Shown piece after piece: positions 1-64,000 of a DNA stretch of 64,000 nt; within the stretch, counting starts at the first letter, position 1; every line of letters begins with the position of its first letter. This stretch comes from Gilvimarinus sp. DA14. GTDB lineage: Bacteria > Pseudomonadota > Gammaproteobacteria > Pseudomonadales > Cellvibrionaceae. The DNA is taken from positions 186,001-250,000 of the forward strand of contig NZ_CP100350.1 in assembly GCF_024204685.1 (NCBI RefSeq), written 5' to 3'. Under the pieces are notes generated by a model. That model saw nothing but the letters and a program-made list of their open reading frames with translations, was not told where the DNA came from and searched no databases. Both the position numbers and the translations under genes were made by a program.

Positions 1-638
1 GTAGCGCGGCTGTTGATTTTAATGCAATCCCCACCCGCGGCGGCATCTGAAACGATGTCGTCGGACAGCTCAACCCGCACCTTGTTCGCACCAAAGTACT
101 CATCCATACGAGTGGCCAGATAGTCCACTGCAAACTCGGCGCTATAGCTGCGCCCGCCGGGCGGGGTCAGGTGCTCGGCGGCGGGCCAGGAGAATATTTG
201 ACATAGGTCCTGACCCAGCTCCAGCAGAGTTTTATTGTCGCCGGCAATAGTGTTGGAGGGTGAGCCGTACAGCAGGCGGCTGTAGTGGCCAAACTCTGCA
301 CTGCCGCGACAGCCCAGCATGGCAAGTACCTGGCGGTACTGCCCCGCAGTGTTGCGCATAATGTTGCCGAGCGCGTCTTGGGCGCCCAACTGGCGAATAA
401 TGTCTATTTCGAGCTGGGCAAACGCCTCACTTAAATTGTGGCGGTCAAAGGGTAGTGGCATGTGCTCGTAATAGTCCCGGCCGATATTGGGCAGGGCGGC
501 GCCGTCACGGGCTAAGAAGGTATCTTGCACGCTGGCGGGCCATTTAATGGCATCGAGAATTCGGATAGGGCGCTGCAGGGCTACCAGGCGGTCAGACAGT
601 GTCTTGATGCGTTGCAGGTAGGCTTGGGAATCGGGCAT
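1..638 (-). CDS. DUF1704 / QEGLA-motif protein, N-terminal part (runs off the window)
   Basis: An open frame read from ATG at 638 to the window edge without a stop gives about 212 residues of N-terminus. The translation begins MPDSQAYLQRIKTL and contains LYGSPSNT, a segment near DLCQIFSWPA, and ends near GGDCIKINSRA. This pattern fits my recollection of the N-terminal half of the DUF1704 family, often called flavohemoglobin expression-modulating QEGLA motif protein, which is a putative zinc peptidase-like family. The HExxH-like and QEGLA motifs should lie beyond the window, so catalysis cannot be judged here. It is transcribed away from the Rieske gene. Family assignment is from pattern memory; molecular function is unknown. 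Confidence 0.6.
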   Translation of the reverse strand, partial: MPDSQAYLQRIKTLSDRLVALQRPIRILDAIKWPASVQDTFLARDGAALPNIGRDYYEHMPLPFDRHNLSEAFAQLEIDIIRQLGAQDALGNIMRNTAGQYRQVLAMLGCRGSAEFGHYSRLLYGSPSNTIAGDNKTLLELGQDLCQIFSWPAAEHLTPPGGRSYSAEFAVDYLATRMDEYFGANKVRVELSDDIVSDAAAGGDCIKINSRA

Positions 639-775
639 GGGAGCTGGAACCAGAGTTAACTTCCTTGAAGGGTGCAGTGTAGCCTGACGGGTAGTGTGGC
701 GATAGTGGTTGAATGCGCAATTGAGCCTGATTGTGGCTCTTTTCACGCCCCGGCCATTGCGGCATAGTAGCGCTT

Positions 776-1087
776 ATGGCTTATGTTCCTTTGGCACGCT
801 TGCACGAACTTTACGATGGTTACCGTCAACCGATACGGCTGGCGGGACAGGAGCTATTGTTGTTGCAGGATGAGGGTCGCCTAGTGTTGCTGGCAAACCG
901 CTGTCCGCACCGCCAGGCGCCCTTGAGTAATGCCAATATCGCCGCCGGTGTGCTGCGCTGCCCGCAGCACGGCATAGAGTTCTCTCTGCGCAGCGGGCAG
1001 GCTCTCAACGAGGCCGGTTGTGCCGCTTTGCAGTTCTTTCCCCTCATTTACGAGGGCAATACTGTCGGCGTGGAAGTGGCGCCGTAA
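776..1087 (+). CDS. Rieske [2Fe-2S] ferredoxin-like protein
   Basis: A 103-residue cytoplasmic protein, no signal peptide, almost entirely one Rieske fold. The two cluster-binding boxes are CPHRQAPL (about residues 42-49) and CPQHGIEF (about 62-69), giving the C-x-H ... C-x2-H ligand set of NirD/ferredoxin-type Rieske proteins. I start it at the ATG at 776 because the 15 extra in-frame upstream residues (from 731) do not belong to the fold. It stands alone, ahead of the fmdB-aspS unit, with no adjacent oxygenase, so it is probably an electron-transfer ferredoxin of unknown partner. The fold is clear; the physiological role is not. Confidence 0.75.
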   Translation: MAYVPLARLHELYDGYRQPIRLAGQELLLLQDEGRLVLLANRCPHRQAPLSNANIAAGVLRCPQHGIEFSLRSGQALNEAGCAALQFFPLIYEGNTVGVEVAP

Positions 1088-1128
1088 CAGCCGCTGCGTT
1101 CGCGTGGCCCGCACCAGCAATGGCGCGG

Positions 1129-1157
1129 TTTCGAAGCGTCTCACTCTCAGGTATAAT
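1129..1157 (+). promoter_or_regulatory. candidate sigma-70 promoter for fmdB-aspS
   Basis: A perfect TATAAT hexamer lies at 1152-1157. A weak -35 candidate (TTTCGA, 3 of 6 matches) sits 17 bp upstream at 1129-1134. The predicted start would be about 60 bases before the zinc-ribbon gene, with no intervening gene. Only the -10 is convincing. Confidence 0.45.
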
Positions 1158-1227
1158 TGCGCCCTTTTTGGCGGCCAGGGCAGCCTGGACGCGTTGTTTA
1201 TTGGTAGGTTTGAAGTGGAGAAAAGCT

Positions 1228-1500
1228 ATGCCTATCTATGAATACCGTTGTGAGGCCTGTGGCCACGAGATGGAAGCATTGCAAAAAATGAGCGATGCGC
1301 CTTTAACCGATTGCCCTAAATGCCAGCAAGCCGAATTGGTGAAAAAGATCTCGGCGGCCGGCTTCCGTTTGAAAGGCGGCGGCTGGTACGAGACCGACTT
1401 CAAGTCGGGCAAGCAGAAAAACCTTGCCGGCGGCGGTGAATCGAAAAAGCCCGCCTCAGGCGGCAAAAGCGAGTCGGCAGCGGCCGCCTCAGCCAGTTAA
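1228..1500 (+). CDS. FmdB-family zinc ribbon protein
   Basis: A 90-residue protein starting MPIYEYRCEACGHEME. Two CxxC knuckles (CEAC about residues 8-11 and CPKC about 28-31) form the single zinc ribbon typical of the FmdB/CxxC_CxxC_SSSS regulatory-protein family. The C-terminal third is a low-complexity Gly/Ser/Ala/Lys tail, also common in the family. The start at 1228 is chosen over a longer upstream frame because MPIYEY is the conserved N-terminus and the preceding GGAGAAAA is a ribosome-binding site. It directly precedes aspS, an arrangement common in gammaproteobacteria. The biochemical role is not established. Confidence 0.85.
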   Translation: MPIYEYRCEACGHEMEALQKMSDAPLTDCPKCQQAELVKKISAAGFRLKGGGWYETDFKSGKQKNLAGGGESKKPASGGKSESAAAASAS

Positions 1501-1525
1501 TGAATAACCAGACGGGAATATACCT

Positions 1526-3310
1526 ATGCGCAGTGATTACTGTGGCGCCTTGAATGCCTCTTACATCGACCGTGAAGTGACTTTATGCGGCTGGGTCGAT
1601 CGTCGCCGCGACCACGGTGGTGTGATTTTTATTGATTTGCGTGACCGCGCAGGTGTTGTTCAGGTGGTGTTCGATCCGGACGCCAAAGAGAAATTTGAAC
1701 TCGCCGATAAAGTGCGTGGTGAATATGTGTTGCAAGTAACCGGTAAGGTTCGTGCCCGCGACGCCGCGACCGTCAACCCCAATATGGCGACGGGTGAAAT
1801 TGAGGTGTATGGCACGGAGCTGGAAATTCTCAACGAGGCCGAGACCATTCCTTTCCCGCTGTCAGAGCACTCAAGCGTGGGTGAAGATGTACGCCTGAAG
1901 TACCGCTACATTGATTTACGCCGTGCTGAGATGCAAAAAAGCCTGCAATTTCGTTCCAAGGTGACCATTGCGATTCGCAACTATCTGGACGAAAACGGTT
2001 TTCTGGACATCGAAACCCCGATTCTTACCCGCGCAACCCCGGAGGGTGCCCGCGATTATCTGGTGCCTTCGCGCACCCACGAGAACAAATTCTTTGCCCT
2101 GCCGCAATCACCTCAGCTGTTTAAACAGCTACTGATGGTGTCTGGCTTTGACCGTTACTACCAAATCGCCAAGTGCTTCCGCGATGAAGACTTGCGCGCT
2201 GACCGTCAGCCCGAGTTTACCCAGATCGATATTGAAACCTCGTTTATGGACGAGGAAGGCATTATGGGTATCACCGAAGGCATGATTAAGCAGTTGTTTA
2301 ACGACTTGCTGAGCATCGATTTGGGCGAGTTCCCGCGCATGGACTACGCCACCGCCATGGAAAAATACGGTTCCGACAAGCCGGATTTACGTATTCCGCT
2401 GGAGCTGGTGGATGTGAAAGACTTGATGGGCGAAGTGGAGTTTAAAGTCTTCTCAGGTCCCGCTAAAGATCCGAAAGGCCGCGTTACCGCGCTGAAAGTG
2501 CCCGGTGGCAACGACAAGCTGACCCGCAAGCAAATTGACGACTACACCAAGTTTGTCAGCATCTATGGCGCGAAAGGCCTAGCCTACATCAAGGTTAACG
2601 ACGTTAGCGATGTGGAAGAGGGCTTGCAGTCACCGATTGTTAAGTTTTTGCCCAACGATGTTCGCAAGGCTATTTTGCAGCGCCTTGACGCTCAAAATGG
2701 CGATTTGATTTTCTTCGGCGCGGATAAAGCCACCATTGTGAGTGAAGCTTTGGGCGCGCTGCGCTGCAAGCTGGGTGAAGACCTGGATTTGTACACCTGT
2801 GAGTGGGCGCCGCTGTGGGTAGTCGACTTCCCGATGTTTGAAGAGAATGACGACGGCTCCATGCAGGCATTGCACCACCCGTTCACCGCGCCATCGTGCA
2901 GCCCGGACGAGCTGAAAGCAAACCCGGCGACCGCGCTGTCACGCGCCTACGACATGGTGTTAAACGGTACCGAGTTGGGCGGGGGTTCTGTGCGTATTCA
3001 CGATCAGAACATGCAGCAGGCGGTGTTTGATATTCTGGGCATCAGCAGCGAAGAGCAGCGCGAAAAGTTCGGCTTCTTGCTGGATGCCTTGAAGTACGGC
3101 GCGCCGCCGCACGGTGGCCTGGCGTTTGGTTTGGATCGCCTGATTATGTTGATGACCGGTGCCAGCTCCATTCGCGATGTAATTGCCTTCCCGAAAACTC
3201 AGAGCGCGGCCTGTGTAATGACCGACGCGCCAGGGGCGGTGGATGCCGCGCAACTGCGCGAGCTGCACATTCGCCTGCGCCAGAAAGAGCAAAAAGAAAC
3301 GTCTGAATAG
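1526..3310 (+). CDS. aspS: aspartate--tRNA ligase
   Basis: A 594-residue class II aminoacyl-tRNA synthetase that charges tRNA-Asp with aspartate in the cytoplasm. The N-terminal OB-fold anticodon-binding domain (about 1-105) opens with [10 protein letters not shown] and [20 protein letters not shown]. Catalytic motif 2 is visible as [18 protein letters not shown] (about residues 217-234) and motif 3 as [13 protein letters not shown] (about 530-542). The bacterial GAD insertion domain lies between them. Length matches bacterial AspRS (about 590). It follows the FmdB zinc-ribbon gene by 25 bases and is followed by a strong terminator. Whether it also charges tRNA-Asn cannot be told from this window. 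Confidence 0.98.
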
Positions 3311-3324
3311 CCGTCATGGCGGTT

Positions 3325-3352
3325 AAACGGCCGGGCTTGCCCGGCCGTTTTT
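3325..3352 (+). terminator. intrinsic terminator after aspS
   Basis: A 12-bp near-perfect GC-rich stem (3325-3336 with 3339-3350, inner loop CTTG) runs into a five-T tract, 15 bases after the aspS stop. It separates the fmdB-aspS unit from yebC. Confidence 0.9.
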
Positions 3353-3397
3353 GTATCTGACAGTTGTATAACCCAGTAACAAAGAGCGGAGTCGACT

Positions 3398-4138
3398 ATG
3401 GCTGGCCACAGTAAATGGGCAAACATTAAACACCGCAAAGCTGCACAGGATGCCAAACGCGGCAAGGTTTTTAGTAAAATTATTCGCGAGCTGACGGTTG
3501 CTGCGCGAAGCGGTGACAACCCCGACGACAACCCGCGCCTGCGCGCCGCTATGGATAAAGCCCTGGGCGCGAACATGAAAAAAGACACTATCGACAAAGC
3601 CGTAGCGCGCGGTGCTGGCAATGCCGACGGTGAAAACTACGAAGAGTGTACCTACGAAGGTTATGGTGTAGGAGGCGTTGCGGTGTTGGTGGAGTGTATG
3701 ACCGACAATAAGAATCGCACCGTCGCCGAAGTGCGTCACGCTTTTAGCAAGCGCGGCGGTAATCTGGGAACAGACGGTTCCGTGGCTTATCTGTTTTCTA
3801 AAATCGGGCAGTTGGTTTTTAATCCCGATGTCGATGAAGATGACCTTCTTGAAGCCGCACTGGAGGCGGGCGCCGAAGAGCTTATCACCCATAGCGATGG
3901 CAGCAAGGAAATCGAAACCGCGTTTGAAGATTACTTTGAGGTGAAAGGCGCAATGGTCGCGGCGGGCTTTGCACCCGAGGCTTCGCAAATTACTATGAAG
4001 CCTGCCACCACCGTCGAGCTGGATAAAGATGGCGCGGAAAAAATTATCGCCTTGGTGGATATGCTGGAAGATCTGGATGATGTGCAAAATGTGTACACTA
4101 ACTCCGACATTCCCGACGATGTTCTGGCGCAGCTTTAG
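3398..4138 (+). CDS. yebC: YebC/TACO1-family protein
   Basis: A 246-residue protein beginning [14 protein letters not shown], the diagnostic N-terminus of the YebC family. Family members are described as DNA-binding transcriptional regulators in some bacteria and as a ribosome-associated factor that helps translate polyproline stretches in others. The acidic middle and C-terminal segment ending in the [10 protein letters not shown] motif are typical, and length is normal. A ribosome-binding GGAG lies about 8 bases before the ATG. It stands immediately upstream of ruvC (21 bases between stop and start), the conserved yebC-ruvCAB order. I infer co-transcription with ruvC. Confidence 0.96.
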
Positions 4139-4158
4139 CCTCAACCAGGTTTAACAAT

Positions 4159-4677
4159 ATGGCAATAGTTATGGGGGTGGATCCAGGTTCGCGTAAAACC
4201 GGCTTTGGCCTGGTGAATGCGACTGGCGGACGCTGTGAATACATCACCAGCGGGGTGATTCGCATCCCCGATATTGCTTTTCCCGAGCGCTTAAAATTAA
4301 TTTTTGATAGCGTCACTCAGCTGATTGAGCAGCATTGCCCGCAGGAGTTTGCCATCGAGCAAGTGTTTATGGCGAAAAGTGCCGGCTCGGCGCTAAAGCT
4401 TGGTCAGGCGCGTGGAGCGGCGATTGTCGCGGCGGTAAACCAGAGCCTGCCGGTGGCTGAGTATGAAGCGCGTAAAGTGAAGCAGGCCATTACCGGTACC
4501 GGCGCCGCCGATAAGCTGCAAGTACAGCATATGGTAAAAACTTTGCTCAAGCTGCCCGCGTGCCCTCAGGAGGATGCCGCCGATGCCCTGGCCATCGCGT
4601 TATGTCATGTAAACTCCCAGCAACATTTAGTAAAACTCGCTCGCGCTCGCAGCTTTCGCCGTGGTCGTATGGTATAA
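4159..4677 (+). CDS. ruvC: crossover junction endodeoxyribonuclease RuvC
   Basis: A 172-residue Holliday-junction resolvase that nicks the two opposing strands of junctions held by RuvAB. The acidic catalytic residues are visible: Asp8 in [13 protein letters not shown], Glu in FAIEQVFM (about residue 68), and the Asp pair in [11 protein letters not shown] near 141-144. Length equals the usual 172-175 residues. It follows yebC and precedes ruvA by 33 bases, so it belongs to the yebC-ruvCAB operon. No LexA box was recognised immediately upstream. Confidence 0.97.
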
Positions 4678-4710
4678 AGAGCGACAAATTTGAACAGAAA
4701 TTAATAACTC

Positions 4711-5313
4711 ATGATTGGACGATTGCACGGCACATTGCTGGAACAACAGGCACCTTTTTTATTGCTGGATGTCAGTGGCGTAGGCTATGAGCTGCAGGCG
4801 CCCATGACGACTTTTTACCAGTTGCCTCAACCCGGGCAAACAGCCACGCTGTATACCCATCTCGCCGTCAGCGAAACCGCGCACCAACTGTTTGGGTTTG
4901 CCAAGCGCTCCGACCGAGATTTGTTTCGCACGCTTATTAAAGTCAATGGCGTGGGGCCGAAGATGGCAGTGGCGATTCTATCCGGGATGGATGCCGACGA
5001 TATCGCCCGCTGTGTCCACGAGGATAACGTTGCCGCCTTGGTGAAAGTCCCTGGGGTCGGTAAAAAAACCGCCGAGCGATTGGTGATTGAGCTGCGCGAT
5101 AAAATCGCGCCCTCCGCTGCGCCGCAGGATCTTTTAAACCCGGCAGCTGCCGCAGTGCCCGGTGGCGCCGACGAAGAGGCCGAAAGCGCTCTGATTGCAT
5201 TGGGCTATAAACCGGCAGAGGCCAGCCGCATGGTAAATGCGGCGCACAAGGCGAATCCTACCGCCAGTGCCCAAGAGCTGATTCGTCATGCACTGCGAAA
5301 AATTGCCGGCTAG
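4711..5313 (+). CDS. ruvA: Holliday junction branch migration protein RuvA
   Basis: A 200-residue protein starting MIGRLHGTLLEQ. Tetramers bind the four-way junction and load RuvB motors. Domain I (OB fold, about 1-64), domain II with two helix-hairpin-helix segments (VNGVGPKMAVAIL about 76-88 and VPGVGKKTAERLVIEL about 111-126), and a C-terminal UBA-like domain III (about 150-200) that contacts RuvB are all recognisable. The linker between II and III is Ala/Pro-rich, as usual. It precedes ruvB by 9 bases. Confidence 0.97.
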   Translation: MIGRLHGTLLEQQAPFLLLDVSGVGYELQAPMTTFYQLPQPGQTATLYTHLAVSETAHQLFGFAKRSDRDLFRTLIKVNGVGPKMAVAILSGMDADDIARCVHEDNVAALVKVPGVGKKTAERLVIELRDKIAPSAAPQDLLNPAAAAVPGGADEEAESALIALGYKPAEASRMVNAAHKANPTASAQELIRHALRKIAG

Positions 5314-5322
5314 GGCTTTCTC

Positions 5323-6345
5323 ATGATTGAAACCGACCGCTTAATTGCCCCCGAAACTAAGGGCCCCGAGGAGCAGCTGGACCGTGCGATACGGCCAAAA
5401 ACTCTGGCCGAGTATGTGGGTCAGCCGGTGGTGCGAGAGCAGATGGAAATTTTTATCCAGGCGGCACGCGGGCGAGGCGAGTCGCTGGACCATACGCTGG
5501 TGTTCGGCCCGCCCGGGCTGGGTAAAACCACCCTCGCCAATATCATTGCCCAGGAAATGGGCGTGGCTTTAAAAAGTACCTCGGGCCCGGTGCTGGAAAA
5601 AGCCGGCGACCTTGCTGCGCTAATGACCAATCTGGAGCCCGGCGATGTTTTATTTATCGATGAAATTCACCGCCTGAGCCCGGTAGTGGAAGAAATTCTC
5701 TACCCGGCGATGGAGGATTTTCAGCTGGATATCGTGATCGGCGAAGGTCCTGCCGCCCGCTCTATTAAACTCGACTTGCCGCCTTTCACCCTGGTGGGCG
5801 CAACCACAAGGGCGGGACTTTTGACATCGCCGCTGCGCGATCGCTTTGGCATTGTGCAGCGCCTTGAGTTTTATAATATTTCCGATCTCACCCACATTGT
5901 GAGTCGCTCGGCATCGCTTTTGGGTGTGCCTATGGACGAGGCGGGCGCAGCCGAAGTGGCCAAGCGCTCGCGCGGTACACCGCGCATCGCCAACAGGTTG
6001 CTGCGCCGGGTGCGTGACTTTGCGCAAATAAAAGCCAATGGCGAGGTCAGCGAGGCGGTGGCCGACCAGGCGTTGAATATGCTGAATGTAGACGTGCGTG
6101 GTTTTGATCACATGGACAGACGTTTGCTGGTGGCCATGATGGATAATTTTACCGGCGGCCCGGTAGGCATTGATTCACTGGCGGCGGCAATAGGTGAAGA
6201 GCGTGGCACCATTGAGGATGTTATCGAGCCCTACCTGATTCAGCAGGGCTTTATCGCCCGCACCCCTCGTGGACGCGTATTGACCCCTTTGGCTTATGAA
6301 CATTTCGGTGCTCCGGTGCCCGATCGCTTTAAGGACGGTTTGTGA
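5323..6345 (+). CDS. ruvB: Holliday junction branch migration ATPase RuvB
   Basis: A 340-residue AAA+ hexameric motor that drives branch migration with RuvA. The Walker A motif is GPPGLGKTT (about residues 63-71), Walker B is [10 protein letters not shown] (about 109-118), and the sensor/GATTRAG segment lies at about 162-168. The C-terminal winged helix ends in the conserved [16 protein letters not shown]. Its stop codon overlaps the GTG start of ybgC by four bases (GTGA), indicating translational coupling between the ruv and tol blocks. Confidence 0.98.
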
Positions 6346-6764
6346 GCGACAGCGTGTTCTCTTTGCCGGTGCGAGTTTATATCGAAGATACCGATGCCGG
6401 TGGTATTGTCTATTACGTCAATTACCTCAAGTTTATGGAGCGTTCGCGCACAGAATTTTTGCGCCAATACGGTTATGATAAGCCGGCGATATTGGACGGT
6501 GGTCAGTTACTGGTGGTGCACCGCGCCGAAGTAGATTACAAGCGCTCCGCCAGGCTGGATGACTTGTTACAGGTAACCACCGAGATAGAATCTCTGGCGC
6601 GCACCAATGTATTGTTTCGCCAGAATATTTTTCGCGGGAACGAATTGCTTTGTGCGGGTCTAATCCGCATTGCCTGTGTGTCGCCCGCAACCATGAAACC
6701 CTGCGCCATGCCGCTTACCATGCGTGAGAAGCTGGCCGAGACTATTGAAACGGACAAGAGTTAA
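6342..6764 (+). CDS. ybgC: tol-pal system acyl-CoA thioesterase YbgC
   Basis: A 140-residue hot-dog-fold thioesterase of the YbgC/4-hydroxybenzoyl-CoA thioesterase family. The signature [10 protein letters not shown] (about residues 15-24) includes the catalytic Asp. Family members hydrolyse short or phospholipid-linked acyl-CoA thioesters and are encoded first in most tol-pal operons. The GTG start at 6342 overlaps the ruvB stop, and tolQ follows six bases after the stop. Some relatives start the tol operon with their own promoter; none is obvious here because the region is coding. Confidence 0.93.
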
Positions 6765-6770
6765 GTCTTT

Positions 6771-7472
6771 ATGCCAAACGAACATTCGCTTTCTATCTGG
6801 AGTCTGATTGCCAACGCCAGTTTACTGGTGCAGCTTGTCATGGCGCTGCTTTTTCTGGCGTCGGTTGTTTCTTGGGTGATGATTATTCAGCGCGGCATGT
6901 ACCAGCGCAACGCTAGAGCAAAATATTTGGCTTTTGAAAAGCAGTTTTGGTCAGGCATTGACCTCAACCAGCTGTATCGTCAGAGCAATGGTAAAACAGG
7001 TAAAGACGCGGTCGACGGCGTCGAGAATATTTTTCGCGCGGGGTTTAAAGAGTTTATGCGTTTGCGCTCGCAAAGCAGTGCAGACTCGGATGCAGTCATG
7101 GAAGGCTGTCAGCGCGCCATGCGTGTGGCTTTGGCCCGCGAAGAAGAAAAGCTGGAGGCAAATTTGCCGTTTCTTGCCAGTGTGGCATCGGTCAGCCCCT
7201 ACATTGGCTTGTTTGGCACCGTGTGGGGGATTATGAACTCTTTCCGCGGTCTGGCAAATGTTCACCAGGCCACCCTGGCTACGGTGGCGCCCGGTATCTC
7301 CGAGGCATTGGTGGCGACCGCCATGGGCTTGTTTGCAGCGATCCCGGCGGTGCTTGCCTACAACCGTTTCTCGGCTCGGGCCGAGGCCATGGAAAATCAG
7401 TACCAGACCTTTGCCGAAGAGTTCTCTGCGATTTTGCACCGCCAGGTGCACAGCAAGCAGGTGTCTTCGTAA
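6771..7472 (+). CDS. tolQ: Tol-Pal system inner-membrane protein TolQ
   Basis: A 233-residue MotA/ExbB-family protein with three predicted transmembrane helices (about residues 16-38, 135-158 and 168-190). With TolR it forms the proton-driven stator that energises TolA during outer-membrane constriction at division. The conserved helix pair around PYIGLFGTVWGIMNSF and the segment ISEALVATAMGLFAAIPAVL are visible. It lies between ybgC and tolR in the canonical order. Confidence 0.97.
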   Translation: MPNEHSLSIWSLIANASLLVQLVMALLFLASVVSWVMIIQRGMYQRNARAKYLAFEKQFWSGIDLNQLYRQSNGKTGKDAVDGVENIFRAGFKEFMRLRSQSSADSDAVMEGCQRAMRVALAREEEKLEANLPFLASVASVSPYIGLFGTVWGIMNSFRGLANVHQATLATVAPGISEALVATAMGLFAAIPAVLAYNRFSARAEAMENQYQTFAEEFSAILHRQVHSKQVSS

Positions 7473-7496
7473 ATTTCCCATTGCAATAGGTGATGT

Positions 7497-7925
7497 ATGG
7501 CAGCCTTTGGCCCCAAACAAAAAAAGAAACCCATGGCAGAAATCAACGTCGTGCCTTATATCGACGTAATGTTGGTGCTGTTGGTGGTATTTATGGTGAC
7601 TGCGCCTATGTTGATGCAAGGGGTAAAAGTGGATTTGCCCGAAGCGCCCTCAGCGCCCATTGATAACAAAGACGACGAGCCTTTGATTGTCTCGGTGGAT
7701 AAATCCGGTCAGTACTATATCGAGTTAGGCGGCGAGCCGAAGCAAGCCAAGCCACTCGCGCAGATTACCGAGATGGTCGGCAAAGTATTAGGTGAAAAGC
7801 CCAGCACACCTGTATTGGTGTGGGGTGATACCGATGTTAACTACGGCGTGGTAGTAGGCTTGATGACCCAGTTGCAAAATGCTGGCGCGCCTTCTGTCGG
7901 TCTGGTTACTGATCCGCCGCAGTAG
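7497..7925 (+). CDS. tolR: Tol-Pal system protein TolR
   Basis: A 142-residue ExbD/TolR-family protein with one N-terminal transmembrane helix (about 19-40) containing the proton-path Asp in YIDVMLVLLVVFM. A periplasmic peptidoglycan-binding domain follows. It works with TolQ as the stator of the Tol motor. It starts 24 bases after the tolQ stop and ends 14 bases before tolA. Confidence 0.97.
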   Translation: MAAFGPKQKKKPMAEINVVPYIDVMLVLLVVFMVTAPMLMQGVKVDLPEAPSAPIDNKDDEPLIVSVDKSGQYYIELGGEPKQAKPLAQITEMVGKVLGEKPSTPVLVWGDTDVNYGVVVGLMTQLQNAGAPSVGLVTDPPQ

Positions 7926-7939
7926 GTGATGCTGTCTCT

Positions 7940-8752
7940 ATGAATTGGCGCAGTAGTTACACCCTTCCCGTTGTTATCAGTGTCGGCATGCACCTGGCGC
8001 TGATAGCGGTTATTACGCTCGGTTGGGAGACAACCGCCGAGGTCAAACCTCGGGTTTTTAAGCCCAAATTTGTCGAGGCCAAACTGGTCGAGTTAAAGGC
8101 CCAGTCCAAAGAAGAGACGGCACCCGCGCAAAACAAGATCATCGACTTAACCAAACAGCGTGAGCTGGAGCGTCAGCAGGCTGAGGCAGAGCGCAAGGCC
8201 CGGGAGCAAGCGGCGCGAAAACGCCAGCAAGAGCAAGAGCGCAAGGCAAAGGCCGAGGCGGAGCGCAAGCGCAAGCAAAAAGAGGAGGCCGAGCGCAAAC
8301 GCCAACAAGAGCTTGAAGCCAAGCGTCGCGCCGCAGAGGCCGCCGAGAAAAAGGCCGAGCAAGAGCGGCGCGAGCGATTGGAGCGTCAGCGCCTTGAAGA
8401 GCAAAAACGCAAAGCCGAAGCCGAGGCCCGGCAGCAGGCTGAATTGGCTGCAGCGCAGACGCAAAGTTACGTCAATATGATCGCTGCGCGCGTCGAGCAA
8501 AACTGGAGCAGGCCGCCATCTGCGCGCCGTGGCATGCGCGCCACACTCCTGATACAGTTAGTGCCCACCGGGCAGGTGGTCAATGTGACGGTGATTGAGA
8601 GCAGCGGTAACGCCGCCTTTGATCGTTCCGCCGAGCAGGCCGTGCGCCGAGTCGACCGCTTTACCGAGCTGCAAAACATGCCGCCTAAACTGTTTGAAGA
8701 AAACTTCCGCCAGTTGCGGTTGGAATTTAAGCCTGAGGATTTACGCTTGTGA
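7940..8752 (+). CDS. tolA: Tol-Pal system protein TolA
   Basis: A 270-residue periplasm-spanning protein: an N-terminal transmembrane anchor (about 9-28), a long charged Ala/Lys/Glu/Gln/Arg helix (about 68-175), and a C-terminal globular domain of TonB-like topology (about 180-270, from [13 protein letters not shown] onward). The C-terminal domain meets TolB and Pal at the outer membrane. The helical domain is shorter than in E. coli TolA (421 residues), as is usual outside the enterics. Its stop overlaps the GTG start of tolB (GTGA). Confidence 0.95.
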
Positions 8753-10035
8753 GAATTTTTGTCGCTTTGCTGTTGTCATTGTGCGCCTTGACCGCCAGGG
8801 CTCAGCTGACTATTGAAATTACCCAGGGGGTAGATAACCCCACCCGAATCGCAGTTGTGCCTATGGGGTGGAGTGGCTCCTCGCCGCTGCCCGAAGACGT
8901 ATCGTCTATCGTGTCGGCTAACCTTGAGCGCAGTGGTCAGTTTGAATCGGTGCCGCGCACCAGCATGCTGTCTTTCCCCAGTAAAGAGGCCGACGTGTTT
9001 TACCGCGACTGGCGTGTAATGGGCACCGAGTTTTTGTTGGTGGGCAATATAGAGGAGCGCGGCGGTCGCTACTATGCCACCTACAGCTTGTTCGATGTGC
9101 TGGGGCAGCGCAAAGTCATCAGCAATGGCAAGGTCGATGGTGGGGCGGGGCAGTTGCGCGACATCGCCCACCATATTTCCGATGTGGTGTACGAAAAAAT
9201 CACCGGAATTCGCGGCGCGTTTGCCACCCAGATTCTCTATGTAGAGGCTTTTCAGCGCGTTAATCAGCCGGATACTTTCCGCCTGATGCTGGCCGATGCC
9301 GATGGCGCCCGCCCGCGGATGCTACTTGAGTCAGATGAGCCGCTGCTCTCTCCGGCTTGGTCGCCCGATGGTCGCCAAGTGGCTTATGTATCGTTCGAGA
9401 CGTCCCGCCCCGCCATCTTTTTGCAAAGCCTCGCAACTGGGCAACGTGAACAATTGACAGATTTTACCGGCTTGAATGGCGCACCGGCCTTTTCTCCGGA
9501 CGGTACCAAGTTGGCAATGGTGCTGTCTAAAGATGGTAACCCCGAGATCTATACCCTGGATTTACGCACCCGTCAGTTCACGAGAATTACCAATCATTAC
9601 GCTATTGATACCGAACCGAGCTGGACGGCGGACGGAAAAGGGGTGGTATTTACCTCAAATCGCGGTGGCAAACCACAAATTTATCAGGTGACTCTTGCCA
9701 GCGGGCGGGTAGAACGCTTAACCTTTGACGGCGAGTACAATGCTCGCGGGCGAGTCTCGCTGGATGGCAACACCTTGGTAATGGTTCATCAGCGCAATGG
9801 GGTTTTCCACATTGCGGCACAAGATCTCACTACCGGCACTTTGCGTATCCTGACAGAGACAAATTTAGATGAATCGCCTACTATAGCGCCCAATGGTGCT
9901 ATGTTGCTCTACGCGACACGCTTTGGGGGAAAAGGTATTTTGGCCGCTGTGTCACTGGATGCGGGTACCAAGTATCGATTGCCATCCAAGCAGGGTGATG
10001 TACGAGAACCCGCTTGGTCGCCATTTTTTAACTAA
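8749..10035 (+). CDS. tolB: Tol-Pal system periplasmic protein TolB
   Basis: A 428-residue periplasmic protein with a Sec signal peptide (about 1-19, ending ALTARAQ), an N-terminal alpha/beta domain and a C-terminal six-bladed beta-propeller. The propeller repeats are visible as [30 protein letters not shown] and [15 protein letters not shown]. It toggles between Pal and TolA to mobilise Pal at the septum. The GTG start overlaps the tolA stop; pal follows 45 bases downstream. Confidence 0.97.
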
Positions 10036-10080
10036 AATTGCAGTGAGCTCAAAAAATCAACAACTTGATCGGAGTTAATC

Positions 10081-10590
10081 ATGATTACTAAAGCAATGAA
10101 ACAGGGTCTGACTTTTGCGTTTGTTATGGCATTTTTGGTGGGTTGTTCCAGCACCGACACCAAAACTGACGATGCCGACACTGGCGCAAATGGCGGTGGC
10201 GTAACCACCGGCACTGCAGATGGCGGCACCTTGGGTTCCAGCGACGGCTCGCAAGACGGTATGCAAGATCTGGAAACCATTATTTACTTCGACTTTGATC
10301 AGGCGGTACTGCAACCTGAAGCTCGCACCTTGTTGCTGGCGCACGCCGAGCAGCTGCGCGGCACCAACACTTCTGTGCGCTTGGAAGGTCACGCTGATGA
10401 GCGCGGTTCGCGCGAGTACAACATGGCTCTGGGCGAGCGTCGTGCCAACGCTGTGCGTGATTTCCTGGTACTGCAAGGTGTAAACCGCAGCAACCTGGAA
10501 GTGATCAGCTACGGTGAAGAGCGTCCTCTGTCTCTGGGTAGCGGTGAGTCAGCCTGGAGCAAAAACCGTCGCGTAGAAATCGACTACTAA
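10081..10590 (+). CDS. pal: peptidoglycan-associated lipoprotein Pal
   Basis: A 169-residue outer-membrane lipoprotein with lipobox LVGC (Cys about residue 22), a Gly/Thr/Asp-rich linker, and an OmpA-like peptidoglycan-binding domain (about 60-169). The domain shows IIYFDFDQAVLQ, GHADERGSREYNMALGERRA and the C-terminal KNRRVEIDY, which include the diaminopimelate-contacting Asp and Arg positions. It tethers the outer membrane to the wall and is gathered at the septum by TolB. A GGAG ribosome-binding site precedes the ATG. Confidence 0.97.
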   Translation: MITKAMKQGLTFAFVMAFLVGCSSTDTKTDDADTGANGGGVTTGTADGGTLGSSDGSQDGMQDLETIIYFDFDQAVLQPEARTLLLAHAEQLRGTNTSVRLEGHADERGSREYNMALGERRANAVRDFLVLQGVNRSNLEVISYGEERPLSLGSGESAWSKNRRVEIDY

Positions 10591-10600
10591 GAGCGTTTGA

Positions 10601-11425
10601 ATGAAGAACCACCTGTTGTTAACGGCCGTTTTCGCGGCCGTTTTCTCTGTCAGTACACAGGCTCAGGTTCAGGTAGTGGACTCCCCGGTGCAGAAAGCAT
10701 CGGGGGCGTCCGCTCCCGCTGCTAACGGCAACCTGAACACCAACCAACAAGCCGAACTTTTCTATCAGCTCCAGACGTTACAGCAAGAAGTGATGAACCT
10801 GCGCGGTCTGGTGGAAGAGCAAGCGTTCGAATTAAAGCGGTTAAAGCAGCAGCGCTTGGACGATTACCTTGATCTGGATCGTCGTATCAGCGCGTTGACC
10901 ACCGGTACTACCCCTGAAACATCTCCTGCGGCAACCTCTTTTACGCCTAGCGGCTCTGCTGCTACGACTGCGCCCGCCGTTGCAGCCGGCAATCCAGAAT
11001 CAGTTTCATCGACTACATCGGTGGCGGCAGCACTGCCTTCTGGTGTCAGCGAAGGTGCCAGTGAAGCTGAAGTTTATGGCGCCGCGTATGATCTGCTCAA
11101 GCAGCGTCAAATCGATGCGTCGGTAGCTGGTTTTAAAGCCCACTTAGAGCGCTTTCCACAGGGCGAGTATGCTTCTAACAGTTACTATTGGCTGGGTGAG
11201 ATTTACCTGCTGAAAAATGACTTGCCTGAAGCGCAGCGCTGGTTCGGCGATTTGCTGGCGGAATTCCCGGACAGCCGTAAGGTGCCGGACGCCCAGTTCA
11301 AATTGGGTAAGGTCTACCACCTGCAGGGGCAAAATGATCGTGCCCAAGAGTTGCTGAATATTGTCGCTGCAAGCAATGCCGATGCGTCGCGCCTAGCGAA
11401 ACAGTATTTACAGGAAAACTTCTAG
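10601..11425 (+). CDS. cpoB: cell division coordinator CpoB (YbgF)
   Basis: A 274-residue periplasmic protein: signal peptide (about 1-21, ending STQAQ), an N-terminal trimerising coiled coil (about 47-88), a Ser/Thr/Ala-rich linker, and C-terminal TPR repeats (about 150-274) seen as AAYDLLKQRQIDASVAGF, YWLGEIYLLKNDLPEA and FKLGKVYHLQGQ. CpoB couples Tol function with PBP1B-driven septal wall synthesis. It starts 10 bases after the pal stop and closes the tol-pal operon. Confidence 0.95.
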   Translation: MKNHLLLTAVFAAVFSVSTQAQVQVVDSPVQKASGASAPAANGNLNTNQQAELFYQLQTLQQEVMNLRGLVEEQAFELKRLKQQRLDDYLDLDRRISALTTGTTPETSPAATSFTPSGSAATTAPAVAAGNPESVSSTTSVAAALPSGVSEGASEAEVYGAAYDLLKQRQIDASVAGFKAHLERFPQGEYASNSYYWLGEIYLLKNDLPEAQRWFGDLLAEFPDSRKVPDAQFKLGKVYHLQGQNDRAQELLNIVAASNADASRLAKQYLQENF

Positions 11426-11461
11426 CTTAAAACTTTTAGTTTATTGCGCCACGCTTTGCTG

Positions 11462-11498
11462 GCCGGGGCTTTACCCCGGCTGCGCTTGGTCTTTTTTT
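11462..11498 (+). terminator. probable terminator of the tol-pal operon
   Basis: A 7-bp GC stem (11462-11468 with 11474-11480, loop CTTTA) lies 36 bases after the cpoB stop. A T-run follows at 11492-11498, but about ten bases separate it from the stem, which is looser than a textbook terminator. Confidence 0.5.
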
Positions 11499-11532
11499 AA
11501 TGCTTTAAATCAGCGGTTGCCAAATTGCGGGC

Positions 11533-11785
11533 AAAAAAAAGGCCCACTTATGTGGACCGCGGGTGAACTGTTTTCCGTGTTCGAAACGTGAGCTTGATTC
11601 CTTAGCCCTAGCGTCCTGCTGATATGTCCTTAACCCCTGTCGTGGTTAGCTCGGCGATCCTGTCCGTTGTTGACTATCCCTAAATCCCTGTCTTCCTTGC
11701 TTTTGCTTGTTTTAATCCCTGGCCTGCCTGGCAAAACGTCCTGTGAACCATCCTGGCCCCGTCGGCATCCCTGTAACGTCCCTGT
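11533..11785 (-). ncRNA. CsrB/Rsm-like regulatory small RNA (CsrA/RsmA titrator), candidate
   Basis: Read on the minus strand, about 253 nt carry roughly 13 GGA-type motifs at short intervals. Examples: CAGGGACG (11777-11784), CAGGGATG (11766-11773), CCAGGATGG (11748-11756), CAGGACG (11737-11743), ACAGGGATT (11684-11692), TAGGGATAG (11675-11683), CGGACAGGATCG (11655-11666), AAGGACAT (about 11624-11631) and CAGGACG (11612-11618). This density of AGGA/GGGA motifs is the hallmark of CsrB/CsrC/RsmXYZ RNAs, which sequester the translational repressor CsrA/RsmA. The 3' end is an intrinsic terminator: stem 11541-11547 with 11552-11558, then eight Us. The start near 11785 is inferred from a GATACT -10-like hexamer (11792-11797) and a GacA-type palindrome centred about 65 bases upstream. 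No credible protein frame explains the region. The exact 5' end and family name are unproven. Confidence 0.8.
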
Positions 11786-11841
11786 GAATACAGTATCGTC
11801 CAACTGTAAGGTTTGGAAAAGGCGCTATTTACGCTTCTTTC

Positions 11842-11859
11842 TGTAGGACATTTCCTACA
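11842..11859 (-). promoter_or_regulatory. GacA/UvrY-type upstream activating palindrome
   Basis: A perfect inverted repeat of the form TGTAGG-N6-CCTACA. It matches the established GacA-box pattern TGTAAG-N6-CTTACA with a single symmetrical A-to-G change. Its centre is about -65 relative to the predicted start of the minus-strand GGA-rich RNA, the spacing seen for GacA-controlled rsm genes. It also lies between that RNA and the ppnN stop. Confidence 0.75.
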
Positions 11860-11895
11860 CTGCCATAGCATTATTGCAACGATGTGAAGCTACTG

Positions 11896-13308
11896 TTACA
11901 CAATTCGGTAGCAGGGAGTGTAGTGGCTTCCCGGCAGCTTCATGCGGCCCTGTTGTTGGAATGCGGTCAACAGGGCATCAACCGGTTGCATAATGCTCTG
12001 CTCGCCACTAATTTCGAATAAGCCGTGCTTTTCAATCGCGCGAATCCCTTCTTCTTTTACGTTCCCCGCCACAATGCCGGAAAAGGCTCGTCTAAGATTG
12101 GCCGCCAGGGTGTGGTTGTTCAGGTCGCGGCTTAGCTGCAGGTTGCTCATATTAGTGTGGGTAGGGGCAAACGGCTGCTGAAAGTCCGGCGATATCTTGA
12201 GTTGCCAGTTAAAGTAGTAAGCATCGTCAGTGTTTTTACGAAAGGCCCGCACCGATGCAATCCCCGCAACCATGGCGTGGGCGACGGCTTCAGGGTTATC
12301 GATAATAATCTGGTATTTTTGCTGCGCTTCGGGGCCTAGAGTCGCACCGATAAACTGATCGATTTGGCGAAAGTAATCAGCGGCGCTGGATGGGCCGGTG
12401 AACACTAAAGGGAAGGGCAGTTCACGGTTGTCTGGGTGAAGCAGAATGCCGAGTAAATAGAGGATTTCTTCCGCCGTCCCCGCGCCGCCGGGAAACACCA
12501 CGATGCCATGGCCAGCCCGCACAAAAGCTTCCAGACGCTTCTCGATATCTGGCATGATCGCCAGCTCGTTAACAATAGGGTTGGGCGCTTCGGCGGCGAT
12601 AATACCGGGTTCGGTGATGCCGATATAACGCCCAACGCCCAGACGTTGCTTGGCGTGGCCGATGGTGGCGCCTTTCATCGGACCCTTCATTGCGCCCGGG
12701 CCGCAACCCGTGCAGATATCCAGGCCGCGCAGGCCCATTTGGTAGCCGACTTTTTTAGTGTAGTCGTATTCGCCCATACTGATGGAGTGCCCGCCCCAGC
12801 AGACCACTACATTGGGGTCCACTTTAGGACGAATGATGTCGGCGTTACGCAGCATATGAAACACGGCGTCGGTGGTTGCCTCGGGGGCTGCGCTTTGCAG
12901 TACTCGGCTCAAGCGGTCATCGCTACTGGCAAATATTACGTCGCGCAATACCGCAAACAAGTGCTCGCTGATGCCGCGAATCATTTTGCCATCGACGAAA
13001 GCACTGGCGGGAGCGCCTTTTACATCCAGCTTTATCCCGCGCTCCTCCTGGATCACGCTGATAGCGAAGTCCGGGTAGCGTTCCATCAATTCCTTACCGT
13101 CATCCAGAGAGTTGCCGCAGTTGAGTACCGCGAGCGAACAACTGCGAAACAATTTATAAAGACCGCTTTGGCTGACGTCTAAAAGCTTTGCTACTTCCGC
13201 CTTAGAGAGAATATTCAGTTGGTCTTGCGGCGAGATAATGGCATCGATGGTGTGGTAGGTACCGCTTTCACGATGAGTGTGCTGATAAGGTAACTGACTT
13301 TGAGGCAT
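11896..13308 (-). CDS. ppnN: pyrimidine/purine nucleotide 5'-monophosphate nucleosidase PpnN
   Basis: A 470-residue member of the LOG (Lonely Guy/lysine decarboxylase-like) family, which hydrolyses nucleoside monophosphates to ribose 5-phosphate and free base; the E. coli enzyme (YgdH, 454 residues) is activated by (p)ppGpp. The PGGxGTxxE motif is present as PGGAGTAEE (about residues 274-282). Also visible are the N-terminal domain typical of PpnN and the dinucleotide-like segment CWGGHSISMGEYDYTKKVG. An AGGAAG ribosome-binding site lies about 10 bases before the ATG at 13308. It is convergent with nothing; its 3' end faces the promoter region of the CsrB-like RNA, which is on the same strand. 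Confidence 0.92.
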   Translation of the reverse strand: MPQSQLPYQHTHRESGTYHTIDAIISPQDQLNILSKAEVAKLLDVSQSGLYKLFRSCSLAVLNCGNSLDDGKELMERYPDFAISVIQEERGIKLDVKGAPASAFVDGKMIRGISEHLFAVLRDVIFASSDDRLSRVLQSAAPEATTDAVFHMLRNADIIRPKVDPNVVVCWGGHSISMGEYDYTKKVGYQMGLRGLDICTGCGPGAMKGPMKGATIGHAKQRLGVGRYIGITEPGIIAAEAPNPIVNELAIMPDIEKRLEAFVRAGHGIVVFPGGAGTAEEILYLLGILLHPDNRELPFPLVFTGPSSAADYFRQIDQFIGATLGPEAQQKYQIIIDNPEAVAHAMVAGIASVRAFRKNTDDAYYFNWQLKISPDFQQPFAPTHTNMSNLQLSRDLNNHTLAANLRRAFSGIVAGNVKEEGIRAIEKHGLFEISGEQSIMQPVDALLTAFQQQGRMKLPGSHYTPCYRIV

Positions 13309-13403
13309 AGACTTCTACTTCCTGTTGAACAACTATTCTTTTTGAGTGTAACCCATCTTAATTGGGCGCCGTTGATTAAATTCCAAGAGTGAGCCAGGTC
13401 TAT

Positions 13404-13418
13404 GCACCCATGTGGTGC
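13404..13418 (+). promoter_or_regulatory. NtrC-like enhancer site 1 (urease operon)
   Basis: GCACC-N5-GGTGC, an exact dyad matching the NtrC consensus TGCACC-N5-GGTGCA, with the flanking T also present. Its centre lies about 135 bp upstream of the start predicted from the sigma-54-like element. Confidence 0.65.
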
Positions 13419-13443
13419 TTTTTGTTGCGTTGTTTTCTCGGTA

Positions 13444-13458
13444 GCATCAAAGTGGTGC
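13444..13458 (+). promoter_or_regulatory. NtrC-like enhancer site 2 (urease operon)
   Basis: GCATC-N5-GGTGC, one mismatch from the dyad of site 1 and exactly 40 bp downstream of it (about four helical turns). Its centre is about -95 relative to the predicted start. Paired sites in this range are typical of NtrC-activated promoters such as glnAp2. Confidence 0.55.
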
Positions 13459-13518
13459 GTTTTAACTGGTGGTTGAGAGCGAGATTCCCGACAATACTGA
13501 CCTGTAAGCCAGCTGCGG

Positions 13519-13535
13519 TTGGCATGCTTCTTGTT
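13519..13535 (+). promoter_or_regulatory. sigma-54-like promoter of the urease operon
   Basis: TTGGCATG-CTTC-TTGTT fits the -24/-12 layout YTGGCACG-N4-TTGCW. The -24 GG is intact; the -12 GC is GT, a recognised but weaker variant. Transcription would begin near 13546. That lies after the ATG at 13541, so a downstream ureD start is more likely. Confidence 0.5.
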
Positions 13536-13591
13536 CCCCTATGCCCAACAATAGACCGGGGGTGTCGCCCGGCAAGAAAAGAGAGTTAGCT

Positions 13592-14506
13592 TTGACCTTA
13601 ATTGCCCAGCCAGCGGAGGGTTTAAGTATCCCCTCCCGCGATAGTTCTGCACAAATTTCACGCTCCTGGCTCGCCAGTTTAACGCTGCGCCTGGCGCACA
13701 GAGGTGGGGCTACCCGAGTTACCCGCGCGAAACACCAGGGCCCCCTGCGTGTACAGAGGCCGTTCTATCCTGAAGGCCAATTAGCTCATGTGTATTTGCT
13801 GCATCCACCGGGCGGGTTGGTGGTTGGCGATCAACTGACGTTAGACATGGCCACCGAGAGTGGTGCGCAAGCGCTGGTCACTACGCCCTCGGCGGGGAAG
13901 GTGTATTCGCTAAAGGCGTTGCGTCACAGTAACAAAAGTATCACCCAGGAGCAGACGATCTCTTTACGGGTGGAACCCCACAGCTCACTTGAGTGGTTGC
14001 CGCAAGAGACAATCATTTTTAACGGTGCCAACGCCAGGTTGCATACCCGAGTCGATGCACACAAAGACAGTCGGTTTTGTTTGTGGGATATTGTCTGCTT
14101 GGGGCGTCCCGCTTGCGATGAGACTTTTAACGACGGCGAATTGCTGCAAACCTTAGAAGTGAGTCTGGAGGGGCTGCCTATACTTCGCGAGCGTAACCGC
14201 GTCTGCGGGGGTGATCCAATTATGCAGCAGCCCTGGGGCCTGCAAGGGGCTACCGCGTTTGGCACTATGGTGGCAAAAGTCAGTATCCCTCGCGACGACA
14301 TCGATCAATTACTTGAGCACTTGGCGGCAGAGCACAGCGATCAAGGCGCAAGTTGGGGGATTACGCAAAAGCAGGGCTTGTTGATTGCCCGTTATTTAGG
14401 CCCAAGTGCCGCACAGTGTCGCATTGGTTTTGCGGCTATTTGGGCAGCAATCCGCCCGACTATGATAGGCCGCGAAGCTGTGCAACCGAGAATCTGGAAT
14501 ACGTAA
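13592..14506 (+). CDS. ureD: urease accessory protein UreD
   Basis: Urease maturation protein that joins UreF and UreG on the apo-urease and helps deliver nickel. Family landmarks are [43 protein letters not shown], the [10 protein letters not shown] segment and the W-x-E-x-I core ([13 protein letters not shown]). I place the start at TTG 13592 (304 residues): it has an AAAGAGAG ribosome-binding site 7-8 bases upstream and keeps the usual family length. An in-frame ATG at 13541 has no ribosome-binding site and would precede the predicted sigma-54 start; a GTG at 13562 is a further option. First gene of ureDABCEFG. Confidence 0.9.
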
Positions 14507-14523
14507 ACACAGGGGATAGCCAG

Positions 14524-14826
14524 ATGGAATTAAGTCCTAGAGACAAAGATAAGTTGCTGCTGTTTACCGCAGCGTTACTGGCAGAAAGGCGCAAGGCGCG
14601 CGGAGTAAAGCTAAATTACCCCGAAGCTGTGGCCTTGATTAGTGCAGAGATCATGGAGGGAGCGCGCGATGGCAGAACCGTCGCTGAGCTGATGGATTAC
14701 GGTCGTCAGATTTTAACCCGCGACGATGTGATGGACGGTATCGCTGAGATGGTGCATGAGGTGCAGGTGGAAGCCACCTTTCCCGATGGCACCAAGCTTG
14801 TCACTGTACACAACCCAATCGTTTAG
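14524..14826 (+). CDS. ureA: urease subunit gamma
   Basis: A 100-residue subunit starting [20 protein letters not shown], exactly the family length. It contributes to the structural (UreA-UreB-UreC)3 urease trimer that hydrolyses urea to ammonia and carbamate. The conserved [11 protein letters not shown] and [15 protein letters not shown] segments are present. The ATG at 14524 lies 18 bases after the ureD stop; longer upstream readings overlap ureD and lack family homology. ureB starts nine bases after its stop. Confidence 0.97.
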
Positions 14827-14834
14827 GAGTCCAC

Positions 14835-15140
14835 ATGATACCCGGTGAATACGATATTAAACCCGGTGAGCACATCCTCAACGAGGGGCGTGCCACGGTG
14901 ACGCTGACTATCGCCAATACGGGCGATCGGCCCATACAGGTGGGGTCGCACTATCATTTTTTTGAAGTCAATCCGGCGCTTAAATTCGATCGCGCCAAAG
15001 CCCGTGGGTATCGTTTAAATATCGCCGCGGGCACGGCAGTTCGATTTGAGCCGGGTCAGGAGCGCGAGATAGAGCTGGTGGAGCTGGCGGGCGATAAAGT
15101 GGTCTACGGATTTCGCGGCCAGGTAATGGGGGAGTTATAA
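14835..15140 (+). CDS. ureB: urease subunit beta
   Basis: A 101-residue subunit starting [19 protein letters not shown] with the family motifs [19 protein letters not shown] and [12 protein letters not shown]. It packs on the catalytic alpha subunit and carries residues near the mobile flap. It is unfused to UreA, the common proteobacterial form. A GGAG site precedes the ATG; ureC follows after one base. Confidence 0.97.
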
Positions 15141-15141
15141 A

Positions 15142-16845
<1,704 letters not shown>

Positions 16846-16877
16846 GGCGCCGTTATCAATACTGAGTGGAATAATTT

Positions 16878-17366
16878 ATGTTAGAAGCGTTTAAGGTGGT
16901 CCAGGGCGAGGCGCCCGCAGACTCACCTGTAGTTGAACTTACCTTTGAGCAGCGGCAAAAAAGTCGCTACCGCACCGAGACCGTCTGTGGCCAGTCCTTG
17001 GGATGGTTTGTGGAGCGCGGTCACGTATTGGCTGACGGCGAGTTATTGGAATGCAGCGATGGCACTTTAGTAAAAGTGGTCGCCGCTTTAGAGACCGTTA
17101 GCAACGTGGTATGCGATGATCGCCGCCAGCTCGCAAGGGTGGCTTATCATTTAGGCAATCGCCATGTGCCCTTGCAAGTGGGTGACAATTTTGTTCGCTA
17201 CCAGCACGATCATGTGCTGGATATTATGGTGCAAGGTTTGGGGCAACAAGTCAGTTGTGAACAGCAGCCGTTTAATCCAGAAAACGGCGCCTATCACGGC
17301 GGCTCCCACGGCCATTCACACAGCCACAGTCATGGCCACGATCATTCCCACTCTGAGGCCGTGTAG
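16878..17366 (+). CDS. ureE: urease accessory nickel chaperone UreE
   Basis: A 162-residue nickel metallochaperone. The N-terminal peptide-binding domain is followed by the metal-binding domain containing YHLGNRHVPLQV and RYQHDHVLD. The last 22 residues are extremely His-rich (alternating G/S-H), as in enteric UreE, and give several extra nickel sites. It passes nickel to UreG. The ureF start follows after three bases. Confidence 0.95.
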   Translation: MLEAFKVVQGEAPADSPVVELTFEQRQKSRYRTETVCGQSLGWFVERGHVLADGELLECSDGTLVKVVAALETVSNVVCDDRRQLARVAYHLGNRHVPLQVGDNFVRYQHDHVLDIMVQGLGQQVSCEQQPFNPENGAYHGGSHGHSHSHSHGHDHSHSEAV

Positions 17367-17369
17367 AAA

Positions 17370-18041
17370 GTGGTCCAGGCATCACTGTTACACTTGCTGC
17401 ACCTTGTTAGCCCGGCATTGCCCGTGGGAGCCTATGCCTATTCCCAGGGGCTTGAGTATGCGGTTGAAGAGGGGTGGCTAAACGGCGACGATGCGCTCGC
17501 CGATTGGTTGGAAAATATTATGGCGCAGTCGCTGGCCTATTTGGACGTGCCTGTGCTGCGGCGTTGTTACAGCGCCTGGCAAGAAAAGGATCTGGCAGCG
17601 GTAAACCACTGGAATCATGTCACCCGCGCGTGCCGGGAAACCTCTGAGTTATTGCTGGAGGATGAACAGCTCGGACAGGCTTTGAACCGCCTGTTGGTGT
17701 CTTTACAAGTGCCCGACAGCGAGCCCGCGCTTTATCAGGCCACACCTTGTTTTGTCAGTCAGTTTGCTTTGGCGGGGATGCATTGGCAAATCGATATTGA
17801 CGAGCTGGCCCAGGGGTTTGTCTGGAGCTGGTTGGAAAATCAGGTCGCTGCTGCCACTAAAATTGTGCCCTTGGGGCAAACTCATGCTCAGCAATTGCTG
17901 ATCCAGTTAATGCCGGCCGTGTCGGCGACCTGCGAGCGAGCAAAAGCGGTGAGTGATGACGAAGTGGGCTTGAGTTTGCCGGGGCTGGCTATGGCGTCTT
18001 GCCTGCATGAGCGTCAGTACACGCGTCTGTTTCGCTCCTAA
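17370..18041 (+). CDS. ureF: urease accessory protein UreF
   Basis: A 223-residue all-helical protein that bridges UreD and UreG and gates GTP hydrolysis during nickel insertion. Landmarks are SPALPVGAYAYSQGLEYAVE near the N-terminus and KIVPLGQTHAQQLL in the second half. It uses a GTG start at 17370 preceded by the end of ureE. The downstream ureG has its own ribosome-binding site after a 33-base gap. Confidence 0.95.
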   Translation: MVQASLLHLLHLVSPALPVGAYAYSQGLEYAVEEGWLNGDDALADWLENIMAQSLAYLDVPVLRRCYSAWQEKDLAAVNHWNHVTRACRETSELLLEDEQLGQALNRLLVSLQVPDSEPALYQATPCFVSQFALAGMHWQIDIDELAQGFVWSWLENQVAAATKIVPLGQTHAQQLLIQLMPAVSATCERAKAVSDDEVGLSLPGLAMASCLHERQYTRLFRS

Positions 18042-18074
18042 TAGTAAAAATTTAATTAAGTTGAGAGAGTAACT

Positions 18075-18692
18075 ATGAAAAAACCAACTTTGCGTCTGGG
18101 TATCGGCGGGCCCGTTGGCTCAGGGAAAACTGCGCTGGTGAAAACCCTGTGTGCGCACCTGAAGAATAAATACAACATCGCCGTCATCACCAATGATATT
18201 TACACTCGCGAAGACGCCGAGTTTCTGCAGCGTCATCAAGCGCTGGATGACGATCGAATTATTGGTGTAGAAACCGGGGGGTGCCCCCATACCGCGATTC
18301 GCGAAGATGCTTCGATGAATTTGTCGGCGGTGGCGGAGTTGCAAAATCGCCATGAAGGTCTGGATGTGGTGCTGATTGAAAGTGGTGGGGATAATCTCGC
18401 GGCGACCTTTAGCCCCGAGCTGTCTGATCTTACTCTCTACGTCATTGATGTATCTGCAGGCGATAAAATTCCCCGCAAAGGCGGGCCGGGCATTACCAAA
18501 TCAGATTTGTTGATTATCAATAAAATTGATTTGGCACCGCTTGTTGGCGCTGATTTGGATGTAATGGATCGCGATGCACGTAAAATGCGCGGTGAAAAGC
18601 CATTCTTATTCACTAACTTAAAAGATGAAACTGGCGTTGCAGAAGTTATCGCCTTTATTGAAAAGGCCGGAATGTTAACCAGCGCGGCTTAA
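18075..18692 (+). CDS. ureG: urease accessory GTPase UreG
   Basis: A 205-residue SIMIBI-class GTPase that dimerises around Ni and, with UreDF, delivers it to the active site. Visible motifs: P-loop [10 protein letters not shown] (about 9-18), the Cys-Pro-His nickel motif in [12 protein letters not shown] (about 72-83), [15 protein letters not shown], and the guanine-specificity NKID (about 153-156). A GAGAG ribosome-binding site precedes the ATG. It is followed by a small gene in the same orientation before the terminator. Confidence 0.97.
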
Positions 18693-18716
18693 ATTTTTGC
18701 AATGAGGAAAGTAGAA

Positions 18717-18944
18717 ATGAAAAAGTGTTACTCCGTCTTAATGACTTTATTGGTTACTGTTTTCTCGCTTATGGCGAACGCTCACCCGCACCACGACGAA
18801 CACACAGCCGACCATATCCACTTTTCTGTAGGAAGCTTTGCTTTAGTGGCTTTTATGTTGGTGGGCTACTGGGTGGTTTCTCGGTATCTGCGCGGTCGCA
18901 ATGACGAACGCAGCAGTAAAGTCCGCGATAATAACGACCACTAA
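18717..18944 (+). CDS. small His-rich single-pass membrane protein linked to urease
   Basis: A 75-residue protein: a signal-like hydrophobic segment (about 6-22) ending MANAHPHH, a short His/Asp cluster (PHHDEHTADHIH), one transmembrane helix (about 40-58, VALVAF-type), and a basic/acidic tail. The ATG at 18717 is preferred over 18702 because a GAGGAAAG ribosome-binding site lies between them. The mature N-terminus after the signal resembles the HP-x-H start of HupE/UreJ nickel permeases, but the protein is far too short to be one. It lies between ureG and the operon terminator, so a role in nickel or urea handling is a guess from position. No family recognised. Confidence 0.6.
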   Translation: MKKCYSVLMTLLVTVFSLMANAHPHHDEHTADHIHFSVGSFALVAFMLVGYWVVSRYLRGRNDERSSKVRDNNDH

Positions 18945-18952
18945 GCACAAAG

Positions 18953-18980
18953 CGCGAGGCGAATATCCGCCTCGCGTTTT
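18953..18980 (+). terminator. intrinsic terminator of the urease operon
   Basis: A perfect 9-bp stem (18953-18961 with 18968-18976) followed by TTTT, nine bases after the small membrane-protein stop. It also sits just past the convergent reductase gene and may act in both directions. Confidence 0.85.
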
Positions 18981-18995
18981 CGGCGGCTTAATTTC

Positions 18996-20009
18996 CTACT
19001 TTACGATTGCGTCTATCGCCGAAATTTCCTCACGGCTGAAGTCCAGTTTAGCCAGCGCCGCTACAGAATCCTCTATTTGTTCCACTCGGCTGGCGCCGAT
19101 AATCGCGCTGGTAACGGTTTTGTTATGCAGAACCCACGCGATCGCCATTTGTGCAAGCGTTTGCCCCCGTTGGTTCGCAAGCTCGTTAAGCTCGCGTATT
19201 TTCTCAATGGTTTGCTCACTGATATCGGTCTCGCTCAGATAAATCTGGTCGGCCCGGGCGGCACGTGAGTCTTTGGGGATGCCGCCGAGGTATTTATTGG
19301 TAAGCATGCCTTGGGATAAAGGGGAAAAAACAATCGCGCCCACGCCTTCTTCATCCAGCACATTGGTGAGTCCGTCTTCAATCCAGCGGTCGAATAAATT
19401 GTAACGCGGCTGGTGAATTAACAGCGGTGTGCCCAGCTCTTTTAAAATGGCCGCGGCTTTGCGGGTTTGCTCCGGTGAGTAGCTGGAAATACCGGCGTAG
19501 AGTGCGCGGCCTGACCGTACAATATAGTCCAGTGCACCCATGGTTTCTTCCAGTGGAGTATCAGGATCCATGCAATGGGAGTAGAAAATATCAAAATACT
19601 CGACGCCGCAACGTTTTAAACTCTGGTCGCAGCTGGCGACCAGATACTTACGCGAGCCGCCGATACCGTAGGGGCCGGGCCACATATCATAGCCGGCTTT
19701 GCTGGAGATGATCATTTCATCGCGGTAGCGATTTAGGCCCTCGGCCATAACCTGGCCAAAGGTGGACTCGGCCGAACCATAGTTGGGGCCATAGTTATTA
19801 GCCAAATCGAAGTGGGTAATACCGAGGTCGAATGCACGGTGCAGCATGGTGCGGGCATTTGCCAGAGAGTCGACGGCGCCGAAGTTTTGCCATAGGCCCA
19901 AGGACAAGCGCGGGAGCAGCAGGCCACTTTTACCGCAACGCTGAAAGGGCATGTTGCTATAACGTGATGGGTCGGCGCGGTAGAGGGGGTTGGGTTCGTG
20001 GGTAATCAT
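18996..20009 (-). CDS. aldo/keto reductase, YghZ/Gpr type
   Basis: A 337-residue (alpha/beta)8 NADPH-dependent reductase of the AKR14 group, like E. coli YghZ (L-glyceraldehyde 3-phosphate reductase, methylglyoxal detoxification). Visible motifs: the catalytic Tyr in DLANNYGPNYGSAE (about residues 67-80), the Lys in IISSKAGYDMWPGPYG, the catalytic His in FYSHCMDPD, and the NADPH-binding C-terminal ASRVEQIEDSV. The family's GSRKYL insertion is present. It is a single-gene unit, convergent with the urease operon. Substrate is inferred from family only. Confidence 0.88.
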   Translation of the reverse strand: MITHEPNPLYRADPSRYSNMPFQRCGKSGLLLPRLSLGLWQNFGAVDSLANARTMLHRAFDLGITHFDLANNYGPNYGSAESTFGQVMAEGLNRYRDEMIISSKAGYDMWPGPYGIGGSRKYLVASCDQSLKRCGVEYFDIFYSHCMDPDTPLEETMGALDYIVRSGRALYAGISSYSPEQTRKAAAILKELGTPLLIHQPRYNLFDRWIEDGLTNVLDEEGVGAIVFSPLSQGMLTNKYLGGIPKDSRAARADQIYLSETDISEQTIEKIRELNELANQRGQTLAQMAIAWVLHNKTVTSAIIGASRVEQIEDSVAALAKLDFSREEISAIDAIVK

Positions 20010-20053
20010 GTGTGGTCTCTTATGTTTGATTATGTTTTAAGCGGTCGATTTTA

Positions 20054-20080
20054 CGAAAAAACCGGCCGCAAGCGGCCGGT
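20054..20080 (-). terminator. intrinsic terminator after cysK
   Basis: Read on the minus strand, a long GC stem (20061-20069 with 20072-20080, tetraloop region TTGC) is followed by six Us (20055-20060). It lies 34 bases after the cysK stop. Confidence 0.85.
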
Positions 20081-20113
20081 TCTGACGATTCTTAACAGAA
20101 ATTGCCCGAGTCG

Positions 20114-21031
20114 CTAGGCGCTAAACAGGTCGTCGATGGAAAGATAGCGCTCGCCGGTGTCGTAGCAAAAGATAAGGATTTTACTGCCGGGGGCAAATTC
20201 GGCTTCTTTTTGTTTTACCGCGGCAAGTGTTGCACCTGACGAGATACCGACAAAAATCGCTTCTTTGCGGGCACACAGGCGCGCCATCTCAAAGCTGTCC
20301 TCTTCACTGACGGCAATGGTGCCGTCTAGGCTGTCTTTATTGAGAATCTCGGGTACAAAGCCTGCGCCTATACCCTGCAGTCGATGCAGGCCTTTCTCTT
20401 TACCAGCAATCACTTGCGATTTTTCGGGCTCTACGGCATAGGTTTGCATTTGTGCGTTTACTTTTTTCAGCTCTTCGCTGCAGGCGGTAATATGGCCGCC
20501 GGTACCCACACCGGTAATCAAATAATCCACGCCTTCGGGAAAGTCGGCGAGAATTTCTTTGGCGGTGGTGTCGCGATGGGCTTTTACATTGGCCTGATTG
20601 GTAAACTGTTGCGGCGTCCAGCTGTTGGGGTAGTCATCGCGCAGTTCGGCGGCTTTGTTAATGGCGCCGCCCATACCTTGTTCTTTGGGCGTTAATACTA
20701 ATTCTGCCCCCAGGGCTTTCATGATTTTGCGTCTCTCTACCGACATGGACTCTGGCATGGTGAGAATCAAGCGATAGCCGCGCGCGGCGCACACCATAGC
20801 AAGGCCGATGCCGGTATTGCCGCTGGTGGGCTCGACAATAACGGTATCTTTTTGCAGCAAACCGCGTGCTTCGGCGTCTTCTATCATGGCTAAAGCGATA
20901 CGGTCTTTGATGCTGGCACCCGGGTTGAATCGCTCGGCTTTCATCCACACTTCGATGTCGGAGCGAAACAAATGGTTGATGCGAATGTGCGGTGTATTAC
21001 CGATGGTTTCGAGAATATTGTTGACCTTCAT
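20114..21031 (-). CDS. cysK: cysteine synthase A (O-acetylserine sulfhydrylase)
   Basis: A 305-residue PLP enzyme that makes L-cysteine from O-acetylserine and sulfide. Motifs: the PLP Lys in [11 protein letters not shown] (about residues 37-47), the substrate loop [12 protein letters not shown], the phosphate loop [10 protein letters not shown], and the C-terminal SSGATLAAV and [10 protein letters not shown]. It ends shorter than E. coli CysK (323) but within the CysK range. CysM is a possible alternative; the motif set and the TSGNTG loop favour CysK. It sits alone and convergent to nothing, with its own terminator. Confidence 0.92.
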
Positions 21032-21080
21032 CTGGTGGCTCCCTGTGTTTGGATGGATAACAAATCTAGCAGAAACTGGA

Positions 21081-22316
21081 TTAATTATCTTCAGTGGCCA
21101 AAAGTTTACTGTTTTCCAGTAGTGCCGAAGGCTTTCCGGTTATCTCGTGAACGATCTCTTTAAGCTCTTGCAGACTGACATCGCCTTCAGCAATCATCGC
21201 TTTGACGGCGTGGTCGAGGGATTTTTCACCGCCGCTATTGGCTTTAATCTCGTCATCCAGCTCGTCAAACAATAGGGCGGCGCGGGCGGTGCGCTCGCCG
21301 CTGGATGATTTGGCGTAGAGTGTCTTAATCTCTTTGCTCCAATCAGCAAGCCATTCGGTGACAATGTCACGGCGTGCATCGGTCATACCGCCGGCGCGGT
21401 GGAGAATGTCATAGGAGTAGTACTCGGCCAGGCCTTCGGCGATCCAGTCGTCTTTGCCTTCACCGCTGATACTGGTAATGGTGTGAAACAGCTCGTGTAA
21501 CAGGGTACTGGTACCGTTTTCACTGACCATCGGGCGATCGGCGTGCAAAAACAAAGAGTTCGGCCCCGAGAGGCCGCCGCGCCACATGGGGTCCCCGGCG
21601 CTGACTATCAATATTTTCTCCGGAGTTTCTCCCACAACCTCTTTGATGGTGCTCCAATTGAGCAAAATAAAGCTCAGCACATCCATGCGCTTAACGGCGT
21701 TGCCCAAGGGCGCACTGATGGCGAGGTGAGTGTCTTCCATGCGCTCACGGCGGGTGCCGAGTTTGCCGGCAATAAACCAGCCGGTGGGGCGGTCAAAGCT
21801 GCGCTCCGGATCGTCGATAGTAAAGGTGCCGTCCTCGGTTTTGGGCCAGCCGCTGTTGACCGATGACCAGTCCTCGGGCAGCGAAAAACTCAAGCTCGCC
21901 TGGCTTTGGGCGCCTTTTACAGTGCGGACGGTGGCGGGGGGGATTAAATCGTCACCGCGGAAAATGGTAAAGTCTTCGCGGCGAATTGAATCGTAGCCGT
22001 CGCCTCGGCGTTTGTGGTTGAGCTCCACGGTCAGAGAGAGTCGGGCGTCCTGCTCGGGCGGTTGCCAGCGCGCGCGACCGTCCTCCTGCGTCAGCTTGCC
22101 ATTGGCTTTAATATCGCTGTGAAATTTGCTATCGAGGTTGAAATCAATTTCTCGCACTGCGCCGGCTGAGGGGATTTCGATACTGACAAAAGCTCGCCCA
22201 TCGTCCTCGGTGAGATCTACGTGATAATTCAGAGGGTAGGTCTCGGCCGCTGCCGACAGTGTAAAAAGGCTGACTGAAGTGTAAAAAGTCACAAGACGCA
22301 AGATGGCTTTTAACAT
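21081..22316 (-). CDS. secreted M61/M1-like zinc metallopeptidase, putative
   Basis: A 411-residue exported protein with a signal peptide (about 1-24, ending LSAAAET). The N-terminal half looks beta-rich. The second half carries a gluzincin-type zinc motif: HELFH (about residues 269-273) followed by [13 protein letters not shown], where the Glu of WIAEG would be the third ligand. This arrangement resembles M61/M1 family peptidases. It is a single-gene unit opposite the HPP gene. Substrate unknown; close relatives were not recognised, so only the fold class is claimed. Confidence 0.6.
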
Positions 22317-22502
22317 TAGATCCCTTATCTATTTCATTGAAAAATAAAGAGTTATCGAATTTTAACCCAGTTGTTGTGAAAGGTTTGTGAGGTATGCTGA
22401 CTTACTGAGCAAAGATTCAGCCAAGCTTGCGCTTGTGGTGGCTTGTCTCTAGTATGCACTGTTTTGGTGCCAAGGTGCTGTCAGGTTCTTAAGAGGCGAA
22501 GC

Positions 22503-23438
22503 GTGTCGCGAATTATTGAGTGGTTAGGAATCGAGTTCAATACCACCAGCCATAAAGACAAGTTAATTTCCGGGCTTGGCGCGCTGGTGGGCATTGCCTG
22601 CGTCTTTTTTATTTCCCGCGCCGTTGCTGGGGAGCTAACGGCAACGCTGATGTTGGCATCGATGGGAGCTTCGGCGGTGTTGCTGTTTGCTGTTCCCCAC
22701 GGCACTTTATCGCAGCCGTGGCCCTTAGTGGGTGGACATCTGATCTCAGCGTTTATCGGTGTCAGCTGCCAGCACTGGCTTGGTAGCTCGCCGCTCGCAC
22801 CGGCGGTTGCGGTAGGCTTGGCTGTCGCGGTGATGTGCTATGCGCGGTGTATCCATCCCCCGGGTGGGGCCACGGCGCTGGCGGCGGTAATCGGCGGACC
22901 CGAGGTGCATCAGCTGGGGTACTGGTATGTGGCCGCTCCGGTGGCCTTGAACGTTGCCGCCATCTTAGTCGCGGCGCTGGTGTTTAATAACCTGTTTGCC
23001 TGGCGGCGTTATCCCAGCAGTCTAATGAGCGCGAGCGCCGTAAAGGGGCATACTCCTAGCCTAACCCATGAGGATTTTGCCGCGGCCATGCACGAGCTGG
23101 ATACTTATGTCGATGTCAGCTCGGAGGAGTTGTCGCAGATCTTTGACAAGGCCTGGGCCCATGCGCGTCGCAGTGACAGCGCGGGTCTCGTGTTGCGCAA
23201 GGGTTATTACTACAGCAATGGCGAAACCGGCGATCAGTGGTGTATTCGGCAGGTATTTGATGCCGACGATGACCTGACGACTGACCGCGCCAAGTTAATT
23301 TATCGTAATGTGGCGGGAGTTAGCGGCGCGCAGACTGTGCTGTGTACGGCGAAAGAATTTCGCCAATGGGCCAGATTTCAGGTCATCCACACCAATGGTC
23401 GCTGGGTGAAAGTCACAGAAACCCCCGCTGGAAATTAG
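22503..23438 (+). CDS. HPP-family integral membrane protein with C-terminal cytoplasmic domain
   Basis: A 311-residue protein. The N-terminal 170 residues hold about four to six transmembrane helices and the name-giving HPP motif in CIHPPGGATALAAVIGGPE. Plant and cyanobacterial HPP proteins are described as nitrite transporters. The C-terminal 150 residues (from about HEDFAAAMHELDTYVDV) form a soluble domain of unknown role. I start at GTG 22503 because AAGAGG lies 7-8 bases upstream; the 20 extra residues from 22443 are poorly supported. It is an isolated gene. Substrate and function are not shown by the sequence. Confidence 0.75.
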   Translation: MSRIIEWLGIEFNTTSHKDKLISGLGALVGIACVFFISRAVAGELTATLMLASMGASAVLLFAVPHGTLSQPWPLVGGHLISAFIGVSCQHWLGSSPLAPAVAVGLAVAVMCYARCIHPPGGATALAAVIGGPEVHQLGYWYVAAPVALNVAAILVAALVFNNLFAWRRYPSSLMSASAVKGHTPSLTHEDFAAAMHELDTYVDVSSEELSQIFDKAWAHARRSDSAGLVLRKGYYYSNGETGDQWCIRQVFDADDDLTTDRAKLIYRNVAGVSGAQTVLCTAKEFRQWARFQVIHTNGRWVKVTETPAGN

Positions 23439-23647
23439 CTTCCTCTGATTCGCTTTAAGCTTCACGCTACCTCGCACTACCCTTTAGCAAACTTGCTGCC
23501 CTCTCCCTAATTGCCTCGTGGACATTCATTGCTTTTGTCTATTGATTGTATTTTTATAGTTAATTTCAATCTTTTTTTTGTTGGCAATAGTATAAGCCCC
23601 GTGAACGAAATCACGACAATTAATTAACTCGCAATCAGGAGTACTGC

Positions 23648-24214
23648 ATGTCTCGTTATATGAACAGTGAAGTAAAACCTTTCCAGGCTAAAGCTTACCT
23701 AAACGGTGACTTTATTGATGTCAGCGACAGCGACCTGAAAGGTAAGTGGTCTGTTGTTTTCTTCTATCCTGCGGACTTTACCTTTGTTTGCCCCACCGAG
23801 CTGGGTGATCTGGCGGACAACTATGAAGAGCTGCAGCGTCTGGGCGTAGAGGTTTATTCGGTGTCTACCGACACCCACTTTACTCACAAAGCCTGGCACG
23901 ACTCGTCAGAGACCATCGGCAAAATCCAGTTTCCGATGATTGGCGATCCCACCGGCACCATTACCCGCAACTTTGGGGTAATGATTGAGGAAGAAGGTAT
24001 TGCTGATCGCGGCACCTTTGTGATCGACCCAGAAGGCCGTGTGCAAATTGTAGAGATCACGGCGGGCGGTATTGGTCGCGATGCCAGCGAACTGCTGCGC
24101 AAGATCAAAGCGGCTCAGTACGTGGCGGCGCACCCAGGTGAAGTATGTCCGGCGAAGTGGAAAGAGGGCGAAGAAACTCTGGCGCCTTCTTTGGATCTGG
24201 TAGGCAAAATCTAA
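23648..24214 (+). CDS. ahpC: alkyl hydroperoxide reductase subunit C (peroxiredoxin)
   Basis: A 188-residue typical 2-Cys peroxiredoxin that reduces peroxides and is recycled by AhpF. The peroxidatic Cys is in FTFVCPTE (about residue 48) and the resolving Cys in GEVCPAKW (about 167). The conserved [21 protein letters not shown] segment is present. A CAGGAG ribosome-binding site precedes the ATG. The upstream 200 bases are AT-rich, with a -10-like TATAAG and a weak -35, as expected for an activator-dependent promoter. I see only a partial OxyR-like half-site, so regulation is not claimed. ahpF follows after a terminator. Confidence 0.97.
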
Positions 24215-24285
24215 GTAACCGAGATTAATCTCTCATTGTTGAAACTGCCCTGTGGTTGCACCCCAGGGCACTAGCTCCCCCAATT

Positions 24286-24307
24286 GCCGGCTTCGGCCGG
24301 CTTTTTT
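24286..24307 (+). terminator. intrinsic terminator between ahpC and ahpF
   Basis: A 6-bp perfect GCCGGC stem (24286-24291 with 24296-24301) closed by a stable TTCG tetraloop, followed by six Ts. It should limit read-through, giving more AhpC than AhpF, the usual ratio. Confidence 0.9.
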
Positions 24308-24335
24308 AACGCTAGCGAAATATTAAGGCACACAT

Positions 24336-25919
24336 ATGTTGGATGCATCGATTAAACAACAGTTGGACACTTATCTGCAGAAGATTGCCGAGCCGATCGA
24401 GCTTTGTGTGTCCATGGACGACAGTGAAAAAGCGCGCGAGCTGAGCGCACTGGCAACTGAAATTGCGTCTCTGTCGGACAAAATTCAATTAACTTATCAA
24501 GCGGCCGAGCGCTCTCCGAGTATGGGTATCGCAAAAGCCGGCGAAATGCCGCGAGTTACTTTTGCCGGTATTCCTCTGGGGCACGAGTTTACTTCCCTGG
24601 TACTGGCACTTTTGCAAACAGGTGGCTATCCCGCGAAAGCAGAAGAGGCTTTGCTGCAACAGGTGCGCAAGCTAAATAGTCCGTTGCAGTTTGAAACCTA
24701 TGTTTCCCTGTCGTGCCAAAACTGCCCAGACGTGGTTCAGGCTCTTAACTTGATGGCCGCCATTAACCCACTTATCAGCCACGTTATGATAGATGGCGCG
24801 CTCTTTCAGCAAGAAGTCGACGCACGAAGCATTATGGCTGTGCCCTCGGTGTACCTTAACGGTGAGCATTTTGGTCAGGGGCGCATGACCTTAGAGGAAA
24901 TTGTGGCCAAAGTAGATACCTCGGGCGCTGAAGACAAAGTCGCTGAGCTGAACGCTCGCGATCCCTACGACGTGTTGGTAGTCGGGGGCGGTCCTGCTGG
25001 TGCGGCAGCGGCAATTTATGCCGCGCGTAAAGGTATTCGCACTGCCTTATTGGCCGAGCGTTTTGGCGGCCAGGTAATGGATACCGTGGGTATCGAGAAT
25101 TTTATCTCTGTGCCATACACCGAAGGGCCAAAGCTGGCCGCGGGTTTGGAGCAACATGTGAAAGAATACGGTGTGGATATTATTACCGCTGAGCGTGTAG
25201 CCGATATCCAGCGTAAGCAAATGATAGAACTTAGCACCGAAAGTGGCGCGACCCTTTCCAGTAGAGCAGTGATTCTTGCCACTGGCGCGCGCTGGCGCGA
25301 GTTGGGTGTACCCGGTGAAAGTGAATACCGCACCCGTGGCGTGGCCTACTGCCCACACTGCGATGGCCCTTTCTTCAAAGGCAAGCATGTGGCGGTAATT
25401 GGTGGCGGCAACTCAGGTATTGAAGCTGCGATTGACCTGGCAGGCATTGTAAAACAAGTGACCGTGCTGGAATTTGCCGATACGTTGCGCGCCGATGAAG
25501 TGTTACAGAAAAAAGCGCGCTCGCTGCCCAATGTGAACATTATTACCAACGCGCAAACCACAGAGGTGCTCGGCGATGGTAAAAAGGTGACGGGCCTTGA
25601 GTACTTGGATCGGGTCAGTGGTGATAAACAAAAAATCGATCTTGCTGGCGTATTTGTGCAAATTGGTCTTGTACCGAATACTGAGTGGCTGAAAGATTCG
25701 GAGCTTGCCTTGAGCGCTCGCGGAGAAATTGAAATTGACGCTCGCGGTGCCACCTCAATTCCGGGGGTATTTGCGGCAGGGGATGCGACGACCGTTCCCT
25801 ACAAGCAGATTGTGATTTCGATGGGGGCAGGTGCTAGCGCCGCGCTGGGTGCGTTTGATTACCTGATTCGCGAATCGGTCGGGGATGATAACCAGCAGGA
25901 ACTGGCGCAAGCGGGTTAA
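24336..25919 (+). CDS. ahpF: alkyl hydroperoxide reductase subunit F
   Basis: A 527-residue flavoprotein that passes electrons from NADH to AhpC. The N-terminal double thioredoxin fold carries CQNC (about residues 129-132). The FAD-binding site is [19 protein letters not shown] (about 214-232), the thioredoxin-reductase-type redox pair is CPHC in [15 protein letters not shown] (about 344-347), and the NADH motif is [17 protein letters not shown]. Length matches E. coli AhpF (521). It starts 29 bases after the inter-gene terminator and ends before a bidirectional hairpin. Confidence 0.97.
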
Positions 25920-25932
25920 TGCTTGGTCATAC

Positions 25933-25960
25933 AAAAAGCGCGGGATTTCCCGCGCTTTTT
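25933..25960. terminator. bidirectional terminator between ahpF and the outer-membrane barrel gene
   Basis: A perfect 12-bp inverted repeat (25933-25944 with 25949-25960) with five As on one flank and five Ts on the other, so it can terminate both ahpF (plus) and the convergent barrel gene (minus). Confidence 0.9.
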
Positions 25961-25980
25961 GTTATGCATAACGCAAAAGC

Positions 25981-26532
25981 TTAGAAGGTTACCGAGGCGC
26001 CCAGAGAGTAAAAATCGATATCGGCACTATCGGCTTCAAAAATTTCATATTCGGCGCGAATACCGAAAGATCCCAGGTGAAACTTGGCTCCTAAACCGTA
26101 GGCGGGGTCGGTGCCAGATTCGGAGGTGTCTAGGGATACATGTTCGATTTCGCTGTCCCAGTCAATAAAGCCCGCTTTGCCAAACAGGCCTACCGGACCC
26201 AGGTTAACCCCCACCAGGCCAGACAAATTCCAGCCGGTGACATCGATTTTAGTATCCAAATCATTTTGCGAGCCAAAATCGATATAGCCACCCTCAACTG
26301 CTAAATCCAGCAGGGGCACTAAGCCAAAGTTATAGCCGGCAAACAATTTGTAGCCGGTATCGTCATCGTCGAAGTCAATGCGCCCGATATCAGCCAGCTC
26401 TTCATCAAAGCTCAGCTCGGCATTACCCATGGAACCGCCGATGTAGATACCACTGTCGGAACCGGCGAAAGCCAATCCAGATGTAGAAAGGGCTGCCACG
26501 AAAAAGGCGAGGGAGGGAAGTGAATGTTTCAT
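25981..26532 (-). CDS. OmpA-like outer-membrane beta-barrel protein
   Basis: A 183-residue protein with a signal peptide (about 1-23, ending GLAFAGS) and then alternating amphipathic strands typical of eight-stranded barrels (PF13505-like). It ends with the outer-membrane signature VTF (terminal Phe), and the strands GIYIGGSMG, YKLFAGYNF and YGLGAKFHLG are visible. The ATG at 26532 is chosen because AAGGAG lies nine bases upstream; an in-frame TTG two codons earlier is too close to that site. Function unknown. It is convergent with ahpF. Confidence 0.8.
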   Translation of the reverse strand: MKHSLPSLAFFVAALSTSGLAFAGSDSGIYIGGSMGNAELSFDEELADIGRIDFDDDDTGYKLFAGYNFGLVPLLDLAVEGGYIDFGSQNDLDTKIDVTGWNLSGLVGVNLGPVGLFGKAGFIDWDSEIEHVSLDTSESGTDPAYGLGAKFHLGSFGIRAEYEIFEADSADIDFYSLGASVTF

Positions 26533-26722
26533 TGCCAATAGCTCCTTTTAGTCGGCAACTTGTAAGTCTTTTTAAGCTAGCAGTTGCCGGGTTGATTGTC
26601 TATCTGTCGTTTGTCATAAGCGCGCCACTGTGGTCAATGTTTGTGGCACAAGTAGCAAAAGAATGCCTTCGATTTTATTTGTACCTACTTAATAGTGCCT
26701 GGATAACCATTAATCTGTAGAT

Positions 26723-26747
26723 AAAAAAGGGGCCGCTATTGCGGCCC
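26723..26747 (-). terminator. intrinsic terminator, orphan minus-strand unit (distal)
   Basis: A perfect 7-bp stem GGGCCGC/GCGGCCC (26730-26736 with 26741-26747) followed on the minus strand by six Us (26723-26728). No recognised gene ends immediately upstream, so it must serve the short unit described at 26783-26988. Confidence 0.8.
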
Positions 26748-26782
26748 AAGGGGGGAGGGTGATGTAGCCACGGCTGTGGCTG

Positions 26783-26905
26783 TCATCGAAGGGAATAAAA
26801 AGGGGCCATGGGGTGGCCCAACGAGGGTGATTGGTCCTGACTGGCGAAAAGCATAAGGCACACTTCCTGTCCCAAAATCTCGATCTCTTTTAATGTGCTG
26901 ATCAT
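26783..26905 (-). CDS. possible 40-residue peptide, unidentified
   Basis: ATG at 26905, TGA ending at 26783. The peptide starts MISTLKEIEILGQEVCLMLF and ends near PMAPFYSLR. A GAGGA ribosome-binding site lies about 9 bases upstream of the ATG. Against it: a terminator-like hairpin lies within the last third of the frame, codon evidence is too short to judge, and I know no homologous family. It may be a leader peptide. Confidence 0.3.
   Translation of the reverse strand: MISTLKEIEILGQEVCLMLFASQDQSPSLGHPMAPFYSLR
26797..26819 (-). terminator. internal terminator or attenuator hairpin
   Basis: Minus-strand stem GGGCCA/TGGCCC (loop CCCCA) followed by five Us at 26797-26801. It lies inside the 40-codon frame and about 70 bases before a second terminator. 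Confidence 0.6.
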
Positions 26906-26999
26906 GCTCTTCGTCCTCGTAAATTCTTAGCGGGGTATGAGTGCGACCGAAAAGGTTTTGCTCCGTCGCTTGCGTTTCCCGCTCACTTAATTGGTATAT

Positions 27000-27015
27000 A
27001 GCGATGAGCGTGCCA
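27000..27015 (-). promoter_or_regulatory. sigma-54-like element upstream of the orphan unit
   Basis: On the minus strand TGGCACG-CTCA-TCGCT matches the sigma-54 consensus TGGCACG-N4-TTGCW with one mismatch and retains the GG and GC pairs at the correct spacing. A sigma-70 alternative (TTCAAT-17-TATATA, -10 at 26995-27000) gives the same predicted start near 26988. I cannot say which is used. Confidence 0.4.
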
Positions 27016-27124
27016 GTATTGAAAAGTCTATTAAAAACAGTGTCTTATGGTTTTGGTGGTGAGGGAGAGGCCTATCTGGGAAGTGAACCGCTAAACGGTT
27101 TTACAAAGGTCTTCGTAGCTTTTG

Positions 27125-27150
27125 CAAAAAAGCGGCGGGCAGTGCCCGCC
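27125..27150 (-). terminator. intrinsic terminator after pelA
   Basis: On the minus strand a perfect 7-bp GGCGGGC/GCCCGCC stem (27134-27140 with 27144-27150) is followed by a U-rich tract (27126-27131). It lies 46 bases after the pectate lyase stop. Confidence 0.85.
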
Positions 27151-27195
27151 GAAGTGTTTCAGCCCATAGAAACAAGAGGAGAGAAGATCAGGGCA

Positions 27196-28347
27196 TTACA
27201 AACAATCGTTAATTTTTCCGCTGCCGGCGTAAGTGGTTACATGCTCAACGACTTCGGCGGCGGGCATGGCCGAGTATTCATACTCAGGGGTATAGCTCAC
27301 GGTCGATTCGAGGTCAGTGCCGGGGCCCGCGATAATGTCGCCACCGCTGGGGTTGCTCCAGCTAATGTTGGTGTAAATATTATCGGCTAAGTCCCAGTAA
27401 CCCACTTCTTCAGAGTAGAAGCTGACAATAGGGTTTTGCACATTTTCAAATACCGTTCCCTCTACGCGGATGTTGGCGCCCATGCGGGAGTTGACCGCCG
27501 TAGAGTCGACATCTTTGTAGTAGTTGTTAAGTATGTGGCTCTCGCCGAACCGGAATAGCGGCATACGCGAGCTGGCGTTTTCCCAGTAGTTGGCATAGAA
27601 GGTAATACGACGATGGGCGTTGTCACTATCGCTGCTGCCCCATAGCGAGGTCTTCCAGCTATCGTGCAGGTAGTTGTACGAAATGGTCACGTTATCCACA
27701 TCGCGTTTACCGCTGACCAACTCATCGTAGTAGTCCTTGTCGGAATCTAACGTGTTGTAGATTTCGTTGTGGTCGATCCAGATGTTGTTAGCGGGACCTT
27801 CCAGGCCGATACCGTCCTTCTCGCCTATGTCTACGAAACGAATTGTCAGGTTGCGGATAATGATGTTGCTAGCATCGGATATCTTAATGCCGATACCGTC
27901 TAGCAGTGCGTTGTCTCCGACACCAATGATGGATACATCCGACATGTTTTTAACGTCAAATTTATCCGTGTTGGAATTGTCCGGTGTAATCGTGCCGTCC
28001 ACCAGGATGGTAAGTGGGTCAGCGCCTTTGCTGGCAAGTGCCTGGGCCAACTCAACGCCGGTAGTGACGGTTACGCTGCTGCCGCCTTCACCACCTGTGG
28101 TGCCATCGCCCAGACTGGCAAAGCCGACCACGGTATTCATCTGCTCGCAGTGATTGGCCACTGACGAACTGGAAGAAGACGCTTGTGAAGACGAGCTCTC
28201 GCTGCTTGCGGTTGAGCTGCTAGAGGAGCTGGAAGAGCCGTTATCCGGGTAGGTTGGGTCGCTGCCGGTAGTCGGGTCGTCAGAGCCACCACAGGCCGCC
28301 AAAAACGCGCTCAGTACCAACAGGCTGGAGTAGGATACTGCTTTCAT
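27196..28347 (-). CDS. pectate lyase, polysaccharide lyase family 1, surface lipoprotein
   Basis: A 383-residue lipoprotein. Signal peptide with lipobox LAAC (Cys about residue 19), then a poly-Ser linker (about 38-65) typical of Cellvibrio/Saccharophagus enzymes, then a right-handed beta-helix PL1 domain (about 66-383). PL1 hallmarks: NIWIDHNEI (Ca-binding Asp region, about 190-198), VTISYNYLHDSWKTSL (about 219-234), the catalytic-Arg region ANYWENASSRMPLFRFGESHILNNYY (about 252-277). It would cut polygalacturonate by beta-elimination at the cell surface. Its own terminator follows, and a terminator also separates it from the upstream lipoprotein gene, so it has its own promoter despite the shared locus. 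Confidence 0.93.
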   Translation of the reverse strand: MKAVSYSSLLVLSAFLAACGGSDDPTTGSDPTYPDNGSSSSSSSSTASSESSSSQASSSSSSVANHCEQMNTVVGFASLGDGTTGGEGGSSVTVTTGVELAQALASKGADPLTILVDGTITPDNSNTDKFDVKNMSDVSIIGVGDNALLDGIGIKISDASNIIIRNLTIRFVDIGEKDGIGLEGPANNIWIDHNEIYNTLDSDKDYYDELVSGKRDVDNVTISYNYLHDSWKTSLWGSSDSDNAHRRITFYANYWENASSRMPLFRFGESHILNNYYKDVDSTAVNSRMGANIRVEGTVFENVQNPIVSFYSEEVGYWDLADNIYTNISWSNPSGGDIIAGPGTDLESTVSYTPEYEYSAMPAAEVVEHVTTYAGSGKINDCL

Positions 28348-28388
28348 AATTTGTCTCGTATTAATGGGATACAGCGTTTATTGAGAAC

Positions 28389-28425
28389 AAAAAGATAACG
28401 CAGTGGCTGTTGCCACTGCGTTATC
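28389..28425 (-). terminator. intrinsic terminator after the repeat lipoprotein gene
   Basis: A perfect 14-bp stem (28394-28407 with 28412-28425, loop of four) followed on the minus strand by five Us. It lies five bases after the stop of the upstream gene and isolates pelA from it. Confidence 0.9.
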
Positions 28426-28429
28426 AACC

Positions 28430-30574
28430 TTACTCAACGATTTCTTCGATACTGATGTTGTCGAAGGACACGGTGATGTTGTTTTCACCGGGCGCCGCGT
28501 AAAGCCCTACGTACCAGCTGTTGCTGTCGGGTGTGGCTTTAAAATCGCTGGTGCTGTTGGCTTGTACAAAATCGATGCCGTCTTTCGAGTAGTAACGCTT
28601 CAGGCGCTTGTTCTCGCCATCGTCGTAGATCTCGATGCGCACGTAATCGCCCACTTCAAGCTCATCAATATTGGAGCGCGAGCGACTGCCGCTAGGTTTC
28701 ATTTGCGCACGTGAACCAATCAGCTCGGCGGGCTCACCGTCTACATAAAAGCCTGCGTCAGCCCAGCCGGGCAGATCCGCAAAGTCAGCAACCGGATCCA
28801 GGTTCTCCATGATCATAATGCCAAAGCGGTAGGCGTTACCTGTGCCGATGTCGGCGCCTTGAACGTCGGTAATCTGCGCGGTGAACATAAAGTCGCTCAT
28901 CTCTACCATTTGGTGGGCAAAGAACAGATTGTGGTTCGACGATGACATATTGCCGCCGGTGGCGGTTAAAGTGGCCGAGAAGGCTTCATTCTCGGTCAGC
29001 TCACCAGAGGGGGCAATATCGGATTCGCCGGCCATGTTCAAGGTGCTGGGAGTCCACTCGGCGTCGGAGCCCGGGGCACCGTCGAGATACTCAAAAGTGA
29101 TGTTTTCAAGAGTCAGATTACCCACGCGGCTGTCGGCGCGAATTTGGATGAACGAGTTGGCGGTGCCAAACTCGGGCTCCAGCACAAGCTCGTAGGGCAA
29201 GGTAATATCTTCGGGAGTCAGCTCAGAGAACTTGGAATCGCCACCGTGCAGCGAGTTACCTGAGCTGGTGGTGTTGTTGTCGATATACACCTGGAATTTA
29301 CCCGGATCGGCCGGATCGGCGCTGGTAAAGTCCGTCACTGTCATACGAATACGGTAGGGCGCCGAGAAATCCATATCACCGCTTGGCGCAACACCTTCGG
29401 CTGTCGGTGTACCTTTGTCGCCAATGGTAAAGCGCGCGTTGTTTAGGCTGAGCGCGTTGTTTTCGATGGTAATACGGCTGCTGCCGCTGGTGACCTTATA
29501 GAAAGGGTCGGTGCGATCGGTGGAGATCGACAGGAACTCCGCCTCGTCGTTTTCGCCGAACAGGGTGTCGGCATCGCTGGACAGGTCTACGGTTAATGGC
29601 AGACCACCGAAGGGGATGCCTTCAATTTCGGGCTCTGGGGCATTGTTGTCATCACCGCCGGTAGCGGGGTTTACCAGCTTGTAGTTAGAGTCTTTGGTCG
29701 AGCAGTCGGGCTGCGGGTTGTTACCCACATCGTCCTGATACTCGATAACCAAATCATCAAATACAGTCCAGCCGCCGCTGGATACACGCATGGCGATAAA
29801 CGAATTCTCGGTGCCGATAAGCTCTGGTTTCGAGCCCACCAGCTCGCCACCTTCTTGTAAGGTGGTGTTGCCGGGAATATTAATCTCTACGCGCTCTCCG
29901 GGTACCAGGGTGTTGACCGGGACATTAAAGATGCGAGAGCCCACGTTACCGCCGCCGTGAATGGAGTTGGCTTCACCTGTGGTGTTGTTGTCTACGTAGA
30001 TTTGAAAGTCACTGGAGCTTGCAGTGTCGGGGCGCGCTACCACGCAGAAAGAAATTTTATAATCGCGCGTTAAATCCAGCTCACCCCAGCTCAGGCCTTC
30101 ATCAATGCCTTCGCCCGGAGTGGAGTCTTTGCGTGGGTCGGCGACATCTCCGGCCAGCGGCGATACAGTTTGCGCAATGGTAAAGCGGGCATCGCCCAGG
30201 CGCATTTTTTGATCCGGGTCGGCGGTAATCCAGTTGCTGCCCTCGGTATCAACGCTGCCGTCTTCCATAAAGACGCCGGCCATTGAGTAAAAGAAACCAC
30301 CTTCGCCATCTTCGGCGTCACTGGCCAGGGCGCGATAATCTTCGGTAAAAAAGCCCTGGGTATCACTAGCACCAAAGTCTTCAATAATGGGCAGTTCGGT
30401 ATTGGTGATCTCGGGCAGGTCGTCGCCGCCACCACCGTCGCCGCCACCGTTATCTGGTGGCACATCGATATCGATAATAATGTCGGGTGCACTTGAGTCG
30501 GGTTCGCTACCGCAACCGACGAGTACGCTGCTTGCTATGATCAGTGAGCTTAATAGCTTGAGCTTAGTGTTCAT
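28430..30574 (-). CDS. repeat-containing surface lipoprotein of a pectin locus, putative glycan binding
   Basis: A 714-residue lipoprotein with lipobox VLVGC (Cys about residue 21) and an Asp/Gly-rich linker (about 30-55). Two homologous modules follow, about residues 56-290 and 320-515. Each has a jelly-roll-like pattern with the shared core F-Q-[IV]-Y-[VI]-D-N-N-T-T...N-S-[IL]-H-G-G and an N-S-F-I ending. The C-terminal module (about 530-714) resembles a concanavalin-like/DUF1349-type beta-sandwich ending VSFDNISIEE. No catalytic motif was recognised. Its place between a PL1 lyase and a TonB receptor suggests a surface glycan-binding protein, playing the part that SusD-like proteins play in Bacteroidetes. 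That role is inference. Confidence 0.7.
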   Translation of the reverse strand: MNTKLKLLSSLIIASSVLVGCGSEPDSSAPDIIIDIDVPPDNGGGDGGGGDDLPEITNTELPIIEDFGASDTQGFFTEDYRALASDAEDGEGGFFYSMAGVFMEDGSVDTEGSNWITADPDQKMRLGDARFTIAQTVSPLAGDVADPRKDSTPGEGIDEGLSWGELDLTRDYKISFCVVARPDTASSSDFQIYVDNNTTGEANSIHGGGNVGSRIFNVPVNTLVPGERVEINIPGNTTLQEGGELVGSKPELIGTENSFIAMRVSSGGWTVFDDLVIEYQDDVGNNPQPDCSTKDSNYKLVNPATGGDDNNAPEPEIEGIPFGGLPLTVDLSSDADTLFGENDEAEFLSISTDRTDPFYKVTSGSSRITIENNALSLNNARFTIGDKGTPTAEGVAPSGDMDFSAPYRIRMTVTDFTSADPADPGKFQVYIDNNTTSSGNSLHGGDSKFSELTPEDITLPYELVLEPEFGTANSFIQIRADSRVGNLTLENITFEYLDGAPGSDAEWTPSTLNMAGESDIAPSGELTENEAFSATLTATGGNMSSSNHNLFFAHQMVEMSDFMFTAQITDVQGADIGTGNAYRFGIMIMENLDPVADFADLPGWADAGFYVDGEPAELIGSRAQMKPSGSRSRSNIDELEVGDYVRIEIYDDGENKRLKRYYSKDGIDFVQANSTSDFKATPDSNSWYVGLYAAPGENNITVSFDNISIEEIVE

Positions 30575-30643
30575 AAAGACCTACCTTCGTTATTTTAGAT
30601 TCTATGTGGGGCGCTTGCGCGCCCGGTTTTGGTATCGATTGGC

Positions 30644-33616
30644 TTACATAAACTGAATGTTTACACCCAGCTGATAGGAAGTGCCGAAGTCTTCGGATTC
30701 GAACAGCACGTTGCCGCGCGAGTATTCGTTACCGGTAAAGTACTTGAAGCTTTTGTCTTCAGTCAGATTGAGGGCGTCGAAGTAAAACTGAATATCGTCG
30801 TTAAACTGATACGTGGCTTTAAAGTCGATGCCCAGGGTGTCGTCGTCGTAAATGTCGGACCAGGTAGCGCAGTTTTCGGGAATGCCACTGGCGGCGTCGG
30901 CGTCTATATCTGCTTGCGAGCAGGAGCCGATGCGCTCGAGTACTTTACTGCGGTAGTTGCCAATAACACGCATGGAGATATCGTCGTTTTCCCAACCCAG
31001 GGTCAGGTTAACCGTGGTGTCTGCCTGGTTGGGCAGCTGAATCTCTTCAACGCGAATGGTGTCGCCTACATTGGCGCTACTGTCAATCAGGGTCATGTTG
31101 CTCTGCACAAACAGTCCGGTTTCAAAGTACTGCGAGTAGGACAGCTCTAAGCCGTAAACCTTGGCCTGGTCACCATTGGTGGTCAGGTTGACATCGTCGT
31201 ACACCTGGCCGGGCGGGAAGTAAAACTCGCTTACCTGATTTACCGGAATTTGCACCGGCATGTCTTCGAACGACAGGGCAACGCCACTGACATCGACAAT
31301 AAAGTCGGAAATATCTTTATAGAACAGCGCCGCCTGGAAGTACAAATCATCGCTGGCGTACCACGAGATAGAGGTATCCAGGTTCATTGATGTCATAGCG
31401 GTTAGGGTTGGGTTACCCAGGTTAATGACATTGTCCGGGCTGACGTAAAAATTTTGCGTCTCAGAGGACAGATCATCCAGCGATTGCGCGCCTATGTCAG
31501 TGGGGTTGTCACTACACTCACCGTAATTGGCGCTGCCTTCTATGTCGTTACACACGCGGATCCGGCCAGAGAAATCGGCGTAGGCACGGGCCTCGTTAAA
31601 AGAGGGGCGGGTAAAGCTGGTCCAGAGCGCGGCGCGCACCAGGATATCTTCACGCGGTTCGTAGCGATAGTGAATACTGGGGAAAAAGTCGTCGTAGGAG
31701 CTGCTGGCACCTTGCATAGGTACGGCAATATCCAAAACCGCCGCTTCGTTTGCCACTTCAAAACGGTCGTTGCGGATAGACAGATTACCGGTAGAAGAAA
31801 ACTCGGTTTGAGCCCAGCGTACCCCGGCAATCAACGACTGATTTTCGCTCAGCTGAAATTCACCCATCAAGTAGGCGGCGGCTGTGTCTTCGGTCAGTGT
31901 GTAATCGTCTTTCACACTGTCTTGGCCGGTGCGCAGCGGGTCAGTGTACTTGGCAATCGGCGTGGTGATGTCCAGCAGACGCTCGGCTTCACTGTACGTA
32001 ATGAAATCGTGCTGAATGTCTGGATGGTCGGGGGTAAAAGTCGCAAAGTCGCCTAGGCGCGCGCCCGCTAATTGCAAACACTCTTCATCGCCTTCACAGC
32101 CGTTGGTGTAATCACCGGGTACCACGCTCCAGCGGTCTTTGTTGCGATCACGCTGGCGCTCTTTGATGGTGCCGCCGAATTTGATGTAATTAATAAAGTC
32201 GCTGTCGGCAAACTCTTTTTTGAAGTCGATCTTCGCCTGATCCAGTGTGTCGTTACGGAAGCTGTCTTCAATAAAAATATTATCGTAGAGCAGATTTTCC
32301 TGACGACGCTCGTTCTCTTGATAACCGTTCAAGCCACCGTAACCACCGGACTGGGGCAGGGTAGATGAACCACTCAGGGCCTCCAGAACATCCGGATCAA
32401 CCACCTGCCCTAGAATATAACCTGGACCGGCTACGCCCAGCATGGGTAAGTCTCGGGCACGAAACTGCACCCGGCGGCCATCGGGCTTGCTCCAGTCGCC
32501 TTCGGAGCGAGCGTAATCGTATTCTACGCTCCAGCCGTCGCCGAAGTGGTTTTTACCACCCAGAGAGAAGGCGATGGTTTCGCTAGTGCCGTCTTGAATA
32601 AAGAACTGCTGTTGCAGGTCGGTATCTACCAGGCCAAACAGACCAGATTCGTTATCGGTATAAACAATATCGCCAGAGCCAGCTTGGCCAAAGCGATAGT
32701 ATTCACGCATGGCTACGTCTAAATCATCGTACTGGGTGTAGCTGACCTTGGCGAAGTATTCGGAATTCTCTGTGGGGCGCCAGCCTAAATCGAAGGAGCC
32801 AGAGGTGCGCGTTCTTTCGGCATCTTCTTGACGCGCTTCGTAGCGAAACGGAATCAGGTTTGGCTCGCCCTCATAGGGTTCGGGCAGTGTGCTGACATCG
32901 GGGGTGATGTAGCGCGGCAGTGAATCGGAGTGGTGTTGTACCTGATACACCACGGTTGAGCGATCTTCGTAAGACAGTGAGTAGCCAATACCGATTGTGT
33001 CGTCGGCAAACAGGTGGGTGCCGTTCAGAGATACTTTTGGATTGAGCTCTTCTTTATAGGATTGGTAATTACCTTGCACCTTAACTTTGAGCGTGTCGGC
33101 TTTGCGATCAAAGGCCGAAATGGTATTTACGTTTACCGTACCGCCTATGGAGTTGAGGTCCATATCCGGGGTCAGTGATTTAATAACCTCAATTGAGCTC
33201 AGCATGTCGCTTGGCAGGGCATCCAGGGCAACCGAACGGTCATCGGCACCGGCGGAGGCCAGTTCGTTACCGTTCATGCTAACCGAAACAAAGCCGGGGC
33301 CAAGGCCGCGCACGTTAACGAATTTACCTTCGCCTTCGCTTTTTTGCAGGGTTACACCGGGTAAGCGTTGCAGAGATTCGGCTACGTTCTGATCGGCAAA
33401 ATTGCCCATGTCATCGGTAGCGATAATTGAGCTGAAGGTATCTTTGTTGCGTTCTTGTTCCAGGGCGTTAAGTTCGGCTTGGCGAACCCCCTGAATCACA
33501 ATTTCTTCCAGAGCCTCGCGCGGCTCTTCGTCACCGCTATCAGAGGCCTGCTGCGCGTGCAACTGGCCAGCCGATAACATGGCAACCATGAAAGGGAGCA
33601 AACGGTACTTCGGCAT
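30644..33616 (-). CDS. TonB-dependent receptor, oligosaccharide-uptake type
   Basis: A 990-residue outer-membrane active transporter. Signal peptide (about 1-21, ending GQLHAQ), TonB-box-like region EALEEIVIQG (about 35-44), plug domain with NVAESLQRLPGVTLQKSEGEGKFVNVRGLGP and a terminal barrel ending in Met preceded by LGVNIQF. This subclass (long, NVAESLQRLPGV plug) is the one linked to carbohydrate loci in Xanthomonas, Caulobacter and Cellvibrio relatives. With the adjacent pectate lyase it most likely imports oligogalacturonides; energy comes from TonB-ExbBD encoded elsewhere. Two TGGT-N3-ACCA dyads lie upstream. Confidence 0.93.
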   Translation of the reverse strand: MPKYRLLPFMVAMLSAGQLHAQQASDSGDEEPREALEEIVIQGVRQAELNALEQERNKDTFSSIIATDDMGNFADQNVAESLQRLPGVTLQKSEGEGKFVNVRGLGPGFVSVSMNGNELASAGADDRSVALDALPSDMLSSIEVIKSLTPDMDLNSIGGTVNVNTISAFDRKADTLKVKVQGNYQSYKEELNPKVSLNGTHLFADDTIGIGYSLSYEDRSTVVYQVQHHSDSLPRYITPDVSTLPEPYEGEPNLIPFRYEARQEDAERTRTSGSFDLGWRPTENSEYFAKVSYTQYDDLDVAMREYYRFGQAGSGDIVYTDNESGLFGLVDTDLQQQFFIQDGTSETIAFSLGGKNHFGDGWSVEYDYARSEGDWSKPDGRRVQFRARDLPMLGVAGPGYILGQVVDPDVLEALSGSSTLPQSGGYGGLNGYQENERRQENLLYDNIFIEDSFRNDTLDQAKIDFKKEFADSDFINYIKFGGTIKERQRDRNKDRWSVVPGDYTNGCEGDEECLQLAGARLGDFATFTPDHPDIQHDFITYSEAERLLDITTPIAKYTDPLRTGQDSVKDDYTLTEDTAAAYLMGEFQLSENQSLIAGVRWAQTEFSSTGNLSIRNDRFEVANEAAVLDIAVPMQGASSSYDDFFPSIHYRYEPREDILVRAALWTSFTRPSFNEARAYADFSGRIRVCNDIEGSANYGECSDNPTDIGAQSLDDLSSETQNFYVSPDNVINLGNPTLTAMTSMNLDTSISWYASDDLYFQAALFYKDISDFIVDVSGVALSFEDMPVQIPVNQVSEFYFPPGQVYDDVNLTTNGDQAKVYGLELSYSQYFETGLFVQSNMTLIDSSANVGDTIRVEEIQLPNQADTTVNLTLGWENDDISMRVIGNYRSKVLERIGSCSQADIDADAASGIPENCATWSDIYDDDTLGIDFKATYQFNDDIQFYFDALNLTEDKSFKYFTGNEYSRGNVLFESEDFGTSYQLGVNIQFM

Positions 33617-33657
33617 GATCGTTCTCCATTTTTATACGTTATTAGTGATCTTGTATT

Positions 33658-33668
33658 TGGTATTACCA
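33658..33668. promoter_or_regulatory. TGGT-N3-ACCA operator-like dyad A
   Basis: TGGTATTACCA, 42 bases upstream of the TonB receptor start. The flanks extend it to TTGGTA-N1-TACCAA. FadR-subfamily GntR regulators (including UxuR/ExuR of hexuronate metabolism) use this half-site layout. Confidence 0.45.
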
Positions 33669-33712
33669 ATTTTCAAACGATATTTACATATCTGCGCCAA
33701 TAATTCAATGTT

Positions 33713-33723
33713 TGGTTATACCA
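33713..33723. promoter_or_regulatory. TGGT-N3-ACCA operator-like dyad B
   Basis: TGGTTATACCA, the same dyad as A with a 55-bp centre-to-centre distance, both upstream of the TonB receptor gene. Two copies in a 110-bp AT-rich region is suggestive of a repressor loop. Confidence 0.45.
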
Positions 33724-33825
33724 TTGAGTAATTTGGTCAGTCAGGAGCAGTCGCCTTGGCTATTTGTCGGCGCGGATCCCTGGGTTTCGGGGTGATCGAT
33801 GGATTTGCAGAGTAACTAACGGTGT

Positions 33826-33854
33826 AAAAGAGCGCCCGCAGCGAGGCTGCGGGC
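33826..33854 (-). terminator. intrinsic terminator after the class I aldolase gene
   Basis: A perfect 9-bp stem GCCCGCAGC/GCTGCGGGC (33834-33842 with 33846-33854) with a U-run (33826-33829) on the minus strand, ten bases after the stop. Confidence 0.8.
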
Positions 33855-33864
33855 TGAGAGTGAG

Positions 33865-34914
33865 TTAGGCCAGGGTCACGGATTTGTCGAGATAGACATC
33901 CTGAGTGGCGTGCAGCAGGGCAACACCCTCTGCAAAAGGCTTTTGGAAGGCTTTACGGCCCGTAATCAGGCCCATGCCGCCGGCGCGTTTGTTGATGACT
34001 GCGGTGCGCACCGCCTGAATCAAATCATTTTCACCCGAGGCGCCACCTGAGTTAATCAAACCAATGCGGCCCATATAGCAATTGGCTACCTGGTAGCGCG
34101 TAAGGCAGATGGGGTGGTCGCTGGATAGCTCACTGTAGACCTTAGGGTGAGTCTTGCCCACAGGAACATCATTAAAGCCGCCATTGGTTTCCGGCATCTT
34201 CTGCTTAATAATGTCGGCCTCAATGGTTACGCCCAAGTAGTTGGCCTGACCAGAAAGGTCTGCAGAGATGTGATGATCCTTGTCGGCGGTTTTAAAAGCG
34301 CTGTTGCGCAGGTAGCACCACAAGATGGTTACCATGCCCAGGCGATGAGCCTCGGCGAAGGCTTCTGAAATTTCTTCCAGCTGGCGACGCGATGTGTCCG
34401 AGCCGAAGTAAATGGTCGCGCCAATGCCCACCGCACCCATGTCGTAAGCCTGACGCACATTGGCAAACATACGCTGATCATAGTCGGCCGGGTGAACCAG
34501 AGCATCATTGTGATTAATTTTGACAATGAAAGGAATCTTGTGCGCGTAGCGGCGCGATACAGCGCCGAGCACCCCCAACGTGGAGGCAACACCGTTGCAG
34601 CCACCCTCGATAGCCAGGCGGACAATATTTTCCGGATCGAAATACATAGGGTTGGGGGCAAAGCTGGCCCCGGCCGAATGTTCAATGCCCTGATCGACGG
34701 GCAAAATGGACACATAGCCACTGCCGCCCATGCGGCCGGCGTCCAACAGCTGCTGGTAGTTGCGCAGTACCTGGTTGGGGCGGTCGGTCAGGCTCAGCAC
34801 ATCGTCCACATAAGTGGGGCTGGGCAAGTGCAGGTGCTCTGCAGAGAAACCAGTGCATTTATGGTCTAGCAGGTATTCGGCTTCTGCACCTAAAAGGGCT
34901 TGTACGTCTGTCAT
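33865..34914 (-). CDS. class I fructose-bisphosphate aldolase (FbaB/DhnA type)
   Basis: A 349-residue Schiff-base aldolase that interconverts fructose 1,6-bisphosphate with dihydroxyacetone phosphate and glyceraldehyde 3-phosphate. Landmarks are [21 protein letters not shown] (about residues 67-87), the Lys-containing [11 protein letters not shown] (about 129-139), and the [14 protein letters not shown] phosphate loop (about 286-299). The ATG at 34914 (MTDVQALLG) is chosen over an open frame extending to 35067, whose 51 extra residues are low-quality sequence; an AGGAC ribosome-binding site lies about 8-10 bases upstream. It follows the phosphofructokinase gene on the same strand, 235 bases away, with no feature recognised between them. 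Confidence 0.9.
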
Positions 34915-35149
34915 GTCTCTATAGTCCTGTGCGTGCGAATTTGTCGCAGTAAATGTTCTCGCCTTAGTCTCGCTTCCTGAGGGCCAGGGCTTATTGCGCT
35001 GCAATCGCAGGGCGACGCGCTGGGCGTTGCCGATTGCGGCGGACTTGAGCGGGTCTCTCCGTGCCACATCCTGTGGTCTTGCGTTGGTCGTTTTTCGACT
35101 CTGTGGTTATAAAACTCGGTTGCTAAAAATGTGTGACGGCTGCAGTCTT

Positions 35150-36436
35150 TTAGGCCGGCTCGCCAATCGGGCGCTGGGTGTTGCCGCCGAAATACTCTGG
35201 CAATTTGCGCTCTATCAAACGGTGGCGAAAGTTTTGAAAGCTAGGCAACCCCGCCTGATACGGCGGATAGGCTTCACCGGCAATGAGCGGGGCAAAATAA
35301 TCGCGGCCGGCTTGGGTTAAGCTAAAGCCGTCTTTGCTCATATAGTGACGCGGCATGTTTTTCTCACCGCCGACCACCTGTGATATATGCACAGGCTCGA
35401 CGTGCCACTGATAGGGTACGGATTGTGTGCGTACAATCGCAGGCATCACTGACTGCAAGCCTTTTACCGCGTACTCAACTGCTGCCTTGCCCACGGCGTA
35501 AGCCTGGTCAACGTCGGTTTGCGAGGCGATATGGCGGGCGGCGCGCTGTAGGTAATCGCACACGCTCCAGTGGCACTTATAATTGAAGGCGGCCTTGATA
35601 TCCTCTACCAAACGCGGCGCAACGCCACCCAGCTGGCCATGGCCAAAAGCATCTTCGGTGTCGATTACCGACAGGTATTCTCCCTGGCTGTCGCGTATGC
35701 CCTCGGCGGTTACCACGATACAAAAGCCTTTCTTCGCCACAACCTGCTTTACCTTTTCGAGAAACTTCTGCCGCTCAAAAGCGATTTCCGGCACCAAGAC
35801 AATATCCGGGCCAAGGCCGCGCTCGTCGCAAGCCAGGGCAGAGGCCGCCGCAATCCAACCGTTTTGTCGGCCCATTACCTCCATTACAAACACCTTGGTA
35901 GAGGTTTGATGCATCGAGGCGACGTCGAAAGAGGCCTCCAGTGCGGAAACTGCGACATACTTGGCTGCTGAGCCAAATCCTGGGCAGCAATCGGTGGCTG
36001 GCAGGTTGTTGTCGATGGTTTTAGGAATACCGATGCAGGTCAGGTCATAGCCCACAAGTTCAGCGGCGTGGGCGATTTTACGAGTGGTGTCCTGCGAGTC
36101 GCCGCCGCCGTTATAGAAAAAGAAACGGATGTCGTGGGCCTGAAAAACTTCAATCAGGCGCTGGTACTCGTCGTGCTCTACATTTGGATTCTGCAGCTTG
36201 TGGCGGCAGGAGCCGAAGGCGGCTCCCGGAGTGTTGGCCAGCGCCGCCAGCGCATCGGGCGATTCGTCTGTGATGTCGATCAGATTCTCGTGCAGTGCGC
36301 CAAGAATGCCGTTGCGGCCCACATACACTCTATCGAAAACCCCCGGATAGTCGCGCGCGGTTTCAATGACCGCCGCCGCAGTCGCATTGATGACCGCGGC
36401 AGGGCCGCCGGACTGTCCGTAAAATGCATTTGCCAT
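35150..36436 (-). CDS. 6-phosphofructokinase, probably pyrophosphate-dependent
   Basis: A 428-residue PfkA-superfamily enzyme. The phosphoryl-donor loop reads NGGGDSQDT (about residues 110-118), giving Asp where ATP-PFK has Gly (E. coli position 104), and the next motif is PKTIDNNL (about 139-146), with Lys in place of the ATP-PFK Gly (position 124). Both substitutions are the established markers of PPi-dependent enzymes, which act reversibly in glycolysis and gluconeogenesis. The MGRQNGWIAA segment is also present. The class I aldolase gene lies directly downstream, so the fructose-bisphosphate step and its cleavage are co-located. Donor specificity is inferred from residues, not measured. 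Confidence 0.88.
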   Translation of the reverse strand: MANAFYGQSGGPAAVINATAAAVIETARDYPGVFDRVYVGRNGILGALHENLIDITDESPDALAALANTPGAAFGSCRHKLQNPNVEHDEYQRLIEVFQAHDIRFFFYNGGGDSQDTTRKIAHAAELVGYDLTCIGIPKTIDNNLPATDCCPGFGSAAKYVAVSALEASFDVASMHQTSTKVFVMEVMGRQNGWIAAASALACDERGLGPDIVLVPEIAFERQKFLEKVKQVVAKKGFCIVVTAEGIRDSQGEYLSVIDTEDAFGHGQLGGVAPRLVEDIKAAFNYKCHWSVCDYLQRAARHIASQTDVDQAYAVGKAAVEYAVKGLQSVMPAIVRTQSVPYQWHVEPVHISQVVGGEKNMPRHYMSKDGFSLTQAGRDYFAPLIAGEAYPPYQAGLPSFQNFRHRLIERKLPEYFGGNTQRPIGEPA

Positions 36437-36833
36437 GAGAGAGCTCCAGTTAATTATGCCCTCTATTTAACCTTAATTGGACTGACCAAGCAATAGAAAC
36501 TGGTAATACATTGTCGAGTTTTTGGTGTGGAAAACGATTAAATTTGGTAAGCCAGATTTGACACCGCTGTCATTTTCATCGCCTTAAGCCGATTGACTAT
36601 TCTGACGGTTTTCTCAGCAGGCCAGGGCTTATCAGGCTTTTGCAGCTGTATATCGCCAATCATGAAGACGGAAGCGGCGCTGGCGCCTATTTACTATGGC
36701 CTTTGGCCATGGAAATTGTATGACAAAATGGTCAGGCCAGTTTTAAGGTTTAATTTTGCCTTCAGGCGCTAAAAAGTTCATTAGCAGGATCATTGCAGGT
36801 TAAAGGTTGTCAGCTCTTTTTGCTGATGTTATT
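36437..36833. other. divergent intergenic region between phosphofructokinase and trpR
   Basis: About 400 bases with no credible gene. It should hold the minus-strand phosphofructokinase promoter and the plus-strand trp promoter. Several imperfect TGG-N5-CCA-type dyads occur (for example TGGTCAGGCCAG at about 36729-36740 and TTGGTAAGCCAG at about 36544-36555), but none is exact enough to name. No terminator or RNA structure stands out. Confidence 0.5.
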
Positions 36834-36843
36834 GTACTAGTAC
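36834..36843. promoter_or_regulatory. Trp-operator-like palindrome at the trpR start
   Basis: A perfect GTACTAGTAC palindrome that ends at the base before the trpR ATG. The core CTAG and the flanking GTAC agree with the Trp repressor operator half-site (GNACTAGT). Autoregulation is inferred. Confidence 0.5.
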
Positions 36844-37104
36844 ATGAATACAGAAGAGCAACACTTTCACGATTTAATCGCCTACTTGCACCGGGCTGAA
36901 ACTCCTTCCGACCTGGGTCGGATTCTGGAGGGCTTGCTGACGCCCGCAGAGCTGCATGCCATTTCTCAGCGGTTACAGATTACCCGCCTGTTAAAGGCCG
37001 GTGTCTCGCAACGCGAAGTGGCCAAACGCCTGGGCGTGGGTATTGCCACGGTTACCCGGGGTTCGCGCGCCTTACAGGCCGGCAAGTTAGATGATATCGA
37101 ATGA
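36844..37104 (+). CDS. trpR: Trp repressor family protein TrpR
   Basis: An 86-residue helical DNA-binding protein. The central stretch LLTPAELHAISQRLQITRLL and the helix-turn-helix GVSQREVAKRLGVGIATVTRGSRAL (about 55-79) align with E. coli TrpR ([24 protein letters not shown]). E. coli TrpR represses trp and aro genes with tryptophan as corepressor. Here the frame ends inside the upstream open frame of the anthranilate synthase gene, so trpR-trpE-trpG look like one unit; in E. coli trpR is elsewhere. A CTAG palindrome abuts its start codon, suggesting autorepression. Confidence 0.85.
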   Translation: MNTEEQHFHDLIAYLHRAETPSDLGRILEGLLTPAELHAISQRLQITRLLKAGVSQREVAKRLGVGIATVTRGSRALQAGKLDDIE

Positions 37105-37132
37105 TTGTGCGAGACAAAGCAAAGGCCGTTTT

Positions 37133-38512
37133 ATGACTCAGCCCCCAAAAATATCCATTCCCCGCAAGCCCAATTACGTCACCCTGGCGACCGAGTGCGA
37201 TTTTTTCCAGCTATTCAAAAAAATTGAAAAGCGCTTTGATAATTGTTTTTTTCTCGAGTCGCTGGGTGAGGAAAGCCACATTTCCCGTTACTCATTGATT
37301 GGTTTTGATCCGGCGCAAATTTTCTCAGCCCGCGATAAGTCCTTAACCATCACTGACGCGGATGGCGCCTCCACCGCTTATCCCAGCGACAACCCGTATT
37401 ACTTGCTGCGTGAAATTGTTCCCCAAGACATTATTTCGCGTGGCTATGCTGGGGGGTTGACCGGCTATATCGGCTACGATTGCATGAACTATTTTGAGCC
37501 GAGTATGAATATTCAGGCCAGCGAGTATTTTGATGCGTTTAAGTTTGGTCTTTATAAAGACGGTCTGATACTCGACAAAATGACCAATGAGATTTTTTAC
37601 TTTTATTACGATGAAAATCGCGAGGCCCTGGTTAACGAATTAATTGCTGCAGACTATGAAGGTGATGGCGAGCTGACCATTACGCCCAAGGGCGATACCA
37701 TGGACCGCGCTGCCCATGAAGCTGCGGTGGAAAAGGTCAAGCAGGATATTATCGAAGGTAAAATTTTTCAGTGCGAAGTGGGCTTTAAAACCTTATTTAA
37801 GGTTGAGGGCGATACCATCAGGGTGTATGAATCAATGCGCGAGGTAAACCCGTCGCCGCAAATGTATTACATAAAGTTTGGCAAGGAAAAAGTGATTGGT
37901 GCCAGCCCCGAGTTACTGTTTCGCTTGCGCCAAGGTGAAATGGAAACCTATCCGCTGGCGGGCACCACCAAGCGTGGCGCCACCGAGTCCGAAGACAAGC
38001 TGTTAGCGCGCACCCTGCTAAACGATCCCAAAGAAATTGCCGAACACAATATGATTGTCGATTTGCACCGTAATGATATCGGGCGCGTAGCGCAGTTTGG
38101 TACGGTAAAAGTTCGCAGCTTAATGGATATAAAACGCTTCAGTCATGTGCAGCATATTTCCAGTGAGATCGTGGGCATTATGTCCGAGTCGGAAGATATG
38201 TTCTCGGCGCTGGCCAGCAATTTCCCCGCGGGTACATTAACCGGCGCCCCTAAAATTGAAGCCATGAAAATCATTGACGAACTTGAGTCAGACGGCCGCG
38301 GGCCCTACGGTGGAGCGGTGGGGCATTTCTCATTTAATGGGGATTGCACCTTTGCCATTCCCATTCGCACGCTTTTTGTGAATGGCGAACACGGTTATGT
38401 GCAAACCTGTGGCGGTAATGTTTACGATTCGAACGCCGAAGACGAGTATCAAGAAATTCAACGCAAGTTTGCCGGTACCAAAAAGGTACTGGATCGCTTT
38501 AAGCCGGTTTAA
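37133..38512 (+). CDS. trpE: anthranilate synthase component I
   Basis: A 459-residue chorismate-utilising enzyme of tryptophan synthesis. The N-terminal feedback-binding motif is recognisable as FFLESLGEESHISRYSLIGF (about 38-57). The catalytic domain shows PSPQMYYIKFG, GASPELLFRL, YPLAGTTKRG, EHNMIVDLHRNDIG and AGTLTGAPKIEAM. The ATG at 37133 is preferred (AAAGG ribosome-binding site about 7 bases upstream); an open frame reaches back to 37091 inside trpR. It is shorter than E. coli TrpE (520). trpG follows by 11 bases. p-Aminobenzoate synthase (PabB) is the main alternative; the local trpR favours TrpE. Confidence 0.92.
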   Translation: MTQPPKISIPRKPNYVTLATECDFFQLFKKIEKRFDNCFFLESLGEESHISRYSLIGFDPAQIFSARDKSLTITDADGASTAYPSDNPYYLLREIVPQDIISRGYAGGLTGYIGYDCMNYFEPSMNIQASEYFDAFKFGLYKDGLILDKMTNEIFYFYYDENREALVNELIAADYEGDGELTITPKGDTMDRAAHEAAVEKVKQDIIEGKIFQCEVGFKTLFKVEGDTIRVYESMREVNPSPQMYYIKFGKEKVIGASPELLFRLRQGEMETYPLAGTTKRGATESEDKLLARTLLNDPKEIAEHNMIVDLHRNDIGRVAQFGTVKVRSLMDIKRFSHVQHISSEIVGIMSESEDMFSALASNFPAGTLTGAPKIEAMKIIDELESDGRGPYGGAVGHFSFNGDCTFAIPIRTLFVNGEHGYVQTCGGNVYDSNAEDEYQEIQRKFAGTKKVLDRFKPV

Positions 38513-38523
38513 GGAGTTTACAA

Positions 38524-39180
38524 GTGAACATTTTAATTATCGATAATTACGACTCCTTTACCTATAACCTGTACCAGTATATGGGTGAAATTCTAACCGC
38601 TGAAAAAGCCAAAGGAAGCGTCAGTGACTTCTCGATTGCGGTGAAGCGCAACAATGAAATCACCCTGAGCGACGTTAAAGCCATGGCGCCCGATCGCATT
38701 ATTATCTCGCCCGGGCCTGGCTCGCCGGACGATAAAGCTTACTTTGGGGTATGCGCCGAAGTCATCGCTGAAATTGGCAAAACGACACCGCTGTTGGGTG
38801 TGTGTTTAGGTATGCAGGGCATTACCCATGTGTTTGGCGGTAGGGTGGTTAAGGCAGGGTTGCCGGTACACGGCAAAACCAGCCCGATTTACCACGATGG
38901 CCGGGGCGTATTTAGCGATGTTCCTCAGTCTTTGGAAATTATGCGTTACCACTCACTGGTGGCCGACCCGCACACACTGCCTGAGTGCTTGGCGCTGACG
39001 GCGGTCGTGGCCGAAGTGGGTATTGCTGATTTTGCCGATGCCGCGGCCAGTGGTGCGCCCATGGAAATTATGGGCGTGCGTCATAAGATCTACCCCATCG
39101 AGGGGATTCAGTTTCATCCGGAGTCTTTCGCCACTGAGGGTGGCAAGGATTTACTGCGCAATTTTTTGTTTGCTAATTGA
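38524..39180 (+). CDS. trpG: anthranilate synthase component II (glutamine amidotransferase)
   Basis: A 218-residue class I glutamine amidotransferase that supplies ammonia to TrpE. The N-terminus is NILIIDNYDSFTYNLYQYMG, the nucleophile Cys is in LLGVCLGMQGI (about residue 98), and the catalytic His-Glu pair is in IQFHPESFATEGG. GTG start at 38524 with an AAGGAG site upstream. The gene is not fused to trpD, and trpD/trpC do not follow: the next gene is a convergent transporter. Dual use in folate synthesis (as PabA) is possible. Confidence 0.93.
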   Translation: MNILIIDNYDSFTYNLYQYMGEILTAEKAKGSVSDFSIAVKRNNEITLSDVKAMAPDRIIISPGPGSPDDKAYFGVCAEVIAEIGKTTPLLGVCLGMQGITHVFGGRVVKAGLPVHGKTSPIYHDGRGVFSDVPQSLEIMRYHSLVADPHTLPECLALTAVVAEVGIADFADAAASGAPMEIMGVRHKIYPIEGIQFHPESFATEGGKDLLRNFLFAN

Positions 39181-39201
39181 ACCCCTGGACTGCTGAACCG
39201 T

Positions 39202-39243
39202 GGTTACGGGTAGGTAACTCTTGCGTAATCCCTACCCGTAACC
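39202..39243. terminator. long hairpin between trpG and the NarK-type transporter gene
   Basis: A perfect 13-bp inverted repeat (39202-39214 with 39231-39243, 16-base loop) in the 68-base gap between convergent genes. It has no strong U-run on either side, so it may stop transcription weakly or stabilise both 3' ends. Confidence 0.5.
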
Positions 39244-39248
39244 CGCTC

Positions 39249-40715
39249 TCAGTGTACCGGTATGCGCTGCACGCTACCGTCTGGCATCACTTCAATTAAT
39301 GTGTCCTGTGGTGCGTCTAAAAGCATAGATGCAGCCGCAGCCAGGGCTATGCCAATGGCTATAGTCAGAAAGAAAGTGCCGGTGTCGACCAGAGAAAAAA
39401 CCGTTAGAAATACCACCGCGCCAATATTGCCATAGGCACCGACAATCCCTGCGATTTGCCCGGTCAGGCTGCGGCGAATCAGGGGCACCATGGCAAACAC
39501 ACAGCCGGCGGCCGAGCCTAAAAAGAAAGAGCTGCACATCATCGCGGCAACCGCCAGGGCAATAGGCCAGCTGTCGTCAATACTGGCCATAATAAAAAAG
39601 CCAATGGCCGCACCGGTCAAAAGAATGGTTAACGAACGTTTGCGGCCAAAGTTATCGCTAATCCAGCCGCCGGAGGGGCAGGATGCCATATCCACCGCGG
39701 CAAAGCAGGCTCCGAACACACCCGCCAGGGCGACGGGCACTGCAAATGTATTTTGGAAAAACATGGGCAGCATGGATACCACCGCTAGCTCGGCACCAAA
39801 AGTTACGGCGTAAGCCAGAGATAAAATCATCACTTGTTTGAATTTATACTGGTACAGCTCGTTAACCGGCGTGGCAATAACTTCTTTATTAATCGCGAAC
39901 AGCTTGCGGCACTGCAATAAGTAAAGCACCACAAGTGCTGCGTATATAAAGTACAGCACCTGAGCGGAAATCAACTGCAGCGCTTCAACCTTCCAGGCCA
40001 ACAGCGCCATGGCGGCAAACATGGGAATGTTGCTCAGCAGATAGAGAACAAAATCTCGTTTGCTGGTGACCGCCAGGCCGCCTGACTTGTTGGGTTTAAA
40101 GTAGGTTGAGCCAGCGGGCGTGTCGCGCACCGATAAATAGTAAATAGCGGCGTAAACAAAGGCCAGTATCCCGGTTGCGCCGGTGGCGTAGCGCCAGCCA
40201 TTTTCGCCCCCAAACCACAGCGCCAGAGCGGGCAGACTGATCGCAGCAGCCGCGGAGCCAATATTTCCCAGCCCCTTGTACATTCCCTCTGCCAGCCCCA
40301 GCTGGCGGGCCGGAAACCATTCGCTGATCATCCGTATGCCAATCACAAAGCCCGCCCCGGCAAAGCCTAATAAAAACCTGGCCAAGGCCAGTACTTCAAA
40401 ACTTCGGGCGAGAGAAAAGAACAGGCAAAGACCACCAGTAATGGCCAGCAATACCGAGTAAATAGTGCGCGGACCATAGCTATCTACCAGCATGCCCACG
40501 ATAATTCGCGCTGGAATTGTCAGTGCGACGTTCAGAATCAGCAGGGTTTTAATTTGCTGATCACTCAGGGCCAGCTGTTCTTGAATAACCACCAGCAGTG
40601 GGGCGTGATTAAACCAAACTAAAAATGAAACGAAAAAGGCCATCCAGGTAAGGTGCAGTACCTTAAAGCGGCCGATAAAAGAGAAGAACTTAAAATCTGC
40701 ACTGGTGTTGCTCAT
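39249..40715 (-). CDS. NarK/NasA-type nitrate/nitrite transporter (MFS)
   Basis: A 488-residue major-facilitator protein with about 12 transmembrane helices. The N-terminus GRFKVLHLTWMAFFVSFLVWFNHAPLL matches the nitrate/nitrite porter family start (helix 1), and GAGFVIGIRMISEWFPARQLGLAEGMYKGLGNIG resembles the family's central motif. Family members import nitrate or exchange it for nitrite. The ATG at 40715 is preferred over an open frame to 40778 because AGGAAAA lies just upstream. A strong sigma-54-like promoter sits about 40 bases upstream. No nitrate or nitrite reductase lies in the window. An MFS transporter of another small anion cannot be excluded. Confidence 0.8.
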   Translation of the reverse strand: MSNTSADFKFFSFIGRFKVLHLTWMAFFVSFLVWFNHAPLLVVIQEQLALSDQQIKTLLILNVALTIPARIIVGMLVDSYGPRTIYSVLLAITGGLCLFFSLARSFEVLALARFLLGFAGAGFVIGIRMISEWFPARQLGLAEGMYKGLGNIGSAAAAISLPALALWFGGENGWRYATGATGILAFVYAAIYYLSVRDTPAGSTYFKPNKSGGLAVTSKRDFVLYLLSNIPMFAAMALLAWKVEALQLISAQVLYFIYAALVVLYLLQCRKLFAINKEVIATPVNELYQYKFKQVMILSLAYAVTFGAELAVVSMLPMFFQNTFAVPVALAGVFGACFAAVDMASCPSGGWISDNFGRKRSLTILLTGAAIGFFIMASIDDSWPIALAVAAMMCSSFFLGSAAGCVFAMVPLIRRSLTGQIAGIVGAYGNIGAVVFLTVFSLVDTGTFFLTIAIGIALAAAASMLLDAPQDTLIEVMPDGSVQRIPVH

Positions 40716-40752
40716 AATTTTCCTGTTCGCTGCTTTATTTGCGGCGAAACGG

Positions 40753-40768
40753 GGCAAGTATTGGGCCA
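40753..40768 (-). promoter_or_regulatory. sigma-54-like promoter of the NarK-type gene
   Basis: On the minus strand TGGCCC-AATAC-TTGCC keeps both invariant pairs (GG, GC) at the exact spacing of the consensus TGGCAC-N5-TTGCA. Predicted start about 40742, leaving a 27-base leader before the ATG. An NtrC-like dyad with a GGTGC half (40775-40789) lies close upstream. Confidence 0.55.
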
Positions 40769-40917
40769 GCATCGGCATTTTGCTGGTGCATGGTCTGGCT
40801 TTGGGATGGAAAGTGGTGCATTTGGTTGTGTTTTGTTCAGTTTGCGAATGTGTTGGGTGATTTTTGAGCGGTTTTCAGTGTGGGCAAGGTGAAGTTGGCG
40901 GGGTAAAAGCACATCGT

Positions 40918-40943
40918 GTGCACAGAGATAAGTCTCTGTGCAC
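40918..40943. repeat. perfect 11-bp inverted repeat
   Basis: GTGCACAGAGA and its complement (40918-40928 with 40933-40943) around a TAAG loop, 32 bases downstream of the esterase stop on the minus strand. No U-run follows, so terminator activity is uncertain; it could also be a dimeric protein site. Confidence 0.5.
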
Positions 40944-40974
40944 GGCGTTGTGCGCAGGTTTTGTGCGTTCGGCG

Positions 40975-41943
40975 TTATATGTTTGCGGCAAACTGCTCTT
41001 TAATGAACGCTGCCATGGCTGAGGCGGCGGGTTGCATCCACGGGTCAAATAGCCAGAAGCTGTGCGGAGTATTACTAAAGGTGACGACCTTGCTGGGGAT
41101 GCCGTGTTGGTTCAGGCGACGAATCATTTCATCGCGGCCTACATAAAAGCGGGTGCGCCCGCTGGCAAGAAACAGTATCGGCGGCGTGTGTTCATCGACA
41201 TAGTAAATAGGCGATGCCTCGTGCCAATTGGCAGTCTGCTCAGCATAGTGCCCGCCCAGCCATAGTACCGCTGATGACGGCTTTTCGCGCGGCGCATCTT
41301 CGTATTTTCGTGCCTTTTCGGAGGTGAAATCCGATAGTCCATCGATATTAATAATAAGCTGCGCATCCGAGGATACTTTTCTCGTGGCCGCTTGGGGGTC
41401 AAACTTTTCCAAACCATTCGTAACACCCGTCAGGCTCGCTATTTGTCCGCCCGCCGAGCTACCCGCCACCACAAGTTGATCAGGGTTTATCTTGTATGTG
41501 GCGGCGTTTGACCGCATCCACCTTAGCGCCGCCTTGGTATCGTAAATAGCGGCGGGGTAGAGCGCCTCTGGCGCCAGGCGATAACTAATGGTTGCGGCGG
41601 CAATGCCGGCCTCGGCCAACTTTATGGCGATGGGGGCTAGGTGGGTCCGATAGCCCGATTGCCAACCTCCCCCGTGAACCAAAATAACTCCCGGAGTGGG
41701 GGAGCCTTGGGTTTTCGCGGGGCGGTACAGATCCAAGGTTAAGGTCCGCTCACCATAACTCACATAGGGAACGTCTTTATGGGTTTGGACCGAGTCTGGT
41801 GCCTCGATACTGGCAATGCTAATAAAGGGATAATCCCCGATATATTTTTCGAGAGTGTTTTCTGCCGTGTAGGTATTTTCCGCGGCCTGTACGATCGTGA
41901 CGCAGCAGGCTAGTAGTAAGGTTAAGCTAAAGGCAAAACGCAT
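40975..41943 (-). CDS. secreted alpha/beta-hydrolase (esterase/lipase family)
   Basis: A 322-residue exported hydrolase. Signal peptide (about 1-20, ending TIVQAAE), then the hormone-sensitive-lipase-like fold: oxyanion-hole HGGGWQSG (about 89-96), nucleophile Ser in VVAGSSAGGQIA (about 157-168), a probable catalytic His in NTPHSFWLF (about 293-301). It sits near pectin and rhamnose genes and could deacetylate a glycan or its fragments, but nothing in the sequence defines the substrate. Start at ATG 41943; a GTG at 41955 is an alternative. Confidence 0.75.
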   Translation of the reverse strand: MRFAFSLTLLLACCVTIVQAAENTYTAENTLEKYIGDYPFISIASIEAPDSVQTHKDVPYVSYGERTLTLDLYRPAKTQGSPTPGVILVHGGGWQSGYRTHLAPIAIKLAEAGIAAATISYRLAPEALYPAAIYDTKAALRWMRSNAATYKINPDQLVVAGSSAGGQIASLTGVTNGLEKFDPQAATRKVSSDAQLIINIDGLSDFTSEKARKYEDAPREKPSSAVLWLGGHYAEQTANWHEASPIYYVDEHTPPILFLASGRTRFYVGRDEMIRRLNQHGIPSKVVTFSNTPHSFWLFDPWMQPAASAMAAFIKEQFAANI

Positions 41944-42149
41944 TATGCAGTGCACTCTTGGGAATTTTTTGATGGATTATAATTGTTATTGCGCGTTGGC
42001 GCCGCGGTCTCTTCCCTGAAGCCAGCAAAATGCTATTGGTCCAAGTTGGTGGCTGTCCTCCGTACTTGCGTTGGCGCAAAGGAGGCCAACTCTCGCGTGT
42101 CGGGCTGACCGCTTGAACACCAATGAACAGGTGGCGAAGGAGTAGCGCT

Positions 42150-42947
42150 TTAGCTTGCCTGGTTAACGTCTACCAATATCACCTGAATATTTTCGCTCTC
42201 GAAATATTTGACCAGCGCCGGGTCGGCTTCGCTATCGGTGATTAACACATCCACATCGGAAAGAGGGCAGAGAATAAAGTTGCTGCGCTTGCCGAGCTTG
42301 GTGCTGTCGGCGAGCACAATTAACTGGTCAGCTTGTTTTTTTAGCTTTTGTTCGGTTTGAATCAGTAGGGGGTCGGACTCCATGACTCCGAATTTACCAA
42401 TGCCGGGAGTACCCATAAACATTTTACTGGCTTGGTAATACTGAATAGTGTCGTTTTCGAAAGCACTTAAAATAATGCCTTGCTTACGGTAAAGCTCGCC
42501 ACCTGGCAAGGTAATTTGATTGTCACTGGTTTCGGCCAGCTCTTGCGCGAGTACGAAAGAGTTGGTCAGGACGTTCAGGTGCCGCTCGGCGAGGAACTCT
42601 CTCATCATATAAGTGGAGCTACCACCATTGATAATAATGAACTCCCCATCTTCGCAGAATTTCACCGCCTCTTTAGCAAGCAGACGTTTTACATCGGCCC
42701 GTTGTTCCTTGGCCGCCAGAAACGCTGTGCCCGACAAATGAGGGCGACGCGAACGCCTTTCTGAGCTGTTGAGAACTTCGGCTCCACCGCGAATTTTGCG
42801 CAACTGCTCTTGCTTGGCAAGCTTGGTGATGTCGCGACGAATAGTTGCTTCCGACGCGTTTAACTGGCTGGACAAGTCGTTCACACTGGCAAACTGCTGT
42901 TCGTCGAGGATGTCCAGAAGCAACTGGTGGCGTTGTTTTTCGAGCAT
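42150..42947 (-). CDS. DeoR-family transcriptional regulator, probable rhamnose regulator
   Basis: A 265-residue regulator starting MLEKQRHQLLLDILDEQQF, with an N-terminal winged helix (recognition segment LNASEATIRRDITKL, about 30-44) and a C-terminal DeoRC sugar-phosphate-sensing domain (NGGSSTYMMREFLAE, ADSTKLGKRSNFIL). DeoR members typically repress sugar catabolism until a phosphorylated sugar is bound. It is encoded immediately downstream of the rha-lut genes on the same strand, so rhamnose or rhamnulose 1-phosphate is the likely signal. The ATG at 42947 fits family N-termini; an ATG at 42977 is possible. Neither has a strong ribosome-binding site. Confidence 0.85.
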   Translation of the reverse strand: MLEKQRHQLLLDILDEQQFASVNDLSSQLNASEATIRRDITKLAKQEQLRKIRGGAEVLNSSERRSRRPHLSGTAFLAAKEQRADVKRLLAKEAVKFCEDGEFIIINGGSSTYMMREFLAERHLNVLTNSFVLAQELAETSDNQITLPGGELYRKQGIILSAFENDTIQYYQASKMFMGTPGIGKFGVMESDPLLIQTEQKLKKQADQLIVLADSTKLGKRSNFILCPLSDVDVLITDSEADPALVKYFESENIQVILVDVNQAS

Positions 42948-43043
42948 GGGAAGTCTATTTCCGGTAAGTCCAATCATTGAACGTAAATTTGATCAAAATT
43001 TAGCATATTGTTCGATTTTTAACAAGCAAAATCAATCTTTAAT

Positions 43044-43072
43044 AATCATACAAACGATTATATGATTGTTTG
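43044..43072. promoter_or_regulatory. operator-like inverted repeats upstream of the DeoR gene
   Basis: Two overlapping dyads: AATCATA (43044-43050) with TATGATT (43061-43067), and CAAAC (43051-43055) with GTTTG (43068-43072). They lie about 100 bases upstream of the DeoR start, in the AT-rich gap before lutC. A shared ATRTGATTGTT word recurs at other rhamnose-locus promoters. Confidence 0.4.
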
Positions 43073-43174
43073 GTTTCTACGGTCGCGGGGCTCATTTCAG
43101 GCCTTTCGCGCGAAGCCGCAGAGTCTTGTCCGATTCACCCGTTCATCTCAGCGGCAGGGTAACTTGGATACGGG

Positions 43175-43831
43175 TTAGAAGGTCTTTTCGATCACTAGGT
43201 AATCAGCTTCGCGAGGCCCGTGAGCACCTATTTGAATTTGTTGTTCAATATCCGCTGTGCGTGAGGGCCCGGTAATCCAATTAACTGTGCGGGGCAGGGT
43301 ATTTCTGGCCCTCAGCCTTTGCCAGGCATCTTCCTGATAGGCGACGATATCCTCTCGTGCGATAACAATCACCAGACGTTCGACTAAAAACAGTAAACCG
43401 CTGGGGCATTCATCGCTGAGCGACATCACCGTTCCGGTCTCGGCGATCCCCGTGTGAGCCTGGACCACGCCGCAACTTTCCGCCGCTGTTGGCGTTTCGG
43501 TTGTGGTCGTTAAACCGTCCCAATCGAGCGCCTGATTGAGAATTGACGGTGAAAGGTGAAAGCGGGCACTGCTCGTGGTGTTGTTGGCGTTTTCCCGCAA
43601 CCATTGAGTGACCTGAGCCATGGACTCAAGCTTTGCGACCCGCGCACCATTGCGACTTGCCTCAGAAATAAACGTCGCGACCGGATCGCTCATTTCCATT
43701 TTGGGCTGCACGGGCGGCGAAGTATGTTTAACCGTGAGTGCTTTAAAGTTTTCCTCCAAAGAGTCAGCGCTAAAGTTTCCCCCGGTGCTACGAGCGATAC
43801 GATCAATAATGCGGCTGCGACTGTCGGTCAT
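43175..43831 (-). CDS. lutC: lactate utilization protein C (LUD domain)
   Basis: A 218-residue LUD-domain protein (LutC/YkgG family), the third component of the LutABC L-lactate oxidase complex of Bacillus subtilis and many proteobacteria. Landmarks are GVVQAHTGIAETGTVM and the C-terminal GPSRTADIEQQIQIGAHGPRE, whose Gly-Pro-Ser-Arg-Thr motif is conserved in the family. The ATG at 43831 overlaps the lutB stop (ATGA), so the two are translationally coupled. It ends about 230 bases before the DeoR gene. Confidence 0.9.
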   Translation of the reverse strand: MTDSRSRIIDRIARSTGGNFSADSLEENFKALTVKHTSPPVQPKMEMSDPVATFISEASRNGARVAKLESMAQVTQWLRENANNTTSSARFHLSPSILNQALDWDGLTTTTETPTAAESCGVVQAHTGIAETGTVMSLSDECPSGLLFLVERLVIVIAREDIVAYQEDAWQRLRARNTLPRTVNWITGPSRTADIEQQIQIGAHGPREADYLVIEKTF

Positions 43832-45264
43832 GACTGTTTCTCTTTTTGCCGTTGCTGCCATTGAGACTGAAAACTAGACTTTTCCGGTGCGGGAAAATCT
43901 CTGTGCCGGGTCCAGCCAGATAAAAAGGGTAGAGATTGAAAACGGGGCTTTCGGCCGCGAGCGATAGCAACGAGCCTCAAGTTGAAATCATTGAGTCTTC
44001 TGTAAATCGCCGGGTGACGGCTAAGCCGGCAGAAAATCTTTACTGCCCATTGGGAGATACCTGCGTGTTTTTTCTCGCGCTGCTCGCGGTCGCGCAGTTT
44101 GCGCATCAGCCCCGGCAGGGGAATGCGAACGGGGCAGACGGATTCACAGCGGCCACAAAAAGTACTGGCGTTAGGCAGTTGATTGTCTTGTTCTTCGTGG
44201 CGCAGCAAGGGGGTGAGTACGGCGCCCATTGGTCCCGGGTAAACACTGTTATAAGTGTGCCCACCCACAGACTGGTACACCGGGCAATGGTTCATGCAAG
44301 CGCCGCAGCGAATGCAGTGCAGCATTTTTTCGTATTCGCTGCCCAGCAGTTCGGAGCGCCGATTGTCCAGTAGCACAATATGAAACTGTTCGGGGCCGTC
44401 TTTGTCTCGTTCTGAGCGCGCGCCGGTAAAAAATGAGGTGTAGGTGGTAATGTCCTGACCGGTGGCGCTGCGCCCCAGTACCCGCAAAATCGCGCTGGCA
44501 TCTTCCCAGGTTGGAACAATTTTATCGATTGAGGTAGTAACAATATGGGTGCGCGGTAGTGTCGCGGTCAGATCGCCGTTACCTTCGTTAGTAACAATTG
44601 CCGCAGTGCCTGTTTCGGCAATTAACATGTTGGCGCCGGTTATGCCTACATCCGCTTGTAAAAAGCGATCGCGAATGACCGCGCGGGCTTCGTTAACAAT
44701 ATCGGCAACTTCGTCCAGCGCGCGCTCGCCGAGTGCATGATTTTCGCGAAACAGCGATTGTACCTGGGCTTTGGTTTTGTGCAGCGCCGGAGCCACGATA
44801 TGGCTGGGGCGCTCGTTAGCCAGTTGCAGAACATATTCGCCCAAATCTGTCTCTTGCGGTTCTACACCGGCCGCCTCTAAGGCCTCATTCAGGTCCACTT
44901 CCTCGCCCACCATAGACTTACCTTTGGTGGCTGTTTTGGCGTTTTGCTGTTGGCACAGGCCGATTACCAGTTCGCGCATCTGTTCCGGCGTTTCGGCCCA
45001 ATGCACTTGGCCGCCGGCCTCAGTCACTTTTTTCTCGAAGTGGAGCAGATATAAATCTAGGTTTTTGAGGGCGCGAGCGCGTACCCGCTGCGCCTGATCG
45101 CGCAGCTGCTCAAAGTTGCCAATTCTGTCAATCGCCGCTTGGCGCTTGTGGACAAAACCAGAGCCGGCTTCTTCTAGTGCTTCTTGCAGATGTTTGTCTA
45201 CCAGCGAGGCGCGCGAGCGAATGATAAAGTCGGGTTGAGGTTCGTGCATCTGTACCTGGCTCAT
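43828..45264 (-). CDS. lutB: lactate utilization protein B (iron-sulfur cluster, LUD domain)
   Basis: A 478-residue LutB/YkgF protein: a LUD domain (about 60-280) with GANMLIAETGTAAIV, then a ferredoxin-like domain binding two 4Fe-4S clusters, CIRCGACMNHCPVY (about 303-316) and CGRCESVCPVRIPLP (about 355-369). It carries electrons from lactate oxidation to the chain. AAAGGAG precedes the ATG at 45264, which lies one base after the lutA stop. Its 3' end overlaps lutC. Confidence 0.93.
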   Translation of the reverse strand: MSQVQMHEPQPDFIIRSRASLVDKHLQEALEEAGSGFVHKRQAAIDRIGNFEQLRDQAQRVRARALKNLDLYLLHFEKKVTEAGGQVHWAETPEQMRELVIGLCQQQNAKTATKGKSMVGEEVDLNEALEAAGVEPQETDLGEYVLQLANERPSHIVAPALHKTKAQVQSLFRENHALGERALDEVADIVNEARAVIRDRFLQADVGITGANMLIAETGTAAIVTNEGNGDLTATLPRTHIVTTSIDKIVPTWEDASAILRVLGRSATGQDITTYTSFFTGARSERDKDGPEQFHIVLLDNRRSELLGSEYEKMLHCIRCGACMNHCPVYQSVGGHTYNSVYPGPMGAVLTPLLRHEEQDNQLPNASTFCGRCESVCPVRIPLPGLMRKLRDREQREKKHAGISQWAVKIFCRLSRHPAIYRRLNDFNLRLVAIARGRKPRFQSLPFLSGWTRHRDFPAPEKSSFQSQWQQRQKEKQS

Positions 45265-45265
45265 A

Positions 45266-46090
45266 TCACTCTCCTTTCTCGAGCGCAGGAGAGTGTTCGC
45301 CGATGGCCGGGGTATTTAATTCTCCGGCCAAGACTTCTGCGATGTGGCGCACCTGTACCCGGTTCGGATTATCTGGCTCCAGGCGTTGCAACCTACCGGC
45401 GATATTGAGCAGGCAGGATAGGTCACCCCCCAGCACCATGCTGGCGCCGGAGCGACGAATATTATCCACTTTGTTGCTCACCATGCGGTTGGAAACATCG
45501 GAATACTTAACGCAAAAGGTGCCGCCGAATCCGCAGCAAACGTCTGTGTCCTGCATTTCGGTGACATCGAGATTGGCGCAACGCTTGAGCAGGGTGCGGG
45601 GTTGCTGCTTAATATTCAGCTCGCGTAAGCCGCCGCAGCTGTCGTGGTAGGTGACGCTTTGTGCGCTCAAGTCGAGTGCCGTTTGTGCGGGGGAATAATC
45701 CAGTACGTCGGTTAAAAATGTGGTCAACTCATAAACCTTTTCGCAAAACGCTTTTACCGCTTTACGTCGTGGGTCGTATTCGTCAAATAACTCCGGGTAG
45801 TGGGTTTTCATTGTGCCGCCGCAAGATCCTGACGGAAGGACGACATAGTCATACCTCTCAAACTGCTGCACGATATTCCAGGCAAGCGCACGAGCTTCCT
45901 CGGGCTGGCCGTTGTTGAAAGCCACCTGGCCACAGCAGCTTTGCGGGGGTACGTGAACCTCACAGCCGGCGCGTTCGAGCAGCGTGGCGCTCGCAAAACC
46001 GATGCTGGGGCGAACCAGATCAACCGGGCAGGTGACAAATAACCCGACTTGGGCTTTGGATTCTGATGGGGTTGGGGGCGTCTCAGTCAT
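45266..46090 (-). CDS. lutA: lactate utilization protein A (CCG-domain iron-sulfur protein)
   Basis: A 274-residue protein with two cysteine-rich CCG domains, as in LutA/GlcF/HdrB. Motifs seen: SCCGQVAFNNG and LPSGSCGGTMK in the first half, HDSCGGLRELN and CCGFGGTFCVKY in the second. Together with LutB and LutC it oxidises L-lactate to pyruvate. The ATG at 46090 is chosen because the longer frame to 46159 would run through a terminator hairpin. It has no strong ribosome-binding site visible. It begins the lutABC unit directly after rhaI. Confidence 0.92.
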   Translation of the reverse strand: MTETPPTPSESKAQVGLFVTCPVDLVRPSIGFASATLLERAGCEVHVPPQSCCGQVAFNNGQPEEARALAWNIVQQFERYDYVVLPSGSCGGTMKTHYPELFDEYDPRRKAVKAFCEKVYELTTFLTDVLDYSPAQTALDLSAQSVTYHDSCGGLRELNIKQQPRTLLKRCANLDVTEMQDTDVCCGFGGTFCVKYSDVSNRMVSNKVDNIRRSGASMVLGGDLSCLLNIAGRLQRLEPDNPNRVQVRHIAEVLAGELNTPAIGEHSPALEKGE

Positions 46091-46123
46091 GGGCTTGATT
46101 GCGCTAGGCAGAAACAAAGGAAA

Positions 46124-46156
46124 GAAAAAAGTGCCGGCCGGAGAGATAACCGGCAC
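46124..46156 (-). terminator. intrinsic terminator between rhaI and lutA
   Basis: On the minus strand GTGCCGG (46150-46156) pairs with CCGGCAC (46131-46137), followed by six Us (46125-46130). It lies 12 bases after the rhaI stop and should reduce or stop read-through into lutABC, so lutABC may need its own promoter or receives partial read-through. Confidence 0.7.
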
Positions 46157-46167
46157 CAAGGAGGATG

Positions 46168-47460
46168 CTACACAATACCGGAGCGGCTGCCGCCTGTGTC
46201 TGGCCGCGCTTTAGCGGTTTGCTGACGATAGCCGGAGGCTCGGTATATCGCGAGCGAATCAATGGCGGCGTTTTTGTTTTTTCGTGCCATCGCCAAAATG
46301 GGAGAGACGTCGGTATTAAAGGCGGCCTTCAACGTGTTGCTGGCCATAATAGCGTCGTTATCGTTTTGGTAGCCTTCCAGTGCTTTGCGGTCTACCAGCA
46401 GTGCTTTAATAAACGAACGCTGAACTTCGGTGGCTGAATTGATCAAACTTTCAATCGGGTCGGTCACATTGTGCGACTGATCCAGCATATAGGCGGGGGA
46501 AAAGCCCTCTTGTTTGCGGTGCTCGGCATCCACCAGTTCATTAAAAATTAAAAACTGTTGGTAGGGGTGCAGCGAGCCACTGTCCAGATCGTCATCGCCG
46601 TATTTACTGTCATTAAAATGGAAGCCTCCCAGTTTTTTAAACTGGATTAAACGCGAGACAATCATTTCAATATTCACGTTAGGAGCGTGGTGCCCCAGGT
46701 CCACCAGAGATTTACAGCGCTCGCCGGTTTCCATGGCGGCGAGAATATTCGAGCCCCAATCCTGGATCACGGTGGAGTAAAAAGCCGGTTCAAACATTTT
46801 GTGTTCGATATGCATTTCCCAGTCGTTCGGCAGCCCCTGGTAAATGGCTTTGGCGCTGGCGAGATAGCGCTCAAACGCGCGCTGGAAGTGTTGTTGGCCA
46901 GGATGATTAGAGCCATCACCAACCCACACGGTCAGCACCTTAGAGCCGAGTTGTTTGCCCCACTCAATCACCTGCAGGTTATGGGCAATGGCCTGTTCGC
47001 GCACTGCTTTGTCGGCGTGACTCAGGCTGCCGTATTTGTAGGAGAGCTTCTGGTCTGGTTGATCCTGAAAGGTGTTGGAGTTTACCGAGCTCCAGCCCAG
47101 GCCGTACTGATCGGAATGCGCTTTCAGCTCGCTGAAATCGTCGACGGCATCCCAGGGAAAGTGTGGCGAAATTTCGCTGGTGCAGCCGGACATCTGGTTA
47201 ATGACGGCGCAGTCTTCGACTTTTTCAAAAATATTGCGCGGCTCTCCGATGCCCGGAAAACGCGCGAAACGCGTACCACCGGTGCCAGTGCCCCAAGAGG
47301 GTACGGCGATGTCGAAAGCTTCGGCTTGCTCGGTTAGCGCTTGAATATTTAAACCGCGGCGCTCAAGTTGTTCGCCCAGGGCGTCGTAATCTTTTTGCAG
47401 GTCGGGGGTCAGTTGATCGTTTTTCTCGGCGACCAAATCCGGGGAAATAGGGTATTTCAT
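46168..47460 (-). CDS. rhaI: L-rhamnose isomerase (RhaI type)
   Basis: A 430-residue TIM-barrel isomerase that converts L-rhamnose to L-rhamnulose. It belongs to the RhaI class (Rhizobium/Pseudomonas stutzeri-like), not to E. coli RhaA. Metal-binding and catalytic motifs: MHIEHKMFEPAFY (about 214-226), LVDLGHHAPNVNIE (about 248-261), GFHFNDSKYGDDDLDSGS (about 277-294). It lies between the bifunctional aldolase gene and lutABC, in the same direction. Intergenic spacing to the upstream aldolase gene is 87 bases, containing imperfect GC hairpins. Confidence 0.93.
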   Translation of the reverse strand: MKYPISPDLVAEKNDQLTPDLQKDYDALGEQLERRGLNIQALTEQAEAFDIAVPSWGTGTGGTRFARFPGIGEPRNIFEKVEDCAVINQMSGCTSEISPHFPWDAVDDFSELKAHSDQYGLGWSSVNSNTFQDQPDQKLSYKYGSLSHADKAVREQAIAHNLQVIEWGKQLGSKVLTVWVGDGSNHPGQQHFQRAFERYLASAKAIYQGLPNDWEMHIEHKMFEPAFYSTVIQDWGSNILAAMETGERCKSLVDLGHHAPNVNIEMIVSRLIQFKKLGGFHFNDSKYGDDDLDSGSLHPYQQFLIFNELVDAEHRKQEGFSPAYMLDQSHNVTDPIESLINSATEVQRSFIKALLVDRKALEGYQNDNDAIMASNTLKAAFNTDVSPILAMARKNKNAAIDSLAIYRASGYRQQTAKARPDTGGSRSGIV

Positions 47461-47547
47461 ATTATCGTCCCGTTGTTTCCGGTGGTTATTATGTGAGCGC
47501 CCCGGTGGGGCTTAGGGCGCTTATCTATTTATTTTATAGCTGCTCTG

Positions 47548-49647
47548 TTAGCGGGTAAACGAGGGCGCATGGCCCGCGTCGACGTTGATGATATTGCCGG
47601 TAGACTTGGCTGACAAATCCGCGGCAAAAAAGTAAGTTGCCTCGGCGATGTCTTCCGGTAACACAGAGCGCTTGAGCATGCTGCGCTGACGATAATGCTC
47701 TTCCAGTTCGTCGTTGCTGATGTCGTAGGCGGCGGCGCGCTCTTTGCGCCAGTCGCCGTCCCAGATTTTCGAGCCGCGCAGCACGGCGTCCGGGTTGACC
47801 ACATTGCAGCGAATACCCACGGGCGCGCCTTCCAGGGCAATACAACGGGCCAGTTGTATCTCTGCCGCCTTGGCGGTGCAGTAGGCCGAGGCGCCGGGGG
47901 AGGCGACCAAGCCGTTCTTGCTGACCACGAACACCACCGAGCCACCGGTGTTCTGGCGCTTGAGCAGCTTAAAGCCTTCGCGCCCGACCAGGAAATAACC
48001 CGTGGCCAGAATATCGATATTCTTATTCCACAAGTCCAGGCCGGTTTCTTCCAGGGGTGCCGAGCTGGCAATGCCCGCATTAGACACCAGAATATCGATG
48101 CCGCCGTATTCGCGCGCCACGCTCGCCATGGCATCAACCACTGTGTCTTCTTTCGTTACGTCGCAATGAACTTGGCGCACGACATCTTTGCCAAACACGT
48201 TGATTAATTCTTCGCTGGTGTTCTCCAGTGCCTTGGCATCGATATCGGCGAGCATAACGCAAGCGCCTTCGCGCAGCATGCGCGCGGCGGTCGCTTTGCC
48301 AATACCACCGGCGCCGCCGGTAATAAACGCCACCCGGCCAGCAAGGGATTTGGGTTTGGGCATGCGCTGCAGCTTGGCTTCTTCAAGCAGCCAGTACTCG
48401 ATATCAAAGGCCTCTTGCTCGGGCAGGCCTACATACTCACTGACACCGCTCGCTTCCCGCATAACGTTAATAGCATTAACGTAAAATTCGCCGGCAATAC
48501 GCGCGGTGGCTTTGTCTTTGGCAAAAGTGATCATGCCTACACCGGGCACCAAATACACAACGGCGTTGGGGTCGCGCATGGCAGGGCTGTTGTCGCGCTT
48601 ACAGCGGTTGTAGTAGTCCGCGTAGTCCTTGCGATAAGCTTCCAGTTGACTGTCTAGGCCTTGGGTGCAGCGCGCCAGCTCGTCTTCCAGGTTCGACGCG
48701 GTGGGATCAAAGTCCACCACCAGTGGACGAATTTTGGTGCGCAAAAAATGGTCGGGACAAGAGGTGCCCAGCGCCGCCAGGGGCTCCAGCTCGGCCGAGT
48801 TTACAAACTCGATCACTGTGTCCGAATCGTTAAAGTGGCCCACTTTGTATTGCTCGTTGGTAATTTTGCCGCGAATTAACGGCATCAGTTGGCTGGCCAC
48901 AACTTTGCGTTGCTCGGCTTGCATTGGCTCTTGATATTTCGCGCCGCCGAAAGCCTCACTGTTATTGTTGGCTTCCAGCCAGTCCTGCGCCTTTTGAATA
49001 ATATCCAGAGTGGTTAAGTAGCACTCTTTGGCGTTGTCGCCCCAGGTAAAAATGCCGTGGCCTTCGAGCATAATGCCTTTAATCTCAGGGTTGTTGCGGG
49101 CTACTTCTTCTAATTTCAAGCCCAGGTCGTAGCCCGGACGTTGCCAGGGCAGCCAACCCATCTGGCCGTCAAAAATTGTTTCGGTCAGCTCTTTACTGTT
49201 TTTGGTGCAGGCGATGGCAATGGCCGCATCCGGGTGCATGTGGTCCACATGTTTGTGTGGAATGTAGGCGTGCAGCGGTGTGTCGATGCTCGCGGCTTTG
49301 GGGTTGAGGTTAAAGGTGCAGTGGGGTAGGTAGCCCACCATTTCATCTTCGTGCTCAAGCCCGCGGTAAAGTGATTTGAGCTGCTGCAGCTTTTCCATAT
49401 ACAGAGTAGAGAAGCCGTCCAAGGCAATTGATCCCAGGTCGCCACCCGAGCCCTTAACCCACAGAACCTCGGCATCGCCACCGGTGAGAGGATCGGTCAT
49501 GTTGATCTTGGCGGAGGTGTTGCCGCCGCCGAAGTTGGTGATGCGTAAGTCGGAACCGAGCAGATTTGATCGGTACTGCAACAGTTCCGGCTCGCTCATG
49601 CTGGCGGCTTTCTGATCATCCCATAGGTTTTGGAGTTTTAAGGACAT
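47548..49647 (-). CDS. rhaEW: bifunctional rhamnulose-1-phosphate aldolase / L-lactaldehyde dehydrogenase (RhaEW type)
   Basis: A 699-residue fusion. The N-terminal class II aldolase domain (about 1-400) has the zinc His motif HKHVDHMHPDAAIA and EGHGIFTWG. The C-terminal short-chain dehydrogenase domain (about 430-699) has the NAD motif FITGGAGGIGKATAARM and the catalytic YCTAK. The family (RhaEW in Bacillus subtilis, RhaD in rhizobia) cleaves rhamnulose 1-phosphate to dihydroxyacetone phosphate and L-lactaldehyde and oxidises the aldehyde to L-lactate. The ATG at 49647 is favoured by GAGAG nine bases upstream; ATG 49653 is possible. It is the first gene of the minus-strand rha unit, divergent from the permease. 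Confidence 0.93.
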   Translation of the reverse strand: MSLKLQNLWDDQKAASMSEPELLQYRSNLLGSDLRITNFGGGNTSAKINMTDPLTGGDAEVLWVKGSGGDLGSIALDGFSTLYMEKLQQLKSLYRGLEHEDEMVGYLPHCTFNLNPKAASIDTPLHAYIPHKHVDHMHPDAAIAIACTKNSKELTETIFDGQMGWLPWQRPGYDLGLKLEEVARNNPEIKGIMLEGHGIFTWGDNAKECYLTTLDIIQKAQDWLEANNNSEAFGGAKYQEPMQAEQRKVVASQLMPLIRGKITNEQYKVGHFNDSDTVIEFVNSAELEPLAALGTSCPDHFLRTKIRPLVVDFDPTASNLEDELARCTQGLDSQLEAYRKDYADYYNRCKRDNSPAMRDPNAVVYLVPGVGMITFAKDKATARIAGEFYVNAINVMREASGVSEYVGLPEQEAFDIEYWLLEEAKLQRMPKPKSLAGRVAFITGGAGGIGKATAARMLREGACVMLADIDAKALENTSEELINVFGKDVVRQVHCDVTKEDTVVDAMASVAREYGGIDILVSNAGIASSAPLEETGLDLWNKNIDILATGYFLVGREGFKLLKRQNTGGSVVFVVSKNGLVASPGASAYCTAKAAEIQLARCIALEGAPVGIRCNVVNPDAVLRGSKIWDGDWRKERAAAYDISNDELEEHYRQRSMLKRSVLPEDIAEATYFFAADLSAKSTGNIINVDAGHAPSFTR

Positions 49648-49885
49648 AATCATTGGCTCTCATTTATCGGTGAACGGTCAACGGCGTCATGGGGCCGCCT
49701 TTCTGATTGACAATGATTGTATGTGATTAAAAGTGTGCGGTCAAGGAAGTAATTTGTGTGTATATTGCTTTATTAAGGTTGTTTAATTTCATTTTTAACG
49801 TTAGTGTTCATTAATAATCAAATACGTTCATGTTGAAGTTATTCGACTCCGAGCCTAGGAGTCGGTTCAGCCGGCGAGAATAAAA
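49648..49885. promoter_or_regulatory. divergent promoter region between rhaEW and the permease gene
   Basis: A 238-base AT-rich gap holding the promoters of both arms of the rhamnose locus. It contains ATGATTGTATGTGATTA (49713-49729) and TTAATAATCA (about 49812-49821). Both words have counterparts next to the DeoR gene (43041-43072), so this is a plausible site for the DeoR repressor. No catabolite-activator site was recognised with confidence. Confidence 0.5.
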
Positions 49886-51568
49886 ATGACGAATAATAAT
49901 GAGTTCGAGCGCACCGCTGTGCGCCCCGAACGCCTTGAGCCCGCCCGCCATTTTGCGGCCAGTTACTCAGGTGAACATGTAGCGGGAACCGAGTTTGTAA
50001 TCGGCGCACTGTTTGTGGCCTGGGGTGTGGGCGTGCACGACATTCTGTGGGGGCTGCTGTGGGGTAATCTGCTCGCGGTTCTAACCTGGGGCCTGATTTG
50101 CGCCCCCATCGCGGTGAATACTCGTCTGACCCTATATGCCTACCTAGAGCGAATTGGCGGTAAGGGCATCATTAACCTCTATAGCATTGTTAATGGTGTT
50201 CTCTTCTGCGTGTTGGCGGGGACCATGATTACCGTCTCGGCCTCGGCTGCGCGAATTTTGTTTGATATCCCGGCGCAAGTAAATTGGTATCCCACCAGCG
50301 CCGGGTTTGTGGCCGTTGCCGTTCTGGTCGGAGCCCTGGTTACGGTGATTGCCGCCAAGGGGTTTCGTCGCGTGGCGATCTTTTCTCAGATTTGCGCGCC
50401 CTGGATGATTTTGATGTTTGTGGTGGGCGCTTTGGCGATGTTGTCTGTGCTCGCGGCCCAAACGCCCGAGGTGCCCGGGCAGGGTGTGGGACAAAGGCTG
50501 CTGAGCATTGCCGATACCCACATATGGCAAGGCAATAAAGAGAGCGAGCTGGGTTTGTTGCATGTGGCCGCCTTTGCCTGGGTCGCCAATCTGGCGATGC
50601 ATGGCGGCTTGTCGGATATGACCCTGTTGCGTTACGCGCGGCGCTCGTCTTATGGTTTTTTCTCGGCGCTGGGAATGTTTATTGGTCACTATCTGGCCTG
50701 GTTGTGCGCGGGTGTTATGGGGGCGGGTGCGGCTTTTGTGCTTAAGACATCGATACAAGAGCTGGATGCCGGTGCGGTGGCTTTTCAGGCATTGGGAGCA
50801 ACGGGGATTCTGGTGGTTATCATTGCCGGGTGGACCACCTCCAATCCCACCATTTATCGCGCAGGTCTTGCGTTTCAATCGCTCTGCCCACGCTGGAGTC
50901 GCACCACGGTGACGGCGATTACTGGCGTGGTTACTACGCTGATTGCCTGCTTTCCATTTGTGTTTACCCAGTTGATGAGTTTTGTCGGGTTGATGGGGTT
51001 GATTCTAGCACCGGTCGGGGCTGTGATCGTCACGGAGCACTGGTTGTTTTCGCACCTGGGTTTAACCCGTTACTGGAGCCACTACCGCGGCAATTATATT
51101 AACTGGCCCGCCTGTATCGCTTGGTTTATTTCTCTGCTGGCTGCCTGGATTTTTCATTGGCTGGGATTGCACTTGTTTTTCCTGTTATTGCCCACTTGGG
51201 TTACCGCCACTTTGCTTTATATTGGCTTGGCGGCCTGTAGCGGCGCCAGAGCCCCTTATAATGAGCAGGCCACGGCGCTTGAGCAAAGTGAAGTTAAACG
51301 GCGCGAGCGCGAACGCGATTACCTATTGCAGTTTGCGCGAGACAAGTCGTTTGCCGGGTGCAGCAAAAGCTCTTTAGTGCGGATCGTTGCGCTGAGTGTG
51401 GCGGTACTCTCTTTGTTGTGGTGTTTGGCCTTGGGTGTGCAGGCGCTGCGCTCTGGCAATGCAGACTGGGTGAAAGACTGGCTGTTGATTCCCACGATAC
51501 TTTATATGCTATCGGCCATACTCTGGTCGTTTTTAAAAGAACGGCAAGGGCCTGCTTGCCAAGAATAA
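49886..51568 (+). CDS. NCS1-like permease, probable L-rhamnose transporter
   Basis: A 560-residue membrane protein with about 12 transmembrane helices, resembling the purine-cytosine permease/NCS1 superfamily: GEHVAGTEFVIGALFVAWGVGVHDILWG, the AFAWVANLAMHGGLSDMTLLRYAR region and TTSNPTIYRAGLAF. A hydrophilic C-terminal region (about 450-490) with charged residues precedes two last helices. Neighbours are the complete rhamnose catabolic genes, and no RhaT or ABC transporter is in the window, so I infer it imports L-rhamnose rather than a nucleobase. The kinase gene follows in the same direction, 68 bases later. Confidence 0.75.
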   Translation: MTNNNEFERTAVRPERLEPARHFAASYSGEHVAGTEFVIGALFVAWGVGVHDILWGLLWGNLLAVLTWGLICAPIAVNTRLTLYAYLERIGGKGIINLYSIVNGVLFCVLAGTMITVSASAARILFDIPAQVNWYPTSAGFVAVAVLVGALVTVIAAKGFRRVAIFSQICAPWMILMFVVGALAMLSVLAAQTPEVPGQGVGQRLLSIADTHIWQGNKESELGLLHVAAFAWVANLAMHGGLSDMTLLRYARRSSYGFFSALGMFIGHYLAWLCAGVMGAGAAFVLKTSIQELDAGAVAFQALGATGILVVIIAGWTTSNPTIYRAGLAFQSLCPRWSRTTVTAITGVVTTLIACFPFVFTQLMSFVGLMGLILAPVGAVIVTEHWLFSHLGLTRYWSHYRGNYINWPACIAWFISLLAAWIFHWLGLHLFFLLLPTWVTATLLYIGLAACSGARAPYNEQATALEQSEVKRRERERDYLLQFARDKSFAGCSKSSLVRIVALSVAVLSLLWCLALGVQALRSGNADWVKDWLLIPTILYMLSAILWSFLKERQGPACQE

Positions 51569-51636
51569 ATGAATTAAAAGATAGAAGCAGCTTGCTTGCA
51601 AAAGCACTGGCAGAAAATCTGAGGTTATTGAGTCGT

Positions 51637-53016
51637 ATGGGTTACGTGGTTGTACTGGATATTGGCAAGACCAACATTAAAGTGCATGTGCTGGATGAGC
51701 GCATGCAAAGTGTTTTTGAGCAAGCAAAGTCGAACACGGTGGTGAATGCTAATCCTTACCCGCACTTTGATGTGGATGCAATATGGGAGTGGTTTCTCGA
51801 TGTACTTAAAGGTGTGACAGACAAGTTTTCGATCGATGCCATCAGTGTGACCACCCATGGGGCCACCGCCGCACTGGTCGATCGAACGCGCTCCGATAAC
51901 GGCTTGGTGCTTCCGGTGTTGGATTACGAGTTTAGCGGGCCGGATAGTGTCAATGACGACTACGCTCAAGTCCGCCCGCCGTTTACCGAGACGAGCTCTC
52001 CGGCGTTACCCGCCGGTATGAACCTGGGCCGTCAATTGTACTGGCAGCAAAACCAATTCTCAGAGGCGTTCGCTAAGGCGACAGATATTTTACTTTACCC
52101 TCAGTACTGGGTGTGGCGGCTGACTGGTGTTTGTTGCTCGGAAGTGACGTCTTTGGGTTGCCACACGGATCTGTGGCAACCGGCTCAGAAAGGTTTTTCC
52201 AGTCTGGTCAAGCGCATGGGTTGGCAATCACTGTTTGCCGAGCTAAAGCCCGCCGACACTATGGCGGGAGTGGTCACCCCCGAGGTGAGCGAGGCGACAG
52301 GTTTGCCTGCTTCTTGCCCGGTAACGGTAGGCATTCACGATAGCAATGCCAGCTATTTACGCTATGTAAAAGCAAGCAAGGGCGAGCCTTTCTCGGTTAT
52401 TTCAACCGGCACCTGGGCGATTACCATGGCCAATGGTGGCGAAGGTGCCGTTTTGGATGAATCTCGAGATATGTTGATGAATGTCGACTTTCGCGGCACA
52501 CCCGTGGCCTGTGCACGTTTTATGGCGGGCCGGGAGTACGAAAGTATCTGTAAGCAAATGGGTGCTTCCCCTTCTGAGCCATACGCGCTGCAAGACCTGG
52601 AAAGGATTATCGAAACGGGCGCCTATGCAGTGCCCGCCTTCTGCGAAAACTCAGGTCCTTTTGCGGGGCAGAGCGGATCGATCAACACGGATCAAGGTAT
52701 TCATGGCGCTGCTCTTGCGTCTTTGTACTGCGCCTTGATGCTGGATCTGGAGCTGGACTTGTTAAAAGCCGAGGGCGATATTTTCCTGGAAGGCGCGTTT
52801 TTAAAAAATACATTGCTTTGCCAGCTGCTGGCCACTTTGCGCCCCGAGCAGCGCCTGTTTTTATCCGGTGATTCAACTGGTACGGTTAAAGGAGCGGCCG
52901 CATTAGCTGATCCTGACGTATCCGTCGCGGAAGAACGAGTGCGCTGTGAACCACTGTCGCTGAGTGGGCTTGTGTCCTATCGCGAGCGTTGGCGAGAGCG
53001 GTGTCAGTCTTTGTAA
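51637..53016 (+). CDS. FGGY-family L-rhamnulokinase, probable
   Basis: A 459-residue ATP-dependent sugar kinase. The N-terminal phosphate motif is VVLDIGKTNIKVHV (about 4-17), and the second FGGY domain has FSVISTGTWAITMA (about 251-264) and a late GDSTGTVKGAA. It would phosphorylate L-rhamnulose to rhamnulose 1-phosphate. The ATG at 51637 is at the start of the conserved motif; GAGG lies 12 bases upstream, and a TTG at 51628 is an alternative. The longer open frame back to 51358 lies within the permease gene in another frame and is spurious. Related fuculose or xylulose kinases share the fold; context supports rhamnulose. Confidence 0.85.
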   Translation: MGYVVVLDIGKTNIKVHVLDERMQSVFEQAKSNTVVNANPYPHFDVDAIWEWFLDVLKGVTDKFSIDAISVTTHGATAALVDRTRSDNGLVLPVLDYEFSGPDSVNDDYAQVRPPFTETSSPALPAGMNLGRQLYWQQNQFSEAFAKATDILLYPQYWVWRLTGVCCSEVTSLGCHTDLWQPAQKGFSSLVKRMGWQSLFAELKPADTMAGVVTPEVSEATGLPASCPVTVGIHDSNASYLRYVKASKGEPFSVISTGTWAITMANGGEGAVLDESRDMLMNVDFRGTPVACARFMAGREYESICKQMGASPSEPYALQDLERIIETGAYAVPAFCENSGPFAGQSGSINTDQGIHGAALASLYCALMLDLELDLLKAEGDIFLEGAFLKNTLLCQLLATLRPEQRLFLSGDSTGTVKGAAALADPDVSVAEERVRCEPLSLSGLVSYRERWRERCQSL

Positions 53017-53035
53017 ATAATGAGGTATAAATATA

Positions 53036-55024
53036 ATGCGAACGCCCGTAAAAAAATCTTTTAAAAAAACGCTAAAACGCAAAGGGTCGAGTGTTCTGCT
53101 CTGCGGCCTTTCTCTGGCCGTGACGGCTTGTAGTTCGGGGCCGGAATCGGCAGGAAGCCAAAGCAGCTCAACACAGGCTTATTCTGGTGCTCGCCAGCTT
53201 GAACAGCTGGGTCGGGGGCTAATTGCCGTTCCTGCCGATGAGGGTGTTTTGGTGAGCTGGCGAAAGCTGCAAGGCGATTCGGACCAACTTTCGCTTTCTC
53301 TGTATCGGGGCGGCGAACTGATAGCAGAGCAAGCCGTCTCCCAGAGCACGAATTTTCTGGATCGGCAGGGAGGTGCGGGCACAGAATATGAGTTACGTGC
53401 GAATGGGCTGGTGTTGGCAAGTGTAACGGCCTGGGAGACGCCCTATCTGAACTTGCCCATTGATCAACCAAAAGACAGAACCACGCCCGATGGCGAGCGT
53501 TACTCTTATACCGCCAATGATGCCAGTGTGGGAGATTTAAACGGTGATGGGCGCTATGAAATTATCCTTAAGTGGGACCCCACCAATGCCAAAGACAACT
53601 CTCAGAGTGGCTACACCGGCAATGCTCTGATCGATGCCTACACCCTCGAAGGCGAGCGCTTGTGGCGCATTGATATGGGCCCCAATATTCGCGCCGGGGC
53701 TCACTATACCCAGTTTATGGTGTATGACTTTGACGGGGATGGTCGCGCTGAAATCGCCATGAAAACCGCTGACGGCACCGTTGACGGTGAGGGGAAAGTT
53801 ATTGGCGACCCGAAGGCGAACTGGGTGTCGGGCGAGCAAAAACAAGAGGTGCGAGATCGCACTGGCTCGCAAGTGACCTCAGATGGACGCTACATCGGCA
53901 ATTTGAAAGGTCGCATTTTAAGTGGGCCTGAATACTTCTCGGTGTTTGAGGGCGCTACAGGTCGCGAGTTGGATACCGTTGCCTATATCCCGCAGCGCGC
54001 GCCCGGTAACGACAACCCAAGCTCTGAACAGATGAAAAAAATCTGGGGCGATGGCTACGCCAATCGTTCCGAGCGCTATCTGGCAGGCGTTGCTTACCTG
54101 GATGGCGAGCAGCCCAGCGTAGTCATGGCGCGCGGTTATTACGAGCGCAGTGTGATTGCCGCCTACGATTTTAGAGACGGTGCCATTTCCACGCGCTGGG
54201 TATTCGATTCAGCAGCGCCGGGTGTTCCCGATCATTTTGGCGGCCAGGGCAACCACCAGCTGTCGGTAGCCGATGTTGATCGCGACGGTAAAGATGAAAT
54301 TATCTACGGTGCCATGGCGCTTGATCATGACGGCTCCCCCAAGTGGACCACGGCTCTGGGCCATGGCGATGCTATGCATGTGTCGGATTTAGACCCTTCA
54401 CGGCCCGGCCTGGAGCTGTTCGGCGTGTACGAGTCAGTTCGCCATAACGGTGGCATTGGTTCGGCGGTGATAGACGCCGAGGATGGCACTGTGTTGTGGA
54501 GTAAGAGCGCAGAAAAAGACAATGGCAGAGGTCTGGCCGCCGACATTGATCCGCGTTACCCGGGGGCAGAAGTCTGGGCTCTGAACGCGCCGGAGCTATT
54601 TAACATAAAAGGCGAGCCGGTAGCGCCGCAAAGGCCTAGGCAGGTGAACTTCGCCATCTGGTGGGACGGCGACCCGCTGCGCGAACTGCTGGACGGTACC
54701 ACGATTTACAAATGGAACTGGAATGCTGGCACTTCCGAGCCGATTTTAGAGACCGAAGGCACAAGCTCCAATAACGGCACCAAGGCGAATCCCGCTCTGT
54801 CGGCGGATATTCTCGGGGACTGGCGTGAAGAGGTGATATTCCGCACGGAGGATAATCAGTCGCTGCGAATTTACTCTACGCCTATTGCCACCGATATCAG
54901 CCTGACAACCCTGATGCATAATCCTCAGTACCGTTTGTCAGTGGCCTGGCAGAACACCTCTTACAACCAACCCCCACACCTGGATTATGATGTGGGAGAG
55001 AAGGTAAAGAGTGCAAAACAATAG
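53036..55024 (+). CDS. rhamnogalacturonan endolyase, polysaccharide lyase family 11, lipoprotein
   Basis: A 662-residue protein with a lipoprotein signal (lipobox VTAC, Cys about residue 32) and an N-terminal beta-rich segment. An eight-bladed beta-propeller PL11 catalytic domain follows (about 155-655). The calcium-binding DxDxDG-type loops are visible as DLNGDGRYE, DFDGDGRAE and DVDRDGKDE, and the family motifs IRAGAHYTQF, MKTADGTVDG and GDWREEVIFRT are present. PL11 enzymes cleave rhamnogalacturonan I backbone at Rha-alpha1,4-GalA. The gene follows the kinase by 19 bases, tying polymer attack to rhamnose catabolism. It is one of two PL11 genes here. Confidence 0.95.
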   Translation: MRTPVKKSFKKTLKRKGSSVLLCGLSLAVTACSSGPESAGSQSSSTQAYSGARQLEQLGRGLIAVPADEGVLVSWRKLQGDSDQLSLSLYRGGELIAEQAVSQSTNFLDRQGGAGTEYELRANGLVLASVTAWETPYLNLPIDQPKDRTTPDGERYSYTANDASVGDLNGDGRYEIILKWDPTNAKDNSQSGYTGNALIDAYTLEGERLWRIDMGPNIRAGAHYTQFMVYDFDGDGRAEIAMKTADGTVDGEGKVIGDPKANWVSGEQKQEVRDRTGSQVTSDGRYIGNLKGRILSGPEYFSVFEGATGRELDTVAYIPQRAPGNDNPSSEQMKKIWGDGYANRSERYLAGVAYLDGEQPSVVMARGYYERSVIAAYDFRDGAISTRWVFDSAAPGVPDHFGGQGNHQLSVADVDRDGKDEIIYGAMALDHDGSPKWTTALGHGDAMHVSDLDPSRPGLELFGVYESVRHNGGIGSAVIDAEDGTVLWSKSAEKDNGRGLAADIDPRYPGAEVWALNAPELFNIKGEPVAPQRPRQVNFAIWWDGDPLRELLDGTTIYKWNWNAGTSEPILETEGTSSNNGTKANPALSADILGDWREEVIFRTEDNQSLRIYSTPIATDISLTTLMHNPQYRLSVAWQNTSYNQPPHLDYDVGEKVKSAKQ

Positions 55025-55070
55025 TGCTAGACACAAAACCGATACTCTATCGACAATAACTTTCTAGCCT

Positions 55071-55095
55071 AACCGGCTCTTCTGGGCCGGTTTTT
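55071..55095 (+). terminator. intrinsic terminator after the PL11 lipoprotein gene
   Basis: A 7-bp stem AACCGGC/GCCGGTT (55071-55077 with 55086-55092) with a T-run to 55095, 46 bases after the stop. It ends the permease-kinase-lyase unit before the DUF1080 gene. Confidence 0.75.
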
Positions 55096-55215
55096 ATTTG
55101 TAACCTATATGTTTTGTCGGTCGCTTGGCGCGCTCGAACCGGCGTATGGCGGATCGATGAAAATCTTGTTTTGAGAATTTAAAAACCAATCATAAGCCGC
55201 AAAAATGGAGGCTAT

Positions 55216-56052
55216 ATGCCGCGAATAATCAATAAAAGCCTGGCGCGACGGGCGGGTAATCTCTCGTTGGGTTTGTTGTGTTGCGCGAGTGTCATTTCCT
55301 GCAGCTCCCAAACGACTCCTTCGGAAGATGACGGTTGGAGGTCACTGTTTAACGGTAAAAACCTGGATGGCTGGGTGGTCAAAATTCACCACCATGAGCT
55401 CGGCGATAACTACGCCAATACCTTCAGAGTTGTCGATGGTGTTGTTCAAGTTAATTACGATGGCTATGAAGGTTTTGGCGAGCGGTTTGGTCATCTTTTT
55501 TATAAAGAACCTTTTTCCGCCTATCACCTTAAATTTGAGTATCGTTTCACCGGGCAGTGGCTTGAGGATGCACCTGGTTATGCCTACAGAAACAGTGGGG
55601 TAATGTTCCACTCCCAGGCCCCGGATACCATTTTAAAAGAGCAGGATTGGCCAATCTCTGTGGAGTATCAAATGCTCGCAGACAGGGGGGATGGCAAACC
55701 CCGGCCCACGGGTAATATGTGCTCACCCGGTACCGATGTGTTTTTTAACGGCAAGCTCGATGAACGTCATTGCATCAACTCATCTTCGGCGACCTATGCC
55801 CCGGGCGAATGGGTTAAGGCAGAGCTTATTGTCGATGGCGACTCCCGGGTGGTGCATAAAGTTAATGGCGATAAAGTATTAGAATATACCGCCCCTCAAA
55901 TGGGCGGCGGTGTTGTCAGTGGTTATGACGCAAAAATTTGGCGGCAAGGAAAGCCGTTGCAAGAGGGCTATATTGCGCTGCAGTCTGAAGGGCAGGGCGT
56001 AGAGTTTCGTAATATCAAAATTAAGCAATTAAGCAGGGGTTTCTCAAACTAA
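55216..56052 (+). CDS. DUF1080 (3-keto-disaccharide hydrolase-like) lipoprotein
   Basis: A 278-residue lipoprotein (lipobox ISC, Cys about residue 29) with one concanavalin-like DUF1080 domain: SLFNGKNLDGWVVK (about 44-57), HLKFEYRFTGQW, RNSGVMFHS (about 125-133) and EYQMLADRGDGK. DUF1080 members have been described as 3-keto-glycoside hydrolases/eliminases, but many have unknown function and may bind glycan. It stands between two PL11 genes, close to a TonB receptor. Start at ATG 55216, about eight bases after AATGGAGGC. Substrate inferred only from context. Confidence 0.82.
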   Translation: MPRIINKSLARRAGNLSLGLLCCASVISCSSQTTPSEDDGWRSLFNGKNLDGWVVKIHHHELGDNYANTFRVVDGVVQVNYDGYEGFGERFGHLFYKEPFSAYHLKFEYRFTGQWLEDAPGYAYRNSGVMFHSQAPDTILKEQDWPISVEYQMLADRGDGKPRPTGNMCSPGTDVFFNGKLDERHCINSSSATYAPGEWVKAELIVDGDSRVVHKVNGDKVLEYTAPQMGGGVVSGYDAKIWRQGKPLQEGYIALQSEGQGVEFRNIKIKQLSRGFSN

Positions 56053-56080
56053 TTTTTTAGCGCTATAGTAGCGCGATGAT

Positions 56081-56114
56081 AAAAAAGCCCCGGTACACAT
56101 GCCGGGGCTTTTTT
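56081..56114. terminator. bidirectional terminator between DUF1080 and TonB receptor genes
   Basis: A near-perfect 12-bp stem (56082-56093 with 56102-56113) flanked by A and T runs, in the gap between convergent genes. It can serve both. Confidence 0.9.
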
Positions 56115-56158
56115 TGTTCGTGGAAGGCGCCTTGCGACGCCTTTTAAGTCTTTGCGAT

Positions 56159-59100
56159 TTACATTCTGTAGGTAAAGCCCAGGGAGAATTCGCGGCCAGA
56201 CCACTGGAGGTCATTGGTGCGACCGACGCCTGAAGTTTCCAGTTTTACCTCTCTGCCCAGGTTGCGAGCGTCGAGGTAGAACTTCAGATTGTCGTTAAGG
56301 GTGTAGGCGATTTTACCGTCAATATAGCCGCTGGCGTCGACAAATACCGGCAGGCCATCAAACACGCGCGAGTAGAATTCATCGCGATAGTTATAGGCGA
56401 CTTTGATGCTCCATGAATCATCCTCGTAGAAAGCTTCAAGGTTGTAGGAGTTTTCGGACTGCCCACGCAGAGGCATACGCTCGCCGGTCAGCGGGTTAAA
56501 GTCGTTGACGTTATCGGCGGTAATGTAGGTGTAGTTGGCTTTGGCACCCGTGTTAGCTAACAGCCCTGGTAAAAAGTCAAAGAAGGTAGACGCTTGCAGC
56601 TCAACACCCTTGGTCTTAATGCCTTGCTTGTTCACCTGTTGCGTTACATCCCACAGGGTACCGTCGTTAAAGAAATCAACATCTTGCTGTACTTCAGCGC
56701 CGAAGATATAGCTGCTGATATCCTTAATAAAATAGGCGCCCGAAATAATAGAGCTTTCATCCGGGTACCAGGTCAGTGCGACCTCGCCCTGGGTGGCGCG
56801 ATAGGGGTCCAGATCCGGGTTACCTGCGGTACAGGTGTTGGGGGTCATCTGATCTACCGCGAGTGGGTAGTCGCGCAAGGTACAGTCGGCATTGATGTTA
56901 AGGTCGTTAATGTTCGGGCGGGACATTACCTTGGCGGCGCCTACATAAGCTTCCAAGCCCTCCATGATTTCCAAGGTCAGGTTAATGCTTGGCAAGACAT
57001 CAACAAAGTCTTCTTCAACAGTTTGGCGGCCTTCAAAGGCACGTGGGTCGTCCGGATCTTCAACCCCTGCCAGATCTTCGCCGTTAGGGCCGTAAATTGG
57101 ATTGCCGTCTTCGTCGGTCTGTTCTACCAATACGCGAATGCGCGAAAAACCTTCCGAGGCGGTTTCTGTGCGCGCCACACGCACACCGAAGTTACCGCGT
57201 AAAACCATGCTGCCTATATCTGTTTCAAAGTCGGCCTGAACATAGGCGGATTGAGTCTCAACGTTAATATCGTAACGGCTGTCAATCGGTGTCAAATTAC
57301 CACGGGCCGCTTCGGCGGAGCTGTAACCGCTGCGCTCAAGCAGGGCGTTGAGGTAGGGGTCGGTATCGATGGCCATATAGCTTTCGATAACGTCTACATC
57401 CAGATCATAGTCGCGGAAGAACTGGTCTGTAGCAAAGCGGTTTTCAACCAGTACCGCTTCGTGGTCATCCTGAGTCCAGATTCGGGTTTCGCCGTCGACG
57501 GTATAAGGGTTGCCCACGGTTTGCATCAGGTTGTAACCCCAGGCGTTGTTGGAAAACTCCTGGTCGGTGAGAATAAAACCGGTACGGTATGCGGTAAAGA
57601 TCGAGTCCTCGGGGTTGTAGATAACATCAAGCTTGGCGACATTTTCCGCAGCATCGTTCTGAAAGGGCGAGTATTTGAAGCGATCCAGTGAGGTGTACTG
57701 GGTGCCGTCGTTTATGTGGAACTTGTCGAAGGTGTCGTTGACGTCATTTTGGTTAATGATATAGGCATCGGAAAAATCGATTTCCGGCAGTTCGTTAACC
57801 TGGGTCACGACAATACCACCGACATTGTTCTGCGCCGATTGAGTGTCGCGCGAATCAATGTCTTCAAAAGTTGTCGAGCGGGCAATATAGCCATCGATAA
57901 CCCAGTTATCATTGATGTAATCAAAGCCCGCATGCATAACTTCGCGCTCTTGATCCCAGTCGAAGTTGAGGGTCCGGTTTCTCACTGTGGCGCCAATGGG
58001 TGTGCCCGCAGCGTTAAACCCATTGGTGGTCAATTGGACAACGTTTTTGTTGTCATCGAGTACGGCATTTTCCAAATCAAAAGCCGAGCCTACCTCAACT
58101 TGGAAGTTGCGGTCGGTGGCCACTTTATCCCGGGTGCCTGAGGTGTAGGATACATCGAACGAAAAGTTGTCGGTCAGTTGGTATTGCACTTCTATGTTGG
58201 CCGACAGGCGGTCTTCTTCACGGCCCCAAATACTGTAACGTGGGGTGCTGGGGCTATACTCGTACCACTGCTCCAAACAAGCTGTTTCCCCGGCCGCATC
58301 AAGCCCGGCGTCCATACATTCCTGCTTGCTGGAGTAATCGGCGTAGAGTTGATCCACTGAGGTTTTGTTGGGGTCCATATCAACGTCGTGATACTTCTGC
58401 CAGTTGGTGTTGCGCAAACCGTTCAGCGTAGGGTTGACCTTTGATCCGGTGACGTTAACCAGAACGCCCAATCTGTCGGTGAATTTATAGACGCCTGTTA
58501 AATTGTATTTAGGCATCACATCGTCGAGCATGGTGTTGTATTGGGCTTCAGCGTTGACTGAGAAAAAGTGGTCGTCGAATTCATTGGGCTTGCGGGTGTT
58601 AATCTGAATGGTGCCGCCCACGCCACCTTCGGTGATTCGCGCTTCAGAGCCTTTATACACATCAATGGATTTAACCAGCTCAGATGCCATATCGCGGAAG
58701 TCAACGCTGCGGCTACCGCCCATGCCCATGGCCGAGACGCCATTCAGCTCAACCCGAACCAGGCCTGATTCGACGCCGCGAACGCTTACCGAGGTACCTT
58801 CGCCCATGTCCCGTTCGAGTTGGATACCTGATATACGTTGCAGTGCTTCGCCGATATTTTTATCGGGGAACTCACTGATATCTTCGGCAACAATGGAGTC
58901 CATCATGGTGCCGGCTTCGCGCTTGCGATCCAGTGCGCTGGTGTAGCTTTGACGAATACCGCTGACAATGATTTCTTCAAGCTTGTAAGAGTCGCTTTGC
59001 TCTTCAGGTTGGTTTTGTTCTTCTTGCGCATAGGCATGAGTCGTGGCCAGGGTGCCGATGGTGGCGCCCGCCAGGATAGAAGTGATCCGCTTGGCTAAAG

Positions 59101-59170
59101 AGTTTTTCTTGAACACAGGGGTCTGTGTGTTGATGCAGTCAAGGTTATTAGACTGATTGTAATTATTCAT
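56159..59170 (-). CDS. TonB-dependent receptor, oligosaccharide-uptake type
   Basis: A 1003-residue outer-membrane transporter. A long N-terminal segment precedes a signal-like region ending THAYAQE (about 43-49), a TonB-box-like YKLEEIIVSGIRQSY (about 63-77), a plug with NIGEALQRISGIQLERDMGEGT and a terminal barrel ending GFTYRM. It is the second such receptor in the window. It lies between the DUF1080/PL11 genes and the long PL11 lyase, so rhamnogalacturonan oligosaccharides are the likely cargo. Divergent from the PL11 gene with a 650-base control region between. Confidence 0.92.
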   Translation of the reverse strand: MNNYNQSNNLDCINTQTPVFKKNSLAKRITSILAGATIGTLATTHAYAQEEQNQPEEQSDSYKLEEIIVSGIRQSYTSALDRKREAGTMMDSIVAEDISEFPDKNIGEALQRISGIQLERDMGEGTSVSVRGVESGLVRVELNGVSAMGMGGSRSVDFRDMASELVKSIDVYKGSEARITEGGVGGTIQINTRKPNEFDDHFFSVNAEAQYNTMLDDVMPKYNLTGVYKFTDRLGVLVNVTGSKVNPTLNGLRNTNWQKYHDVDMDPNKTSVDQLYADYSSKQECMDAGLDAAGETACLEQWYEYSPSTPRYSIWGREEDRLSANIEVQYQLTDNFSFDVSYTSGTRDKVATDRNFQVEVGSAFDLENAVLDDNKNVVQLTTNGFNAAGTPIGATVRNRTLNFDWDQEREVMHAGFDYINDNWVIDGYIARSTTFEDIDSRDTQSAQNNVGGIVVTQVNELPEIDFSDAYIINQNDVNDTFDKFHINDGTQYTSLDRFKYSPFQNDAAENVAKLDVIYNPEDSIFTAYRTGFILTDQEFSNNAWGYNLMQTVGNPYTVDGETRIWTQDDHEAVLVENRFATDQFFRDYDLDVDVIESYMAIDTDPYLNALLERSGYSSAEAARGNLTPIDSRYDINVETQSAYVQADFETDIGSMVLRGNFGVRVARTETASEGFSRIRVLVEQTDEDGNPIYGPNGEDLAGVEDPDDPRAFEGRQTVEEDFVDVLPSINLTLEIMEGLEAYVGAAKVMSRPNINDLNINADCTLRDYPLAVDQMTPNTCTAGNPDLDPYRATQGEVALTWYPDESSIISGAYFIKDISSYIFGAEVQQDVDFFNDGTLWDVTQQVNKQGIKTKGVELQASTFFDFLPGLLANTGAKANYTYITADNVNDFNPLTGERMPLRGQSENSYNLEAFYEDDSWSIKVAYNYRDEFYSRVFDGLPVFVDASGYIDGKIAYTLNDNLKFYLDARNLGREVKLETSGVGRTNDLQWSGREFSLGFTYRM

Positions 59171-59819
59171 TATGAAGTCCCGCCCTTATTGTTAGTAAGT
59201 GGAAATTTTATTGAATAGTGACTTTTCTAACAGGGGTCATACTATAACCAAAAAAAATCAAATTCAATAAAATACAGCCAAATATGAACGTGAGGTCACC
59301 AGGGTAACGGTGTGTGATGATCGGTAACGATTGGTAACAGCTTTAGAGTTTAAGGAAACAAGGGCTGGTTTGCAGTGTTGCGACAGGTTTGTGTGTTGTT
59401 GGTTTGCGCGCACATTCTATTGCTGCAGACGCAGAGCATTAATAGTTGTGCGCTTTAATTCAGGGCTGTGCCCCAGTTGTAGCGGCTTGTGGCGAGGGGG
59501 TAGGCAGTTAGGGCTGGCCGCAATAGTGTTGATGGATTTTTAATTCTTGCGGTGCGCGCGCGCCCTAGGAGCGTACTCACAATGCTCGCAGGCTGGATTT
59601 ACTGAAGAATCTTGGCAAGAGGCGCTAAAAAACACTAGAATCGTGACCAATCCTGATGTAATGTGATTGTTGCTGGTTGATTATTGGCGTAAAAATAACG
59701 ATAAATGATTAGGTCCGTTGCTATTCAGCATTTATATGAACAACCCGGTTTCATCGCCACATAGTTTTCAGACTTAGCTCTATCACTACTTTCTTAGAAT
59801 CACTTTCGGAGACAGCATA
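59171..59819. other. divergent regulatory region between TonB receptor and long PL11 lyase
   Basis: About 650 bases without a credible gene. The half nearest the receptor is AT-rich. It holds three phased GGTAAC repeats (59303-59338), an ATGTGATTGTT word (59661-59671) shared with other rhamnose-locus promoters, and a GGAGA ribosome-binding site for the lyase. An in-frame reading at 59331-59543 (70 codons) has no ribosome-binding site or family and was not called. Confidence 0.55.
59303..59338. repeat. three phased GGTAAC direct repeats
   Basis: GGTAAC at 59303-59308, 59323-59328 and 59333-59338: start-to-start spacings 20 and 10 bp, that is two and one helical turns, so all three face the same side of the helix. 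They lie about 140-170 bases upstream of the TonB receptor start. Confidence 0.5.
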
Positions 59820-62800
59820 ATGAGAAAAGACGGAAGGTATTTCAAAGGCAAACGTTACACCTCGGCAGCTCGGTTTGTGCCACTGGCACTAACCGCCATG
59901 CTCGCCGCCTGTGGTAGTGACGATTACACCCCGGCCGAACCCTATGAGGCTCCTCCTCCGGAGGACGTTGAGCGCGATACCACTGGCAGCTCCAATGTCG
60001 AATACTTGGATCGAGGGCTGGTGGTGCTGCCTGCCGAAGATGGCGGCAATGTGCTTAGTTGGCGTTGGTCAGGGCTTGATGAGCAGCGAATTCGCTTTGA
60101 AGTTTATAAGAACGATGAGTTTTTCAGAACGGTGCGCCCCGGTGAGCCAACCTTCCTGGAAGATATCAACGGCCAGGCCGGCGATAGCTATCAAGTGGTC
60201 GCGACCGTGGATGGCGAAGAAAAAGATTCTTCCGATGTTGTGCAGGTTCAGGAAAAATCCTATCTCAGTATTCCTCTCAATAAACCTGCTAACGGTTTTG
60301 TCGACGGGGTTGAATACAGTTATATCGCCAATGACGCGTCTGCAGCCGACCTGACCGGTGACGGTCAGTACGAGCTAATCCTTAAATGGGAGCCGGACAA
60401 TGCTAAGGATAATTCCCAAGGCGGCAAAACCGGCGACGTATTGATTGATGCCTACACCCTGGAAGGGGAGCTTTTGTGGCGTATCAATCTGGGCCACAAT
60501 ATTCGTGCTGGCGCTCACTACACGCAATTTATCGCTTACGACTTTAACCAGGATGGCCGCGCGGAAGTTGCCATGAAAACCGCCGACGGTACCGTTGACG
60601 GGCGCGGCACGGTTATTGGTGATGCCGATGCCGACTATCGCAACGATGGCGGCTATGTGCTGGACGGCCCCGAGTTTTTAACCATGTTCGAAGGTGCAAC
60701 CGGCGAAGCTTTAAGCACCGTTGATTACATTCCGCCGCGCGGCGACGATATCAACGCAATTTGGGGTGATGATTACGGCAACCGTGTCGACCGCTTTTTG
60801 GCGGGCGTTGCGTATTTGGACGGTAAAACTCCAAGCCTGGTAATATCTCGTGGTTACTACACCCGCGCGGTGGTGGCCACCTATAACTTCGATGGCAATA
60901 ACCTAACTCAGAACTGGGTTTACGATTCGAATAACGATACCGGTGCGAGCCTTGCAGGGCAGGGTGCTCACAGCCTGAGCGTTGCCGATGTTGACAGTGA
61001 CGGCGCAGATGAAATCATCTTTGGTGCCGCCACCTTGGATAACGACGGCTCTGTGCTTTACAGCACGGGATTAGGTCATGGGGATGCTCTTCATGTGACC
61101 GATATTATTCCAGGCAATGATGGCTTGGAAATTTTTATGGTGCACGAAAGTTCAGGAGCATATATCACCGACGAAGGTAACTTTGGTGTCGAAGTGCACG
61201 ATGCTGCCACCGGCGAAATCTTGATTTCCCAGCCGAGTAATGGCGAGGGTGACGATGTTGGTCGTGGTGTGACTGGCGATATCGACCCGAACTATCCAGG
61301 TATGGAAAGCTGGGGTTCTCGCGGTGGTTTGATGGCCGCTGACGGTTCAATTATTTCCGAAAACAAGCCGGCCATGAACTTTATGGTTTGGTGGGACGGC
61401 GATCTTAACCGTGAAATGCTGGACGGCACCGAAATTACCAAGTGGAATTCGGAGTCTCTGCTGGTAGAGAAAGAACCTTTGTTTAACGCGGGCACTTTCT
61501 CTAACGGGCTGGCCGTTTCGAATAATGGCACCAAGGCCACACCGGCATTATCGGCGGATATTCTGGGGGACTGGCGCGAAGAGGTTGTTCTCGCCAACGA
61601 ATCCAGCACCCGTTTGATGATCTACTCAAGCAACATTCCGACGGATATTCGTCTGCCGACGCTGATGCATGACCGCCAATATCGAACGGCTATTGCCTGG
61701 CAGAACGTGGGTTACAACCAGCCGCCACACCCGAGCTTTTATATGGGGTCGGACATGGAGTTGTATGACCATGTGATCAAGGAGTTGCCCCAATTTAAAA
61801 CGCAGGCCGTCGCAGGCCAGGCGGCAACTGGGGTTACTGTTCAGGGTAATAACGACAATATTCTGGTCAAAGTTTTCCCAGGGGATGCCGCACTTGGCTC
61901 GGCCACTATCTTCCGCGCGACGGTCAATGATCGCTCAGCGGCGACAGAAGTGGGCATGCTGGAAGGTGGTCAAACGTCTTTTGTCGACGAGACAGCCGTT
62001 CCGGATGTGACCTATTACTATTGGGTTGAAGCCGATATTGCCGGGCTTGATGGCGCTTACGAGGCGCGTATGACGTCTACGCTTATCCCCCGGGTTGCGG
62101 TGGCAAGTATGGATAACTACGTGGATTTAACCTGGGCGACCAGTCTTAACCTGAGCGATGTTTATATTTATCGCGCACCCACCGACGAGGAAGGCATGGT
62201 TCCCGAAAAACCAACGTCCTCCTATGCGCAGGTGAATGGTAAGGCGAGAACCTGGAGCGATGCAGGTACCGAAGAAGGGCAAAAATACTATTACTGGGTT
62301 GAGCTGGTAACAGCTGCTGGTGATTCCATTGTTGCCGATCCAGTGTTTGGTGAAAATTTGGTTGTGCCTAAAACCAACCTCAATGCGACCTATGAAAACG
62401 GCGTTCTGAATGTTTGTTGGAACCTTGAGAATGTCGAGCCGGGCGCTACCTACAATGAACTCTACCGCAATGATCAGAATCAGGCGGGTGGTCGCACGCG
62501 GATTTATCCGATTAGCGATCCAGCTGTGATCTATGACGGTTGCTTTGAGGACGTAGGGCCTGAAGGTGGTTTCCCTGAGGGGCAAGGTTACTGGTATATG
62601 TTCAAGCAGGTGGGTAACACGGAAATTGTCGGTCCGTTTGGTAACGGCCTTGCGAGCAATGTAACCAACCTGTCTGCTGAGCTGGATCCTTTGCTAGGCA
62701 CCATTAACGTAACCTGGAACCTTTGGAATTTTGGTCAGGATATCGTCAATGTTGATCTGTATCGCAATACCAGCGCCTCGATGAGTGGCCGAACTCTGGT

Positions 62801-63698
62801 GCGTGAAGATGTGCGCGCTCGTGACGGTCGTTTGCGTGACACAGGTGGTAATGACGGCTTTGTTGAAGGGGAAACCTATTGGTACTCCTTTGAAGTACTG
62901 CTGGCCGACAACACCGTGATCAATACCGACCCGGAAGGCGAAGTGCTGTTTGAATTGCCCGCGCCTGAAACAAATCTGATTACTCGTCTGGAAGACGGCG
63001 GTATTCGTATCGACTGGAATCTCGAGAACTTCCAGGGCGAAATGAGTCAGATCGAGCTGCTGCGCAATACTGAAGCGTCGGACCAAGGTGCTATGGTGGT
63101 TGCCTCTGAAGAGCTTGAGCCGCGCGGCGTTTACGCCGAGTACGACGGCCTGGTAGAAGGGCAGACTTACTGGTACATGATGCGCGTTACTATGGCGAAC
63201 GGCGATATTATTACCGGCGAAGCTCTGGGCGAAATTGTGTACGAAGCTAATCCGACTACCACGAGCGTAACCATTAACGAAAATGAAGATGGTTATTGCG
63301 AGATTTCAAATGGTGCGATTGAGAGCAACTGGGCAGGCTTTGAAGGTGATGGTTTCTCCAACACGGATAATGCTGAAGGGGAATTTATTTCCTATAAAGT
63401 CAATATCCAGGAGGCTGGCACTTATCGCTTCTTGCTTCGCTATGCGAATGGTGCCGGAGATAACCGTTTCGCTCTTGTCGATATCAACAGCCAGATCGGT
63501 GCAGCGACAATCGATATGGAAAGCACCAGTGGTTGGGATGTTTGGATGGAAACCCACGTTGACGTCGAGCTCGAGCCGGGTGAGACGGACATCAAACTGC
63601 GCGCCGGCTCCGGTGGTGGTTTGGGTAACGTCGACTATCTGTTTATCGATGCCTTGACCACAGACAGTGCGCCACAACGGATTGCTTGCGCACCCTAA
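59820..63698 (+). CDS. large modular rhamnogalacturonan lyase (PL11 + Fn3-like repeats + CBM35), lipoprotein
   Basis: A 1292-residue lipoprotein (lipobox LAAC, Cys about residue 31). The PL11 catalytic domain (about 60-650) carries DLTGDGQYE, DFNQDGRAE, DVDSDGADE, IRAGAHYTQF and GDWREEVVLAN, closely matching the 662-residue PL11 upstream. Five roughly 95-100-residue Fn3-like repeats follow (about 660-755, 755-850, 850-945, 945-1045, 1045-1145); the last three share W-N-L-x-N ... Y/L-R-N ... E-G-x-x-Y-W-Y. A C-terminal CBM35-like module (about 1150-1292) ends with GGGLGNVDYLFIDAL. Start at ATG 59820 with GGAGA seven bases upstream. It is divergent from the TonB receptor. Confidence 0.93.
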   Translation: MRKDGRYFKGKRYTSAARFVPLALTAMLAACGSDDYTPAEPYEAPPPEDVERDTTGSSNVEYLDRGLVVLPAEDGGNVLSWRWSGLDEQRIRFEVYKNDEFFRTVRPGEPTFLEDINGQAGDSYQVVATVDGEEKDSSDVVQVQEKSYLSIPLNKPANGFVDGVEYSYIANDASAADLTGDGQYELILKWEPDNAKDNSQGGKTGDVLIDAYTLEGELLWRINLGHNIRAGAHYTQFIAYDFNQDGRAEVAMKTADGTVDGRGTVIGDADADYRNDGGYVLDGPEFLTMFEGATGEALSTVDYIPPRGDDINAIWGDDYGNRVDRFLAGVAYLDGKTPSLVISRGYYTRAVVATYNFDGNNLTQNWVYDSNNDTGASLAGQGAHSLSVADVDSDGADEIIFGAATLDNDGSVLYSTGLGHGDALHVTDIIPGNDGLEIFMVHESSGAYITDEGNFGVEVHDAATGEILISQPSNGEGDDVGRGVTGDIDPNYPGMESWGSRGGLMAADGSIISENKPAMNFMVWWDGDLNREMLDGTEITKWNSESLLVEKEPLFNAGTFSNGLAVSNNGTKATPALSADILGDWREEVVLANESSTRLMIYSSNIPTDIRLPTLMHDRQYRTAIAWQNVGYNQPPHPSFYMGSDMELYDHVIKELPQFKTQAVAGQAATGVTVQGNNDNILVKVFPGDAALGSATIFRATVNDRSAATEVGMLEGGQTSFVDETAVPDVTYYYWVEADIAGLDGAYEARMTSTLIPRVAVASMDNYVDLTWATSLNLSDVYIYRAPTDEEGMVPEKPTSSYAQVNGKARTWSDAGTEEGQKYYYWVELVTAAGDSIVADPVFGENLVVPKTNLNATYENGVLNVCWNLENVEPGATYNELYRNDQNQAGGRTRIYPISDPAVIYDGCFEDVGPEGGFPEGQGYWYMFKQVGNTEIVGPFGNGLASNVTNLSAELDPLLGTINVTWNLWNFGQDIVNVDLYRNTSASMSGRTLVREDVRARDGRLRDTGGNDGFVEGETYWYSFEVLLADNTVINTDPEGEVLFELPAPETNLITRLEDGGIRIDWNLENFQGEMSQIELLRNTEASDQGAMVVASEELEPRGVYAEYDGLVEGQTYWYMMRVTMANGDIITGEALGEIVYEANPTTTSVTINENEDGYCEISNGAIESNWAGFEGDGFSNTDNAEGEFISYKVNIQEAGTYRFLLRYANGAGDNRFALVDINSQIGAATIDMESTSGWDVWMETHVDVELEPGETDIKLRAGSGGGLGNVDYLFIDALTTDSAPQRIACAP

Positions 63699-63730
63699 GT
63701 ACCGGGTTAGTTTAAATAAAACCCGTTAGT

Positions 63731-63760
63731 AAAAGGCCAGGCGCAAGCCTGGCCTTTTTT
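63731..63760 (+). terminator. intrinsic terminator after the long PL11 lyase gene
   Basis: A perfect 8-bp GGCCAGGC/GCCTGGCC stem with a GCAA tetraloop (63735-63742 with 63747-63754) and six Ts, 33 bases after the stop. The A-rich left flank also permits some termination in the other direction. Confidence 0.9.
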
Positions 63761-63996
63761 ATGGGGGATTGAGGATTAGTTTTTTGCTGTCGATTTCCCA
63801 CGTTATCCGGGTGACGTTTTGTCCGTCCGGCATTTAGTCGCATTTCCAATAAAGCACGCCTTTTTATATTTCAATTGAACATTTCGTGGGTTACAATTGC
63901 CTGGTTATGATTGCAAATGACGTAACGTGATAAATAATAAGTAATGATGCCGAGTCACTTATAGGTGATCACAGGCTAAATGGTAGGAGAATAATA

Positions 63997-64000
63997 ATGA
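63997..64000 (+). CDS. probable start of the next gene (cut by the window edge)
   Basis: An ATG at 63997 follows TAGGAGA (63983-63989) at good ribosome-binding distance. The 236 bases before it are AT-rich and hold no gene. Only one codon is visible, so no product can be named. Confidence 0.35.

Follow-up and report, generated by a model that had tools for sequence, protein, structure and literature searches.

RNAs of the CsrB/Rsm type are expected in gammaproteobacteria that carry GacA and CsrA, and the Cellvibrionaceae are a family known for its marine and soil polysaccharide degraders. Kulkarni et al. are said to have predicted RNAs of this kind in 2006. CsrB of E. coli (RF00018) is a long, GGA-rich, CsrA-binding RNA with an 18-bp UvrY site upstream, and the Pseudomonas RNAs RsmY, RsmZ and RsmX are likewise characterised by GGA sites, by a GacA box of the form TGTAAG-N6-CTTACA, and by the presence of several sister RNAs per genome. 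For CsrB/CsrC of Marinomonas mediterranea (PMC8523701) and CsrB1/CsrB2 of Shewanella (PMC3171408), the passages cited describe RNAs that were predicted from GGA motifs and a GacA box, and whose dependence on a BarA/UvrY-type system was demonstrated afterwards. Those RNAs belong to other lineages and come with expression data, whereas the Gilvimarinus RNA reported here is predicted from sequence. Among the best-ranked papers of the literature searches, no title or start of an abstract pointed to a Csr/Rsm sRNA from Gilvimarinus or Cellvibrio. The Teredinibacter turnerae genome paper, in the part cited, reports GacS, GacA and two CsrA homologues and does not name an sRNA there (PMC2699552).

The DNA analysed here is a stretch of 64,000 nt (the window) from the 3.96-Mb single-contig genome of Gilvimarinus sp. 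DA14 (G000:C1:186001-250000). A CsrB/Rsm-type regulatory RNA had been proposed for its minus strand from the letters alone, and this proposal is upheld by the elements of the locus, their conservation, covariation, and the protein partners that the genome appears to encode. We consider it very probable that the gene specifies a conserved RNA of this type acting as a CsrA sponge under GacA, based on the box, the fixed -10, the density and context of its GGA motifs, the terminator, the conservation in 8/8 Gilvimarinus, the covarying hairpins with AGGA loops, and these same partners. That the gene is autonomous, non-coding and unannotated, and a new member of a kind already known, is well supported. 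The features by which such genes can be recognised, namely an excess of GGA, an upstream GacA box, a terminator without an ORF, and CsrA together with GacS/GacA in the same genome, are all apparent.

Compared with CsrB of E. coli, the RNA is shorter (253 nt with 14 GGA versus 369 nt with 22), it has 2/14 rather than 12/22 of its GGAs in hairpin loops, and the centre of its box would lie at about -65 relative to the predicted start, as opposed to the -183/-182 given for the UvrY box of E. coli csrB in the passage cited (PMC4682653). In E. coli, too, csrB is found close to ppnN, but with syd and queF between the two, and for this reason nearness to ppnN is at most a possible sign of common origin. 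Among the Pseudomonas genes, the GacA site of rsmY (about -75) is near the Gilvimarinus layout and that of rsmZ (-196) is unlike it, according to the section cited for both (PMC4950607), while the -10 reported for P. chlororaphis is TAATCT (PMC3684763, as excerpted) in contrast to GATACT in the window. The Pseudomonas Rsm RNAs are also shorter than the window RNA, with rsmX-2 given as 110 nt in the portion cited (PMC7911923), and a second, short Gilvimarinus RNA described below is closer to them in size.

The original prediction had suggested a search with the Rfam models of the class, and this did not bear it out: with E values of up to 10 allowed, no CsrB/Rsm model matched within 11400-12000, where a cmscan with all 4227 Rfam families at the same limit returned two unrelated weak matches, and the CsrB model did not match anywhere in the genome at this limit. 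No Rfam 15 model scored at or above its gathering threshold, either on the window RNA or in 20 related loci. We therefore place the RNA in the functional class and not in the RF00018 family, and Rfam-based annotation will miss these RNAs. Elsewhere in the window, the Rfam model 5_ureB_sRNA matches 15292-15577 on the minus strand (90.7 bits), antisense inside an ORF (15142-16845) that we take to encode a urease alpha subunit. Due to this position we set the match aside as an sRNA; it probably reflects coding conservation, the alternative being an antisense RNA.

The candidate RNA gene downstream of ppnN

The features of the locus, together with the second candidate RNA of the same genome, are collected in Table 1.

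Table 1. Positions of the candidate RNA gene, its elements and its neighbours (window numbering unless otherwise given).
Feature	Position	Strand	Basis or remark
Candidate CsrB/Rsm-type small RNA, 253 nt, 14 GGA	11533..11785	-	GGA density, SELEX-like contexts, 8/8 Gilvimarinus
Putative GacA box (UAS) TGTAGGAAATGTCCTACA, perfect palindrome TGTAGG-N6-CCTACA	11842..11859	-	Relatives have a similar site here, 0-3 mismatches
Linker element G-N7-C(C/G)NCT, here GTAAATAGCGCCT	11820..11832	-	Fixed register in family promoters
Predicted -10 hexamer GATACT	11792..11797	-	Exactly 44 nt past the box
Predicted intrinsic terminator GGUCCAC-AUAA-GUGGGCC-U8 (DNA: GGTCCACATAAGTGGGCC-T8)	11533..11558	-	Terminator scan; hairpin across the genus
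Predicted hairpin GGGCC-AGGAU-GGUUC, AGGA in loop	11745..11759	-	Compensatory change in 2/5 pairs; 100% paired cells, 8 sequences
Predicted hairpin AGC-AGGAC-GCU, AGGA in loop	11610..11620	-	Compensatory change in 1/3 pairs; 95.8% paired cells
ppnN (nucleotide 5'-monophosphate nucleosidase), upstream neighbour, same strand as the RNA	11896..13308	-	NF038390, 744.7 bits vs cut-off 450
ybgF/cpoB-like gene of tol-pal cluster, convergent neighbour	10601..11425	+	TIGR02795, 80.9 bits, below cut-off 90.1
Second candidate Csr/Rsm sRNA, ~110-120 nt	L046:2781 to ~2970 = G000:C1:2939280 to ~2939469		Perfect box, 44-nt linker, CATAAT, strong terminator

The 5' end of the RNA is predicted at about 11785 (+/- 2) from the position of the -10 hexamer and from the conservation of the first letters, (C)ACAGGGACG, and the spacing between box and -10 is 44 nt in 8/8 Gilvimarinus, with GATACT as the hexamer in seven and GAAACT in one. 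A sigma-70-like match upstream of the box, at 11899-11870 (9/12 matches), was set aside in favour of this conserved -10 at a fixed distance. The perfect palindrome described in the original prediction is present, and the distance of about 65 bp from it to the RNA start holds if measured from the box centre, whereas from the box end it is 56 nt. The strong intrinsic terminator was also confirmed: the terminator scan by itself is near chance for this region (2 found vs 1.0 expected), and the hairpin with its T8 stands at the 3' end of the RNA in 8/8 Gilvimarinus. Equally borne out were the lack of a reading frame, as stop codons occur in all three frames of the RNA, and the location beside tol-pal, the cluster of the convergent ybgF/cpoB-like gene.

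On the minus strand, 11533-11785 holds 14 GGA and 12 AGGA/GGGA motifs, the latter number falling just below the roughly 13 first estimated for 253 nt, a count obtained if the whole of 11533-11859 is included. These 12 RGGA are the maximum over all 253-nt places on both strands of the window, where the next best place has 5, and dinucleotide shuffles of the region matched the observed counts in 6/2000 cases for GGA, 7/2000 for RGGA and 0/2000 for A(R)GGA. The contexts of these motifs are likewise distinctive. Measured against the CsrA SELEX consensus, RUACARGGAUGU in the passage cited (PMC7652899), the GGAs of the RNA agree on average at 4.43 of 9 free positions, versus 2.60 for the 1244 other GGAs of the window (a comparison set that leaves out about 11400-12000), and this mean was reached in 0/20000 resamples and in 0/2000 context shuffles; the GGAs of E. 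coli CsrB score 3.55 on the same scale.

Perfect TGTARG-N6-CYTACA sites occur only twice in the 3.96-Mb genome, and one of the two is the box in the window. With up to one mismatch allowed, sites are no commoner than those of a reversed control pattern (13 places genome-wide vs 14), and it follows that only the perfect sites stand out. The 11 one-mismatch sites were considered as sRNA promoters and rejected, with at most 5 RGGA per 200 nt within 450 nt downstream.

As for the partners, two CsrA homologues score above the Pfam cut-off, the first of them also above the NCBIfam csrA cut-off. The second, at G000:C1:1263815-1263979 (L002), is divergent and scores 53.4 bits. A GacA-like regulator (C1:865022-865657) is 48% identical to E. 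coli UvrY, and its best family is UvrY/SirA/GacA with 258.4 bits, below the NCBIfam equivalog cut-off of 280; it is followed by what we recognised by eye as, presumably, uvrC and then pgsA, which is the gene order at E. coli uvrY. A BarA/GacS-like kinase is found at C1:1010246-1012939 (36% identity over residues 5-907), and the score of its best family, 727.5 bits, is below the equivalog cut-off of 890.

Transcription of the gene, its control by GacA, the binding of CsrA and the sponge function are what we infer from these features. GacS/BarA would phosphorylate GacA, the phosphorylated regulator would bind the 18-bp box, whose centre lies about 65 nt before the start, and RNA polymerase would transcribe about 253 nt from the promoter with its -10 located 44 nt past the box, up to the U8 terminator. 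The GGA sites, some of them in hairpins with an AGGA loop, could then bind several CsrA dimers, and the resulting fall in free CsrA would relieve or reverse CsrA control of mRNAs, with the RNA acting beside a second, shorter sRNA that has a GacA box of its own. If so, these findings would give the Gac/Csr switch its probable RNA partners in a family of polysaccharide degraders.

Conservation, folding and competing explanations

A ppnN search of 58 genomes yielded 30 loci, with 19 further places of at least 50% identity left out (two of these being fragments of one genome). At least 7 RGGA in the 250 nt past ppnN were found in 11 of these loci, which correspond to 8/8 Gilvimarinus (DA14 included) and to L011-L013, and the other 19 had at most 5. 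In a second set, made of 80 named ppnN loci, 16 reached the same threshold, namely 6/6 with Gilvimarinus and 6/6 with Cellvibrio in the title, as well as Marinimicrobium agarilyticum and three metagenome bins. As the two sets share members (L087-L092 are six of the genomes of the first set and L101 is L013), they are not independent. Each of the 16 RGGA-rich named loci has a site resembling the box, with 0-3 mismatches, followed at 44 nt by a -10-like hexamer; the Marinimicrobium promoter is weak, with 3 mismatches in the box and GAGAAT as its -10. Two loci are intermediate: L095 has a box and CATAAT at 44 nt but only 4 RGGA, and L097 has 6 RGGA without a box. The remaining 62 named loci, with titles largely from Oxalobacteraceae and Methylococcales, have at most 6 (6 in L110 and L153). 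The expected conservation in relatives was thus found, in the form of an RNA after ppnN in 8/8 Gilvimarinus and also in Cellvibrio, with Marinimicrobium having the weaker box. The named ppnN proteins closest to that of DA14 are from Gilvimarinus chinensis (95%), G. xylanilyticus (91%) and G. algae (86%).

Of the alternatives we weighed, the one that fares best, which we nonetheless regard as quite unlikely, is that the GGA-rich stretch represents chiefly the ppnN mRNA's 3' UTR, and that the RNA is processed from it rather than independently started. The ppnN gene ends on the same strand only 36 nt upstream of the box, and the terminator scan of the region found no terminator-like site between ppnN and the RNA, which makes read-through plausible; a precedent may be RsmW of P. 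aeruginosa, for which an origin in the PA4570 3' UTR is suggested in the passage cited (PMC4950607). A pure 3' UTR, however, would have no need of a box, a linker element and a -10 held in fixed register in 8/8 Gilvimarinus and in Cellvibrio, and the second sRNA, which follows another gene, shares this layout of the promoter.

The minimum-energy fold of the window RNA is no better than that of shuffled sequences (z +0.62), and we rejected it as evidence for being uninformative. For the eight Gilvimarinus sequences, with the genomes treated as unrelated, RNAalifold gives 28 pairs, 5 with double changes, and in four helices singled out here (among them the two hairpins with AGGA loops in Table 1) 99.3% of cells pair, with double changes in 4/18 pairs, a number reached by 2/500 shuffles, and a covariation score reached by 0/500. 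Further pair types in the four helices were not in excess over shuffles (328/500 reach the observed number). When the same helices are slid along the alignment, the paired cells fall to 25-56%. Two of the four present AGGA in a 5-nt loop, and for the hairpin at 11610..11620 this loop reads AGGA in 6/8 of the sequences.

With regard to the GGA motifs themselves and their placement in hairpin loops, the answer is mixed. In the window RNA alone, 2/14 lie in loops of stems of at least 4 pairs vs a null of 1.94, which rules out a claim of loop enrichment for this one sequence, whereas the genus total is enriched (40/127 vs 16.0 +/- 3.6 in 500 shuffles with a maximum of 27, genomes being counted as unrelated), as is E. 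coli CsrB (12/22 vs 3.5). For eight RNAs of the Cellvibrio/Marinimicrobium type enrichment is unclear, with 10 to 97 of 500 shuffles reaching the observed number. The GGAs of the window RNA are, on the other hand, unpaired beyond chance, with a level of 0.60 vs 0.49 in shuffled context, reached by 0/60, and for each of the seven further Gilvimarinus RNAs the observed accessibility is reached by 0 to 3 of 60 shuffles, with the exception of G003 (18/60).

A less probable explanation still is that the box drives something else, such as a ppnN cis element or a small protein, and that the GGA richness is an incidental purine bias. The RGGA count does depend on composition, given the 7/2000 dinucleotide shuffles that reach it, and there is an ORF of 63 codons that overlaps both the box and the RNA's 5' portion. 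This ORF, however, starts upstream of the promoter and the RNA has stops in every frame, while the specific GGA contexts, the invariant GGA columns and the covarying hairpins argue against purine bias, so that we consider such an explanation very improbable. That a GacA-dependent, CsrB-like RNA acts here mainly by base pairing with mRNAs, instead of as a CsrA sponge, is the least credible of all, considering that base-pairing RNAs usually keep a seed and that among the eight Gilvimarinus RNAs (244-430 nt, mean column identity 48%) the sequence between the GGAs varies strongly while the first four GGA sites do not vary at all. The terminator of these eight RNAs is nearly invariant.

A second candidate RNA and a promoter pattern in the family

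Interest in the presumed CsrA sponge is increased by its sister RNA, by a promoter rule that extends across the family, and by the linker element. The other perfect box of the genome (C1:2939280-2939297) begins 17 nt past the stop of a MotB-family gene and is followed, at exactly 44 nt, by CATAAT, and the putative RNA downstream carries its GGAs as AUGGAG, AUAGGGAUAU, CACGGAAC and AAGGAUC. This second RNA follows the same motB-like gene in 8/8 Gilvimarinus, with 0-2 mismatches in the boxes and a spacing of 44 nt in all eight, and is longer and has more GGAs in L060 and L061; in L069 (G020), the motB-like gene is followed by a box with one mismatch and by a GGA cluster, with no -10 at 44 nt. 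Like the first RNA, it did not match the Rfam CsrB/Rsm models. With a second GacA-box sRNA in the same genome, the activity of CsrA probably reflects the combined effect of two sponge RNAs.

From the Gilvimarinus and Cellvibrio promoters of these RNAs we derived the pattern TGTN5ATNTCNNACA-N44-NATAMT, which occurs at 48 places in 30/97 genomes, 29 of them among the 61 genomes of the family (DA14 included) and one among 36 elsewhere in the order, while the reversed pattern is found in 0/97; 32/61 family genomes have no match to this exact box and spacing. The pattern itself is free of GGA, yet 41/48 matches open onto a cluster of at least 4 GGA in the next 120 nt (15/15 in Gilvimarinus and 26/33 elsewhere), compared to a background of 8.6% of such windows, pattern matches among them. 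Such a rigid pattern offers a simple way to find many RNAs of this kind. Within the linker of the 41 GGA-positive promoters, G is found at position 10 in 40, and C(C/G)NCT at positions 18-22 in 35, as opposed to 2/41 in the best other register, with genomes counted as unrelated.

In the rsm promoters of Pseudomonas, the subject of Humair et al. in 2010, the linker reportedly matters. We tentatively propose, at a little short of an even chance, that the GacA regulon of the Cellvibrionaceae is read out through a rigid three-part promoter, common to the long and the short sponge genes, and made of the UAS, the linker element G-N7-C(C/G)NCT and a -10 at exactly 44 nt. The linker element would offer an additional contact, be it to another GacA dimer, to an accessory protein or to the alpha subunit of the polymerase, and in its absence the UAS would not activate. 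If this were true, the GacA-driven sponges of the family could be found by sequence, and a defined system would be available for the study of GacA activation at these promoters.

Seven matches to the pattern lack a GGA cluster. Three of these (L175, L203 and L214) bear C(C/G)NCT, as judged by eye, and may for this reason be GacA promoters of another kind. L175 and L203 (genus g26), together with L192 (G058), have the promoter pattern and 1-2 GGA in the 120 nt downstream, and these three are possibly GacA targets other than sponge RNAs. Finally, genome G008 has three matches to the pattern (L200, L199 and L170, on C17, C7 and C6), two of which precede long GGA clusters, with 19 and 11 GGA in 250 nt, in what appears to be a duplication of the long sponge.
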